A DNA stretch of 46,554 nt from Gammaproteobacteria bacterium (GTDB taxonomy: Bacteria; Pseudomonadota; Gammaproteobacteria; Arenicellales; JAANXG01). Below are positions 1-46,554 of this stretch, one piece after another; within the stretch, counting starts at the first letter, position 1, and each line of letters starts with the position of its first letter. The notes beneath the pieces are model-generated. The model was not told where the DNA came from. It worked only from the letters and a program-made list of their open reading frames with translations, and did not search any database. The stretch spans positions 1-46,554 of the forward strand of contig JAHEIO010000027.1 in NCBI GenBank assembly GCA_024639325.1, read 5' to 3'. Both the position numbers and the translations under genes were made by a program.

Positions 1-131
1 CTGTTGTCCGGATTGGATGTGCCGTTGAACCGGTACTTGAAATGTCCGGTGAGACCATAGTCACTTTGACCGTGCGCGGCGCCGAATCCCAGCGCCAGAA
101 CCAGGCTCAGTGCAAGGCTAGTGCGCTTCAT
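1..131 (-). CDS. exported protein, N-terminal part only (probable outer-membrane barrel)
   Basis: Only the first 43 codons lie in the window; the gene runs off the left edge. The ATG at 131-129 overlaps the end of the upstream ATPase gene by 14 bp, so the two are translationally linked. The protein starts MKRTSLALSLVLALGFGAAH, a signal peptide with a basic N-terminus, a hydrophobic core and small residues near a likely cleavage site. It continues with GQSDYGLTGHFKYRF, an alternating aromatic/polar pattern typical of a first outer-membrane beta strand. By analogy with the LolA-like plus barrel pair at 13637-15618, it may be the outer-membrane partner of the ABC system. That role is inference; the signal peptide is seen directly. 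Confidence 0.6.
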   Translation of the reverse strand, partial: MKRTSLALSLVLALGFGAAHGQSDYGLTGHFKYRFNGTSNPDN

Positions 132-801
132 CCGTGACGATGCGCCCGTCCACCATGCCGATCAACCGGCGCGCATAGGACATCACCCGCTGGTCGTGGG
201 TGGAAATTACAAATGTGGTGTCGTGTGTTTCGTTGAGCCTGACGAACAGGTCCATCAGATGCTCCGCCGTGACCGAGTCCAGATTGGCGGTGGGCTCGTC
301 GGCAAGCACCATAGCCGGTTTTGACACGATAGCACGCGCAACCGCCACGCGCTGCTGCTGACCGCCGGACAGCTGGGCGGGGCGGCGGTCCTCCATATCA
401 TCCATCCCCACCTCGCCAAGGATACTCATTGAGCGCCTGCGGCGCTGTTCAGGATCGACGCCCTGTACCTGCATGACGAACTCGATGTTTTCGCGTGCCG
501 TCAGCACGGGTATGAGATTGTAGGCCTGGAAGACGAAGCCGATTTGGTGCAGCCGCATATTGGCGAGTTCGGATTTGCCCAGGGTATCGATGCGCTTGCC
601 CGCCACCCAGACCTCCCCGCTGGTCGGTTTGTCCAGCCCACCGATGGCGTTGAGCAGCGTTGTCTTGCCGGAACCCGAGGGACCCGACAGGCAAACGAAT
701 TCGCGCTCGTCGATCTCCAGGTCGACGTGGTCGAGCGCCTTGATGGTCTGGTCACCCTGGAAGAAGAACCTGCACAGCGCCACGCACCGAACCGAACTCA
801 T
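118..801 (-). CDS. LolD/MacB-type ABC transporter ATP-binding protein
   Basis: This is the cytoplasmic ATPase of an ABC system of the LolCDE/MacB class, which extracts lipids or lipoproteins from the inner membrane rather than importing solutes. All nucleotide-binding motifs are present: Walker A GPSGSGKTT, Q-loop VFQAYNLIP, signature LSGGQQQR, Walker B MVLADEPTANLD and the H-loop STHD. From the ATG at 801 it is 227 residues, the usual LolD length. A GTG at 825 would add eight residues; neither start has a good ribosome-binding site. It lies 114 bp downstream of the second permease gene and overlaps the next exported-protein gene, so it belongs to the same operon. The substrate cannot be read from the sequence. 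Confidence 0.9.
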   Translation of the reverse strand: MSSVRCVALCRFFFQGDQTIKALDHVDLEIDEREFVCLSGPSGSGKTTLLNAIGGLDKPTSGEVWVAGKRIDTLGKSELANMRLHQIGFVFQAYNLIPVLTARENIEFVMQVQGVDPEQRRRRSMSILGEVGMDDMEDRRPAQLSGGQQQRVAVARAIVSKPAMVLADEPTANLDSVTAEHLMDLFVRLNETHDTTFVISTHDQRVMSYARRLIGMVDGRIVTDEAH

Positions 802-915
802 GCGGCGGTACCGCAGGCTACGCACGTACTCGACCCGAAAATCATCCGATTCTTAAAAAAAGTCAGTAACGACGCACACGGGATTCGTAGCCGGCCTGGC
901 ATGTACGCTTGCAGG

Positions 916-2148
916 TCAAACCTTTGTCAGCGCTTCGACCGGCTGATAGCGCGACGCACGCCACGCGGGCGAGAGGCCGGCCAGCAATCCAAGCACGATA
1001 ACGACCACGTTGGTCGTCACCAGGTCCCGTATCTCAAGCGCTGGGTACAGCACATCGGCCACTCCCATCCACTGCATTGCCTCCGAAACTATCGACAGAT
1101 CGATGCCGTCACTCAATGCCGCAACGCTAACAACGGCCAATAAATTTCCCGCGGCGAGCCCCACTGCCAGCAGCAGAAACGTTTCCAGCAAAACCTGAAT
1201 CAGGATCATCGAAGGGCGCATACCCAGTGCCTGCATCAACCCGATTTCCCGGATTCGCTCGAAAACGGCCATCACCAGGGTATTGACCAGCCCAAAGGAC
1301 AGCGTCAGAAACACCACGATGATCCAGACCAGCACGAAACCATCCATGGTGGACAACATGGTACCCAGGTAAGCGTCGAGTTCATACCAGGGCAGAACCT
1401 CTCGCGCCGATCCCTCCAGCTGTTTCAAATGCGAAAGATCGCTGACGTCCCGGTAGCTTTTACCGAGAACGGCAATTTCTGAAATGCTCTCATCCATGTT
1501 CAGCATGGACTGCGCGTACCGTCGGCCCGTGAAGACGAACGCTTCCTCCAGATTCTCCAGATTGGCCTCGTAGACTCCGACGATGCGAAATCCGCGATCG
1601 ACTATCTCGTTATCCGGGTCCTGGCTCATGACGACGACCCGCCGGCCCAGCCGGGTTTCCAAATCGTCGATCATCTTACGGCCGACAACCAGACCCTTGT
1701 CATCCGGTGACCCGAGGAACCTTCCCTCGACGATATCGTCGGAGACGAACGACAATCCGGTTTCGGCTTCCGGATCGATGCCGACCAAGGTGGTGCCGCG
1801 GGTATCGCGTTCACTGGTGATGACCGCCGGCACGCGCACCCGACCCGCCCAGGCCACGACACCAGCTTGTGCCAGCGCGTCGAGCAACATCTGGTCGGGC
1901 GGCGGCATGGAGTTTGCAATGCTGGGATCGTCGCGATATTCAGGGTGGTGGATCTGGACGTGGCCGGGCAGGCTGCGGACCGCGGTTTGCACCATGTCAT
2001 CCACCATACCGCGCATGACCGCCGTCATGAATAGCATCGCCCATACTCCCAGGGTGATCGCGGCAAGCATGATGATCGTTCGACGATAGTTGCGCCACAG
2101 ATTCCGCCAGGCAAGGCGAAACAGAACGGCGCCAGGCATGGGCGTCAT
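916..2148 (-). CDS. FtsX/LolC-type ABC transporter permease (second of pair)
   Basis: Membrane subunit of the ABC system, with MacB/LolC topology: one N-terminal transmembrane helix (about residues 20-45, after FRLAWRNLWRNYRRT), a large periplasmic domain, and three C-terminal helices in an FtsX domain ending in SRYQPVEALTKV. The start is the ATG at 2148, because its ATGA overlaps the stop codon of the upstream permease. Reading further upstream adds an unlikely low-complexity leader. Length is 410 residues. It is clearly related to the preceding permease (shared LAWRNLWR and closing Q-P-V-x-A motifs) but diverged, as LolC and LolE are. It probably forms a heterodimer with that protein, powered by the ATPase at 118-801. 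Confidence 0.9.
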   Translation of the reverse strand: MTPMPGAVLFRLAWRNLWRNYRRTIIMLAAITLGVWAMLFMTAVMRGMVDDMVQTAVRSLPGHVQIHHPEYRDDPSIANSMPPPDQMLLDALAQAGVVAWAGRVRVPAVITSERDTRGTTLVGIDPEAETGLSFVSDDIVEGRFLGSPDDKGLVVGRKMIDDLETRLGRRVVVMSQDPDNEIVDRGFRIVGVYEANLENLEEAFVFTGRRYAQSMLNMDESISEIAVLGKSYRDVSDLSHLKQLEGSAREVLPWYELDAYLGTMLSTMDGFVLVWIIVVFLTLSFGLVNTLVMAVFERIREIGLMQALGMRPSMILIQVLLETFLLLAVGLAAGNLLAVVSVAALSDGIDLSIVSEAMQWMGVADVLYPALEIRDLVTTNVVVIVLGLLAGLSPAWRASRYQPVEALTKV

Positions 2149-3380
2149 GCCGCCCTCATCGCCGCCACCGGCTGCAGCCGCAGAAGTTTCGCCGCCGGAT
2201 AGATCGCCGCCGCGAGGCAGGCGAGAAATACAACCGACGGGCCCCATATCAATGATGCAAAGGACGCACTGGGATAGATACGCCCGGGCAGGTTGAAGCG
2301 GGCTGACATCTCTTCCAGGCCCGGATAAGTGAAGCCGTGGAAGCCGAACCAGGAGACCACGGCGCTGCCGGCAGCCACACCGAGCAGCAGGCCCAGTCCC
2401 GCCATGATGCCGGTTTCCAGAAAAACCAGCCGCCCCAGGCGAATCGGCGCCAGACCGAGCGCCATAACGATGCCGAATTCCCGGGTACGGTCGAGCACGG
2501 ACATTAGCTGGGTGTTCAACACACTGAAAGCCACGAGTACGATAAGTACTGCATACATGAACCAGGCGCTGGCCATGTCCGCCTGCACCGACTGCCTGAG
2601 CCCGGGCTGAAGTTCGTCCCAGTCGTGGACAACGAGTCCGTCAGCATCGACGATGGACCTTATCGTTGACATCGCGGGTTCCAGCTCGAACAGGTCGGGC
2701 GTCATTACCACGATGCTGTGACCTTGGTCCCCCATGAAAAATACTTCCTGAAATTCTGTCAAAGGAATCTGCATGAAACTGCGGTCGATGTCGTTGGATC
2801 CGCTTTCGAAAATCCCGACCACGTTCGCGATTCCGGCGGCAAACGAACCATCACGCCCGCTCCCGAACAGCGTGAGCTCGTCGCCCAGACCGACTTTAAG
2901 ATTTCGCGAGAGAGAGGATCCGATGACGGCCGCACGCTCATCCGAAGCTTTAAGAAACCTGCCTTGCTTCACCAGACCCGGGAGATTGGAAACGTCGGGT
3001 TCGTACGACGGCTGGACGCCGACGACCTGCACGCCGAGGCTGCGTTCTGCACTCGATACCAACGCGAACGCCATCGCCCGCACGGCGACGTTGTTTGCGG
3101 GCATGGCCTGTCGAAGAGCGTTGGCCAGTCCGCCCGCTGCCGGTACGGTGGAGCGCATGCGCGGCTCATCGATATAGCCTTCGGCCTGAACCTGAAGGTG
3201 GCCGGTTATCAGACTCAGACTGTTGTCGTACATTACTCTGTACATGCCGAATTGCAGGGAGATCATGAACACCAAAAGGATGTTGGAAAATACCATGGCG
3301 CCGACGGTCAGCCAGGTGCGGCGCGGATGCCGCCACAGGTTGCGCCAGGCCAGGCTGAGGGTGATGTTGTCAACCCGCAT
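2145..3380 (-). CDS. FtsX/LolC-type ABC transporter permease (first of pair)
   Basis: A 411-residue permease starting MRVDNITLSLAWRNLWRHPR, followed by a first hydrophobic helix (about 22-45), a periplasmic domain to about residue 270, and three C-terminal helices of the FtsX fold (LIVLVAFSVLNTQLMSVLDR, then GLGLLLGVAAGSAVVSWFG, then VVFLACLAAAIYPA). The tail LLRLQPVAAMRAA matches the family ending. The ATG at 3380 fits the family N-terminus. It overlaps the next permease by 4 bp (ATGA), so the two are co-translated. The LolA-like gene lies 80 bp upstream on the same strand. The set resembles LolCDE in design, but a role in lipoprotein release specifically is not shown; lipid or drug export is also possible. 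Confidence 0.9.
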   Translation of the reverse strand: MRVDNITLSLAWRNLWRHPRRTWLTVGAMVFSNILLVFMISLQFGMYRVMYDNSLSLITGHLQVQAEGYIDEPRMRSTVPAAGGLANALRQAMPANNVAVRAMAFALVSSAERSLGVQVVGVQPSYEPDVSNLPGLVKQGRFLKASDERAAVIGSSLSRNLKVGLGDELTLFGSGRDGSFAAGIANVVGIFESGSNDIDRSFMQIPLTEFQEVFFMGDQGHSIVVMTPDLFELEPAMSTIRSIVDADGLVVHDWDELQPGLRQSVQADMASAWFMYAVLIVLVAFSVLNTQLMSVLDRTREFGIVMALGLAPIRLGRLVFLETGIMAGLGLLLGVAAGSAVVSWFGFHGFTYPGLEEMSARFNLPGRIYPSASFASLIWGPSVVFLACLAAAIYPAAKLLRLQPVAAMRAA

Positions 3381-3460
3381 GTCGCTGCGTCACCAGGATA
3401 GCGAATGATGACGCGTGACAGGTTCGTCTGAGCGCCGCACCGGTGGTGTGTGCGGGTTGA

Positions 3461-4297
3461 TCATTCACGCGGGTTTCGAAGGTTGGAATGGCTAAACAGC
3501 CGTTTGTCCAGATCGACGTCGTATTGCGCTTCGCTCACATCGATCTGGGTCCACTCACCCTCGCTATCCGCTTTTTGCATTCGCTGCCGGGTTGCGATCG
3601 TGCGACCGCCCATTTCCGCGGTCGCCAGGGTGCGCATGCCCTTCACAAGGTCGCCTTCCTGATCATGAAAATCGTGCGCTATTACGATGTGATCTTCCCG
3701 CACGTGCAGGATTTCTTTGCCCCACACGACCGAGGCGTCTTCATGCGGGGTCGCCTCTATCACGTACACGACCTTGCCCTCCGATTCGTACTGCTCCAGG
3801 AGTGAATGATCGTACTGATCGAGGATGTCGTTGGATCGGGCCACATCGTTGTTGGTAAAATCGGAACCCATCCAGCTCTGACTCATCATGGATGAGGGAA
3901 CCTTGATGATCCGGTTGATTTTGGGAGAGTAGGTCCACATACTTTTTTCGATCAGCAGGGTTCCGTTGCCGGCATCTTTCTTCGGCGCCGTGACGCGAAC
4001 CAGCGAACGGTTCTCCCCTTCCGTCCAAACGCGCATGGTCATGGCCCGCTCCCAGTCCGGCCGGTGAATGGTCATCGAAATTTTGGAATAGGAGGTAATG
4101 CCCCGCCAGTGGTCCCAGGCTTTGCGAATGATATCGGAGGCCTCCGGCGCGCCAGCGGCGAATGCGCCATGATTGAATAGCAATTGCGCGACGATGATCG
4201 TAACCCAAGCAATCCCGTTTGGCGGACTCGTCAGGATTCGCCGGTGGGCATCTTGTGAAGCGGGTTCTGGAGCCTCGTCCGGTTCTCTTGTTTCCAT
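3461..4297 (-). CDS. LolA-like outer-membrane lipoprotein-sorting family protein
   Basis: First gene of the envelope-export operon, 278 residues. The N-terminus is unusual: about 30 polar residues (METREPDEAPEP...) precede a hydrophobic segment WVTIIVAQLLFNHGAFA that should act as signal peptide or anchor, so the true start may be internal. The rest has the features of the LolA-like family often named outer membrane lipoprotein-sorting protein: an early region about a substrate hit by conversion (WDHWRGITSYSKISMTI), a TYSPKINRIIKVPSSMM block, MGSDFTNND, and late strands ending in DVDLDKRLFSHSNLR. Such proteins are periplasmic beta half-barrels that carry lipidated cargo. Two FtsX permeases, an ATPase and a likely outer-membrane protein follow, which supports envelope transport. 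Confidence 0.8.
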   Translation of the reverse strand: METREPDEAPEPASQDAHRRILTSPPNGIAWVTIIVAQLLFNHGAFAAGAPEASDIIRKAWDHWRGITSYSKISMTIHRPDWERAMTMRVWTEGENRSLVRVTAPKKDAGNGTLLIEKSMWTYSPKINRIIKVPSSMMSQSWMGSDFTNNDVARSNDILDQYDHSLLEQYESEGKVVYVIEATPHEDASVVWGKEILHVREDHIVIAHDFHDQEGDLVKGMRTLATAEMGGRTIATRQRMQKADSEGEWTQIDVSEAQYDVDLDKRLFSHSNLRNPRE

Positions 4298-4453
4298 AAG
4301 AATCCCGACTAACCGGAAGCCAGTCGCGTTGGACTAATACGAGCAGAAGATCGGTCGGCGATCACTGGTGTTCCGGGTGCCCGCGATGAGACTTCATTAG
4401 CGAAGATACGGCGGAAGAAAACAAGAAGACGCTTGCATTCATTCGCAAATAAA

Positions 4454-4530
4454 TGGGGTGAGCGATGGGGATCGAACCCACGACCACAGGAACCACAATC
4501 CTGAGCTCTACCAACTGAGCTACGCCCACC
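4454..4530 (-). tRNA. tRNA-His (anticodon GUG)
   Basis: The minus strand folds as a full cloverleaf. The acceptor is GTGGGCG paired with CGCTCAC, including one G-U pair. The anticodon arm CAGGA / TCCTG encloses loop TTGTGGT with anticodon GTG. The T-loop is TTCGATC. The extra 5' G opposite C73, the histidine identity element, is present (base 4530). The CCA end is encoded at 4456-4454. It is the last of three tRNA genes read in the order Pro, Arg, His. Confidence 0.97.
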
Positions 4531-4559
4531 ATAGTCTTACATCATTGCGCCGGTACAAC

Positions 4560-4888
4560 TGGCGCGCCCGGCAGGACTCGAACCTGCAACCTACGGCTTA
4601 GCTTGCCACCACCACTTTCGTGGCCCTTCGCCAAGATACTTGGGCCAAGGTTCGTGGCCTGGACTATCTCTTCACCATCGCAGGTGCCACACGTATAGTC
4701 TCTACGGAGCCCCGCGACAACGGGTAGGAATGTAACCCATTTACTCGCAGGTTTCCACGGGATTGCCATCAGCATGACCTGTTAAGGTTTCCCCGTTACA
4801 GTGCGGTCCACTCCGCGGGTTCATATTCCCCGCGGAGGCTCCACTTTCACGTAAAGGCCGTTGCTCTATCCGGTTGAGCTACGGGCGC
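4560..4888 (-). tRNA. tRNA-Arg (anticodon UCU), interrupted by a group I intron
   Basis: The 5' exon (4888-4854) and 3' exon (4601-4560) join to a normal tRNA. The acceptor is GCGCCCG with CGGGCGC, the anticodon stem ACGGC with GCCGT, and the T-stem GCAGG with CCTGC, with an encoded CCA at 4562-4560. The joined anticodon loop reads CTTCTAA, giving anticodon TCT for AGA codons. The spliced molecule closely resembles E. coli tRNA-Arg(UCU). The break lies inside the anticodon, after U34, and is filled by a 252-nt intron. Without splicing the tRNA cannot decode, so translation of AGA/AGG codons should depend on the ribozyme unless another copy exists elsewhere in the genome. Confidence 0.93.
4602..4853 (-). 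ncRNA. self-splicing group I intron in the tRNA-Arg anticodon loop
   Basis: The 252-nt insert has group I features. P1 forms between exon/intron CTT|TAC and the guide GTGGAG, placing the required U-G wobble exactly at the 5' splice site. The last intron base is G (4602). A P2 hairpin pairs CTCCGCGGG (4837-4829) with CCCGCGGAG (4819-4811). The P7 core pairs GACTAT (4700-4695) with ATAGTC (4667-4662), the latter inside AAGAGATAGTCC, close to the conserved group I 3' core sequence. There is no homing-endonuclease ORF. Small ORF-less introns in tRNA anticodon loops are known from Azoarcus tRNA-Ile and Agrobacterium tRNA-Arg (established knowledge). Subclass IC3 is my inference from that resemblance. 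Confidence 0.9.
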
Positions 4889-5025
4889 AATTCACAACAG
4901 GCGGGACCCGGATATGACAAATATCCGCTGCACCGACCGGAACGCGTCGTTTATGGCAAAGACGGCGGCAAACAGAGACCTTCTAACGAGACCCCTTTTG
5001 TCCTATCCTATCGCCCCGAAAATCC

Positions 5026-5096
5026 GGTCGGGCCCGTTTTCTTGGTCGGGCCCGTTTTCTTGGTCGGGCCCGTTTTCTTGGTCGGGCCCGTTTTCT

Positions 5097-5104
<8 letters not shown>
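5026..5104. repeat. 18-bp tandem repeat, four copies plus partial, derived from the tRNA-Pro 3' end
   Basis: Four exact copies of GGTCGGGCCCGTTTTCTT lie at 5026-5097. A fifth partial copy, GGTCGGG, is itself the 3' end of the tRNA-Pro gene. Read on the tRNA strand, each unit repeats CCCGACCAAG, so every copy carries an imitation of the tRNA acceptor end with its CCA. Each unit also contains the palindrome CGGGCCCG. The array is transcribed as the trailer of the tRNA-Pro precursor unless a terminator intervenes. Confidence 0.95.
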
Positions 5105-5173
<69 letters not shown>

Positions 5174-5290
5174 GACGCTTTCAGCCCCCCGTACGATAAG
5201 GTTTCGGAGCCGCGAGCACAAGGGGTGCGACCATACGCGTTGACCTCGAACATCGTCAACGCAACATCAATCAAATGAGAGAGTGTGCGA

Positions 5291-6148
5291 GTGAAAAGCC
5301 AAATCATTGACGGAAAAAAGGTTGCCGAAGACCTCATCAACCGGATCAAGGAAGGGGTGGACAGACGATTGGCCAAAGGACTCAGGGCACCCGGCCTGGC
5401 CATGATCCTGGTTGGAGACAACCCGGCGTCAAAGGTGTACGTCCGCAACAAGGAAAAGGCATGTGAACGCTCCGGGATACTTTCCATGATGCACCGCCTC
5501 CCGGAAAGCACGTCCGAGCAGGAGCTCCTCGCCCTTATCGATCGGCTGAACGGTGACGCCGCCGTCGACGGCATTCTGGTGCAGATTCCACTGCCGCAGC
5601 ATATAGACGCCGAGGCCGTTTTGAACAGCATATCCCCGGACAAGGACGCGGATGGCTTTCACCCCGACAATATGGGGCGTCTGGCGATCGGTGCACCGCG
5701 CTTCAGGCCGTGCACTCCCCGGGGGATCATGACTCTGCTCGAACATACGGGAGCCGAACTTGCCGGGATTGACGCGGTGATCGTCGGTCGTTCCAATATC
5801 GTCGGGCGCCCCATGGCCCTCGAACTCATCCAGGTCAGCGCCACCGTCACAGTGTGCCATAGCAAAACCAGGGACCTGCCGGGAAAGATAGCTGCCGCGG
5901 ACCTGGTGGTCGCCGCGGTCGGTCGGGCCGAGTTCGTCAAGGGAGACTGGATCAAGCCTGGCGCCATCGTCATCGACGTGGGCATCAACAGAAACGAGGA
6001 GGGTAAATTGGTCGGAGACGTGGAATTCGGCGCGGCGAGCGAGCGAGCGTCCTGGATCACTCCCGTACCCGGCGGCGTCGGTCCGATGACCGTGGCATCG
6101 CTGCTCGAGAATACCTTCGACAGCGCCGAATCGCGCGATCCCTCTTGA
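5291..6148 (+). CDS. folD: bifunctional methylenetetrahydrofolate dehydrogenase/cyclohydrolase
   Basis: FolD interconverts 5,10-methylene- and 10-formyl-tetrahydrofolate in the cytoplasm, with NADP as cofactor. Recognisable blocks are [18 protein letters not shown] with the catalytic Lys of the substrate site, [32 protein letters not shown], the nucleotide-binding [19 protein letters not shown] and the C-terminal [19 protein letters not shown]. From the GTG at 5291 it is 285 residues, the normal family size. That start gives [12 protein letters not shown] and is preceded by GAGAG at good distance; a GTG two codons upstream is also possible. The gene stands alone on the plus strand beside the tRNA cluster. 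Its stop codon overlaps the -35 box proposed for htpG. Confidence 0.97.
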
Positions 6149-6173
6149 AACCCGGGCTTGCCGTTACTATTAA
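6145..6173 (+). promoter_or_regulatory. candidate htpG promoter
   Basis: TTGAAA at 6145-6150 and TATTAA at 6168-6173 are separated by exactly 17 bp, and the likely start is about 40 bp before the htpG ATG. The -35 region extends to CTTGAAA, which also fits the heat-shock sigma-32 box. No CCCCAT-type -10 follows, so the sequence favours sigma70. The -35 overlaps the folD stop codon. Confidence 0.5.
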
Positions 6174-6219
6174 ATGGGTCTCCAGGAATATTAACCCGTA
6201 ACGGAGCCAGCGCAGAACC

Positions 6220-8133
6220 ATGAGTAAAGCACAGACTTTCAGCTTCCAGACCGAGGTGCAGCAACTGCTGCACCTGATGATCCATTCCCTGTACAGCCAC
6301 AAGGAAATCTTTTTAAGGGAACTGATTTCCAATGCATCCGACGCGTGCGACAAGCTGCGCTTTCTGGCATTGACCGATGACTCTCTCATGGAAAACGACG
6401 CCGAGCTTGGCGTCGACATCGATTTCGACAAGCGCGCCAAAACCATCACTGTCCGCGACAATGGAATCGGCATGTCCCGGGATGAAGTGGTCGAGAACAT
6501 AGGCACAATCGCCCGATCCGGAACACAGCAATTCGTGGAGGCCTTGAGTGGCGACCAGGCCCAGGACAGCAACCTTATCGGCCAGTTCGGTGTCGGGTTT
6601 TACTCGGTGTTCATGGTTGCGGAAAAGGTGACATTAACCACCCGCAAGGCGGGCACGGATAAATCGGAAGGAACGCGGTGGGAATCCGATGGCGGTGGCG
6701 ACTACACCGTTGACAATATGGAACTCGAGCCGCGGGGCACTGAAATCATCATCAAATTACGGGATTCCGAAAAGGAATTCCTGGACGGTTTTAGGTTGCG
6801 CAGCATCGTCGGCAAGTATTCGGACCATATTTCTCTGCCCATCCGGATGCGCGAGATGGACGGTGACAAACCGAAAAAAGAGGGCGAGTGGGAAACGGTG
6901 AACAAGGGGTCCGCGCTTTGGGCAAGGCCGAAGAAGCAGATCACGGAAGAAGAGTACCAGACTTTCTACACCACGCTGAGCTATGACCCGGAACCGCCGC
7001 TGGCAACGATTCACAACCGCGTCGAGGGTAAACTCGAATACATATCCCTTTTCTATATCCCGTCCAGGGCACCGTTTGATCTGTGGGACCGTGAAAGACG
7101 GCACGGCGTCAAGCTGTACGTGCGGCGCATTTTCATCATGGACGACGCCGAGCACCTGATGCCGGCGTACCTGCGGTACGTTCGCGGCATCGTCGATTCC
7201 GCGGATCTGCCGCTAAACGTTTCCAGGGAATTTCTGCAGCACAACAAGGCAATCGACAAGATACGGGGCGCCTCGGTCAAGAAAATCCTGAATGAACTCA
7301 AAAAACTGGCCGCGAAGGACCCTGAGAAGTATCTGGCCTACTGGGGTGAATTTGGCAGGGTTTTCAAAGAAGGCGTGGTCGAGGATCAGGACAACAAGAA
7401 CGCGATCTCGGTACTTTTGCGATTCGCAACGACGAAGCAGAACGACGGCAAGCAAGCCGTGTCCCTGGACGACTATGTCAATCGCATGCCGGCCAATCAA
7501 AAAGCCATCTACTATTTGACCGCGGACAATTACACGGCGGCCAAGGATTCCCCCCATCTCGAGGTATTCCGGAAGCACGACATCGAAGTCCTGCTGTTGA
7601 CCGACCCTATCGATGAGTGGGTTGTGAATCATCTGACCGAGTATCAAGAGAAGCCCCTGAAATCCGTTGCCAAAGGCGCCCTGGATCTGGATGAGGTCGT
7701 TGAAGGCAAGGCTTCAGAACCCAAAGACGAGGAAAAAAACAAGGCTTACGAAGAGCTGGTCGGACAGATCAAAACGGCACTGATGGACCGCGTCAAGGAC
7801 GTACGGGTAAGCAACCGGCTGACGGACTCTCCGGCCTGCCTGGTGGCGGACGAGCACGATATCGGTGCGAATCTGGAGCGAATCCTGAAATCCGTGGGCC
7901 AGGATGCACCGACATTCAAGCCGATATTGGAGATCAATCCAGATCACCCCATCATCGTGGCGCTGAAGCCGGACAGTGACGACCTTGCTGATTGGGCCAA
8001 CGTCCTGTTCGATCAGGCGGCGTTGAGCGAAGGCGCTCACCTGGCCGAACCCGCGGCCTACGTCAAGCGCGTGAACAGTCTGCTGACGGGAAATCTGCCG
8101 GGCGGCGGCTCACGCATCATCACCGACGTCTAG
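6220..8133 (+). CDS. htpG: HSP90-family molecular chaperone
   Basis: A cytoplasmic ATP-dependent chaperone of 637 residues, the normal bacterial Hsp90 length. The N-terminal GHKL ATPase domain shows FLRELISNASDACDKLR, the ATP-binding DNGIGMSRDEV, and the lid motif GQFGVGFYSVFMVAEKV. The middle domain has ADLPLNVSREFLQ with the catalytic-loop Arg. The C-terminal dimerisation domain includes ADEHDIGANLERILK and ends GGGSRIITDV, without the eukaryotic MEEVD tail. The ATG at 6220 gives the family N-terminus MSKAQTFSFQTEVQQLLHLM. The preceding GGAG is further away than usual (13 bases). Its stop codon is also the first base-pairing segment of the intergenic hairpin at 8131. Confidence 0.98.
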   Translation: MSKAQTFSFQTEVQQLLHLMIHSLYSHKEIFLRELISNASDACDKLRFLALTDDSLMENDAELGVDIDFDKRAKTITVRDNGIGMSRDEVVENIGTIARSGTQQFVEALSGDQAQDSNLIGQFGVGFYSVFMVAEKVTLTTRKAGTDKSEGTRWESDGGGDYTVDNMELEPRGTEIIIKLRDSEKEFLDGFRLRSIVGKYSDHISLPIRMREMDGDKPKKEGEWETVNKGSALWARPKKQITEEEYQTFYTTLSYDPEPPLATIHNRVEGKLEYISLFYIPSRAPFDLWDRERRHGVKLYVRRIFIMDDAEHLMPAYLRYVRGIVDSADLPLNVSREFLQHNKAIDKIRGASVKKILNELKKLAAKDPEKYLAYWGEFGRVFKEGVVEDQDNKNAISVLLRFATTKQNDGKQAVSLDDYVNRMPANQKAIYYLTADNYTAAKDSPHLEVFRKHDIEVLLLTDPIDEWVVNHLTEYQEKPLKSVAKGALDLDEVVEGKASEPKDEEKNKAYEELVGQIKTALMDRVKDVRVSNRLTDSPACLVADEHDIGANLERILKSVGQDAPTFKPILEINPDHPIIVALKPDSDDLADWANVLFDQAALSEGAHLAEPAAYVKRVNSLLTGNLPGGGSRIITDV

Positions 8134-8159
8134 CCCGCCTGGTGAGAAATGCGGGCTAG
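8131..8159. repeat. palindromic repeat, solo copy of the 15633-15937 element end
   Basis: TAGCCCGC and GCGGGCTA (8131-8138, 8151-8158) form a perfect hairpin arm pair. The internal 18-bp word CCTGGTGAGAAATGCGGG (8138-8155) occurs again at 15920-15937 and, inverted, at 15633-15650. It starts on the htpG stop codon and may also help end htpG transcription. Confidence 0.85.
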
Positions 8160-8168
8160 CCCGTAAAT

Positions 8169-8214
8169 ACGGGGTCAGGGTAAAGTTTCGTTAGAAATTT
8201 TACTCTGATCCCGT
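8169..8214. repeat. long imperfect inverted repeat between convergent genes
   Basis: Two 21-bp arms (8169-8189 and 8194-8214) match at 18 positions and are separated by four bases, making a strong hairpin on either strand. The right arm carries TTTTACTCTGATCCCGT. I recognise this type of sequence as frequent beside REP-associated (Y1-type) transposases in proteobacteria, though none is present here. The right arm contains the stop codon and last codons of the 8200-9342 gene. It probably serves as a two-way terminator. Confidence 0.8.
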
Positions 8215-9342
8215 TTTCATGGTGACGACCTTCTCCCCGGATTCCAGGACCCGGGCATCGCCGACCCAGTCCAGTTCCATGTCTCCCTGGTGGGCCGCAT
8301 TGCCATCCTTGTCCACGCAGTACCGCCCGAATACCACCGAGTCCTCTACGCATCCCGCGGATCCGAGCCTGGTGTACTCGAACAGGATACTGCGGCTGAT
8401 AACCGCGCCGCTCTTCACGTGGCAACCGTGGCCAATCCACGTGGGACCGATGATTTCGGCGGCCGCTTCGATGCGTGAACTGCTGCCTATGTATACCGGA
8501 CCCTCGATGTGGACCTCACCCCAGTCGACCGAACAATTGAGGCCTGTCCAAACACCCGGCTGCACCTGCTTTCCTGGCACCTTGATATCCCTGAGCTTGC
8601 CGGACATGAGCTGCTGGTTCGCCTCCCAATAGTCGCTCAGGCGCCCGATATCCACCCAATTGAAGGGCTCGTGAATCGCGTAGAACGGCAGGCCCCTGTC
8701 AACGATTTCCGGAAACAGTTCGCTGCCGATGTCGTACTGCCGCCCCGACGGGACGAGTTCGAGGACCTCCGGTTCGAAGATATAGATACCCGTGTTGACC
8801 AGGTTGGACCGCGCATCCTTGACCGAGGGTTTTTCCTGGAAAGACGTAATGCGACCGTCGTCCTCGCACACGACCACACCGTAATTGGCCACCCTGCTGC
8901 GCGGGACTTTGTGTACGCAGATGCTCGCGGCGGCTCCCTTCTGCCAGTGCTTGCGCACCGCCGTCGTGATATCGAGATCGATAAGTGCGTCACCGCACAC
9001 GACGACGAAGGTATCGTCGAAAAATCCGCTGAAGTCCTGAATGCGCTTGATGCCGCCGGCAGAACCGATGGGTGTCGCGATAATTTTTCCGTCCTGGATA
9101 TGACCTTCGAAGGAATAACCGATGTTCACGCCCCATCGCCTGCCATCACCGAAATAACGTTCGATCTGCTCGGGTAAGTGGCTGATATTGACCATGATTT
9201 CCGAAACACCGTGGCGCGCCAGTTCTTCTACGAGATACTCCATCACGGGCTTACCCAGAATCGGAACCATTGGTTTCGGTACTTCGTAGGTTAGCGGGCG
9301 CACGCGGGTGCCCTGCCCCGCGGCAAGGATGATTGCTTTCAT
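8200..9342 (-). CDS. sugar-1-phosphate nucleotidyltransferase with left-handed beta-helix domain
   Basis: A cytoplasmic enzyme that joins a sugar-1-phosphate to an NTP to give an activated NDP-sugar for polysaccharide synthesis. The N-terminal domain starts MKAIILAAGQGTRVRPLT with PKPM downstream, the signature of the RmlA/mannose-1-phosphate guanylyltransferase fold. FVVVCGDALIDLD is the metal- and nucleotide-contact segment, and FQEKPS and NTGIYIFEPEVLE follow. From about residue 270, hexapeptide repeats appear (VYIGSSSRIEAAAEIIGPTWIGHGCHV...), forming a left-handed beta helix. At 380 residues it is longer than RmlA and resembles GlmU- or GMP-type two-domain enzymes. The sugar and base specificity cannot be told. 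The last four codons (TGSE) and the TAA lie inside the intergenic inverted repeat. Confidence 0.85.
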   Translation of the reverse strand: MKAIILAAGQGTRVRPLTYEVPKPMVPILGKPVMEYLVEELARHGVSEIMVNISHLPEQIERYFGDGRRWGVNIGYSFEGHIQDGKIIATPIGSAGGIKRIQDFSGFFDDTFVVVCGDALIDLDITTAVRKHWQKGAAASICVHKVPRSRVANYGVVVCEDDGRITSFQEKPSVKDARSNLVNTGIYIFEPEVLELVPSGRQYDIGSELFPEIVDRGLPFYAIHEPFNWVDIGRLSDYWEANQQLMSGKLRDIKVPGKQVQPGVWTGLNCSVDWGEVHIEGPVYIGSSSRIEAAAEIIGPTWIGHGCHVKSGAVISRSILFEYTRLGSAGCVEDSVVFGRYCVDKDGNAAHQGDMELDWVGDARVLESGEKVVTMKTGSE

Positions 9343-9461
9343 ATTGGAGATTCGCTTGTCTTGAACGGTATGTTTAATGTCAGCTTCAATTATAGCGTCA
9401 ACTTCCTATCCTGCCGCCGCCACTTCGGGTTATCGCAACCACCGCCTGGCCGAGCCGCCGC

Positions 9462-10415
9462 TTATTTATCTTTGCATGCAAACAGATTGATCAGTTCGTA
9501 GGCCACCGTGGCGCCTGCGAGGGCGGTGATTTCGGCATGATCGTAGGCCGGGGCAACTTCAACGACATCAGCGGCCACGATGTTCATCCCGGCGAAACCG
9601 CGCAGCACATTCACCAGCTCCCGCGAGGTCATACCGGCCACCTCCGGTGTCCCGGTACCCGGGGCGTAGGCCGGATCGAGCACATCGATATCTATCGACA
9701 GATACAAAGGGTGGTCCCCGACCCGGTCACGAATGCGCCGGACGACCAGATCGACGCCCTCGGTCTGAAATTCATCACAGTGGATGACGCGGAATCCGAG
9801 TTCCGCGTCCTGCTTCAGATCGTCGCGGCTGTACAGCGGACCGCGGATGCCGACGTGCATGGAGACGTCATCGACGAAAAGCCCCTCTTCCGACGCCCTT
9901 CTGAATGGTGTGCCGTGCGTATAAGGCGCGCCGAAATAGGTGTCCCAGGTGTCGAGGTGGGCGTCAAAATGTACCAGCGCCAAGGGCCCGTGGTGATGAT
10001 TGACTGCCCGCAGCAACGGTACGGCGACGGTATGATCCCCGCCAAGGCTGACTATGCCTTTGACCTTGCCCAGCAGTTCCGTCGCCGAATTCTGAATTTG
10101 TGCGATGGCCTGGGCAATGGAATACGGGTTGCACGGCACATCACCGGCGTCGGCTACCTGCATCGCGACGAACGGTTCACGGTCGTAGGCAGGGTGGTAT
10201 CGTGTACGCAGGTGCCGCGATGCCTGTCGTATGGCCTGCGGCCCGAACCGGGCACCCGGCCGGTAACTGGTGCCGCCGTCGAACGGGATGCCCAGGATGG
10301 CGACGTCACAGCGTTCGACGTCGCGCGTCTCGGGCAGTCGTGCAAACGTCGACGGCCCCGCGAAGCGCGGAACGACCGTCCCGCTAACCGGGCCTACCGG
10401 CTTGTCATCCGTCAT
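9462..10415 (-). CDS. speB: agmatinase-family ureohydrolase
   Basis: A binuclear manganese hydrolase of the arginase/agmatinase family, 317 residues, that releases urea from a guanidino compound. All metal motifs are seen: GGDHTVAVP, HFDAHLDTW (DAHxD) and SIDIDVLDPAYAPGTGTPE. The substrate-side GIPFDGGTSYRPGARFGPQAIR block is typical of agmatinase and guanidinobutyrase rather than arginase. Agmatine to putrescine plus urea is the most common reaction, but guanidino acids such as guanidinobutyrate or guanidinopropionate are possible. The ATG at 10415 gives MTDDKPVGPVSG. It follows the lipoprotein gene on the same strand after a 166-bp gap that contains a REP-like repeat, so it may have its own promoter. 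The gene symbol reflects the family, not a proven substrate. Confidence 0.85.
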   Translation of the reverse strand: MTDDKPVGPVSGTVVPRFAGPSTFARLPETRDVERCDVAILGIPFDGGTSYRPGARFGPQAIRQASRHLRTRYHPAYDREPFVAMQVADAGDVPCNPYSIAQAIAQIQNSATELLGKVKGIVSLGGDHTVAVPLLRAVNHHHGPLALVHFDAHLDTWDTYFGAPYTHGTPFRRASEEGLFVDDVSMHVGIRGPLYSRDDLKQDAELGFRVIHCDEFQTEGVDLVVRRIRDRVGDHPLYLSIDIDVLDPAYAPGTGTPEVAGMTSRELVNVLRGFAGMNIVAADVVEVAPAYDHAEITALAGATVAYELINLFACKDK

Positions 10416-10463
10416 CTTTCTTTCTCAAGGCTCTATCCAACGGTTCAGAGGATCCTGCAATCA

Positions 10464-10488
10464 ATCGCGGCGGGGCGCCACTCCCGCA
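10464..10488. repeat. REP-like palindromic repeat
   Basis: The 25-bp word starting ATCGCGGCGGGGCGCC and ending in a CTCCCGCA tail matches 13557-13581 at 23 positions. It resembles the GGAGCGGC...GCCGCGA REP class known from Pseudomonas and Xanthomonas. It lies in the gap between the lipoprotein gene and the ureohydrolase gene. Confidence 0.75.
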
Positions 10489-10581
10489 ATACCCTGTTCG
10501 GTATCGATTTTCCGGCAGTAGGCGCACCTCGCGTGGATATTGATACACGTCGATCGCATGATCTCAACCAGTATTGGCGCC

Positions 10582-11322
10582 CTAACCGGAACCCTCGGCG
10601 GAATACTTCTGCATCAGGGATTCGAGCGACTCCGACAACCGCTGCAGCGGCTCTGCGACAGCCTCTTTTCCATTCTTCATCAGCACTTCGAGCTGCTTCT
10701 GTACGTTGGCACTGAGTTCGTCGTAGTGCTTCTGGGCGAGCACCCTGCTCTCCTCCGTTTTGGCCTCGAGCTCCTCGATCAGCGCGTCATAATCGTCCTG
10801 CATCTGTCCCATCGCCTGCTCCGCGTCGACGCCCAGCTGTTCGAGGCTATCTTCCACCTCCTCCCGCTGGCGGGCCCACTCCTCGCCGTTAAAATAATTC
10901 CGCAGCGCTTCCGTCATTTCGTTCAGGGAACCGTGAGCGGTATCCACTGTTTTTCCTGCCTGCCAGGCCAGATACTCGAGGCTGTTGTTCAGGGCTACGA
11001 GTTCGTCGCCGTCGGACAACGCATCACCCCCGCCTCGGTCGTAGATTTCCACCGCCGGCGAGCCACCCCGTGTGGTCATGATCGCGGCAGAGCCATTGTG
11101 CAACACCTCGATCCTTTCATCCGAAACGGCAAGGTGCACGCGCGCGCCTCCATTCTCGACGGAAGTCTTAGCCACCTTGCCAATAACGACGCCGTCATAG
11201 ACAACATCGTTACCTTTGGCAACGGTCGGGTCCGTTTCGAACAAAACCGACAGCTGGGGCTCCCGGCCGCAAGCCGTAACCAGGAAAACGACAATCACGG
11301 GAACAAGTGTTAGACGGTTCAT
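10582..11322 (-). CDS. MlaD/MCE-domain-like lipoprotein with long coiled coil
   Basis: A 246-residue predicted lipoprotein. The ATG at 11322 gives MNRLTLVPVIVVFLVTACGRE, a short signal sequence ending in the lipobox VTAC. An upstream in-frame start would place 23 charged residues before it and is unlikely. Residues about 25-90 (SVLFETDPTVAKGNDVVYDG, then VIGKVAKTS) resemble the MlaD/MCE domain, which binds phospholipid in the periplasm. From about residue 115 to the end the sequence is charged and heptad-like (WARQREEVEDSLEQLG, EELEAKTEESRVLAQKHYDE), a probable coiled coil. No MlaE or MlaF partner is adjacent. It starts 4 bp after the tartronate semialdehyde reductase stop, so it is co-transcribed with a metabolic gene, which is odd. 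The function is not known. Confidence 0.75.
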   Translation of the reverse strand: MNRLTLVPVIVVFLVTACGREPQLSVLFETDPTVAKGNDVVYDGVVIGKVAKTSVENGGARVHLAVSDERIEVLHNGSAAIMTTRGGSPAVEIYDRGGGDALSDGDELVALNNSLEYLAWQAGKTVDTAHGSLNEMTEALRNYFNGEEWARQREEVEDSLEQLGVDAEQAMGQMQDDYDALIEELEAKTEESRVLAQKHYDELSANVQKQLEVLMKNGKEAVAEPLQRLSESLESLMQKYSAEGSG

Positions 11323-11326
11323 TCGC

Positions 11327-12214
11327 TCAGGCCAGGCTGACATCGTTCTTCTTCTCGATAATCTGGATGACGGAGGTGGTGTCGGCTTCACCCAGGCCCT
11401 CTTCGACCGCCCGGTTTATGCCTTCGGTGGCCAGCTTCGTGGCCGGCAGATCCATGTTCAGCTCATCGATGATTTCCATCGCGATCCGCATATCCTTTTT
11501 GTGGAGTTTGGCCTTGAATCCCGGCTCGAAATCCCGGTCCAGCATTCTCATGCCGTGGACTTCCAACACCCGGCTGGCGGCAAACCCGCCGAGCAGCGCC
11601 TCGCGCACCTTCCGTGGGTCCGCACCGCACTTCTTGGCCAACAGCAGCGCTTCGGCCGCCGCATTGACGTGCTGGGCGACCAGCATCTGGTTGCAGGTCT
11701 TGGCCACCTGTCCCGCACCTATGTCGCCGACATGGACGATGTTCTTGCCCATGACCTCGAACAGTGGTTTCACCCGCTCGAACACCGCGTCCTTGCCGCC
11801 CACCATGATGGACAGGGTGCCGGCCTTGGCGCCGATATCACCGCCTGATACCGGCGCGTCAAGCATCTCGACTCCCCTCTCAGCGAGCGTCGCGGCAATC
11901 TTTCGAGTCGCCGACGCAGAGATCGTGGACATGTCTACGACGACCTTGCCTTCGGACAGTCCGTGAATGAGGCCGTCATCACCCAGCACCACGGTCTCGA
12001 CATCAGGCGTATCACTGACAATGGTGATGATGATATCCGCCTTTTCGGCGACCTCTTTAGGGGATGCGCACACCGTGGCACCTTCATCCGCCAGCGGCTG
12101 GGCCCGTTCCGGCGTCCTCGAATAGACCCAGAGTGGGTACCCGGCTTTGAGCAGATTCGATCCCATCGGCTGTCCCATGAGGCCCGGGCCGATCAATCCA
12201 ACTTTTTCAGTCAT
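11327..12214 (-). CDS. glxR: 2-hydroxy-3-oxopropionate (tartronate semialdehyde) reductase
   Basis: A 295-residue beta-hydroxyacid dehydrogenase that reduces tartronate semialdehyde to D-glycerate. The N-terminal Rossmann motif is VGLIGPGLMGQPMGSNLLKAG. The substrate-binding DAPVSGGDIGAKAGTLSIMVGG and the catalytic lysine segment GQVAKTCNQMLVAQ are intact. FEPGFKAKLHKKDMRIA fits the GarR/GlxR subgroup. An AGGA ribosome-binding site precedes the ATG at 12214. The divergent neighbour is glycerate 2-kinase, the next step of the glycerate pathway from glyoxylate, which strongly supports this call over 3-hydroxyisobutyrate dehydrogenase. The 56-bp gap between the two ATGs must hold both promoters. 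The symbol could equally be garR. Confidence 0.88.
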   Translation of the reverse strand: MTEKVGLIGPGLMGQPMGSNLLKAGYPLWVYSRTPERAQPLADEGATVCASPKEVAEKADIIITIVSDTPDVETVVLGDDGLIHGLSEGKVVVDMSTISASATRKIAATLAERGVEMLDAPVSGGDIGAKAGTLSIMVGGKDAVFERVKPLFEVMGKNIVHVGDIGAGQVAKTCNQMLVAQHVNAAAEALLLAKKCGADPRKVREALLGGFAASRVLEVHGMRMLDRDFEPGFKAKLHKKDMRIAMEIIDELNMDLPATKLATEGINRAVEEGLGEADTTSVIQIIEKKNDVSLA

Positions 12215-12270
12215 TTTATCCTCGACGTTTTGGTATTCAATGACGACATCCTCTAAGCTTGGCTACCAGC

Positions 12271-13533
12271 ATGTCAAGCGAAACCCGATTTTTAAGAGAA
12301 CTTTTTGATGTGGCGGTGGCGGCGGCTTCTCCGTCCGAGCGGCTTCCGGCATTCCTGCCCGCAGCGCCGCGTGGACGGACGGTGGTGATCGGCGCCGGCA
12401 AGGCGGCCGCATCCATGGCGCAAACCACCGAGCAGCACTGGCATGGGGCTCTGACCGGACTGGTGGTAACACGGTACGGGCATGCCGCTAAGTGCCGGCG
12501 TATCGAAGTGCTGGAAGCGGCGCACCCCGTGCCCGATTCGACGGGCATCGAGGCCTCGCGTCGAATGATCGAACTGGTGTCGCTGCTGGGCAAGGATGAT
12601 CTGGTGCTGGCCCTGATTTCCGGCGGCGGATCCTCACTGCTGACATTGCCCGCGCCGGGCATCTCGTTGGGGGACAAACAGGGGATCAACCGGGCGCTTT
12701 TGAAAAGCGGCGCAAACATCACCGAGATGAACTGCGTGCGCAAACACCTCTCGGCAATCAAGGGAGGCCGCCTCGCCGGTTACTGTGTTCCCGCCCGCGT
12801 GGAGTGTCTGTTGATATCGGATGTTCCGGGTGACGACCCTTCCACCATTGCTTCGGGGCCGACCGTGCCGGACGGCTCAACTCGCTTCGAAGCCATTGAG
12901 ATCATCGATCGCTACGGCATCGAGATCGATCCCGCGGTTCGTGCACACCTGCAATCCGAACACAGCGAAACGCCTAAGCCGGGCGACCCGATATTCGATC
13001 TCGTACGCAATGTCGTCATAGCCAATGCCGCCGGATCACTGCGAGAGGCCGCCCGGCTCGGCCGTGAAAGGGGCATCGAAACCATCATTCTTGGTGACGA
13101 TCTGGAGGGCGAGGCGCGGGAGCTGGGAAAGTCCCACGCCGAGCAGGCCCTTGCCCTGCATCGCGAGTCATCGGCACCACGTCTCATTCTCTCCGGCGGA
13201 GAAACCACGGTTACAGTGACCGGCAGTGGCCGCGGCGGCCGCAACGTGGAGTACCTTCTCGGGCTGGCAATCGCACTCGATGGCGCCGAGGGTATCTACG
13301 CCATTGCGGCGGACACCGACGGTATCGACGGCACCGAGGACAACGCCGGCGCGGTAATCACACCGACAACGCTCGCACGGGCACTCGGACTGGGCCTCGA
13401 TGCCAGGGCGCATCTTGACGACAATGACGCATATGGATTTTTCGATCAGTTAGGTGACCTGGTGACTACCGGCCCGACCCTGACAAACGTTAACGACTTC
13501 AGGGCGATACTAATCCAGGCACAACCAGGTTGA
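12271..13533 (+). CDS. ttuD: glycerate 2-kinase (MOFRL family)
   Basis: A 420-residue kinase of the GckA/TtuD (DUF4147 plus MOFRL) family that phosphorylates D-glycerate to 2-phosphoglycerate. Key blocks are VVIGAGKAAASMAQ, EAAHPVPDSTGIEASRRM, the glycine-rich LALISGGGSSLLTLPAPG, MNCVRKHLSAIKGGRLA, SDVPGDDPSTIASGPTVPD, and in the C-terminal domain LSGGETTVTVTGSGRGGRN and ADTDGIDGTEDNAGA. I chose the ATG at 12271 (MSSETRFLRELFDVA); a TTG four codons earlier is also in frame. No strong ribosome-binding site is visible, so the message may be nearly leaderless. It is divergent from tartronate semialdehyde reductase, and together they take glyoxylate carbon to 2-phosphoglycerate. Confidence 0.92.
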   Translation: MSSETRFLRELFDVAVAAASPSERLPAFLPAAPRGRTVVIGAGKAAASMAQTTEQHWHGALTGLVVTRYGHAAKCRRIEVLEAAHPVPDSTGIEASRRMIELVSLLGKDDLVLALISGGGSSLLTLPAPGISLGDKQGINRALLKSGANITEMNCVRKHLSAIKGGRLAGYCVPARVECLLISDVPGDDPSTIASGPTVPDGSTRFEAIEIIDRYGIEIDPAVRAHLQSEHSETPKPGDPIFDLVRNVVIANAAGSLREAARLGRERGIETIILGDDLEGEARELGKSHAEQALALHRESSAPRLILSGGETTVTVTGSGRGGRNVEYLLGLAIALDGAEGIYAIAADTDGIDGTEDNAGAVITPTTLARALGLGLDARAHLDDNDAYGFFDQLGDLVTTGPTLTNVNDFRAILIQAQPG

Positions 13534-13534
13534 G

Positions 13535-13632
13535 AGGCGCGCCCTCGCACCGATTGATCGCGGCGGGGCGCCGCTCCTGCACAAGGCAGGATCGGTGCCA
13601 ACCCCCCTGTAGCAGGCGCGCCCTCGCGCCGA
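13535..13632. repeat. cluster of three REP-like modules
   Basis: AGGCGCGCCCTCGCACCGA (13535-13553) is repeated at 13614-13632 with one change, and each copy contains a GGCGCG / CGCGCC stem. Between them, 13557-13581 is a copy of the 10464-10488 repeat. The cluster fills the 103-bp gap between the convergent glycerate kinase and outer-membrane protein genes and may act as a transcription barrier. Confidence 0.8.
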
Positions 13633-13636
13633 ATCG

Positions 13637-14839
13637 TTAAAAATAATATGCCAGCTCCAGCTGGATGTAGTCATCCTGCCTTAGGGTAAAAAACGGGTCC
13701 AGCATCGGTACCGACGAAAAGGTCCTGACTTCCGCTGAACCGACCCAGTGGGCGCCGAAGCGGCGCCTCGCCTCGATGCTGCAGAATCGGCTTGAGCTGT
13801 TGAGATCGAGGATGCACCCGAACAGCGCCTCCGTACTTTGCTCGTCGTTCAGCATGAACCGAAACCCCGTGAAGACGTCGCTTTCAAACGGCGAACGGGT
13901 TTCCACCGGTCCACCGTCGTAGAGATATTCACCCACCAACCCCAGATCGGTCGCGCTGTCGAACAGACCGTAAAGGGTGTACTCGAATCCACCCACGGCG
14001 GCATTGAAGGACTCCCCCTGCCCCGTTCGCCGAATAGCTTCGAGCTTCCACAACCAGGAATTCCAGGTAAACTGCGCATCCACGCCGGTCTGATCGATCC
14101 GCTCGTAAATCGGCAACAAGAATAATGCGCCTGATTCGTCGGTATCGAAACCGAACCTAGGATCGCGGCTGGTGCCGTGAAAATGGGACAGACCAATGTC
14201 CCAATTGCCGATCGTGTGCGACCAGCGCAGGGCCAGATCAATGCTTTCCTTCGCGTCCTCGGACTCGAACACCGCGGCATCAGGATTCACCGGCGGATGG
14301 ATCCTCGGCCGCCCAGCCGGGCCGGGAAAGGTCCTTTTGCGGAATCCGGCAAGCACGAAGAAGTCGATGGTCCCCCAGTCGCGTATCAACGAAAGATTGA
14401 CCATAGGCTGACCCAGCTTGTCCTCGCCGTCGATGTTCTCCACCACGTCTGTCTGATTGATGATGTCCACCAGGTGCCTCGATTCCGCGACACCCCAGAA
14501 TACGACATCTGCGCCCACGCGGAGCTCCCAGTCCGAGCCCACGTGCTGCCACTTGAGTTCACGGATGTCGAAGTGCGTGCGGTCGCTGTCGCGCTGGTCC
14601 ACTCTTCCGAACGGGATAAAATTTATCGAATCGCGCCCCTCGTTCCATGCTTTGTAGAATTCGGGCCTCACCGCAAGCGAAACATTGCTATCCGACTGAA
14701 TCGTATCGAGCGGCTCTTGCCAGAAGTACCAGGCCTGTGCCGAGACGAATCCGGATACCCGCCAGTCGCTCTGTTCTGCCCACAGAGATAGCGGCAGCCA
14801 GGCCGCGAATATAAGCAGTAGTTGCTTGCGCGATATCAC
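13637..14839 (-). CDS. outer-membrane beta-barrel protein (DUF1302/porin-like)
   Basis: A 400-residue exported protein. The GTG start at 14839 overlaps the upstream stop codon (GTGA), showing translational coupling. The N-terminus MISRKQLLLIFAAWLPLSLW followed by AEQ is a signal peptide. The mature part has the alternating aromatic/polar strands of a beta barrel: DWRVSGFVSAQAWYFW, ELRVGADVVFWGVAE, DFFVLAGFRKRTFPG, and a final strand YIQLELAYYF ending in aromatic F, the usual outer-membrane sorting signal. It resembles DUF1302-type or alginate-export-like barrels that often accompany a LolA-like partner and an RND exporter; no RND gene is nearby here. The likely role is export or insertion of a lipidic compound together with the protein at 14836-15618; the substrate is unknown. 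Confidence 0.75.
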   Translation of the reverse strand: MISRKQLLLIFAAWLPLSLWAEQSDWRVSGFVSAQAWYFWQEPLDTIQSDSNVSLAVRPEFYKAWNEGRDSINFIPFGRVDQRDSDRTHFDIRELKWQHVGSDWELRVGADVVFWGVAESRHLVDIINQTDVVENIDGEDKLGQPMVNLSLIRDWGTIDFFVLAGFRKRTFPGPAGRPRIHPPVNPDAAVFESEDAKESIDLALRWSHTIGNWDIGLSHFHGTSRDPRFGFDTDESGALFLLPIYERIDQTGVDAQFTWNSWLWKLEAIRRTGQGESFNAAVGGFEYTLYGLFDSATDLGLVGEYLYDGGPVETRSPFESDVFTGFRFMLNDEQSTEALFGCILDLNSSSRFCSIEARRRFGAHWVGSAEVRTFSSVPMLDPFFTLRQDDYIQLELAYYF

Positions 14840-15618
14840 CTGGCTCTCTTGAGGCTATTGCGATCGAAGTCACGCTCGGAAAATCCGTTGCGAAATTCGA
14901 TGTCGCTCCAGACCAGTGTCGTGCTCTTTCCGGTCAGGTGATTTTCCATGTCCATGCGATGAGCCCGCCAGTACTGGTTCAGGTAGCGCTTGAATTCCGT
15001 TGCCAACAGCGTCTTCAACAACGCTGTCTTTCGGTCGTAATAGTCGACCTTGAGCACCCGGTAGTGCTCTTTGTCCAGCCAGGCTTCCTGTCGGGTGTAG
15101 CCGGAGTGCTCGTAGCGAGGAATACGCTCTAACACGAACGCCTCCTGGCCGTCGAACGTCTCGTCGCGCAGCCACTTGTAGCTGTATTTATCGACTTCCG
15201 GCGAGCTGATATCCTCAAAGGCGAACTCGCTGCCCATGAACGGTCCGGATTTGTTAGCCGAGGCGATCCGCTTCACGCGCTTGAGTGCCGGCAGATACAA
15301 CCATTGATCGTCCGGCGTGGTGGCATGGCTATAGGTCAGGAACGCCGTATTTTTGACGTCCGCCGGATGGTCGAAAATGATCAGCGATTTGTCGCCGTCG
15401 CCCTGGACTTCGAGCGTACGGCTGCGGATTTTGCGCTCGCTGGTCTCGCCCTGCCGATTGCGCAGAATCATCTGCAATGCCGCCTTGCTGTCCTGCCAGC
15501 CCTGGTCACGTCGATCCGCCTCGACGGCTATCGTCAGCCCCTTCTCTTCCGCCGTAACCGCGAAGCCGGCTGGCGGAAGCAGGCTCAGCATCGCGATCGA
15601 TATCAGCAGTTTCCTCAT
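14836..15618 (-). CDS. LolA-like outer-membrane lipoprotein-sorting family protein
   Basis: A 260-residue periplasmic protein. The ATG at 15618 has a clear AGGAG eight bases upstream and gives MRKLLISIAMLSLLPPAGFA, a signal peptide. An upstream in-frame ATG lies inside a repeat and is rejected. The mature protein shows family features: RRDQGWQDSKAALQMILRNR, SLIIFDHPADVKNTAFLTYS, a WLYLPALKRVKRI block, the FMGSEFAFEDIS motif, and VLKVDYYDRK. FMGSEFAFEDIS corresponds to WMGSDFTNNDV in the LolA-like protein at 3461-4297, so the two are distant relatives. The start of the coupled outer-membrane protein gene overlaps its stop. Its ribosome-binding site is immediately beside the 15633 repeat, so the promoter may have been supplied or altered by that element. 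Confidence 0.85.
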   Translation of the reverse strand: MRKLLISIAMLSLLPPAGFAVTAEEKGLTIAVEADRRDQGWQDSKAALQMILRNRQGETSERKIRSRTLEVQGDGDKSLIIFDHPADVKNTAFLTYSHATTPDDQWLYLPALKRVKRIASANKSGPFMGSEFAFEDISSPEVDKYSYKWLRDETFDGQEAFVLERIPRYEHSGYTRQEAWLDKEHYRVLKVDYYDRKTALLKTLLATEFKRYLNQYWRAHRMDMENHLTGKSTTLVWSDIEFRNGFSERDFDRNSLKRAR

Positions 15619-15632
15619 CGTTGTTCTCCTAA

Positions 15633-15937
15633 CCCGCATTTCTCACCAGGATGCCGAGCGATTGCGCAGGACAGGTGCCGATGAACGCCGGGCTGAAAAA
15701 ATCGCCGGGAGCGATTTTTCGCGGTAGCCCCGAAGGGGTGAGGCGCTTAGGATGCATCGAACCAGTGAGATGCATAGCCGGTGCTATGGATCGAATGAAG
15801 CCCAAGTACATCGGGGCCTGGACCAGCCAGCGCCGGGATAGGCGTTTCCAAGACACACTGTTTCTTGGACAAATCCATAGACCTCAATGTTTGCAATGCT
15901 TGACGAGATTCTATAGCCGCCTGGTGAGAAATGCGGG
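15633..15937. mobile_element. 305-bp non-coding element bounded by 18-bp perfect inverted repeats
   Basis: CCCGCATTTCTCACCAGG at 15633-15650 is exactly inverted at 15920-15937, and a third, solo copy lies at 8138-8155 with flanking bases also shared. The interior has further short hairpins, such as AAAAATCGC with GCGATTTTT near 15698-15720, and no convincing gene. It fills most of the 402-bp gap between the LolA-like and TetR genes. It could be a MITE-type element or a pair of REP-like ends around unrelated sequence. No target-site duplication is obvious. Confidence 0.6.
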
Positions 15938-16041
15938 CTAGAATTTCACCAATGACGGCGGCAGTACCAGAAAACCCGGGGCCAGGGCCAATCCAACACC
16001 GATCGAATTGAGTGGTCGAAAAATTAATGTCTACGAACCAC

Positions 16042-16641
16042 TCAACTTTTTTCGAGTCCATGCACGATCAGGTCTGCCACCATTACGGCCTTCTGTTCGA
16101 GCACTTCCAGCGGATACGATTTCATCATGTTCGGATAGTCGAATATGAACATGGCGGCCATGACCGCCTCCGCGGTGCCCCTGCTGTCGTCCACGTCGAA
16201 CTCACCTGCCGCCACGCCCTCGTCGATGATCCGCTTCAACAGGCCGCGAGTCCGGGCCAGGTGCCGGCCGACTAGGTCTCGCCGCGTCCCGGTAATGGCG
16301 TCGACCAGTTCGCTCATGTGGGGCTGAGAAGACCAGCGATGGTGAGTATAGCGGAGACTGGTGAGGATAAAATGCCTGATCTTCTCGGGCCCCGAAATCC
16401 CGGGCTCGTCCACCACCTGCTCGAGCGCCGAAGCTTTATCGCCGAGGCACTGGCGTGCCATCGCCGCACCGATCTCGTGCTTGTTATCGAAGAACCGGTA
16501 AAGGTTCGATGCGGACATACCGCAATCCATGGCAATCTCGGCCATGGTGGTCTTGCCAAAGCCGTAGCGCGTGAAGCGCTCCCGCGCCGCGCCCAGAATC
16601 CGGCCACGGATCAGGTGGCGATTTTGCTGTAACTGGGGCAC
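16042..16641 (-). CDS. TetR-family transcriptional regulator
   Basis: A DNA-binding repressor of about 200 residues. The N-terminal helix-turn-helix is clear: RILGAARERFTRYGFGKTTM, then AEIAMDCGMSASNLYRFFDN, then KHEIGAA. The rest is the helical ligand-binding and dimerisation domain (HMSELVDAITGTRRDLVGRH, VMAAMFIFDYPNMM). I prefer the GTG at 16641 as start, because the longer reading frame from 16695 runs backwards through a perfect AGTGAATA / TATTCACT palindrome that looks like the regulator's own operator. If translation does begin at 16695 the protein has 217 residues. The gene follows endonuclease I on the same strand, 135 bp away. Its targets are unknown apart from likely autoregulation. 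Confidence 0.85.
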   Translation of the reverse strand: MPQLQQNRHLIRGRILGAARERFTRYGFGKTTMAEIAMDCGMSASNLYRFFDNKHEIGAAMARQCLGDKASALEQVVDEPGISGPEKIRHFILTSLRYTHHRWSSQPHMSELVDAITGTRRDLVGRHLARTRGLLKRIIDEGVAAGEFDVDDSRGTAEAVMAAMFIFDYPNMMKSYPLEVLEQKAVMVADLIVHGLEKS

Positions 16642-16675
16642 GTTCTTAAAATTAGCAGTAAATAATAAATACTCA

Positions 16676-16696
16676 AGTGAATATTCATTATTCACT
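16676..16696. promoter_or_regulatory. palindromic operator, probable TetR autoregulatory site
   Basis: AGTGAATA (16676-16683) and TATTCACT (16689-16696) are perfect inverted repeats with a 5-bp TTCAT spacer. The site sits just upstream of the preferred TetR start, in an AT-rich stretch unlike the surrounding sequence. Size and position fit a TetR dimer site; binding is inferred. Confidence 0.55.
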
Positions 16697-16776
16697 CGAC
16701 GTGCCGCGACAACAACCGCTCCACCCGATACCTATTTACGCGAGCCCCGTGGCGGTGCGACCAAAAGGCGCGGGCC

Positions 16777-17442
16777 TTAAAATTCGACAAGTTCGGCCAG
16801 ACCGGGATCGTCGACAAACATGTTGCGCGTCCCTTGGATCTGTTCGATGCGGTCGTTGCGCCACTTCTCATGATTGCTCGGCTGGTCCTGAAAGTGCCAC
16901 TTTTTGAGAAGTTCTCCGCTCCTGCGGAAAATTATCAAGCCGTATTCCTCTTTCATATAGAACATGGCGCGGGCGATTTCGCCTCGGGATGCGGGTCGCG
17001 GTTCGGCGATGCGCTTGCTCTCGTCCGCCTCGAAGTCGCACTCGCCGAAAGCGCGCCGCTCGCCGGGCACTTCACCGAAGCGATACGCACTGCGTGCGTC
17101 GTTAACGTCCACGCGCGATGGATACAGATTGTGAAGGTCTGCTTCTATGCGGTTGAACCGGTCGCTGTTCGAGCGGCACTGCTTGCGCGTGCCGCAATCC
17201 AGTGCATTGGTGACCCACCCCATCGGAAACACATGCTCGATATTGATGCCTTTCCTGTATTCGAATTTCGAACCAAAGGATTTACCGCAGTACAAAGTCT
17301 TACCGCCCTTGGTATAAAGCTTGTTCCAGAAAAGCCAGCGCGCTTCCTCATAGTTCGGAATTCGGTTCTGCCCCGCCGGCGACGCGGTGGTCGCCGCACC
17401 GAGCGCGGCGATGAAAATCGTTACGAGAAATACGAGGCGCAT
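16777..17442 (-). CDS. endonuclease I family secreted nuclease
   Basis: A 221-residue exported nuclease of the EndA/endonuclease I (His-Me finger) family. The ATG at 17442 gives MRLVFLVTIFIAALGAATTA, a signal peptide; a longer reading frame would run into the upstream gene. Family motifs are FWNKLYTKGGKTLYCGKSF, the catalytic INIEHVFPMGW with the His general base, C-x5-C cysteines (DCGTRKQCRSNSDRFNRIEA), DLHNLYPSRVDVNDARSAY with the metal-binding Asn/His, and RGEIARAMFYM. It should cut DNA in the periplasm or outside the cell, for defence against or use of external DNA. It starts 26 bp after the carboxylate-amine ligase stop, so the two may be co-transcribed although no functional link is apparent. 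Confidence 0.9.
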   Translation of the reverse strand: MRLVFLVTIFIAALGAATTASPAGQNRIPNYEEARWLFWNKLYTKGGKTLYCGKSFGSKFEYRKGINIEHVFPMGWVTNALDCGTRKQCRSNSDRFNRIEADLHNLYPSRVDVNDARSAYRFGEVPGERRAFGECDFEADESKRIAEPRPASRGEIARAMFYMKEEYGLIIFRRSGELLKKWHFQDQPSNHEKWRNDRIEQIQGTRNMFVDDPGLAELVEF

Positions 17443-17467
17443 GACTCGGTGTCCTGCATCATTCGAA

Positions 17468-18598
17468 TCATATTCCATGCATGGTGTCCTCGACCAGCAT
17501 ATCGACAATGGCGCTCAACGCTTCCGACTCCGATTTGCCCTCTTTTAACGCTTTGTCATGGACCGCGATTTGCCTGTGCGCACTGGTTCCTTCCTCGACG
17601 ATCTTTCTTGCGTGATTGACTTCCTGTACACAGCCCAGGGCCTCGGCGTCCTCGCGGATCAATTCAATAATTTCATCGAGCAGATCCGCGTAGGAAATGA
17701 TCTCGCCGCGCCCGAAGTCGATCAGGCCCTCATCGATTCCGTAGCGCTGCGCCCGCCAGCGGTTTTCCTTTACCAGCATCATCAAATATCGACGCCAGCG
17801 CTGGTTCTTGCGCCTGAGTCGATAGAGCATTCGCAGCCAGCACAGAAAAATTGCCGCAATCGCGACGCCGTCGTCCATCCGAGTGCAAATGTCGTTGACG
17901 CGCATTTCCAGGGTGGGGAACCGGGCGCTTGGCCGGATATCCCACCAGATCTTGGTGGCATCCTCGATCACCCCCGCCTCGACCAGGACGTTCACATGGC
18001 GCTGATACTCCGAAAAACTGTCGAACTGCTCCGGCAGCCCGGTGCGCGGCATTTCGTCCCACACCGCGATCCGATAGGATTTCAATCCGGTGTTGTGGCC
18101 ATTCCAGAACGGTGACGACGTGCTCAAGGCCAGCAGGTGCGGCAGGATGTAGACAGCCTGACCCATGAGGTCCATACGCAGCTCGTCATCCTCGATTCCC
18201 ACGTGCACGTGCATGCCGCTGATCGTCAATCTGCGAACCACCCCTTGCAGGTCTTTGGCCAATTGTTCATAGCGCTCCTTGTGCGTGTGTTTTAGAACTT
18301 CAGAAGCCGCGATGGGATGCGTCGACACCGCAACCAGCGCCAGACCGTGCTCCTTGGCGATCGACGCAACCGTGCGCCGCAGATCGGCCAGCTCCGCCCT
18401 GGCCTCTGCGATGGACTTGCATACATTGGTGCCGACCTCGATCTGGCACTGCAGAAACTCCGGGGACACGCGGCTCTTCAGAAGTTCCTCGCATCGCGGC
18501 AGCATCGACGTCGGGGTTTCACTGATCAGGTTGCGCGTTTCGGGATCGACCAGCATGTATTCTTCTTCGATACCTACGGTAAAAGTCGGTTCCTGCAT
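17468..18598 (-). CDS. ybdK: carboxylate-amine ligase, YbdK/GCS2 family
   Basis: An ATP-dependent ligase of the glutamate-cysteine ligase family 2, about 376 residues, which makes a peptide-like bond between a gamma-carboxylate and an amine. Signatures are FTVGIEEEYMLVDPETRNL (metal and ATP site), CQIEVGTNV, ISGMHVHVGIED, and DIRPSARFPTLEMRVNDICT. I prefer the ATG at 18598 because AGGAG lies eight bases before it; the ATG at 18604 would leave only two. The enzyme's natural substrates are not known for most members, and E. coli YbdK has weak gamma-glutamylcysteine activity. It lies 91 bp after the tandem cyanophycinase gene on the same strand, so a role in handling Asp/Arg dipeptide products is conceivable but only inference. 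Confidence 0.88.
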   Translation of the reverse strand: MQEPTFTVGIEEEYMLVDPETRNLISETPTSMLPRCEELLKSRVSPEFLQCQIEVGTNVCKSIAEARAELADLRRTVASIAKEHGLALVAVSTHPIAASEVLKHTHKERYEQLAKDLQGVVRRLTISGMHVHVGIEDDELRMDLMGQAVYILPHLLALSTSSPFWNGHNTGLKSYRIAVWDEMPRTGLPEQFDSFSEYQRHVNVLVEAGVIEDATKIWWDIRPSARFPTLEMRVNDICTRMDDGVAIAAIFLCWLRMLYRLRRKNQRWRRYLMMLVKENRWRAQRYGIDEGLIDFGRGEIISYADLLDEIIELIREDAEALGCVQEVNHARKIVEEGTSAHRQIAVHDKALKEGKSESEALSAIVDMLVEDTMHGI

Positions 18599-18689
18599 GC
18601 TCATTACTCCTATGTTGCCGCTTGACGTCTAAAGACCCTATTTTTATTTCTCCGGCAAGCTCGCACGGCTGCCTGTCGAGAAATTCGAA

Positions 18690-20846
18690 CTAATATCGGA
18701 CCCGACGGCTTTCGATATCCAGTCTAGCCGGGGTCCCCTGGGTTAATGCAACATTCAGCCAGCCGTCCTGGACCGAGCCGCTGCGGTTCCGAAACATGTC
18801 GTTACAGTCGTCCGCCAGCTGCGACACCATTTCCTCGACCGCAACGGCAGCGCCGTCGGACTGCAATTCCAGAGTCATGCCACCCTGGATGTCGAACATG
18901 TTTCCGGGCTGCACGAGTTGCAATTCGACGCCGCGCGCACGGAACGCTTCGTCTGCAATGGATAAACCGGCGCTTTTCATGGCAACGACCACGAAACCTT
19001 CCCTTCCGATGGCGCTAAGGAGACGGTTGTCTTCGCTCAACACAAGCCCGGATTCTTCACACAGTCCGAATCCGTAGCGCACATTTTCCTCGGCACAGGC
19101 AACCACCAGGCGGCCCAGACGGCTGCGCGCAACGAAGTTCTGATCGACGATCCCCGCCTCGAACAGACCTAGCCCCGGTTCCATCACCATGCCCTCGGAA
19201 CCGGCGTCTTCGGAGGCGCCGAATCGAAGCGCCTCGAAACTATCGCCTTCTGCAATCATCGGTTGACCGAACGCCGCAGCGGCACCGCCTATGGCGATCA
19301 GGTTGGTGCCCTGTTCGAATGCACCGATGAGGTGTCGCAACACCGGCGTCACATCGCCGCGAAAGATCAGGACCTTGGTCAGACGGCGCTGGTTGCCCCC
19401 GGGAAGAAGTATCGTTCCCATCTGCCCGAGGCTTCGCAGAAAACCGTTGTCCCGATTGCGCTGCTCGATGTTGTTCTCGGTGACGTCCAGTTCTTCCGCG
19501 GAAACGTCGATCCGGCGCAGCCAGTCCACATATTCCCTCGCGACCTGCCTTGTAATCCCGGAGGCGGTAGCCATGACTCCGATCGGTTCCCGCAGATAGG
19601 GTCTCAGCGAGTCGACGTTCCGTTCACGCCACTTGAGCGGCGAATTGCCCAGCAGCACGATCTGCGAGGACGGCGCACGTTCCGCATGGTGGAGATGGAT
19701 CGGCGTCGGGAACCGGCTTGCCCGCAGGCTGTCACCGCGATTGATATGCAGCCGATAATCGATCATCGTGTAACGCATCCGACCGTCGCGTATCGCTTTC
19801 AAAGCGCGGGATTGACGGCGCACGCGCTCGAGTTCCACGCACCATTCCACGGCGCCCTTGTCCGGCCACGAGCTGACGCTGTCACGCACGTAACGCCTGG
19901 TATCCGCCCTGGCAAGGCGCTGCATCAGATCGAGCAGAGTGTATATACCGAACGCACAGCGCTTGACCGGGGCCGGTGAACGCAGCGACGAACCGGAAAC
20001 ACGCACCGGCTTTTTGTCGGCGTCCGGTGTGACGCGGTTACTCCGCAGATCGATCCGGTCCCCGTCATCGAGATAGGAAATAGTAACGTCCTCTATTCCG
20101 TGTTCGCTGGTATTGAGCGTGTGCGACAGATCGACAACGATGACGCCGGTTTCCCCTCGCACGACGGCGTTTTCACCCTCGACAATCAGCGCCGTGTTTT
20201 CATCGATTCCGTAGCCCAGCGATTCACCGCACGCGTTGACTGCGGCTACCAAGCGACCGATCCGCCCGCGCGCAATGAAGTGCTGATCGATCACTCCCCA
20301 TGGAAAGAAACCGAGCCCTTTCCCCAGCGCCAGGCCCGGGACATCAGGGTCATCGACGATTCCGTAGCTCAGGGCCTCGTTGGACGTCCCCCCCAGAATC
20401 ATGTGCCGGGACATCATTGCCGCACCCGCGCTCGATCCTGCCACCAGTCCGCCCGAGGCGTACATCACCCTGATGGCTTCGAGCAGAGGTGTCTCCGAGT
20501 CATTCTGTACAAGAGAGCGCACGATTCTGGACTGGTCGCCGCCCGTAAAGAACACCCCACCGCAGGAACCGACCAGATCGACAAGGTCCTGATCACGGGC
20601 GGAACCCCGCTCCTGCCAGAACAACGGCATCAGCTCCGCTGTGAAGCCGTTTCCGATGAAGCTGTCCACGGTCTCGGCCCCGACCTCTTGCGGGATTTGG
20701 GATGCTACCGGTATCACCGCAATCCGTCCGCCGCACAAAGGCCTGATCGCATCGAATACGGCGGCGTTATCCGCTTCCAGTCGGCCGCCCACAATGGCCA
20801 GGCGACCCGCCTGGGATGGAATTTCCGTTGAGTGCCGTCGCCCCAT
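18690..20846 (-). CDS. cphB: tandem cyanophycinase-like protein with one active and one degenerate S51 domain
   Basis: Cyanophycinase is a serine-type exopeptidase that cuts the storage polymer cyanophycin to beta-Asp-Arg. This 718-residue protein is over twice the usual length (about 270-300). Domain 1 (about residues 12-250) has the nucleophile motif GSSAGA (Ser139) and DQHF (His189), together with FFTGGDQSRI, so it should be active. Domain 2 (about 393-660) repeats the fold with LLPGGNQRRLTKVL and GLFEAGIVDQNFVARSRLGR. There GSSAGA is replaced by GGAAAA (520-525) and the catalytic His by Asn570, so it is probably catalytically dead. A linker of about 140 residues with basic stretches joins them. 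The gene is divergent from cyanophycin synthetase across a 131-bp gap. Domain 2 may bind polymer or shape a dimer. Confidence 0.85.
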   Translation of the reverse strand: MGRRHSTEIPSQAGRLAIVGGRLEADNAAVFDAIRPLCGGRIAVIPVASQIPQEVGAETVDSFIGNGFTAELMPLFWQERGSARDQDLVDLVGSCGGVFFTGGDQSRIVRSLVQNDSETPLLEAIRVMYASGGLVAGSSAGAAMMSRHMILGGTSNEALSYGIVDDPDVPGLALGKGLGFFPWGVIDQHFIARGRIGRLVAAVNACGESLGYGIDENTALIVEGENAVVRGETGVIVVDLSHTLNTSEHGIEDVTISYLDDGDRIDLRSNRVTPDADKKPVRVSGSSLRSPAPVKRCAFGIYTLLDLMQRLARADTRRYVRDSVSSWPDKGAVEWCVELERVRRQSRALKAIRDGRMRYTMIDYRLHINRGDSLRASRFPTPIHLHHAERAPSSQIVLLGNSPLKWRERNVDSLRPYLREPIGVMATASGITRQVAREYVDWLRRIDVSAEELDVTENNIEQRNRDNGFLRSLGQMGTILLPGGNQRRLTKVLIFRGDVTPVLRHLIGAFEQGTNLIAIGGAAAAFGQPMIAEGDSFEALRFGASEDAGSEGMVMEPGLGLFEAGIVDQNFVARSRLGRLVVACAEENVRYGFGLCEESGLVLSEDNRLLSAIGREGFVVVAMKSAGLSIADEAFRARGVELQLVQPGNMFDIQGGMTLELQSDGAAVAVEEMVSQLADDCNDMFRNRSGSVQDGWLNVALTQGTPARLDIESRRVRY

Positions 20847-20905
20847 CTAAGTGTGCGTCTTGTAAATTCTCATTAAATTCGAAAACAGGATATTATCAGC
20901 AATAA

Positions 20906-20925
20906 CCCGTCCGGTGAGAGACGGG
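20906..20925 (+). promoter_or_regulatory. hairpin in the cyanophycin divergent intergenic region
   Basis: CCCGTC (20906-20911) pairs with GACGGG (20920-20925) around an 8-base loop, about 52 bp before the cyanophycin synthetase start and within the 131-bp gap that must hold both divergent promoters. It could be a leader hairpin or a protein site. I see no known riboswitch. Confidence 0.3.
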
Positions 20926-20977
20926 CGTGAAAAGCCGTCGTCAACAACGCGCATACGACTCCAAGCGAGGATGTAAG

Positions 20978-23770
20978 ATGAAGATTTTAGCTACCACGGT
21001 GTTTCGTGGCCCCAATATCTATGCACTGTTTCCGGTAATTCGACAAACGCTGGACCTGGGTGACCTGGAGAACTGGCCAACGGGACGGCTGGGAGAAGAT
21101 TTCGTAAACGGCCTGGTGGAGAATCTTCCCGGCCTGCAGGAACACGGTTGTTCGTATCAGGTGCCCGGTGGATTCATTCGACGCATGCGCGAGGACGAAG
21201 GGACATGGCTGGGACATGTGATGGAGCACGTTGCACTGGAACTACAGAACATCACCGGTGCGAACGTCACCTTCGGCAAGACTCGATCGACCGACGGTGC
21301 GCCGGGCCACTACGATGTCGTGTACGAGTACGAGGGCGAACAGGTAGGACTGGAAGCGGGTCGCCTGGCCGTCGACCTGGTTCATCATCTGTTACCTCGG
21401 GATCTGCGACCCGACGATTCCCGGGGCCGGGAATTCGAGTTCGGCAAAGAAAGGGACGACTTTATTCGCTTCGCACAGAAGCGGGCGCTGGGCCCCAGCA
21501 CCGCCTCGCTCGTCAAGGCGGCGGAGCAACGCGGCATTCCCTGGCTTAGGCTCAATGACCAAAGCCTCATTCAACTCGGCCACGGCTGCCATCAACGACG
21601 CATCCAGGCCACCATCACCGGCAACACTTCATACGTATCGGTGGAACTTGCGTCAGACAAAGAGGAAACCCACCGGCTGCTTGCGGACCTGGGGCTGCCC
21701 GTACCCCGCCAGGCGCTGGTTTACAGGCTGAGGCGCGCCCAGAAGGCAGCCGAGCGCATCGGCTACCCGGTCGTAGTAAAACCGCTGGACGGCAATCACG
21801 GCCGGGGGGTCACCATAGACGTGCAAACCCCCGAACAGCTGGAAGTCGCCTATGACAATGCCAAGGTGCATGGCGACGGAATCGTCATCGAGAGCTATAT
21901 CCCAGGATTGGATCACCGGCTGCTGGTGGTCAACGGCAAGCTGGTAGCGGCGGCCAAGCGGGTGCCGGGCCACGTGCTGGGAGACGGCAAACACACCATC
22001 GAGGAACTGGTGGACGATATCAACCGCGACCCGCGGCGAGGAGTCGGCCACGAGAAAATCCTCACCCGGCTCGAATTCGACCATCAGGCCGACCGGCTGC
22101 TCGAGTTCAAAGGCTACACACGCAGGACGGTCCCGGGCGAAGGTGAGACCGTTTACCTGCGCTCCACCGCCAACCTGTCCACGGGCGGCACGGCCATCGA
22201 CGTCACCGACATCATCCATCCCGATAATCGCGAAATGGCGGAGCGTGCCATCCGCGCCGTTGGTTTGGACGTCGGCGGCGTGGATTTCATCACCACGGAC
22301 ATCGCGAAGTCCTATCACGAAACCGGCGGCGCCATTTGTGAGGTCAATGCCGCCCCCGGCTTCCGCATGCACGTCGCGCCCAGCGAGGGGGAACCGCGTG
22401 ACGTGGCCACCCCGGTCATAGAGATGCTGTTTCCCGAGAGCACCGACGGCCGCATTCCCATCGCCGGCATCACCGGGACCAATGGAAAAACCACCACCGC
22501 GCGAATGCTTTCGCACATCATGAAGATGGCCGGGCACACCGTGGGGCTGGCATCCACGGACGGCGTCTACATCGACGGCCGCCTCACGGTAAGTGGCGAT
22601 ATGACCGGACCCACCGCAGCCAGGATGGTCCTCAGCGATCCCACGGTGGACGCGGCGGTGCTCGAAACCGCGCGGGGAGGCATGCTGCGCAGTGGCCTGG
22701 GCTACCGGCAGTCCGACGTCTCCGCGTGCCTCAACGTGAGTGCCGACCACCTCGGACTGCGCGGCGTCGACACCCTGGAACAGCTGGCCGAAGTCAAGCG
22801 CGTCGTGATCGAGGTGGCCCGCGGCACGGCTATCCTCAATGCCGATGACCCGTTGTGTTTGAAAATGGCCGACTACAGCAACGCGGACAAACTGTGCTAC
22901 ATCACGATGAACCGGACGCACCCCCTGGTGCGCGAACACATCCAGGCCGGCGGGCTGGCGGTGGTCCTGGAGCAGGGAATCAACGGCCACATGATCACGT
23001 TGTATGACGAGAAAGGTCACCACATTCCGCTGCTGTGGTCTCACCTGATTCCGGCCACCCTCGAGGGCCGTGCCCTGCACAACGCGCAGAACGCGATGTT
23101 CGCCGCCGCACTGGCCTACAACCTCGGTATCGACCTCGACAATATCCGGCACGGGCTGCGCACTTTCGACACCACGTTTTTTCAGGCGCCGGGCAGACTC
23201 AATGTGTACGACGAACTGCCGTTCAAGGTCATCATGGACTACGCCCACAACCCGGCGGCGGTCAAGACCATCTGTGACGTCGTCGACAGATTCGACACAT
23301 TGGGACAGAAGATCGTCGTGCTCACCATGCCCGGCGACCGCCGCGACGAGGATATCGAGGAAGTGGCCAGGATCGCGGCCGGGCATTTCGACCACTACAT
23401 CTGCCGCAGGGACGACAACCGGCGCGGGCGTGGGGACAAAGAGGTGCCCGAGATAATCGCCCGGTCGCTGCGCGAGTCGGGGGTTGACGAGCAGCACATC
23501 CAGATCATACCCGACGAACAGGAGGCTATTGGTACCGCACTGCGCGCGGCGCGAAGCGGCGATCTCCTGCTCGTGCTGGCCGACCAGATCGCTCGGTCTT
23601 GGAAGCAGATCATCTACTTCAAGCCCGACGAAGACGTCGTCGCCGCCCGGGTCAAACCCGCCGCCGTGGAAATTCCCCCGGACATCATCGGCGATTTCGA
23701 ATTCGACGAGGATATGGAGCTGATCCGCGACGAACGCGGAGTGCGCATCGCCAGGGAAACCGAAGACTAG
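20978..23770 (+). CDS. cphA: cyanophycin synthetase
   Basis: CphA polymerises aspartate and arginine into cyanophycin, a cytoplasmic nitrogen reserve, using two ATP per Asp-Arg unit. This 930-residue protein has the full three-part layout. An N-terminal domain starts MKILATTVFRGPNIYALFPV. An ATP-grasp domain (about 165-490) with VVVKPLDGNHGRGVTIDV adds Asp. A Mur-ligase-like domain with P-loop GITGTNGKTTTARM (about 497) adds Arg and contains LETARGGMLRSGLGY, ADHLGLRG and MDYAHNPAAVKTI. The start is the ATG at 20978 with GAGG seven bases upstream; a GTG-type extension upstream is unsupported. It begins a plus-strand operon with the truncated homologue and the isoaspartyl peptidase and faces the cyanophycinase gene. 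Confidence 0.97.
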   Translation: MKILATTVFRGPNIYALFPVIRQTLDLGDLENWPTGRLGEDFVNGLVENLPGLQEHGCSYQVPGGFIRRMREDEGTWLGHVMEHVALELQNITGANVTFGKTRSTDGAPGHYDVVYEYEGEQVGLEAGRLAVDLVHHLLPRDLRPDDSRGREFEFGKERDDFIRFAQKRALGPSTASLVKAAEQRGIPWLRLNDQSLIQLGHGCHQRRIQATITGNTSYVSVELASDKEETHRLLADLGLPVPRQALVYRLRRAQKAAERIGYPVVVKPLDGNHGRGVTIDVQTPEQLEVAYDNAKVHGDGIVIESYIPGLDHRLLVVNGKLVAAAKRVPGHVLGDGKHTIEELVDDINRDPRRGVGHEKILTRLEFDHQADRLLEFKGYTRRTVPGEGETVYLRSTANLSTGGTAIDVTDIIHPDNREMAERAIRAVGLDVGGVDFITTDIAKSYHETGGAICEVNAAPGFRMHVAPSEGEPRDVATPVIEMLFPESTDGRIPIAGITGTNGKTTTARMLSHIMKMAGHTVGLASTDGVYIDGRLTVSGDMTGPTAARMVLSDPTVDAAVLETARGGMLRSGLGYRQSDVSACLNVSADHLGLRGVDTLEQLAEVKRVVIEVARGTAILNADDPLCLKMADYSNADKLCYITMNRTHPLVREHIQAGGLAVVLEQGINGHMITLYDEKGHHIPLLWSHLIPATLEGRALHNAQNAMFAAALAYNLGIDLDNIRHGLRTFDTTFFQAPGRLNVYDELPFKVIMDYAHNPAAVKTICDVVDRFDTLGQKIVVLTMPGDRRDEDIEEVARIAAGHFDHYICRRDDNRRGRGDKEVPEIIARSLRESGVDEQHIQIIPDEQEAIGTALRAARSGDLLLVLADQIARSWKQIIYFKPDEDVVAARVKPAAVEIPPDIIGDFEFDEDMELIRDERGVRIARETED

Positions 23771-23773
23771 CCG

Positions 23774-25459
23774 ATGCGGTGTCTGGATTCGCGCCGCCTG
23801 ACCGGCCCCAACCTGCTGTGGGACAAGCCTGGTGCCGTCATCGACGTCGTATTCGATGACGACGACCCTGACGTGGCCATCGATGCCTGGCTCACGCAGG
23901 TGCGAAGGATGCTCGACGCGGTCGGTTGGGACTGCGGCGACACCTGTGTTCGCCGCTTCAAGGACGGCGCCAGCCTGGCGATCTCGGCGCCCGTCGACGC
24001 GCTGTATTCCGCCACCGATATCAACGACTGGGCATTCGACGCCGCTGACTACATTGTCGGCGGTGGATCGGAACCGGACGTGACGGCAGACGCGAAAAAG
24101 TTTCGCGATTCGATTCGCGATGAAAGCAAGCCCAATGCGATCGCGCTGCGTGCCGAGGCGATCGCCCGGGATATACCCGTGCTGATGGATTCGGATGAGA
24201 TTTCGGTAGGGTTGGGACGGTACAGCAGAAACTGGGCTCTCGACACCGTCCCCGATCTATCCGATGTTCCATGGGACGCACTGGGAAGCATTCCGGTTGG
24301 GGTGATTACCGGCACCAACGGCAAGACCACCTCGGTGCGCCTGGCCGCGAGCATCGCGCGGGCAGCGGGCTACACCGTGGGGCTGAGTTCAACCGATTGG
24401 ATCGCCGCCGGCGACACCGTCCTGGACGCCGGCGACTACTCGGGCCCCGGCGGCGCAAGGGCCGTGCTGCGTGATCGCAGCGTCGATCTGGCGTTGCTGG
24501 AAACCGCCCGGGGCGGATTGCTGCGCCGAGGACTGGCCGTGGATCGCGTGGATGCGGTGCTCATTACCAATGTCGCGTCGGATCATCTCGGTGAGTTCGG
24601 CGTGCACAACGTTGACGAGCTTGCCGACGTCAAGTGGATAGTTACGCGCGCTCTCGGGGAGGACTCCGCCCTGGTGCTCAACGCGGACGATGATCGCCTT
24701 GCCGAAAGAGCGAAAGGATCGGCGTTCAACATTACCTGGTTCAGCCCGGATTCCGACAACCCGTTGATTGCCGAGCACGCCGGAGCGGGCGGTACGATAT
24801 GTACCATTACCGATGGTTCGATCACCGTAACGCAGCAAGGGTCCAGCCGTGTGGTTATGGAGATAGACAAAATACCCATTACCTTCAAGGGAGCCGCACG
24901 TCACAATGTGTACAACGCTCTTGGGGCGGTCGGTCTGGCCCTCGGCCTGGGTATTTCGATGCCCAGCATCCGCGCCGGATTGTGCGCTATGGACCCCAAC
25001 GACAACCCCGGACGCTGCAATATCTATGACATCAAAGGCGCCACTTTTCTCGTCGATTTTGCGCACAATCCACACGGCATGACGGCGTTCGTCAATATGG
25101 CCGCGGCGATCCCGGCCAGCCGCCGGACGCTGCTCATCGGACAGGCAGGTGACCGAAGCGACAAGGATATACGGGATCTCGCGGTTACGGCGTGCGCATC
25201 CCGTTGGGATCGGGTCGTCATCAAGGAGATGGATGACTATGCCCGCGGGCGCGATAGAGGCGAGACGGCAGATATTCTTTACAATGAATTCACCGCGCAG
25301 GGAATACCGCCGGATAAAATCGACCGGGAGCGTCACGAGCTCGAAGCGGTGCGAAAACTGGTAAACGACTCGCGATCGGGCGAATTGACCGCCCTGCTCA
25401 TCCACGAGCGCCGGCGCGAGGTGCTGGATTATCTGAGCAAAATAGTGACAACGAACTGA
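23774..25459 (+). CDS. Mur-ligase-only cyanophycin synthetase-like protein (CphA')
   Basis: A 561-residue homologue of the C-terminal half of CphA. The P-loop GTNGKTT (180-186) and the motifs LETARGGLLRRGLAV, NVASDHLGEFGVHN and VDFAHNPHGMTAFVNM mirror CphA, so ATP use and ligation are likely. There is no ATP-grasp domain. The first 170 residues keep only a faint trace of the CphA N-terminal domain (LTGPNLLWDKPGAV, like FRGPN in CphA). It starts 3 bp after the CphA stop. Similar truncated copies paired with CphA are known in proteobacterial cyanophycin clusters. It differs from cyanobacterial CphA2, which keeps ATP-grasp. It might add a different amino acid or re-use beta-Asp-Arg dipeptides; its reaction is not known to me. 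Confidence 0.85.
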   Translation: MRCLDSRRLTGPNLLWDKPGAVIDVVFDDDDPDVAIDAWLTQVRRMLDAVGWDCGDTCVRRFKDGASLAISAPVDALYSATDINDWAFDAADYIVGGGSEPDVTADAKKFRDSIRDESKPNAIALRAEAIARDIPVLMDSDEISVGLGRYSRNWALDTVPDLSDVPWDALGSIPVGVITGTNGKTTSVRLAASIARAAGYTVGLSSTDWIAAGDTVLDAGDYSGPGGARAVLRDRSVDLALLETARGGLLRRGLAVDRVDAVLITNVASDHLGEFGVHNVDELADVKWIVTRALGEDSALVLNADDDRLAERAKGSAFNITWFSPDSDNPLIAEHAGAGGTICTITDGSITVTQQGSSRVVMEIDKIPITFKGAARHNVYNALGAVGLALGLGISMPSIRAGLCAMDPNDNPGRCNIYDIKGATFLVDFAHNPHGMTAFVNMAAAIPASRRTLLIGQAGDRSDKDIRDLAVTACASRWDRVVIKEMDDYARGRDRGETADILYNEFTAQGIPPDKIDRERHELEAVRKLVNDSRSGELTALLIHERRREVLDYLSKIVTTN

Positions 25460-25477
25460 ACCGGTACAGGAAATTTC

Positions 25478-26326
25478 ATGCCTAGCGCGATCATCATACA
25501 CGGCGGTATCAAGGAATTCGAAAACATCAGCGGCTTCGAACAAGACTGCCAGGATAGTCTGCGCGACATTGTCGGCAGAGGCTACGAGGCGTTGATCACC
25601 GACGGGGCACGCGCCGCGGTGTTGGCAGCGGTTACTGCTCTCGAGGACTGCGAATTGTTCAACGCGGGAACCGGATCCAGGGTTCAGTCGGACGGTGAAA
25701 TCCGCATGAGTGCCTCCCTCATGGACGCGACGAACAACCGGTTCTCCGGAGTGATCAATATCCAGTACGTCAAAAACCCTGTCCTCGTCGCCGCGGAACT
25801 GGCCTCCGAAAAAAACACCGTCCTGGCCGGGTATCCCGCGACACGATATGCACGGGGCAAGGGATTCCGGAGCCACAATCCGTATACCGAACGCCGATGG
25901 CTTGAACACCTGGAAGGCAGGCAAGGCCTGGCGGGAACGGTTGGCGCGGTAGCGTTAGATGAACAGGGCCGGATGTTCGCGGCCACCTCCACCGGCGGCG
26001 TCGGCGGCGAGATACCGGGTCGGGTCAGCGATTCGGCGACCGTGGCCGGCAACTACGCCAGCACCGCCGCTGCCATATCTTGTACCGGCGCGGGCGAGGA
26101 AATCGTGAACCTTGGCGTGGCTGCGAGAATCACCACCCGCAGATTGGACGGACAGACGCTGGAGCAGTCCGTCAGGAACACAATCAGAGAGGGTATGGAG
26201 TTCGATTATACGTTCGGGTTGATCGCGGTTGACCAAGCCGGCTCGACCATCGCGGACCAAACCCGCGGACAGACGCTGTTTGCCTCCGCCGACGCGAGGG
26301 GCGTTACCGTATTCGGCTCGCTATAG
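25478..26326 (+). CDS. iaaA: isoaspartyl peptidase/L-asparaginase (Ntn hydrolase)
   Basis: A type 2 asparaginase/isoaspartyl dipeptidase that hydrolyses beta-Asp-Arg, the product of cyanophycinase, to free Asp and Arg. The precursor has 282 residues and is expected to cleave itself before Thr154 in GTVGAVALD, which becomes the nucleophile. FNAGTGSRVQ, ATSTGGVGGEIPGRVSDSAT and the GNYAS segment match the family. At 282 residues it is a little shorter than EcAIII (about 320), mainly in the alpha-subunit C-terminus. It starts 18 bp after the CphA' stop and is the last gene of the cyanophycin operon, completing polymer breakdown. The ATG at 25478 gives MPSAIIIHGGI. Confidence 0.93.
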   Translation: MPSAIIIHGGIKEFENISGFEQDCQDSLRDIVGRGYEALITDGARAAVLAAVTALEDCELFNAGTGSRVQSDGEIRMSASLMDATNNRFSGVINIQYVKNPVLVAAELASEKNTVLAGYPATRYARGKGFRSHNPYTERRWLEHLEGRQGLAGTVGAVALDEQGRMFAATSTGGVGGEIPGRVSDSATVAGNYASTAAAISCTGAGEEIVNLGVAARITTRRLDGQTLEQSVRNTIREGMEFDYTFGLIAVDQAGSTIADQTRGQTLFASADARGVTVFGSL

Positions 26327-26384
26327 CCCGTCGTCCGGAACCCGCGCCCGCCTTTCCGAGACGTCGTCGCAGATCCGGACGCTG

Positions 26385-27497
26385 TCATCGACCGGTGGTG
26401 GCCATGGCCTGCCGCGTCCAGTCCTGCAGGGACTTGATGGAATGTTCGCTTTTCAGGCCTCTACCGGGATCCAGAACGAGCGGCCCCGGTGTGCGGTAGC
26501 CCAGACTGCCTAAACCTTTTTGAACGGATTCCACCAGCAGGACGTCTTCGGCGACGGTGGTGTCGCGATCCTGGTCCGCCAGCCGGTCGATCACCTCCGA
26601 CCACTCCCCCTGCGGCGTGAACCATCCCCGTGACACCCTCACCCTGTCGACGCCAAGCGGAGTCCAGTGATAGGTGTTGAGCACATTGCCCGGATAGACC
26701 TGGAAAGACGTGGTCGGCCACAAGTACCACGAACTGTAGTCCGTGGCGTGTTCGTTCGCGTCCGGGTCGATATCGTAGGTCATCCTGTCGAGGTTGGCGG
26801 CCACGGTGGTGTGCCGCAGGCTGTAGCCATTCGGTTCGATGTTGTACGTCGCCGGGTCGATCACGCCATTGGCAAATGTCGGGTGGTTGAGAGGACAGTG
26901 GTAGCACTCATTGTAGTTCTCCACGGAAACCTTCCAGTTGCAGGCCTCGTCCACTTCCACGTAACGCATGGGCTGCAACAGATCGATGTCGGGCACAAAG
27001 GCTTGCAGCTGTTGCTCGACATCCGGGAACCACCACGACATTGGCTTCGCATCGGGGTCCAGATTGACGAACAGGAAGCCACAAAATTTCTCCAGCCCGA
27101 CCTCCTTCAGACAGATACCCGAAACATCGAGTGCGGCATTCTGTTGATTCGGAAAGCGCTTTAGGCGACCGTCGAGATCGTAGGTCCAGGCATGGTATGG
27201 ACACACGAGCGACCGTTTGTTGCCGCTATCCTTTACGATCTGATGGGCGCGGTGGGCGCATACATTGAAGAACACTCGATCGCGGTTGTCGTGGTCCCGG
27301 ATTGCGAACAGATCCTGATCGCTGATCCGGAATGTGAAAAAATCGCCGGATTTCGAGAGCTGTGAGCCATGGCCGATACATATCCACGAGCGATAGAAGA
27401 TTCCGGGTTTCTCTCGTTCATAATTCGAATCGTCGATGTAGTATTCGGGTTCGAGCGCGCGCACGGGCTCGCCGCCGGCCGCTGCCGTTTCATTCAT
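26385..27497 (-). CDS. CntA-like Rieske non-heme iron oxygenase, alpha subunit
   Basis: A 370-residue oxygenase. The Rieske [2Fe-2S] ligands are Cys80, His82, Cys99 and His102 (CAHRAH ... CPYHAW). The mononuclear iron site is in NYNECYHCPLNHPTF with two His, and the later acidic ligand lies in AEDVLLVESVQKGL. The closing segment LVESVQKGLGSLGYR and the total length fit carnitine monooxygenase CntA and stachydrine/betaine demethylases rather than aromatic-ring dioxygenases. The start is the ATG at 27497 with AGGTGA upstream; a GTG at 27506 is less likely. No reductase (CntB-type) gene is adjacent. The neighbouring dimethylglycine dehydrogenase-like gene supports N-demethylation of a quaternary or methylated amine. 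The substrate is not proven. Confidence 0.85.
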   Translation of the reverse strand: MNETAAAGGEPVRALEPEYYIDDSNYEREKPGIFYRSWICIGHGSQLSKSGDFFTFRISDQDLFAIRDHDNRDRVFFNVCAHRAHQIVKDSGNKRSLVCPYHAWTYDLDGRLKRFPNQQNAALDVSGICLKEVGLEKFCGFLFVNLDPDAKPMSWWFPDVEQQLQAFVPDIDLLQPMRYVEVDEACNWKVSVENYNECYHCPLNHPTFANGVIDPATYNIEPNGYSLRHTTVAANLDRMTYDIDPDANEHATDYSSWYLWPTTSFQVYPGNVLNTYHWTPLGVDRVRVSRGWFTPQGEWSEVIDRLADQDRDTTVAEDVLLVESVQKGLGSLGYRTPGPLVLDPGRGLKSEHSIKSLQDWTRQAMATTGR

Positions 27498-27586
27498 AAC
27501 TGTCACCTGCCTGGTTCACGTGAAAATGTCTATCCAATTTCCGCATTTCGCTAGTCATTTCTTACAACGACTCTGAATAAGAAATT

Positions 27587-27674
27587 CATTGCGAGGAGCG
27601 CAGCGTTTCGGCAATCCATAAACCGCCGGTTCGCATCGATTTTTGATTGCTTCACCGCGTTCCGAACGACAATG
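27587..27674. repeat. degenerate inverted repeat (CATTGcg...GCAATCC type)
   Basis: CATTGCGAGGAGCGCAGCG (27587-27605) followed by GCAATCC faces GATTGCTT...ACAATG (27645-27674). The two halves are rough inverted copies. Elements with this CATTGCGAGGAGCG ... GCAATCC form are widespread dispersed repeats in proteobacteria. It occupies the gap between the Rieske and RpiR genes. Confidence 0.5.
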
Positions 27675-27701
27675 CTTAATTCGATCAGAGCATGTGCTAT
27701 T

Positions 27702-28583
27702 TCACCAACTTTCTATATAAACCCCGCTGTCGTAACGAATTTTGTGGAACGTCTCTATCTGTTTGAGCACTTTCTTGTCAGCGCCCGCAACGACAAAACT
27801 GAGTAGCGTTTCCATCAGCGCCGCCGCGGCGATCAAGGACGTAAAAAACTGGGGCGATTCCACCGGTGTGACGAACACGTGCTGCGAAGCGAGAGCAACC
27901 GGTGAGACGCGATCATCGGTTACCGAGATCAGCGTGGCGCGCCGGCTGCGGGCCAGGTCGGTCGCTGCCAGAACATCGGTTCGATACGGGTAGAAATTTA
28001 TCGCCAGCAGGACGTCGTTGCGGCCCACGCGTGCCAAATCGTCGATGGGCAGATGACCGGGGCGTGGAATCTGGATGACATTGCGGAACGCCATGTGCGC
28101 AACGTACCAAAAATTGTGCGCCAGGGCATATCCTACGCCAACGCCTAGAATGTACGCCTGCTCAGCTGCCACGATGGCATTGGCGGCCCTGCGCAAAGCG
28201 ACCGGGTCGTTGCCTGCAAACATCGTCTCCACGTTGGATATCGCCTTGGCGGCGAGGTCGTTGTAGAGGCGGTCATGCGCACCGCCGGCACCAAACTTCT
28301 GCAGCTCCCGGGCACGACCCCTGATCATCCTGGCGCCTTCCTTGATATGACGCGCAAAAGCTTCCCGGAATCCCCGGTAACCATCGAATCCAGCCAGACG
28401 CGCCAGCTGCACCAGCGAATTCGGGTGCACACCAGCCTCGGAGCCTGTTTGTCTTACCGTACCCAGGGCAACTCGTTCGGGATGCTCCAGAACGTAACCC
28501 GCGGCCTTTTTCAACTGCGGGCTGAGGTCCGGCAGCATTGCGGCCAAATTTTTCAGCACACGGGTCTGACTGTCTTCACGCAT
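27702..28583 (-). CDS. RpiR-family transcriptional regulator (HTH plus SIS)
   Basis: A 293-residue regulator with an N-terminal RpiR helix-turn-helix (PQLKKAAGYVLEHPERVALG, then GVHPNSLVQLARLAGFDGYR) and a C-terminal SIS sugar-isomerase fold (about 130-260; AYILGVGVGYALAHNFWYVA, VLLAINFYPYRTDVLAATDL). SIS domains usually sense phosphosugars, but RpiR members near amine-degradation genes respond to other metabolites. It lies between the Rieske gene, same strand and 204 bp downstream, and the divergent dimethylglycine dehydrogenase-like gene. A perfect AGTACA-AA-TGTACT palindrome in the divergent gap is a good candidate binding site. The ATG at 28583 gives MREDSQTRVLKNLAAML. Confidence 0.9.
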   Translation of the reverse strand: MREDSQTRVLKNLAAMLPDLSPQLKKAAGYVLEHPERVALGTVRQTGSEAGVHPNSLVQLARLAGFDGYRGFREAFARHIKEGARMIRGRARELQKFGAGGAHDRLYNDLAAKAISNVETMFAGNDPVALRRAANAIVAAEQAYILGVGVGYALAHNFWYVAHMAFRNVIQIPRPGHLPIDDLARVGRNDVLLAINFYPYRTDVLAATDLARSRRATLISVTDDRVSPVALASQHVFVTPVESPQFFTSLIAAAALMETLLSFVVAGADKKVLKQIETFHKIRYDSGVYIESW

Positions 28584-28642
28584 GCCGGCTTCGTTCGAAT
28601 CGTTTCACGGTTGTATACTACTGTACCCTTTGTTTTAATATA

Positions 28643-28656
28643 AGTACAAATGTACT
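28643..28656. promoter_or_regulatory. palindrome in the RpiR/dehydrogenase divergent gap, candidate operator
   Basis: AGTACA (28643-28648) and TGTACT (28651-28656) are perfect inverted repeats separated by AA. The site is 60 bp upstream of the RpiR ATG and 57 bp upstream of the dehydrogenase GTG, so one bound dimer could act on both genes. Binding by RpiR is inferred. Confidence 0.45.
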
Positions 28657-28712
28657 CGTTTGGTCATAAACACCCTACTCCTCTCTGCGGCAAATGATAA
28701 CGGTAGATCGAA

Positions 28713-31139
28713 GTGCAATCTGAGGCGCAAGTCGTCATCATCGGAGGCGGCGTCATGGGGGCCAGCCTGCTCTACCATCTTTGCCGGGAAGGTTGGAACG
28801 ACTGCGTCCTGGTCGAGAAAGCGGAATTGACATCCGGCTCCACCTGGCACGCGGCGGGACAGATCACCCATGGCCTCGCCCACTGGGGGCTCGCCAAGAT
28901 CAACAAGTACGGCGTCGAGTTCTATCGCAACCTGGAGGCAGAAACGGGGCAGTCCGTGAGCTGGCACGGGTGCGGCTCTCTCAGGGTGGCCTACCTCGAC
29001 GATGAAGTCGATTTTATTCACCATATCCTAAGCGTTGGGCGCGGCCTCGAGGTTCCGATGGAAATCATCGGTCCCGATGAAATACGCGGACTTCACCCAT
29101 TCTTTAATCTGGACGGGGTGAAAGCGGGATTGCATACACCGAACGACGGTCATGTCGACCCAGCGGGCGCCACATTCGGCATGATCAAGGGCGCCCGGCG
29201 CCGCGGCGCAACCGTGATCCGGCACAACCGGGTGACGGACGTCAGGCAGGAAGCAAACGGCGCCTGGCGGGTAGTCACGGAAAAAGGCGACATCACCTGC
29301 CGGCACGTGGTCAATGCCGCGGGCGCCTACGCCAAACAGGTGGCGGCCTGGAGCGGTTACAACCTGCCCATGGCGAATACGACCCATCACTACTTCGTCA
29401 CCGACACCGTGAAAGAGTTCATCGATCTCGAACGCGAACTGCCCGTGGTGCGGGATGACATGACCTATTCCGGGTACATTCGTATGGAACAGAAATCGGG
29501 CCTGATCGGCATCTACGAGAAGACCGACCCGCGGACGATCTGGGACGAAGGCGCGCCCTGGGAAGCCGAGAACGAGTTGTTCGAACCGGACTACGATCGG
29601 ATCGCACCGTTTCTGGAAAAAGCCCTCGAGCGGATGCCCTTGCTCGAGGACTATGGCATCAAGCGTGAAGTCCACGGTGCCATTCCCATGCCGCCGGATG
29701 GCAACATGCTGCTCGGACCGGCACCGGAGCTGCGCAACTACTGGTGCTGCTGCGGGAGCCATGTCGGCATTGCGTGGGGGCCGGGGGCCGGGAAATATCT
29801 CGCCCAGTGGATGGTCCGCGGCACCGCCGACATCAACATGCGCGACTTCGATCCCCGCCGGTTTGGATCCTGGATCGGCCGGGAGCACGAGATCGCCCGC
29901 GCCAAGGAGGACTATGTTCTTCGACACGAGATCCCCTATCCTGGAAGACAGAGGAACAGCGGCCGTCCCCAAAAGATCAGTCCGTTGTACCGGCGGCTCA
30001 CCGCGGTCGGTGCAATTCACGAGGAGATTTACGGCTGGGAGCGTCCGCGCTGGTTCGCGCTTCCGGACCAGCGCAGAGAGGATGTGTACGGCTTCCGGCG
30101 CCCGGACTGGCACCGCGCGGTGGCCGAGGAATGCCGCGCCGTTCGCGAACGAGCTGGCGTCATGGACCTTACCGGATTTGCCAAGCTCGACATCACGGGG
30201 CCCGGCGCCCACGAGTTTCTGGACAGAATGATTGCCAACCGCGTACCGCGCCGCGATGGTGGCATCGTGCTCGCCCACATCCTTAACGAATCCGGCACCA
30301 TCGAAGCTGAAACGACTCTGGCGCGGTTTGGCGATGACCGCTTCTACATGATGTTTGCGGCATTCTCCGAACAAAAGGTGTTCGACTGGCTGGTACAGCA
30401 CCGCCAGCCGGAGGAACGAGTCGACATCAGCATCGTTTCGGGGCAGCGGGGTTGCCTGGTCGTGTCCGGCCCCCGCTCCCGGGACGTCCTGTCACAGATC
30501 ACCGATGCCGCACTCGACAACGAAAGCTGGCCATGGCTGCGCGCCAGAACCATTTCCGCAGCGGGAGCGGCTGACGTGCGCGCCCTGCGCATGTCATATC
30601 AGGGCGAACTCGGTTGGGAACTGCATGTCCCCATGCCGGCAATGGACGATGTATACGATGCGCTTTGGAACGCCGGCGAGCCGCTGGGAATCTCCAACTT
30701 CGGCTCCTATGCCCTGAACGCCCTGCGGCTCGAGAAAGGATTCAAGGGTGCATCGGAACTGACCAACGAAGTCACCCTTCCCGAAGCCGATGTGATGCGG
30801 TTCTGCAGACTGGACAAAGGAAACTTCATCGGGCGTGACGCAACCCTGGCAAGCCGCGACTCCGATGCGCGATGGCGTTGCGCCTATCTGGAGATCGATG
30901 CCAGGGACGCCGATGCGCATGCCAGCGAAACGGTTTTTCAGGGCAGCGAGCATGTGGGCCAGGTGAGTTCCGGTGCTTACGGCTTTACCTGCCGCAGGAG
31001 CCTGGCATTCGCATACGTTAATCCGGAGTGTGCCGAGCCGGATACCGAGTTGTCGGTGATGATCCTGGGTGAGCGAAGACCGGCGCGGGTACTGGATCTG
31101 CCCGTCTATGATCCGCACAACACGCGGCCCAGAATGTAA
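28713..31139 (+). CDS. dimethylglycine/sarcosine dehydrogenase-like FAD oxidoreductase with GcvT domain
   Basis: An 808-residue two-part enzyme. The N-terminal half is a DAO-type flavin domain, with the dinucleotide fold VVIIGGGVMGASLLYHL at residues 7-23 and STWHAAGQITHGLAH near the usual covalent-flavin site. From about residue 420 a GcvT-like tetrahydrofolate domain follows (ERAGVMDLTGFAKLDITGPG, then GELGWELHVPM and the RLEKGFK block). This layout matches dimethylglycine dehydrogenase and sarcosine dehydrogenase, which remove a methyl group and pass it to folate. The start is a GTG at 28713 with a weak ribosome-binding site. It is divergent from RpiR and 77 bp before a class III aminotransferase. 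The CntA-like oxygenase nearby suggests a stepwise demethylation pathway; the exact amine is unknown. Confidence 0.88.
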   Translation: MQSEAQVVIIGGGVMGASLLYHLCREGWNDCVLVEKAELTSGSTWHAAGQITHGLAHWGLAKINKYGVEFYRNLEAETGQSVSWHGCGSLRVAYLDDEVDFIHHILSVGRGLEVPMEIIGPDEIRGLHPFFNLDGVKAGLHTPNDGHVDPAGATFGMIKGARRRGATVIRHNRVTDVRQEANGAWRVVTEKGDITCRHVVNAAGAYAKQVAAWSGYNLPMANTTHHYFVTDTVKEFIDLERELPVVRDDMTYSGYIRMEQKSGLIGIYEKTDPRTIWDEGAPWEAENELFEPDYDRIAPFLEKALERMPLLEDYGIKREVHGAIPMPPDGNMLLGPAPELRNYWCCCGSHVGIAWGPGAGKYLAQWMVRGTADINMRDFDPRRFGSWIGREHEIARAKEDYVLRHEIPYPGRQRNSGRPQKISPLYRRLTAVGAIHEEIYGWERPRWFALPDQRREDVYGFRRPDWHRAVAEECRAVRERAGVMDLTGFAKLDITGPGAHEFLDRMIANRVPRRDGGIVLAHILNESGTIEAETTLARFGDDRFYMMFAAFSEQKVFDWLVQHRQPEERVDISIVSGQRGCLVVSGPRSRDVLSQITDAALDNESWPWLRARTISAAGAADVRALRMSYQGELGWELHVPMPAMDDVYDALWNAGEPLGISNFGSYALNALRLEKGFKGASELTNEVTLPEADVMRFCRLDKGNFIGRDATLASRDSDARWRCAYLEIDARDADAHASETVFQGSEHVGQVSSGAYGFTCRRSLAFAYVNPECAEPDTELSVMILGERRPARVLDLPVYDPHNTRPRM

Positions 31140-31216
31140 AGCGCGATGAAAGTAACGGATACTATGATCCCGATACGTCGATTCGATCGACCCTGCGACC
31201 ATGGAGTCAGACAACA

Positions 31217-32527
31217 ATGACCGAACAAGCTGTTGACATAGATGCACCACTGAACCAGAACGACTACTACCGAATCGCGGAACGTTGTATTCCCGGCGCC
31301 GGTCTCGGCGGTTACTCACTGCCCGACGATGTTCGCTTCATTGCCGAACGTGGTGAGGGGAGCCGTGTACGCTCGGTGGACGGGCGCTGGTACATCGACT
31401 ACGTCGGCGGAGCCGGGGCCAACATCATCGGTCATTGTCACCCCGAAGTCGTGGAGGCGGTTAGGGAACAGGCGGGACGCGGCATGCATTTTTTCGGCAC
31501 GCTCAATGACCTCGCCGTGGAACTGGCCGAGCGATTGGTCGGGATCGTGCCTTGCGCGGAGAAAGTGGTCCTGACCACCACCGGATCTGAAGCGACATTC
31601 TACGCTATGCGTATAGCACGCGCCTTTTCCGGCCGCACCAAAGTTCTGAAATTCGAGGGGGCTTACCACGGCAACCACGACTACTCGTCGTTCAGCCTCT
31701 TTCCCACGGAACCGGCCGACTATCCTCACGGTAAACCGGATAGTGGCGGCGTGCCCGAGGCGCTTGCCGACACGGTACTGGTCGCGCCGTACAACGATCT
31801 GGACACCGCAGAAGGAATAATCCAGGAACATCGCGACGATCTGGCGCTGGTTATCGTCGAGCCCGTGCAGCGGATCATTTTTGCCGAAACAAGGTTCCTT
31901 AGGGGGCTGAGGCGGATTTGCGACGAAAACAACGTATTGCTGATGTTCGACGAGGTCGTCACCGGTTTCCGCCTGGCCCTGGGAGGGGGCCAGCAATTCT
32001 TCGGCGTCACTCCAGACCTTGCCAGCTTCGGCAAGGTGATCGGCGGCGGTGGTCCCGGAGGATGCGTTGCGGGACGTGCCGACATTCTCGATGCGGCCAA
32101 CCCGAAACGCAAGGGCCGCGCGGACTATGCCTACATCAACGGCACGCTTCATGGCAATCCGCTCGGTGCCGCGGCTGGGCTTGCGACAATTCAGATCCTC
32201 GAGCAGCCGGGATTCCACGACGGTCTTTTCGCGATCTCCGATAAACTGCTCTCCCGCCTGCAACAGGTCCTGGACAGGCACGGGGTCCCCGCAATTGCCG
32301 CGGGTCGAAACTCTTTCTGGCAGATCCTATATATGAAGGAAGCGCCGACAAGCCAACTCGACATCATGACCTCGAATATCGACGCGGTCCGTCGTTTAGA
32401 TGTCGAACTGCTGCGCCGCGGCATCTACGTCCTGCCGGGCGTCAGGCGCTTCATTTCATCCGTGAACACCGATGATGACATCGAACGGACCGAGGAGGCA
32501 CTGGATTCGGCATGCCGGGAGTTGTGA
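31217..32527 (+). CDS. class III PLP-dependent aminotransferase (glutamate-1-semialdehyde aminomutase-like)
   Basis: A 436-residue fold-type I PLP enzyme. It shows GRWYIDYVGGAGANIIGHCH, the cofactor-contact TTTGSEATFYAMRIAR, FEGAYHGNHDYSS, the aspartate in LMFDEVVTGFRLALGGGQ, and the Schiff-base lysine in SFGKVIGGGGPGGC (about residue 272). The closing VRRFISSVNTDDDIERTEEA fits the glutamate-1-semialdehyde aminomutase-like branch. It is not likely to be the heme-pathway HemL, since its substrate-side motifs differ and it sits in a catabolic cluster. It follows the demethylase-like gene by 77 bp on the same strand and converges on the LysR gene. It probably transaminates an intermediate of the methylated-amine pathway; the substrate is unknown. 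Confidence 0.87.
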   Translation: MTEQAVDIDAPLNQNDYYRIAERCIPGAGLGGYSLPDDVRFIAERGEGSRVRSVDGRWYIDYVGGAGANIIGHCHPEVVEAVREQAGRGMHFFGTLNDLAVELAERLVGIVPCAEKVVLTTTGSEATFYAMRIARAFSGRTKVLKFEGAYHGNHDYSSFSLFPTEPADYPHGKPDSGGVPEALADTVLVAPYNDLDTAEGIIQEHRDDLALVIVEPVQRIIFAETRFLRGLRRICDENNVLLMFDEVVTGFRLALGGGQQFFGVTPDLASFGKVIGGGGPGGCVAGRADILDAANPKRKGRADYAYINGTLHGNPLGAAAGLATIQILEQPGFHDGLFAISDKLLSRLQQVLDRHGVPAIAAGRNSFWQILYMKEAPTSQLDIMTSNIDAVRRLDVELLRRGIYVLPGVRRFISSVNTDDDIERTEEALDSACREL

Positions 32528-32548
32528 AAAATGCAGGTCAACCGCCCG

Positions 32549-33487
32549 TTACCCGGTGGAATTGGGCGCGGCTACCCGGTCGAACTCCCGTTGAGACAGA
32601 ACCGCTTCTTCCACAACCCAATCATGGAAAGCCCGGATGTTCGGCTCGCTCTCCCGCCCCTTGGGGCAGACGAAATAATAGGCCACGTTGGACGGACTGC
32701 TGACGTCGAACAGCTTAACGAGCCTGCCCGTCGCAAGGTCATCCTGAACGTGGGCGCTTCTCGCCAGCGCCACGCCGAAATCATCGATCGCCGCCTGGAC
32801 CGCCATACTGGTGTCAGGGAATTTTGATCCTTTGGGCAGAGATTTGATCTCCACCCCCGCATACCTGAACCAGTCCCGCCAGCGCGGACAAATATCTTGT
32901 GAATGTCGATAGATCAATGGGTACCTGAGCAGGTCTTCCGGCGCCTCGGGCGGCATGATTCGGCTCAGGAACCTGGGGCTGCAGACGGGGAATACGTACT
33001 CTCTCAGGATCAGTTCTTCCGACAGGCCGGACCACCCGCCATGCCCTAGACGGATTCCCACATCGACCTCGTGCATGCTGAAATCGATGAGCTCATCGGT
33101 GGTGGAAATCCACACATTGATGCTTGGGTACTGCTGCGAAAACTGGCCCAACCGGGGCACCAGCCACTTGAATGCGAATGACTGAAGCAGGCTGACCCGA
33201 AGTGACACCGACCGGTCATCGCCGGGACGAAGTTCCGTCAGCTTGGCGGACAGCCTTTTGATGAAATCCCGAACGATAGGGGCCAATACATGCCCCGCCT
33301 CGGTGAGTCGCAGGCTGCGGCCCCGGCGCAGGAACAATTTGAGTTCCCAAAGTTGCTCGATGTGTCGAATTTGATGGCTAACCGCGCTTTGCGTGATGCT
33401 CAGTTCCTCCGCGGCGCGGGTGTAGCTCAGGTGGCGAGCCGCACTTTCGAAGGCGCGCAGTGCGGCGGTCGGGGGCAGTCTCACCAT
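32549..33487 (-). CDS. LysR-family transcriptional regulator (GcvA-like)
   Basis: A 312-residue LysR regulator. The N-terminal winged helix reads LPPTAALRAFESAARHLSYT, then RAAEELSITQSAVSHQIRHI, typical of the GcvA subgroup. The C-terminal periplasmic-binding-like effector domain follows (SLRVSLLQSFAFKWLVPRLG, VDVGIRLGHGGWSGLSEELI). The ATG at 33487 fits the family start. Fourteen bases upstream is the perfect palindrome CATGAGTT-TT-AACTCATG, which is also at about -66 of the divergent cassette promoter. LysR proteins typically bind such a shared divergent site, repressing themselves and activating the neighbour, so this regulator probably controls the microprotein/DUF1127 cassette. Convergent with the aminotransferase, which it might also serve. 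Confidence 0.92.
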   Translation of the reverse strand: MVRLPPTAALRAFESAARHLSYTRAAEELSITQSAVSHQIRHIEQLWELKLFLRRGRSLRLTEAGHVLAPIVRDFIKRLSAKLTELRPGDDRSVSLRVSLLQSFAFKWLVPRLGQFSQQYPSINVWISTTDELIDFSMHEVDVGIRLGHGGWSGLSEELILREYVFPVCSPRFLSRIMPPEAPEDLLRYPLIYRHSQDICPRWRDWFRYAGVEIKSLPKGSKFPDTSMAVQAAIDDFGVALARSAHVQDDLATGRLVKLFDVSSPSNVAYYFVCPKGRESEPNIRAFHDWVVEEAVLSQREFDRVAAPNSTG

Positions 33488-33500
33488 CGCCTCATCCTAG

Positions 33501-33518
33501 CATGAGTTTTAACTCATG
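33501..33518. promoter_or_regulatory. palindromic operator upstream of cassette 1 and of LysR
   Basis: CATGAGTT (33501-33508) and AACTCATG (33511-33518) are perfect inverted repeats with a TT spacer. The palindrome ends 21 bases before the -35 box of cassette 1, centred near -66 of the predicted start. That is a classic LysR activation position, although the spacing is not the exact T-N11-A form. A diverged copy lies at the same distance in cassette 2. Confidence 0.65.
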
Positions 33519-33539
33519 TATATGATGAAAATATTTCCT

Positions 33540-33568
33540 TTGAATTTGCGCATTTTCGTCCATACTAT
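33540..33568 (+). promoter_or_regulatory. sigma70-type promoter of microprotein/DUF1127 cassette 1
   Basis: TTGAAT (33540-33545) and TACTAT (33563-33568) with exactly 17 bp between. The start is expected near 33576, leaving a leader of about 62 bases before the microprotein ATG. The second cassette has a promoter in the same relative place. Confidence 0.6.
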
Positions 33569-33579
33569 GGGACATAGTG

Positions 33580-33598
33580 AATGGTGCAGTGCACCATT
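33580..33598 (+). promoter_or_regulatory. 5'-leader hairpin of cassette 1
   Basis: AATGGTG (33580-33586) pairs with CACCATT (33592-33598) around a CAGTG loop, immediately after the predicted transcription start. Cassette 2 has the same loop on a shorter stem. It can be read as a DNA palindrome or as an RNA hairpin in the leader. Confidence 0.55.
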
Positions 33599-33637
33599 AT
33601 TTTAAATTGTTTTGTTTATCATTATGAGGAGATGTTC

Positions 33638-33724
33638 ATGGCTTGCCGCGTGCCGGTCACTTGGGGCGCTATTTACGTGGGCACCGTCACGATTATGACC
33701 CCGCTGGCGATGCTCTTCGCCTGA
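33638..33724 (+). CDS. 28-residue hydrophobic microprotein, cassette 1
   Basis: A very small ORF with a strong AGGAG ribosome-binding site six bases before its ATG. It encodes MACRVPVTWGAIYVG followed by TVTIMTPLAMLFA and stops with TGA. About 20 residues form one uninterrupted hydrophobic stretch, enough for a single transmembrane helix. An independent homologue of identical length lies at 34388-34474, sharing the AxYVGxxxIxTxxAxLxA pattern, which is the best evidence that it is translated and selected. A DUF1127 gene with its own ribosome-binding site follows 29 bp downstream. I do not recognise a named family. A small membrane-associated regulator or partner of the DUF1127 protein is possible; this is inference. 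Confidence 0.7.
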   Translation: MACRVPVTWGAIYVGTVTIMTPLAMLFA

Positions 33725-33753
33725 TCACCCTCGCGAACGACAGGAGACTATCA

Positions 33754-34089
33754 ATGAACTTGATCATGAGAGGAATTCACGCGGCCATCGAACCGTTCCG
33801 GTACCGAGCCCCGCTGATCGAACACGACACACACGGCGCGAACGATTCGTCCGGCGCCAACGTGCTGATCAGCAGCTTCAAGCACAGACGGCGGGTGAAT
33901 CGTGCTATTCACGAACTCAGCAGGCTCAGCAACGCAACGCTCAAGGATATAGGCGTCGAGCGGGGCAACATACCGCAGCTCGTTGAAGAGATGATGGAAG
34001 ATTCGGTGAATTCGTTGAAAAACCGGGAATCCGGAGAACATAAAAATGCTGGTGTGAATTACCGGGTCAGGGGTGGTGCCACGGCATAG
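33754..34089 (+). CDS. DUF1127 domain protein, cassette 1
   Basis: A 111-residue protein. The DUF1127 (YjiS-like) motif lies at about residues 48-83: RRRVNRAIHELSRLSNATLK, then DIGVERGNIPQLVEEM, an arginine-rich helix followed by the D-I-G-[IV]-x-R turn. An N-terminal extension of about 45 residues and a C-terminal tail rich in Asn, Gly and Arg flank it, so it is longer than the usual 45-75 residues. The ATG at 33754 has CAGGAG upstream; a longer frame from 33643 overlaps the microprotein and is rejected. DUF1127 proteins in alphaproteobacteria bind RNA or affect phosphate and carbon metabolism, but this type is not characterised. A terminator follows 26 bp later. Confidence 0.85.
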   Translation: MNLIMRGIHAAIEPFRYRAPLIEHDTHGANDSSGANVLISSFKHRRRVNRAIHELSRLSNATLKDIGVERGNIPQLVEEMMEDSVNSLKNRESGEHKNAGVNYRVRGGATA

Positions 34090-34115
34090 CCTACGACCCG
34101 CCTGTTCCTCCCAGA

Positions 34116-34141
34116 AAGTCGCTTGATTCAGCGGCTTTTTT
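34116..34141 (+). terminator. rho-independent terminator of cassette 1
   Basis: AAGTCGCT (34116-34123) pairs with AGCGGCTT (34130-34137), with one G-U pair, around a 6-base loop. A run of six T follows (34136-34141), 26 bp after the DUF1127 stop codon. Confidence 0.85.
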
Positions 34142-34250
34142 GATGGCGGCCAAATTGCCTGAATTCAAAGGTAGGTCTTTATAACTTATTGATTAATATT
34201 GGTGATTTCTGAAGGAGCGTGTATTTACCAACCAATGACACTCAGTGATT

Positions 34251-34268
34251 CATGAGTAATTATTCATG
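34251..34268. promoter_or_regulatory. palindromic operator of cassette 2 (diverged copy of 33501-33518)
   Basis: CATGAGTAATTATTCATG is an 18-bp palindrome with one mismatch between its arms. It starts exactly 39 bp before the cassette 2 -35 box, the same distance as in cassette 1, and the bases after it also align with cassette 1. Confidence 0.6.
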
Positions 34269-34289
34269 ATTATCATGAAATCTTTTCTT

Positions 34290-34318
34290 TTGATTTCAAC
34301 AACATGTAGCACTATAGT
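34290..34318 (+). promoter_or_regulatory. sigma70-type promoter of microprotein/DUF1127 cassette 2
   Basis: TTGATT (34290-34295) and TATAGT (34313-34318) with exactly 17 bp between. Both boxes align with those of cassette 1 relative to the upstream palindrome and the leader hairpin. Confidence 0.65.
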
Positions 34319-34332
34319 TACTGTCAAGTTCA

Positions 34333-34347
34333 TGGTGCAGTGCATCA
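34333..34347 (+). promoter_or_regulatory. 5'-leader hairpin of cassette 2
   Basis: TGGTG (34333-34337) pairs with CATCA (34343-34347) around the same CAGTG loop as cassette 1. One former G-C pair has become G-U, which keeps the RNA stem but breaks the DNA palindrome. That favours an RNA role. Confidence 0.5.
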
Positions 34348-34387
34348 AACAAATTATTCCAGTCAATATCTTAACGAGGAAATGAAC

Positions 34388-34474
34388 ATGGCATACAGCA
34401 TGCTCGTAAAAACCGGCGCCGCTTATGTCGGCGCAATCGCAATACTGACCGCTTTCGCCACCTTGCTGGCGTAG
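34388..34474 (+). CDS. 28-residue hydrophobic microprotein, cassette 2
   Basis: The paralogue of the ORF at 33638-33724, again 28 residues: MAYSMLVKTGAAYVG followed by AIAILTAFATLLA, then TAG. GAGGA lies seven bases before the ATG. The C-terminal 18 residues are fully hydrophobic, fitting one short transmembrane helix with the positively charged Lys near its N-terminal side. Its leader matches cassette 1 in promoter, hairpin and distances. The nucleotide sequences have diverged widely while length, helix and start context are kept, which argues for selection on the peptide. A DUF1127 gene follows 55 bp downstream. The function is unknown. Confidence 0.75.
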   Translation: MAYSMLVKTGAAYVGAIAILTAFATLLA

Positions 34475-34529
34475 CTGGTCTCGGCATCTAGTATAGATCT
34501 TACAGTTACAGGACCCAGGAGCTTGATTA

Positions 34530-34760
34530 ATGACCCTTTTCCACACAATCCGACGTCGTTTAATGATTAATCGTGCAGTTCGCGAACTGTCAGGATTGAA
34601 CAACACCATTCTTCAGGATATTGGCATCGATCGCGCCAACATCGCCGAAGTGGTGGAAAAAATGATCGATTCCAACGCCGCTCCAAGCGTGGGCTCAACA
34701 CAGGCTGGCGTTGGATACGCAACCTCGACTTACACAACCGCTCAGGGCGCCGCTGTATAG
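34530..34760 (+). CDS. DUF1127 domain protein, cassette 2
   Basis: A 76-residue protein with the DUF1127 motif at about residues 8-45: IRRRLMINRAVRELSGLNNT, then ILQDIGIDRANIAEVVEKMI. The tail is rich in Ala, Thr and Gly (ASTYTTAQ-like composition) and differs from cassette 1. The ATG at 34530 has AGGAG nine bases upstream. It is the more canonical, shorter of the two DUF1127 proteins here and is followed by a strong terminator 40 bp downstream. Both cassettes thus end their own transcript. It probably acts as a small basic nucleic-acid-binding or regulatory protein, by family analogy only. Confidence 0.87.
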   Translation: MTLFHTIRRRLMINRAVRELSGLNNTILQDIGIDRANIAEVVEKMIDSNAAPSVGSTQAGVGYATSTYTTAQGAAV

Positions 34761-34799
34761 TCGTCTGTTGCCGCAGAGACACGCGTCTCCTCCTCGAAG

Positions 34800-34832
34800 A
34801 GAGCCGCTGAGAGATCAGCGGCTCTTTTCTTT
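34800..34832 (+). terminator. rho-independent terminator of cassette 2
   Basis: AGAGCCGCTGA (34800-34810) and TCAGCGGCTCT (34815-34825) form a perfect 11-bp stem with a GAGA tetraloop, followed by TTTCTTTT. This is a strong intrinsic terminator. Confidence 0.95.
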
Positions 34833-34975
34833 TAGGACTCGAGCCCGTATCGGTCACATCCCGTATGCCATTTCGGCGTCCCGGGTCACCGGGCCCCTGT
34901 CACGCGGGAGCAATTCCCGCTCTGAGACGGGCGCGGCTATCGACGACCAGATCAAACATCGCTTGGATGACGGAA

Positions 34976-36157
34976 TCAGGGGCCCGCAATGATGCGCGCG
35001 ATCTCCTCCTGACCGTACCCAATCTCTTTCAGCACTTCTTCCGTGTGTTGACCCAGCCTGGGAGCCGGAAACCGGATACCGCCGGGGGTATGGGAGAACT
35101 TTACCGGCAAACCCAGCGTCTTGACGGGGCCGGCGGTGGGATGGACCTTTTCAACGATCATCTCCCTCGCCTGCGCCTGCGGATCACGATGCATCTCACC
35201 GACGTTCAGAATCGGACCCGCCGGCACCCTGCCCTGTTCCAGCAGGCGCAGCCAGTCGGCGGTCGTACGTGTTCTGAAAATTCCGTTCAATTCTTCGGCC
35301 AGGGCGGGCAGGTTTTCCATCCGCTTTTCATTGGTCGCGAACCGCTCGTCACGCCCAAGGGATGGTGCTCCAATCAGCTCGATCAGCCGCGCCCAGTTCG
35401 CATGATTCGCCGCGCCCACGTTAATCCAGCCATCCGCCGTTTCGAATGTCTGATACGGAGCGTTCAACGGGTGCGCGGTGCCCATGGGTCCGGGTGACTC
35501 GCCCGTGGCCAGGGCGATGGCGGACTGCCAGTAGGTATGAATGATGCCGGCTTCGAACAGCGACGTATCCACTTTCTGCCCTAATCCTGTTTTCAACTTG
35601 CTGGCGTATGCGGCCGCCACTCCCATGGCAGCGAGAATTCCCGCGGTGATGTCGGTCACGGGGGCACCGACCTTTACCGGCGGCCTTCCCTCTCCTTCAC
35701 CGGTAATCGACATCAACCCCGACATGCCCTGGGCGATCAGATCAAAGCCGCCGCGTTCGGCATATGGCCCGGTTCGACCAAAACCCGAGATTTCGCAGTA
35801 GATTAGACCCGGATTGGCCTCTCGCAGTGTCTCATAACCCAGGCCGAGCTTCTCCATGGTTCCCTTACGGTAGTTTTCGATCACGACGTCGGCCTTTTGC
35901 AAGAGTCTGATCAGTGCCCCGCGACACTCTTCCCGCTTGAGATCCAGAACGACACCGCGCTTGTTCCGGTTCATCATCATGAAAGCGGCGCTTTCTCCCT
36001 TGATTTCCGGCGGAACCATCCGGCGCGAATCATCGCCCACCGGCTTCTCGACCTTGATGACGTCGGCCCCCATATCGGCCAGCATGAGGCCGGTCACCGG
36101 ACCCGCCATGATGTGGGCAAGTTCGATCACCCGGCAACCCGTCAATGGGCCGCTCAA
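34976..36157 (-). CDS. CaiB/BaiF-family CoA-transferase (class III)
   Basis: A 393-residue class III CoA-transferase that moves CoA between carboxylic acids. Signatures include CRVIELAHIMAGPVTGLMLA, DMGADVIKVEKP, MNRNKRGVVLDLK, the catalytic Asp region FDLIAQGMSGLMSITGE, and INVGAANHANWARLIELIG. It starts with TTG at 36157, which overlaps the previous gene's stop region and has a strong GGGGGAAG ribosome-binding site; no ATG is suitably placed. It is the last gene of a TRAP transporter operon after an enoyl-CoA hydratase, so the imported acid is probably activated to its CoA ester here. The acid is unknown. A GC-rich stem-loop at 34904-34922 lies downstream. Confidence 0.9.
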   Translation of the reverse strand: MSGPLTGCRVIELAHIMAGPVTGLMLADMGADVIKVEKPVGDDSRRMVPPEIKGESAAFMMMNRNKRGVVLDLKREECRGALIRLLQKADVVIENYRKGTMEKLGLGYETLREANPGLIYCEISGFGRTGPYAERGGFDLIAQGMSGLMSITGEGEGRPPVKVGAPVTDITAGILAAMGVAAAYASKLKTGLGQKVDTSLFEAGIIHTYWQSAIALATGESPGPMGTAHPLNAPYQTFETADGWINVGAANHANWARLIELIGAPSLGRDERFATNEKRMENLPALAEELNGIFRTRTTADWLRLLEQGRVPAGPILNVGEMHRDPQAQAREMIVEKVHPTAGPVKTLGLPVKFSHTPGGIRFPAPRLGQHTEEVLKEIGYGQEEIARIIAGP

Positions 36158-36158
36158 G

Positions 36159-36932
36159 CTACTTCCCCCGCCATTGCGGTTTACGTTTGGCGAAGAAAGC
36201 GTCGATACCTTCGCGGAAATCCGCGCTGGTATAGCACATGGTGATCATATCCTCGTCTTCGACGGTCCGTACCGCCAGGCGACGCTGCAGTTCCTTGGTC
36301 GCCTGCAGGGTCAACGGTGCCTGGCTTGCAACGACGCGCGCCAGTTCACGGGCACGGACATCGAGACTTTGTCGATTCTCGACCATCTCACTTATCAGCC
36401 CCGCCGATCGGGCTTCTTCCGCGCCCAACAGTCGGCTGGTGAAGATCATGTCTCGTACTCGCCCCGCCCCGATCAAGGCGGACAATCGCGCCAGGGAATT
36501 CGCTGAAAGACAATTTCCCAGGGTGCGGGCGATTGGAAAGCCAAATTTGAGATCGGCGGTGGCCAACCTGATGTCACAAGCTGCGGCGATGGCGGCACCG
36601 CCGCCGGTACAGGCACCGGAGATCGCCGCAATGGTGGGCAGGGCACACGACTCCAGCGCCGTCAAAACACGGTCTATGCGGCGTTCGTAGTCGATCGCGT
36701 CCTGTGCGCTGCTGAAATGCCGAAACTGTGCAATATCGGTACCTGCCGCGAACGCGCTGTCACCGGCCCCGGTAATGACAAGCACACGGGCTCCCGCCGG
36801 AGGCGCCGCGCAGATTTCGGCAATCCGCGTGTACATGCCGAACGTCAATGCATTTCTGGCTTCTGGCCTATTCAAGGTGATAACGCCCGTATCGCCATCG
36901 AGATCGAACAACAGCTCTTGTGAATCGCGCAT
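36159..36932 (-). CDS. enoyl-CoA hydratase/isomerase family protein
   Basis: A 257-residue crotonase-fold protein. FDLDGDTGVITLNRPEARNA opens the fold. The oxyanion-hole segments are AFAAGTDIAQF and AISGACTGGGAAIAAACDIR, and the C-terminal DFREGIDAFFAKRKPQWRGK is typical of the family. The Gly-Gly-Gly in the second motif is kept. Where mitochondrial hydratases have a Glu pair, this protein has C-L-S-A-N-S-L-A-R after the fold core, so the exact reaction is uncertain. I chose the ATG at 36932, four bases after the transporter stop; a TTG at 36956 would overlap that gene. It links the TRAP transporter to the CoA-transferase, suggesting import, CoA activation and hydration or isomerisation of a small organic acid. 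Confidence 0.9.
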   Translation of the reverse strand: MRDSQELLFDLDGDTGVITLNRPEARNALTFGMYTRIAEICAAPPAGARVLVITGAGDSAFAAGTDIAQFRHFSSAQDAIDYERRIDRVLTALESCALPTIAAISGACTGGGAAIAAACDIRLATADLKFGFPIARTLGNCLSANSLARLSALIGAGRVRDMIFTSRLLGAEEARSAGLISEMVENRQSLDVRARELARVVASQAPLTLQATKELQRRLAVRTVEDEDMITMCYTSADFREGIDAFFAKRKPQWRGK

Positions 36933-36936
36933 TGGC

Positions 36937-38217
36937 CTAGCGGTAGAAATACTCAACCAAAAACATTGGAATGGCCGGAATGTACGTGCACATCAGAAGA
37001 ACCACAAGCAGCACGGCGACGAAATAGACGTTTACCTTGGAGACGGCCCAGATATTCGCCCTGGCGATGGCGCATGACGTGATGAGCACGGACGCGACCG
37101 GCGGCGTCTGCTGTCCAATTGCGAGATTGAGCGTCACCACCAGTCCGAAATGCACGGGGTCGATGCCCGCCTGCTCGATCAGCGGCACCACGATGGGTAT
37201 GACCAGGATAATGGCCGCCACGGAATGAAGAAAAAATCCGACGACGAGGAAAAATACGTTCAGGATCAACAGAATAACGTACCTGTTGTCGGTCAACGCC
37301 AGCATCTGCTGGGCCAGGTCCTGCGGCAGCTGCGCCCGGGTCAGGAAGCCGCCCATAAGAACGGATGCCGCCACGAGCAGCATCACTACGGACGTCTGCA
37401 TACCTCCTTCGATCATCGCGGTCTTCAATCGTTTCAGATCGACCTCTCGATACCATATGCCCACGATCAGCGCCGCCAGGACGGCCAGTCCCGCCGCCTC
37501 CGTTGCGGTGACGAATCCGCCGAAAATCCCGCCCAGTATAATGACCGGGAGAGTGAACGCGGGTAATGCCTCTACGAACGTGCGCCGCACCTGTGAAAGA
37601 TTGAAAGCCTCCTCGACCGGCAGGTTGTAACGGCGCGCGAATACATAGGCGACTCCCATCAAGCCAAAGGCACCCAACAGCCCGGGAACCACGCCCGCCA
37701 CGAACAATTGCTCGACGCTGGTATTTGCCGACACGGCGTAGATGATCATGGGTATCGATGGCGGGATGATGATCGCCAGCGAGGCGGAGGAAGAGGTTAT
37801 GGCGGCCGCCAGCGGCGCCGAGTAACCGCGCTGTTTCATTTGCGGAATCATCACCGAACCGAGCGCCGCGACGTCAGCGACGGCGGATCCGGAAATCTCC
37901 GCGAAGAACAGCGATACGCCGATATTGACCATGCCCAGTCCGCCTCTGATGAATCCGATGATGGCGCTGACGAAGTTGATCAGGCGGTCGGTTATGCCTC
38001 CCGCATTCATTATCGCACCGGCCAGCACGAACATGGGAATGGCGATCAGCGAAAACTTGGTGGACCCGTCATACATGTCGAGCGCGACCGTCACCAGCGA
38101 ATCGACCCCCTCCGTGATGATCAATCCCAGTATCGCGGATATCGCCAGGGCGACCGCTATCGGCATATTGAGGCAGATCATGACCAGCAGCGCGACGAAG
38201 ATGATGAGAACGATCAC
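36937..38217 (-). CDS. dctM: TRAP transporter large permease (DctM type)
   Basis: A 426-residue inner-membrane subunit with 12 or so hydrophobic helices, the ion-coupled transport channel of a TRAP system. Family blocks are MYDGSTKFSLIAIPMFVLAG, FFAEISGSAVADVAALGSVM, and IIPPSIPMIIYAVSA, which line the pore. GTG at 38217 overlaps the small-permease stop (GTGA), so the two are co-translated. Together with DctQ and DctP it should import an organic acid using the sodium or proton gradient. The ligand is unknown. Confidence 0.95.
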   Translation of the reverse strand: MIVLIIFVALLVMICLNMPIAVALAISAILGLIITEGVDSLVTVALDMYDGSTKFSLIAIPMFVLAGAIMNAGGITDRLINFVSAIIGFIRGGLGMVNIGVSLFFAEISGSAVADVAALGSVMIPQMKQRGYSAPLAAAITSSSASLAIIIPPSIPMIIYAVSANTSVEQLFVAGVVPGLLGAFGLMGVAYVFARRYNLPVEEAFNLSQVRRTFVEALPAFTLPVIILGGIFGGFVTATEAAGLAVLAALIVGIWYREVDLKRLKTAMIEGGMQTSVVMLLVAASVLMGGFLTRAQLPQDLAQQMLALTDNRYVILLILNVFFLVVGFFLHSVAAIILVIPIVVPLIEQAGIDPVHFGLVVTLNLAIGQQTPPVASVLITSCAIARANIWAVSKVNVYFVAVLLVVLLMCTYIPAIPMFLVEYFYR

Positions 38218-38750
38218 GGGTCCTTCGCCTCCCGAATTTCCGCCACCATGGCGTCATGTTCCAGGGAGTGCGCGTTTGCCACGGAAACCCAATAGCCGGG
38301 CAGGCTGAGCAACTCGCAAATTACGAACAGGACGGCCCCGATGGGGATGACGGATTGGGTAAACTGCACCGGCACCCAGGTCAGGCTCACCAGCGTGTCA
38401 CCCTCCAGCACCTGCAGAACTTCCCAGCCGGCCCATGCCAGAACTATGAAAAAACCAATTACCAGCGCCTCGCTCAACGCCATTGCCCACAACCGCAAAG
38501 GCATGGGGATCGCGAGCAGTACGGAATCGAATCCGATGTGCTTGCGTTTCAGAGCAGCCAGGGACGCGCCGTAGTAGGTCACCCAGGACAAAAGTATCGA
38601 GGCGACTTCGTCATACCAGGAGAAGGATGCATCCAGCTTGCGAAAAATGACGGCGACGATGACGACCGCGGTCAGCACCACCATGAGCAGCATCAATAAC
38701 CACTCGAGGGTCGAGGATAGAATTTTCTGAGCAGTTTTCAATCCGCCCAT
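38214..38750 (-). CDS. dctQ: TRAP transporter small permease (DctQ type)
   Basis: A 178-residue inner-membrane protein with four predicted helices: LLMLLMVVLTAVVIVAVIF, VASILLSWVTYYGASLAALK with the conserved K-H-I-G-F after it, a third around LSEALVIGFFIVLAWAG, and a fourth VIPIGAVLFVICELL. RKHIGFDSV matches the DctQ core. The ATG at 38750 is preferred; a TTG at 38768 would add six residues. It overlaps DctM by four bases and lies 79 bp after the binding protein, with a stem-loop between. Confidence 0.88.
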   Translation of the reverse strand: MGGLKTAQKILSSTLEWLLMLLMVVLTAVVIVAVIFRKLDASFSWYDEVASILLSWVTYYGASLAALKRKHIGFDSVLLAIPMPLRLWAMALSEALVIGFFIVLAWAGWEVLQVLEGDTLVSLTWVPVQFTQSVIPIGAVLFVICELLSLPGYWVSVANAHSLEHDAMVAEIREAKDP

Positions 38751-38771
38751 CCAGGCTGCTTGAATCAAATA

Positions 38772-38803
38772 CGCCCCGGCCCGGGCTTACCGGGACAGGG
38801 GCG
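38772..38803 (-). promoter_or_regulatory. intercistronic stem-loop between dctP and dctQ
   Basis: Outer arms CGCCCC (38772-38777) and GGGGCG (38798-38803) enclose an inner stem CCCGG / CCGGG (38780-38784, 38890-type partner at 38790-38794). A poor T-run follows. Such hairpins after a binding-protein gene commonly stabilise its mRNA or reduce read-through into the membrane subunits. Confidence 0.5.
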
Positions 38804-38829
38804 CAATTCGAGGCATGAACTCCGGCTGA

Positions 38830-39810
38830 TCAGTTAGCCAGATCCTGCACCGCCTTGACCAATTCGGCGCCGCCGTCCAGGGATGCGGAAAATTCGTCAT
38901 AGATCGGCTTGGACGCTGCGATAAACGCGTCCTTGTCGGCGTCGTTGACCGTGATGCCGCCGTCCTTTAGTTTTTGCAGAAGATCGGTCTCCAGCTGGGC
39001 CGCCAGGTCATAGACAAAAGCCTGAGTCTCCTGCGCCGTCTCTAACAGTATTTTCTGCACCTCCCCGGGCAGGTCTGCGAAATGTTTTTTCGATACGAGC
39101 ACATAGCCCGGCGTGTAAACATGTCCGGTAATCGAAAGGTATTTCTGCACTTCCTGAAATTTTCCACTCCAGATCTGTGCGTAGGGATTTTCCTGGCCAT
39201 CGATGACGTTGGTTTGCAACGCAGTGAACACTTCCGAAAATGCCATCGGTGTCGGATTGGCGCCATAGAGCTTGAACATCTTGACCCGCCACGCGCCCTT
39301 CGGGGTCCTGAGTTTTATCCCCTTCAAGTCATCGGGTGTATTGATCGGACGGGTGTTGTTGGTGATATGACGGAAACCGTTCTCCCAGTAAGCGAGGATC
39401 TGGTAACCCTTGTCGTTGGCGGCTTTTTGCAGAACGCTTTCGCCGATCGCCCCCTGCACCCGCTTCATGTGTTCCCGGTCCTTGATGATGTAAGGCATTT
39501 CGAAAACACCGAATTCATCGGCAACCGATGACATCACGGATGACGGCAGGGAAAAAGTAATCTGCCCGAGCTTGAGCTTCTGCAACAGTTCCTTGTCCTT
39601 GCCCAGCTGGGATGAACCGAATACCTGAACTTCCGCCATATCCCCCAGTTTTGCGTTGGCCCGTTTGGCGAATTCTTCGACCGAGGCGGTGAACAGGGAG
39701 CCCGGTTTACCGACATGTCCGTATTTGAGCACTATTTTCTCCGCGAACGCGGATGCTGCCGCGATGGACAGCGCGGTCGCGATAATGATCTTTTTAAATG
39801 TGATACTCAT
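38830..39810 (-). CDS. dctP: TRAP transporter periplasmic substrate-binding protein (DctP type)
   Basis: A 326-residue secreted binding protein. The ATG at 39810 has GGAGAGGA upstream and gives MSITFKKIIIATALSIAAAS with FAE following, a signal peptide; an ORF extension to 39909 is not supported. The mature protein has DctP features: KYGHVGKPGSLFTASVEEFA, VFGSSQLGKDKELLQKLKLG, the ligand-binding arginine in LRTPKGAWRVKMFK, and FTALQTNVIDGQENPYAQIW. The WENGFRHITNNTRPI segment is typical of DctP proteins for small organic acids. First gene of the TRAP operon; the aminotransferase gene lies 61 bp upstream on the same strand. Confidence 0.95.
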   Translation of the reverse strand: MSITFKKIIIATALSIAAASAFAEKIVLKYGHVGKPGSLFTASVEEFAKRANAKLGDMAEVQVFGSSQLGKDKELLQKLKLGQITFSLPSSVMSSVADEFGVFEMPYIIKDREHMKRVQGAIGESVLQKAANDKGYQILAYWENGFRHITNNTRPINTPDDLKGIKLRTPKGAWRVKMFKLYGANPTPMAFSEVFTALQTNVIDGQENPYAQIWSGKFQEVQKYLSITGHVYTPGYVLVSKKHFADLPGEVQKILLETAQETQAFVYDLAAQLETDLLQKLKDGGITVNDADKDAFIAASKPIYDEFSASLDGGAELVKAVQDLAN

Positions 39811-39871
39811 TGTTATCCTCTCCAGGTGTAGTTTGTGTTGAACAGCAAATACCGCGCCAACGTCCGCGAGG

Positions 39872-41065
39872 CTACGCCGCCTCGCTGCGCCTATCTCCTC
39901 TGGCTTCATGCTGCAGGTAATTCATCGCCTGGGCCACGCCCCCGGCTTGGTGTGGAACACCGGCAATGTCGAGGCCCATTTCTACCCCCGCCAGTGTGGC
40001 GACCAGCATCAAATCGTTGAAGTCACCCAGGTGTCCGATGCGAAACACGCGACCCGCGATTTTTGACAGGCCGTTTCCGAGCGACATGTCGAAGTGGTCG
40101 AGTACGATGCCTCTGAAGCGGTCCGCGTCATGTCCGTCCGGAAGCCGCACCCCGGTGAGAACCGGAGAAAAGTCCCTTTCTTCGACGCACTGCGTTTCCA
40201 AGTCCCACGCCGCCACCGCCTTCCGGGTCGCTTTGCCGTGCCGCTCGTGGCGAACGAACACGTTGTCGAGGCCCTCCTCGTGCAGCATATCTATGGCCTC
40301 AGCCAGTCCGTAGAGCAGGTTTGTGGCAGGCGTATAGGGAAAATAGCCAGTATCGTTGACCGCCATCATGTCTTCCCATGCCCAATAGGACCTGGGCAGG
40401 GCGGCGGATTTCGATGCCGCCAGGGCTTTGTCACTGATCGCGTTGAACGACAGACCGGGCGGCAGCATCAAACCCTTTTGCGAGCCAGCAACGGCGACAT
40501 CCACGCCCCACTCATCGTGCCGAAAATCCGCGCATGCCAGGCCGGAAATGGTATCGACCAGCAGCAGTGCCGGATGCCCCGCGGCATCCATCGCTTCGCG
40601 CACCTCGCCGATACGGGAGGTTGCGCCGGTGGAGGTTTCGTTGTGCACAACGCAAATCGCTTTGATGGTATTGTCGTGATCAGATCGAAGCCGGTCCTCC
40701 ACCGCATCGGCATCGACCCCCCGCCTCCAGTCAGTTGAGATAATTTGCGCATCCAAGCCGAGTCGAACCGCCAGCTTCTGCCACATCCCGGCAAAGTGCC
40801 CGGTTTCCACCATTACGACAGCATCCCCAGGGGACATCGTATTGACGAGGGCCGCCTCCCAGGCACCGGTGCCGGACGATGGGTAGATGACGACCGGGCC
40901 GGCAGTCTTGAAGATGGACCGCATCCCGCCAAGCACTCTTTGACCCAGTTTCGAAAACGCCGGACCACGGTGATCCATGGTGGGAAAGTCCATCGCGCGC
41001 AGAATACGATCTGGAACGCGGGACGGACCTGGAATTTGCAGGAAGTGGGGTCCGGCACGTCGCAT
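39872..41065 (-). CDS. class V PLP aminotransferase, serine/alanine/aspartate-glyoxylate type
   Basis: A 397-residue aminotransferase that probably uses glyoxylate as amino acceptor. QIPGPSRVPDRILRAMDFPT and MDHRGPAF are the family opening, YPSSGTGAWEAALVN contacts PLP, VVHNETSTGATSRI and LLVDTISGLACADFR follow, and the Schiff-base lysine is in AGSQKGLMLPPG (about residue 195). GLSKIAGRVFRIGHLGDFND is typical of serine-glyoxylate aminotransferase and of BhcA, the aspartate-glyoxylate enzyme of the beta-hydroxyaspartate cycle. Other bhc genes are not visible here, so serine or alanine as donor is equally possible. AGGGAAA precedes the ATG at 41065. It is divergent from the 2-hydroxyacid dehydrogenase and upstream of the TRAP operon. 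Confidence 0.88.
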   Translation of the reverse strand: MRRAGPHFLQIPGPSRVPDRILRAMDFPTMDHRGPAFSKLGQRVLGGMRSIFKTAGPVVIYPSSGTGAWEAALVNTMSPGDAVVMVETGHFAGMWQKLAVRLGLDAQIISTDWRRGVDADAVEDRLRSDHDNTIKAICVVHNETSTGATSRIGEVREAMDAAGHPALLLVDTISGLACADFRHDEWGVDVAVAGSQKGLMLPPGLSFNAISDKALAASKSAALPRSYWAWEDMMAVNDTGYFPYTPATNLLYGLAEAIDMLHEEGLDNVFVRHERHGKATRKAVAAWDLETQCVEERDFSPVLTGVRLPDGHDADRFRGIVLDHFDMSLGNGLSKIAGRVFRIGHLGDFNDLMLVATLAGVEMGLDIAGVPHQAGGVAQAMNYLQHEARGDRRSEAA

Positions 41066-41151
41066 AGATTTCCCTCTTGCCAGATTCTGATTGGCTGACT
41101 TGCACTTAAATGTGCAAAATATCGAAATGATTCAATAATGAATGCAAGACA

Positions 41152-44076
41152 ATGTCAAGCAAGTCGCCGAAATTAAACCCGGCCCTGGTGCAGCGTCTTC
41201 GCGGCGAGCTGCAGGGCGAACTGTTGCTGGACGATTTCAGCCGCGGCCGATATGCCACCGATGCATCGATCTACCAGATGATGCCGCTGGGAGTCATGGT
41301 GCCACACGACATCGATGACGTTCGCCGCGCGGTTAGCCATGCAGCGGAGTTTGGCTGCCCGCTGCTGCCGCGAGGCAGCGGCACATCACAATGCGGACAG
41401 ACGGTCAACAACGCGCTGGTCATCGACTTTACCAAACGCCTCAACCGGATCGTCGAACTGAATGTCGACGACCAGCGCTGCACGGTGGAACCCGGCATCG
41501 TTCTGGACGAGCTGAATCGATGTCTGAAGCCGCATGGCCTGTGGTTTCCTGTAGACGTATCGACATCCTCGCGAGCCACGATTGGCGGCATGACCGCCAA
41601 CAACTCCTGCGGCAGCCGTTCCATAAGGTATGGATTGATGCGGGACAATGTCAGTGCCATCGATGCCATCATGGCGAATGGCGAAGATGCCCGCTTTGGA
41701 GTGCTCGGCGCTGATTCGGGCTCCGCTGACTCGCTCGCACCCGCCACACTCATCAGCAACCTGCTGGCCCTTGGCGTGCGCGAGCGGGAAGAAATCGCAT
41801 CACGCTTTCCGAAAGTCATGCGGCGGGTCGGGGGCTACAACATCGATGCCCTGACGCCCCGCAACGGCGAGGTCAACCTCGCCCACCTCCTGGTTGGTTC
41901 TGAGGGCACGCTGGCGCTGTCACACCAAATCGAACTCAAACTCTCTCCGCTGCCGCGAAACAAGGTTCTCGGCGTTTGCCATTTCCCCACGTTCTATGCA
42001 GCCATGGACGCCGCCCAGCACCTTGTCGAACTGGAGCCGATCGCGGTGGAATTGATCGATCGCACCATGATCGAACTTGCGCGCGACATACCCCTGTATC
42101 GACGCACGGTCGAACAGTTCGTGCGCGGAGAGCCGGACGCTCTGCTGCTGGTCGAATTCGCGCAAGAGGATGCCGGAGAAAATCTGCAGCGCCTGACAAT
42201 GCTGTCCGAGCTCATGGCGGATCTTGGATTCGGATGGAATAACCCGCCGCACATGCGCGGCGGCGTGGTGGAAGCGATTGAAGCGGATTTTCAGTCGGCC
42301 ATTTTCGAGGTTCGGAAATCCGGCCTGAACATCATGATGTCGATGAAGGAAGAGCGGAAACCGGTTTCGTTCGTCGAGGATTGTGCGGTGGAACTGAAGG
42401 ATCTTGCGGAATACACGGCGAAGCTGACCGACATCTTCGGCAAGTACGGCACCACCGGGACGTGGTACGCCCACGCATCGGTGGGCTGCCTGCACGTACG
42501 CCCGGTGCTCAATTTACGCCTCGATCAGGACACCCGCGCCATGCGGGCGATCGCGGAAGAGGCATTCGAACTCGTCACCCGTTACAAGGGTTCACACTCA
42601 GGCGAACACGGCGATGGGATCGTGCGCTCCGAGTTTCATCACAAGATGTTTGGCCGCCGCATGGTCAATGCGTTTGAGCAGGTAAAGAACGAGTTCGATC
42701 CGAAAGGCATCTTCAATCCCGGCAAGATCGTGTCCGCTCCCGACATGGATGACCGCGAGCTATTCAGGTATCCGCCAGGGTACGAGGTCAAGGATTTCGA
42801 GACCGTCTTTGACTGGTCGGCGTGGCCGGGAAATGCCGGCGGATTTCAGGGCGCCGTTGAAATGTGCAATAACAACGGTGCGTGCCGCAAGCTTAGCGGC
42901 GGTACCATGTGCCCGTCATATCGCGTTACGAGAAACGAAAAGGATCTTACTCGAGGGCGCGCGAACACGCTGCGGCTCGCCATATCGGGCCAGCTGGGCC
43001 TGGACGCATTGGCATCTGAGGAAATGCTGGACACCATGAAGCTTTGCGTAAGCTGCAAGGCCTGCAGGCGCGAATGCCCTACCGGCGTCGATATGGCGAG
43101 GATGAAAATCGAGGCCCTTGCCGTACGCAGAAAATCACACGCCCTGTCCCTGCAAGATCGACTCGTCGGGTACCTGCCACGCTACGCGCCGTTTCTCTGC
43201 CGATTTCCGATATTGGCAAACCTGCGCAATGAGATACCGGGATTTGCCGCGATGCTCGAACCGGTGACGGGATTTTCACGCAAACGCCGGTTGCCCGCGT
43301 GGCGCCGCGATGTTTTTCGACCGCCTCAATCCATCGGTCCGACTGACGGACGCCCGGTCGTCCTTTTTGCCGACACTTTCAACACCTATTTCGAACCGGA
43401 AAACCTGCGGGCTGCGACCAGAGTGCTGACTGCGGCCGGCTACCGGGTGCTGTGCCCCAGACCCAAGATCGGTGAGGCCAGGCCTGTTTGCTGCGGGCGC
43501 ACCTTTCTCACCAACGGTCTGGTCGAGCAGGCCGCGCACGAAATTTCAAGGCTTGTCGAGTGCTACCTGCCGCTGGCAAGGGAGGGGATTTCCATCGTCG
43601 GACTGGAACCGAGCTGCCTGCTGAGTCTGCGCGATGAACTGCCGGGTCTCCTGCCGGGTGAAGAATCAGACACCATCGCAGGTGCCGCGGTGTTGCTTGA
43701 GGAGTTTCTCGCAAGGGAAAAGCCGACAATGAATCTCCGTCCTCTGAAGCAGAGAGCGCTGCTGCACGGCCACTGCCATCAAAAGGCGTTCGATGGGATG
43801 GACGCGGTCGAGCAGACGTTGCGTATGATCCCCGCGCTGACTTTGGAGCGCATCGAATCCGGCTGCTGCGGGATGGCCGGTGCGTTCGGATACGGTGCGG
43901 ACACCGCCGACATCTCCATGCAAATGGCAGAAACGGATCTGCTGCCCTCGATCCGAAAGGCAAGTAGCGACGCGCTTATCGTAGCCGACGGGACGTCCTG
44001 CCGGCACCAGATCGAGGACTGCACCGACAGGCAGGCGCTGCATGTGGTCCGCGTGCTCGAGCGGGCACTGGCATAA
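41152..44076 (+). CDS. FAD-linked oxidase fused to Fe-S/CCG domain (GlcD-GlcF/YdiJ type 2-hydroxyacid dehydrogenase)
   Basis: A 974-residue membrane-associated flavoprotein. Residues about 40-220 form the FAD-binding domain (PLLPRGSGTSQCGQTVNN, STSSRATIGGMTANNSCGSR). FAD-oxidase C-terminal domain runs to about 540 (VLNLRLD, the GSHSGEHGDGIVRSEF metal and substrate site). A ferredoxin-like part has CVSCKACRRECPTGVD near residue 631, and two CCG heterodisulfide-reductase-type motifs follow (RPVCCGRTFL about 778; CCGMAGAFGY about 903). This is the layout of E. coli YdiJ, a D-2-hydroxyglutarate dehydrogenase, and of fused glycolate/lactate oxidases. Electrons should go to the quinone pool. It is divergent from the glyoxylate-type aminotransferase, which suggests glycolate or a related acid, but the substrate is unproven. 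Confidence 0.9.
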   Translation: MSSKSPKLNPALVQRLRGELQGELLLDDFSRGRYATDASIYQMMPLGVMVPHDIDDVRRAVSHAAEFGCPLLPRGSGTSQCGQTVNNALVIDFTKRLNRIVELNVDDQRCTVEPGIVLDELNRCLKPHGLWFPVDVSTSSRATIGGMTANNSCGSRSIRYGLMRDNVSAIDAIMANGEDARFGVLGADSGSADSLAPATLISNLLALGVREREEIASRFPKVMRRVGGYNIDALTPRNGEVNLAHLLVGSEGTLALSHQIELKLSPLPRNKVLGVCHFPTFYAAMDAAQHLVELEPIAVELIDRTMIELARDIPLYRRTVEQFVRGEPDALLLVEFAQEDAGENLQRLTMLSELMADLGFGWNNPPHMRGGVVEAIEADFQSAIFEVRKSGLNIMMSMKEERKPVSFVEDCAVELKDLAEYTAKLTDIFGKYGTTGTWYAHASVGCLHVRPVLNLRLDQDTRAMRAIAEEAFELVTRYKGSHSGEHGDGIVRSEFHHKMFGRRMVNAFEQVKNEFDPKGIFNPGKIVSAPDMDDRELFRYPPGYEVKDFETVFDWSAWPGNAGGFQGAVEMCNNNGACRKLSGGTMCPSYRVTRNEKDLTRGRANTLRLAISGQLGLDALASEEMLDTMKLCVSCKACRRECPTGVDMARMKIEALAVRRKSHALSLQDRLVGYLPRYAPFLCRFPILANLRNEIPGFAAMLEPVTGFSRKRRLPAWRRDVFRPPQSIGPTDGRPVVLFADTFNTYFEPENLRAATRVLTAAGYRVLCPRPKIGEARPVCCGRTFLTNGLVEQAAHEISRLVECYLPLAREGISIVGLEPSCLLSLRDELPGLLPGEESDTIAGAAVLLEEFLAREKPTMNLRPLKQRALLHGHCHQKAFDGMDAVEQTLRMIPALTLERIESGCCGMAGAFGYGADTADISMQMAETDLLPSIRKASSDALIVADGTSCRHQIEDCTDRQALHVVRVLERALA

Positions 44077-44093
44077 ACCAGCAAGAAGCGCTT

Positions 44094-44210
44094 ATGCAAA
44101 CCGTCGCTTGCATGACCCGCGGATCACTTTACGATGAGTTGGTCGAGCGCCTGCGTGGACTGCCGCTCAACGGACGGCCCGCCCCCGGCGAGATGGTACC
44201 GGAGCGTAAA
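44094..44210 (+). pseudogene. remnant of a GntR-family regulator N-terminus
   Basis: The plus frame after the dehydrogenase stop reads MTRGSLYDELVERLRG, then LPLNGRPAPGEMVPERKYY, which matches the start of FadR/GntR winged-helix regulators (L-x-x-x-L-x-x-x-I...G-x-L-x-P-G-x-x-x-x-E). The match stops at about 44205, where the frame enters the 3' end of the RRM gene on the other strand, and no helix-turn-helix remainder or ligand domain follows. It is probably a truncated copy left by a deletion. A GntR regulator would be natural beside a 2-hydroxyacid dehydrogenase. Confidence 0.45.
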
Positions 44211-44212
44211 TA

Positions 44213-44572
44213 CTATCCGACGGCCAGGTCTTCTTTTTTCCCAGGAAACCGCTCGGCGGAACTGGACTGCTGTTCGCCGTCTGACTGATTGTGATTTTTT
44301 CTCTTGTTCTTGCTGCGCTGTGATCGTCCATTTCTGGGCCGCGCCGCATGGACACGGATGTTTCTACCCCTCACCGCACTCTGATCGAGGACCTGAATAG
44401 CGTCTTTTCCCTCTGACTTACGCTCCATCTCGATGAAGCCAAATCCTTTCGAGCTACCCGACGCCTTGTCCATGACTATCTTTACGCTTTCGACTTCTCC
44501 GAACTGATCGAACATCTCTCTCAGCTCTTCCTCGGTAAAATCGTAAGGAAGATTTCCAATGTAGATCTGCAT
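44213..44572 (-). CDS. small RNA-binding protein with one RRM domain
   Basis: A 119-residue cytoplasmic protein. The RRM is complete: RNP2 IYIGNL at residues 3-8, RNP1 KGFGFIEM at about 42-49, and YDFTEEELREMFDQFGEVES between. After about residue 78 the tail is basic and low in complexity (RNGRSQRSKNKRKNHNQ), then SSSAERFPGKKEDLAVG. Bacterial single-RRM proteins are often cold-inducible and bind single-stranded RNA. GAGGA lies seven bases before the ATG at 44572. The last 27 or so bases overlap the region where the GntR remnant ends, so the C-terminus may have been changed by the same deletion. Upstream, 44573-44797 contains no further gene. Confidence 0.93.
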   Translation of the reverse strand: MQIYIGNLPYDFTEEELREMFDQFGEVESVKIVMDKASGSSKGFGFIEMERKSEGKDAIQVLDQSAVRGRNIRVHAARPRNGRSQRSKNKRKNHNQSDGEQQSSSAERFPGKKEDLAVG

Positions 44573-44797
44573 TGATTCCTCAATTTCCTGACTGATAAAT
44601 CATTTACGAAACCGACTTCGCGCACCTGCTTGATCGGCGAAGACGCCCATATAAAACCGATTGTGACTGCAACAACCCGGATTTATTCGCTATAGCTACA
44701 GCTGCAACTGCAACTGCGCTGGCTAGTGAACACCGCCCGGCGGATGTTCTGGTAAACCCTCAAGAATCAGTTGTTTATTCCGGCACTGCTAAGCGGT

Positions 44798-45433
44798 TTA
44801 TCGTGCCGGGCAGGAAACACCCGTACCACCCAATCCGCAATATCCACCTGGATTTTTTGCCAGGTACTGCTGATGATAATCCTCAGCGTAATAAAACTCT
44901 GCGCCATCCAGAACTTCTGTCGTTATCGACGGGTACCCGGATGCCCTGAGCATCTCGTCGTACATTTCCCTTGTGGCCAACGCGGCCAATTTTTGCTCTT
45001 CGCTGTAAGTATAGACGCCGGAGCGGTACTGCGTTCCAACATCGTTTCCCTGCCGCATGCCCTGCGTCGGGTCATGGGACTCCCAGAATACCTTCAGCAA
45101 TGCCTCATAGGTAACGACGGCGGGATCAAAAACCACCAGCACGACCTCATTATGCGCCGTCTTGCCGGTGCAGACTTCGCGGTAGGTCGGATTCGCCGTA
45201 TACCCTCCACTGTACCCAACCGCCGTAGTGTACACGCCTTCAAGTTCCCAGAAACGCTTTTCCGCGCCCCAGAAGCAACCCATTCCAAACATGGCCCGTT
45301 GCATGCCTTCCGGAAATGGGGACGTCATCGGATTGCCGATTACGAAATGAGTTTCGGGAACCGCGATGCGATGTTCGCGGCCGGGCAATGCGCTGCCCCG
45401 TTCGGGCAGTTCTGTTTTGTCGAATCCAAACAT
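44798..45433 (-). CDS. msrA: peptide-methionine (S)-S-oxide reductase, cytoplasmic
   Basis: A 211-residue MsrA, which repairs methionine-S-sulfoxide in proteins. The active-site motif GCFWGAEK carries the catalytic Cys, and [40 protein letters not shown] and the C-terminal [13 protein letters not shown] complete the family. The tail [16 protein letters not shown] holds the resolving cysteines. There is no signal peptide. I chose the ATG at 45433 ([13 protein letters not shown]); a TTG at 45439 is also in frame. It is divergent from a second, exported MsrA across about 170 bp. Confidence 0.97.
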
Positions 45434-45605
45434 TGTCAACTTGTACCGGGCCCGGGCGGAGCTGTCTTGGGCTCGAAAATGCGAAATTTGCCATGAAAAG
45501 CCCGAAAAAACCAGTCTGTAACAGCCAAAATGTTACAGTTCAGTAAGAAACATTTCCGACGATTGTCCGGTCTTAGTTCAAAACCTCAAGCAGAGAGCCA
45601 ACTCA

Positions 45606-46253
45606 ATGAAAGCACGTTATTTAAACCTACTATGCATCGGCGCTATCGGTGGCGCATTCTTTCTGGCAAGCGTACAGGCGCAGAATACGGCAATATCGAC
45701 GGAAGCGGAGGCCTCTCTGGAGGGCCTTTCCAGGGCGACTTTTGCCGGCGGCTGTTTCTGGTGCATGGAAGGCCCATTCGACAAATTGGACGGTGTAGTG
45801 TCCACGACTTCGGGTTATATCGGAGGCCAAACCGATAATCCCAGTTACCCGCAGGTGTCTTCCGGGAGCACCGGCCACACCGAGGCGGTGCAAATCGTCT
45901 ACGACCCTGCACAGATCAGCTATGAAGAACTCCTCGACGTGTTCTGGATCAACCACGACCCGACCGAGTCCGACGGACAGTTTTGCGACAAGGGCAGCCA
46001 GTATCGGCCGGGCGTTTTCTATCACGATGAGGATCAGAAGCGCGCCGCCGAAGCGTCGAAGGCGGATGTCGAACGAACCAAAACTTTTGATGAGCCGGTG
46101 ATGACCGAGATAACCCTGGCCGGCACTTTCTACCCGGCGGAAGACTATCACCAGGATTACTACGTGAGGAACCCGATCCGTTACAAAATGTATCGCTACG
46201 GCTGCGGCCGGGACCGGCGGCTGCAGCAGTTGTGGGGAATCGCAGAACACTGA
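45606..46253 (+). CDS. msrA: peptide-methionine (S)-S-oxide reductase, exported
   Basis: A second MsrA of 215 residues with an N-terminal signal peptide, MKARYLNLLCIGAIGGAFFL then ASVQAQ, so it acts in the periplasm. The catalytic motif is GGCFWCMEGPFDKLDGV, with an extra Cys two residues after the Cys-Phe-Trp; SGYIGGQTDNPSYPQVSSGS, FWINHDPTESDGQFCDKGSQ and AEDYHQDYYVRNPIRYKMYR follow. The C-terminus lacks the two-cysteine tail of the cytoplasmic copy, so recycling is likely different. E. coli repairs periplasmic methionine with MsrP; here an exported MsrA may do this. The ATG at 45606 is preceded by a weak AGAG. Confidence 0.95.
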   Translation: MKARYLNLLCIGAIGGAFFLASVQAQNTAISTEAEASLEGLSRATFAGGCFWCMEGPFDKLDGVVSTTSGYIGGQTDNPSYPQVSSGSTGHTEAVQIVYDPAQISYEELLDVFWINHDPTESDGQFCDKGSQYRPGVFYHDEDQKRAAEASKADVERTKTFDEPVMTEITLAGTFYPAEDYHQDYYVRNPIRYKMYRYGCGRDRRLQQLWGIAEH

Positions 46254-46327
46254 ACGCTCAAAACGCATATTGGGGGCGTGGAATGAACATCCGTTCCACG
46301 GCTCAGGGACCGGAAGGGAATCCGGCC

Positions 46328-46554
46328 CTACGACTCCAATTTCCTCGCGCACTTCACGCACAGCGGGACCGCAGGATCGATCTCCAACCGGCCGCTGGCG
46401 ATCTCCTCGCCGCAGTCCATGCAGTAGCCGTAGTCTCCGGATTCGATACGCGCGAGTGCGCTGTCAATACTCTGCAGCGCCGAGTGGCGGCGGCGCATGG
46501 CTTCCTGGGACATCGCCTGTTGCTGCAGTGCATCCATACGGGACAACCGGCCCA
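46328..46554 (-). CDS. DksA/TraR-family zinc-finger protein, C-terminal part
   Basis: The frame stays open to the right edge, so the N-terminus is probably outside the window; the first visible in-frame TTG at 46546 is unlikely to be the real start. The visible part has a helical segment (RRRHSALQSIDSALARIESG, a leucine/arginine coiled region) and a C4 zinc finger CMDCGEEIASGRLEIDPAVP followed by LCVKC, with spacing C-x2-C-x17-C-x2-C. DYGYCMDCGEEI is the DksA/TraR signature. Such proteins bind the RNA polymerase secondary channel and alter transcription with ppGpp. It appears to be a shorter paralogue rather than full-length DksA. Confidence 0.85.
   Translation of the reverse strand, partial: GRLSRMDALQQQAMSQEAMRRRHSALQSIDSALARIESGDYGYCMDCGEEIASGRLEIDPAVPLCVKCARKLES

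Follow-up and report, generated by a model that had tools for sequence, protein, structure and literature searches.

A conserved family of 28-residue predicted membrane microproteins encoded just upstream of DUF1127 genes and accompanied by one clade of LysR regulators

Results

Organization of the two cassettes

The window, by which we mean the whole stretch of 46,554 nucleotides that was analyzed, contains two cassettes of the same layout and, divergent from the first, a gene for a LysR regulator (Table 1). In the preliminary description of this DNA the two small ORFs were said to be identical in length and to have good ribosome-binding sites, and both statements held on the sequence, with ATG starts and GAGGAG and GAGGAA as the ribosome sites of the first and the second ORF, respectively. 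The downstream genes were rightly assigned to DUF1127, as both exceed the PF06568 cut-off. The palindromes listed there (33501 and 34251, read here as LysR operators) are also present, as are the promoters, in the form of -35/-10-like boxes, and the terminators, in the form of stems followed by T. When referring to the promoters and terminators, it should be considered that the totals of our automatic scan for such sites over 4 kb were at chance level (for example, 3 promoter-like sites were found, compared with 2.3 in shuffles). That scan listed no terminator-like site between the microprotein ORF and the DUF1127 gene, which are separated by 29 nt in cassette 1 and 55 nt in cassette 2, and the two genes would thus be carried on a common transcript. 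As for the tandem arrangement, it holds for the window's genome (G000) and its nearest relative (G001), while in two further relatives, G002 and G003, the two cassettes are found on separate contigs.

Table 1 Features of the two cassettes and of the adjacent regulator gene.
Feature	Position	Strand	Basis
GcvA-subfamily LysR regulator, divergent from cassette 1	32549..33487	-	NF008352; clade with relatives' microprotein-linked LysRs, 100/100
LysR operator, cassette 1, CATGAGTTTTAACTCATG and downstream ATGAAAA	33501..33531	+	Kept upstream of microproteins
Probable promoter, cassette 1, -35 TTTGAA, -10 CATACT, spacer 16	33539..33566	+	Reading of the sequence; similar boxes in relatives; absent from automatic scan
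Putative PhaR-type operator, cassette 1, TGGTGCAGTGCACCA (earlier "leader hairpin")	33582..33596	+	2 mismatches to published 17-mer; 2/300 shuffles as good
Microprotein 1, 28 aa, one predicted membrane helix, MACRVPVTWGAIYVGTVTIMTPLAMLFA	33638..33724	+	Alignment, family match, hydropathy
DUF1127 protein 1, 111 aa	33754..34089	+	PF06568 E 4.9e-8, 33.0 bits, cut-off 23.3
Probable intrinsic terminator, cassette 1	34115..34141	+	T run; fold -13.4 kcal/mol (34110-34150); absent from automatic scan
LysR operator, cassette 2	34251..34281	+	Kept upstream of microproteins; genome-wide matches
Probable promoter, cassette 2, TTGATT-17-TATAGT	34290..34318	+	Automatic scan
Putative PhaR-type operator, cassette 2, TGGTGCAGTGCATCA	34333..34347	+	1 mismatch to published 17-mer; 0/300 shuffles as good
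Microprotein 2, 28 aa, MAYSMLVKTGAAYVGAIAILTAFATLLA	34388..34474	+	Alignment, family match; 3 silent / 0 replacement changes G000 vs G001
DUF1127 protein 2, 76 aa	34530..34760	+	PF06568 E 4.6e-7, 29.9 bits, cut-off 23.3
Probable intrinsic terminator, cassette 2	34796..34833	+	T run; fold -27.9 kcal/mol (34795-34842); absent from automatic scan

The microprotein family

The two microproteins align without gaps, with a BLOSUM62 score of 55 that none of 5000 shuffles reached, although the DNA of their ORFs is identical at 49/87 positions only; this agrees with the earlier remark that the DNA had diverged while the protein likeness was kept. Counting the stop, the 29 codon pairs comprise 4 identical, 10 synonymous and 15 replacement pairs. 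Across the family, replacement changes are held down (pN/pS of 0.00-0.47) in 12 of 14 pairs, one of the 14 being identical and hence without information, and the pair L076/L078 gives a pS of 0.44 and a pN of 0.20. Entropy at codon positions 1, 2 and 3 is 0.98, 0.59 and 1.69, respectively (n=32), the invariant glycine is written with four different codons, and, in the second half, L20, T21 and the hydrophobic run are kept although their codons drift; start codons and ribosome-site-like sequences are present throughout. Between G000 and G001, microprotein 1 differs by three replacement changes and one silent change (for microprotein 2, see Table 1). Judged from these codon patterns, selection at the codon level is clear for the family as a whole, not for microprotein 1 alone, and both 28-codon ORFs of the window belong to one conserved microprotein family that is selected as protein.

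The hydropathy of a 19-residue segment exceeds 1.6 in 34 of the 35 members, and Lys or Arg is found ahead of the conserved glycine in 34/35 and past it in 0/35, so that the microprotein is probably a membrane peptide with a single helix. None of 20 members matched a Pfam profile at E 0.5, and the one of 20 that matched in NCBIfam (E 0.054, an outer-membrane repeat model) was taken as chance. The microprotein is not described in the available text of the openly licensed literature on DUF1127, VtlR and PhaR/PHB, preprints aside, among the matches listed. To that extent the family is undescribed, and both libraries of curated profiles lack it.

Link to DUF1127 and distribution

A family microprotein lies at most 700 nt upstream of 26 of the 71 distinct DUF1127 domains that were examined in the window's genome and in its relatives. 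It should be noted that these 71 represent 80 counted domains (33 matches), nine having been seen twice or more via overlapping loci. Nearly all of the 45 domains with no match upstream are accompanied by a different LysR or by none. Taken from the microprotein side, DUF1127 comes next in 32 of the 34 profile matches examined within the order. The arrangement of the genes, with a single LysR clade and a single operator, is stable across six families of the order and one outside, with one or two microproteins per genome of the order. The preliminary description had proposed to look for the pattern upstream of DUF1127 genes in related genomes, where it indeed occurs, and had regarded relatives lacking the ORF as evidence against its proposal. 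Such loci exist, namely the 45 unmatched domains and G056, in which operator and DUF1127 are kept and the microprotein is lost, beside the 26 that do have the ORF. Conversely, in G035 (L122) the microprotein has no DUF1127 after it. Microprotein and DUF1127 are therefore separable, as each also occurs alone.

Further away, a class-wide sample of 369 genomes contained 23 with a match to the microprotein profile at E 0.1. Besides the window's own, only the matches in G272 and G152 have DUF1127 next; most of the others lie inside frames of more than 100 residues, and those in G284, G165 and G261 are in short frames without DUF1127. In a phylum sample of 299 genomes, six had a match at E 0.01, one being that of the window and the other five lying within frames of 243-431 residues. 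Given both samples, a presence of the microprotein throughout the class and phylum was rejected. When 70 loci belonging to other families of the phylum were searched ahead of DUF1127, whose domain was located in 69, none matched the microprotein family (best E 1.8). We also considered additional genes as part of the unit and rejected them, as in 18 neighbourhoods no cluster except LysR was common to more than four loci. LysR itself was found in 14 of the 18 by clustering, that of L259 being missed since the longer of two overlapping frames was retained.

A LysR clade and its putative operator

The LysR of the window scores 331.7 bits with NF008352 of NCBIfam (cut-off 288) and has the HTH_1 and LysR_substrate domains of Pfam. 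All microprotein-linked LysRs in our tree, including L205, which is that of the window, and L022, form one clade with 100/100 support, comprising 25 rows but 23 genes, as G003 and G032 were entered twice. The regulator gene is divergent and 128-302 nt upstream in 24 of 34 cassettes, and every genome tested whose cassette has no LysR of this clade directly beside it (9/9) carries exactly one. An operator, CATGArT-N4-AYTCATG, precedes 32 of the 35 microprotein members, and in 22 genomes 20 of its 21 distinct matches sit at the cassettes described here, the remaining one being inside an unrelated frame. As the matches are nearly all at cassettes, the LysR looks dedicated to the microprotein-DUF1127 operon, serving it alone. 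This distribution speaks against a GcvA-like control of gcv genes, although more diverged sites would be missed.

A putative PhaR operator

The element previously called a leader hairpin is a perfect palindrome in cassette 1 and an imperfect one in cassette 2, and the leaders have no conserved RNA structure. It is better read as a DNA operator, putatively that of PhaR, a repressor tied to the storage polymer PHB; the motif YTKNTGCRNYGCANMAR was published for PhaR (PMC12849132), and a similar palindrome is given in S. meliloti (PMC12542648). Three observations point to this, namely the fit to the motif, its recurrence at phaR and at a phasin-like gene, and its restriction to genomes with PhaR. 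The TGC-N3-GCA box is found with 0-2 mismatches in 15 of the 35 microprotein members (3-5 in the remaining 20), all of the box-bearing genomes (11/11) have PhaR, and the box is missing from all of the cassette genomes scanned in the order that have no PhaR (10/10). The window's genome carries PhaR (PF07879, E 1.5e-29), with two boxes before the phasin-like gene adjoining phaR and one before phaR; the motif is, however, loose, and two further places in this 3.2 kb locus match it with 2 mismatches. As thirteen cassette genomes have PhaR and no box, PhaR control would be lineage-specific. In the window, the candidate boxes lie at the predicted promoter or transcription start region, and the cassette 1 palindrome, followed by T, was also flagged as terminator-like by the automatic scan (33580-33598). 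In G018, G027, G032 and G037 the palindrome is further upstream, between the predicted -35 and -10.

Regulatory ORF, toxin, phasin or chance

The alternative that survives best is a regulatory upstream ORF (uORF), in which the act of translation, and not the peptide made, governs whether transcription proceeds into DUF1127, as in Sinorhizobium meliloti. There, a translated uORF of 29 aa (sORF26) precedes duf1127_1 in a shared leader, attenuation involves the first part of the ORF in its role as RNA, and scrambling of codons 17-24 had no effect (PMC12218461). A mechanism of this kind would comprise a masking RNA structure and a Rho-dependent stop. The ORFs of the window have the same order and nearly the same length (28 codons, just upstream of DUF1127), their distances to DUF1127 would permit coupling, and the terminator-like palindrome of cassette 1 would fit as well. 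Nonetheless, residues are kept while codons drift, and this includes the C-terminal half, which in a uORF of this kind would have no role. Against 60 dinucleotide shuffles per sequence, no folding signal was seen in the leaders (mean z 0.11, n=35) or from the ORF to DUF1127 (0.05, n=34), and an RNA hairpin or attenuator appears unlikely on this ground despite the palindrome of cassette 1. A palindrome located between -35 and -10, as in the four genomes above, would not be transcribed, which also counts against this reading, as does the existence of a solo microprotein and tandem pairs. The lack of family matches in the 70 loci from other families points the same way, though the S. meliloti orthologue may not be among them. 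A search of these loci for a 29-codon ORF with the residues stated for the uORF (C11, A15 and T17) found none. We thus regard a regulatory uORF as unlikely.

Clearly less probable is a hydrophobic peptide resembling type I toxins, which the adjacent regulator or an antisense RNA would restrain. The size, the single hydrophobic helix and the tandem state of some copies agree with it, and one promoter-like site is found on the opposite strand (34299-34272), but the total of such sites is at chance level, genomes of the order have one or two copies, and the arrangement of genes, together with a single LysR clade and operator, is stable over six families of the order and one outside. A peptide of the PHB-granule surface, i.e. 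a minimal phasin, appears just as improbable: the box shared by microprotein and phasin-like gene in the same genome is in its favor, yet the microprotein persists in the ten genomes of the order that have a cassette and no PhaR match. Absence from Pfam and NCBIfam could be cited for the view that the ORFs are due to chance or are DNA that is conserved yet yields no product, but this view was rejected as scarcely credible given the shuffles, the codon-level selection and the family-wide start codons and ribosome-site-like sequences.

Discussion

Our comparison of sequences reveals a selected family of 28-residue microproteins, encoded just upstream of DUF1127 and accompanied by one LysR clade and one operator. 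The proposal in the preliminary description of a selected functional unit of microprotein and DUF1127 gains support from positional conservation and from coding selection at the family level. Its core stands, while its extent was drawn too small, as LysR and, in some lineages, the PhaR-type operator also belong to it.

On balance, we favor the view that each cassette forms a small operon dedicated to regulation at the inner membrane, which LysR switches on and which PhaR keeps off in some PHB makers. The LysR, divergent or in trans, would activate the operon through CATGArT-N4-AYTCATG. In lineages that have PhaR and carry a TGC-N3-GCA box within the promoter or shortly after it, PhaR would prevent transcription for as long as it is not sequestered by PHB granules. 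The microprotein would span the inner membrane once, with its charged N-terminus in the cytosol, and may act there alongside DUF1127 by tuning an inner-membrane sensor or transporter. A more specific version, which we offer tentatively, is a two-input switch in which LysR senses a metabolite, PhaR senses PHB, both jointly set the time at which the two small proteins are produced, and the microprotein seats DUF1127 at one particular inner-membrane sensor or transporter; if true, carbon storage would be tied to membrane signalling.

How members of the large bacterial DUF1127 family act, by binding RNA or by binding protein, is disputed (PMC12501420). A co-encoded membrane peptide under a seemingly single-purpose regulator offers a handle, as the partner of the peptide may reveal the DUF1127 target. 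The PhaR-type boxes suggest that PHB status can gate a DUF1127 module. Our analysis also adds, from a lineage of little-studied bacteria, a microprotein family absent from two curated profile libraries.

Among known systems, MgrB, MgtS and YohP are single-helix membrane peptides of fewer than 50 residues, which the microprotein resembles in kind. We know of no small membrane protein of this kind encoded beside DUF1127. VtlR of Brucella is likewise a LysR linked to small DUF1127 genes, which it activates; there, however, the sRNA AbcR2 and more than one DUF1127 gene answer to a single regulator, the motif of which (CAATGCAGCCATGCA) differs from the cassette operator, and the available text mentions no microprotein (PMC12595884). 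Small DUF1127 proteins are also found at the inner membrane, as YjiS of Salmonella (PMC11707872), or bind the sensor kinase PhoR in vitro, as the SDPs of Agrobacterium (PMC12501420), with no co-encoded membrane peptide mentioned in what is available of these two papers. The cassette boxes of 15 members fit the motif of the PhaR (AniA) regulon, although DUF1127 is unmentioned in the available main text of PMC12849132 and PMC12542648. Finally, S. meliloti sORF26/duf1127_1, compared by description only, has, like the cassettes, a small ORF ahead of a DUF1127 gene, there translated and within the same leader (PMC12218461), but whereas the start of the ORF has an RNA role there, here the protein sequence is kept along the ORF.

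Two tandem cassettes and the microprotein family

Two 28-codon ORFs had been described as preceding the DUF1127 (PF06568) genes of the window. Both are present, their products align without gaps at a score matched by 0 of 5000 shuffles, and their DNA is identical at 49 of 87 positions. A third DUF1127 domain of the same genome lies outside the window, and no family peptide was found in the 700 nt upstream of it (E 0.05).

Features located in the window
Feature	Position	Strand	Remark
In-frame tandem repeat, short	~5010-5240		VGPVFLVGPVFL (one strand), KKTGPTKKTGPT (opposite strand)
Gene run	18690-26326		one long ORF, two tandem ORFs, one further ORF
GcvA-subfamily LysR gene	32549-33487	-	divergent from cassette 1
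Microprotein 1 ORF	33638-33724		cassette 1
DUF1127 gene 1	33754-34089		followed by a stem with a T run
Microprotein 2 ORF	34388-34474		cassette 2
DUF1127 gene 2	34530-34760		followed by a stem with a T run
ORF of divergent pair	44798-45439	-	
ORF of divergent pair	45606-46253	+	

Elsewhere in the window, the gene run reads like cyanophycin metabolism, with what we take to be a cyanophycinase-like ORF (the long one), tandem cyanophycin-synthetase-like ORFs and an isoaspartyl-peptidase-like ORF. Both ORFs of the divergent pair are presumably peptide methionine sulfoxide reductase A, and two ORFs of one cluster are likewise placed in genome G002 (L269_11, L269_13). The ORF directly after the tandem repeat looks like folD.

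The 28-residue pattern recurs in related genomes, where the preliminary description had advised looking for it: a family peptide lies within 700 nt upstream of 26 of 71 DUF1127 domains, each counted once (E 0.05). This survey took in 71 of 72 listed places in 60 genomes, including the window's own, and left out one weak place in G035; the ORF before DUF1127 at locus L034 of G035 scores below the cut and is hence outside the 26. Searching with the 20-row microprotein alignment A1 gave 35 matches in 30 of the 109 genomes of the order, with DUF1127 next in 32 of the 34 examined (G046:C50 was left out). One of the two others is a solo peptide in G035 (L122, G035:C1:3331247-3331318), which has ribosome-site-like sequence and a poor upstream operator, and no DUF1127 gene was found in the ~1.5 kb downstream. 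A match in G430 lies inside a 134-residue frame and was taken as false. Longer variants in G028, G033 and G050 were found in the DUF1127-upstream survey and fall below the cut of the A1 search; at L008 (G033) and L025 (G028), a LysR-type palindrome is followed by two tandem microprotein ORFs and a single DUF1127 gene. Outside the order, the peptide precedes DUF1127 in G272 and G152, both of one other family; sampling of the class (369 genomes) and of the phylum (299 genomes) gave no further credible peptide. The microprotein has no match in Pfam and a single one, at chance level, in NCBIfam.

Selection and predicted topology

Comparison between genomes shows selection on the microprotein ORF as a protein. 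pN/pS is 0.00-0.47 in 12 of 14 pairs; of the remaining two, one is identical and the other is microprotein 1 of the window's genome against its nearest relative (G001), whose three replacement and one silent change are too few to judge. Between these two genomes, microprotein 2 differs by three silent and no replacement changes; for DUF1127 genes 1 and 2, pS is 0.17 and 0.16 and pN 0.05 each. Among 32 sequences, entropy at codon positions 1, 2 and 3 is 0.98, 0.59 and 1.69, and all four codons are in use for the invariant glycine.

By hydropathy, 34 of 35 family members are predicted to have a single membrane helix. The conserved glycine is preceded by Lys or Arg in 34 of the 35 members and followed by either in none; as the positively charged flank of a membrane helix stays in the cytosol (the positive-inside rule), the N-terminus is predicted to be cytosolic.

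The LysR partner and its operator

By comparison, the LysR gene also belongs to the cassette unit. A divergent LysR gene lies 128-302 nt upstream of 24 of the 34 cassettes (32 in the order and two outside), and its product is 58.6-100% identical to the window's LysR over the part available; the other ten comprise two second tandem copies behind a LysR-bearing cassette, two cassettes at contig ends and six with no LysR beside them. In a tree of 46 DUF1127-adjacent LysR rows, the 25 microprotein-linked rows (23 genes) form one clade (support 100/100), with all 21 remaining rows outside it. In nine genomes the cassette lacks a LysR of this kind as its immediate neighbour: six genomes of family f11, G028, G033, and G056, where the peptide has been lost from the cassette. 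A search at E 1e-60 gave exactly one LysR, of 57-63% identity, in each of them; that of G028 is divergent, ~1.1 kb upstream of the cassette. At this threshold, 10 of 13 module-free genomes gave no match; the match of G014 reaches 60% and has no visible cassette beside it, and those of G015 and G023 are weaker (39-48%).

The putative operator, in the relaxed form ATGA-N-TCAT, is present in 32 of 35 microprotein upstream regions; of the three others, one is only 99 nt long, one is partly masked and one, a poor match, belongs to the solo copy of G035. A search for CATGARTNNNNAYTCATGNNNNNNATGANNA with up to two mismatches in 22 whole genomes gave 23 rows, two of them duplicates (one from contigs of G003 that overlap by 86 nt, the other from a G445 palindrome counted on both strands), and the reversed pattern matched once. 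The 21 distinct sites comprise 20 at cassettes and one (G005) that begins inside a coding frame. It should be noted that the cassette genomes G026 and G448, whose boxes are more diverged, gave no row, and diverged sites elsewhere would therefore be missed too. In five of six f11 genomes (L276, L278, L279, L280, L281), this palindrome also stands roughly 120-140 nt ahead of the LysR gene, which there is not linked to the cassette; none was seen before L277 (G035). Since the operator precedes the LysR gene itself, autoregulation is suggested in f11. The operator appears to be specific to the cassette, and we infer that this LysR has essentially one target besides itself.

A putative PhaR-type box in the leader

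The leader palindrome, initially described as a hairpin, is better read as a putative PhaR-type DNA box (TGC-N3-GCA; PhaR represses PHB storage). A scan with the published Ralstonia PhaR motif (PMC12849132, available in part) gave a site at 0-2 mismatches in 15 of the 35 members, equalled by 0-3 of 300 shuffles; in the remaining 20 the best site has 3-5 mismatches, and in the longer variants of G028, G033 and G050, scanned in addition, it has five. The 15 bearers are eight cassettes in four genomes of the window's genus, G017, G018, G027, G032, G037 and both cassettes outside the order. All 11 box-bearing genomes have a PhaR gene; among the remaining cassette genomes scanned in the order, PhaR gave no match in ten (for one of these, G042, the box scan covered 99 nt upstream), and thirteen have PhaR and no box.

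At the phaR locus of the window's genome (L204), one box precedes phaR and two tandem boxes precede the next ORF, which, from its sequence, we take to be a probable phasin. Two additional places in these 3.2 kb match with two mismatches, so single weak matches mean little. Across the genome, TGGTGCNNTGCANCA with up to one mismatch gave 57 rows against 9 for the reversed pattern, palindromic sites counting on both strands. Further exact boxes lie 110 nt (L208, G000:C184:22955) and 53 nt (L209, G000:C225:66381) before ORFs that have the stretch LFSRYIGIDYSGAQTPTSSLKGL in common, possibly another repeated PhaR-controlled gene.

Discussion

A selected peptide, a gene order, a LysR clade and an operator are what comparison across genomes shows. 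LysR would activate the cassette operon and PhaR would repress it in one set of lineages. In the accessible parts of the reports, PhaR sites around the promoter or start accompany repression in S. meliloti and Ralstonia (PMC12542648, PMC12849132), and one Ralstonia gene is also activated by PhaR, from sites placed differently (PMC12849132). The microprotein may insert into the membrane and, with DUF1127, might act on an inner-membrane protein, a proposal made by analogy with YjiS, located at the inner membrane (PMC11707872), and with Agrobacterium DUF1127 proteins, for which in vitro binding to the sensor kinase PhoR is reported (PMC12501420); a Rhodobacter DUF1127 protein reported as RNA-binding (PMC12501420) counts against it, as far as these partly available sources go.

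The preliminary description took homologous DUF1127 loci of close relatives lacking the ORF to speak against the unit. Such loci do occur: 45 of the 71 surveyed domains gave no family hit upstream, and almost all of these have another LysR or no LysR. G056 keeps operator and DUF1127 and lacks the peptide, which, together with the solo peptide of G035, argues against an obligate pair. The peptide may also have a role of its own, as its tandem copies before one DUF1127 gene in G028 and G033 suggest.

In the literature searched on DUF1127, VtlR and PhaR, as far as its text was available, we found no account of this conserved membrane peptide, nor of peptide, LysR and operator as one unit, nor of a DUF1127 operon that carries a PhaR box. 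LysR regulators have already been connected with DUF1127, by adjacency or by control: Brucella has VtlR, a LysR controlling DUF1127 genes (PMC12595884, consulted in part), and peptide-free DUF1127 genes of the order have a divergent LysR (28-55% identity) at 20 of 44 loci. Likewise, a short translated ORF ahead of DUF1127 is already known from S. meliloti, where, in the available part of the report, a 29-codon ORF acts as an RNA-level attenuator (PMC12218461).
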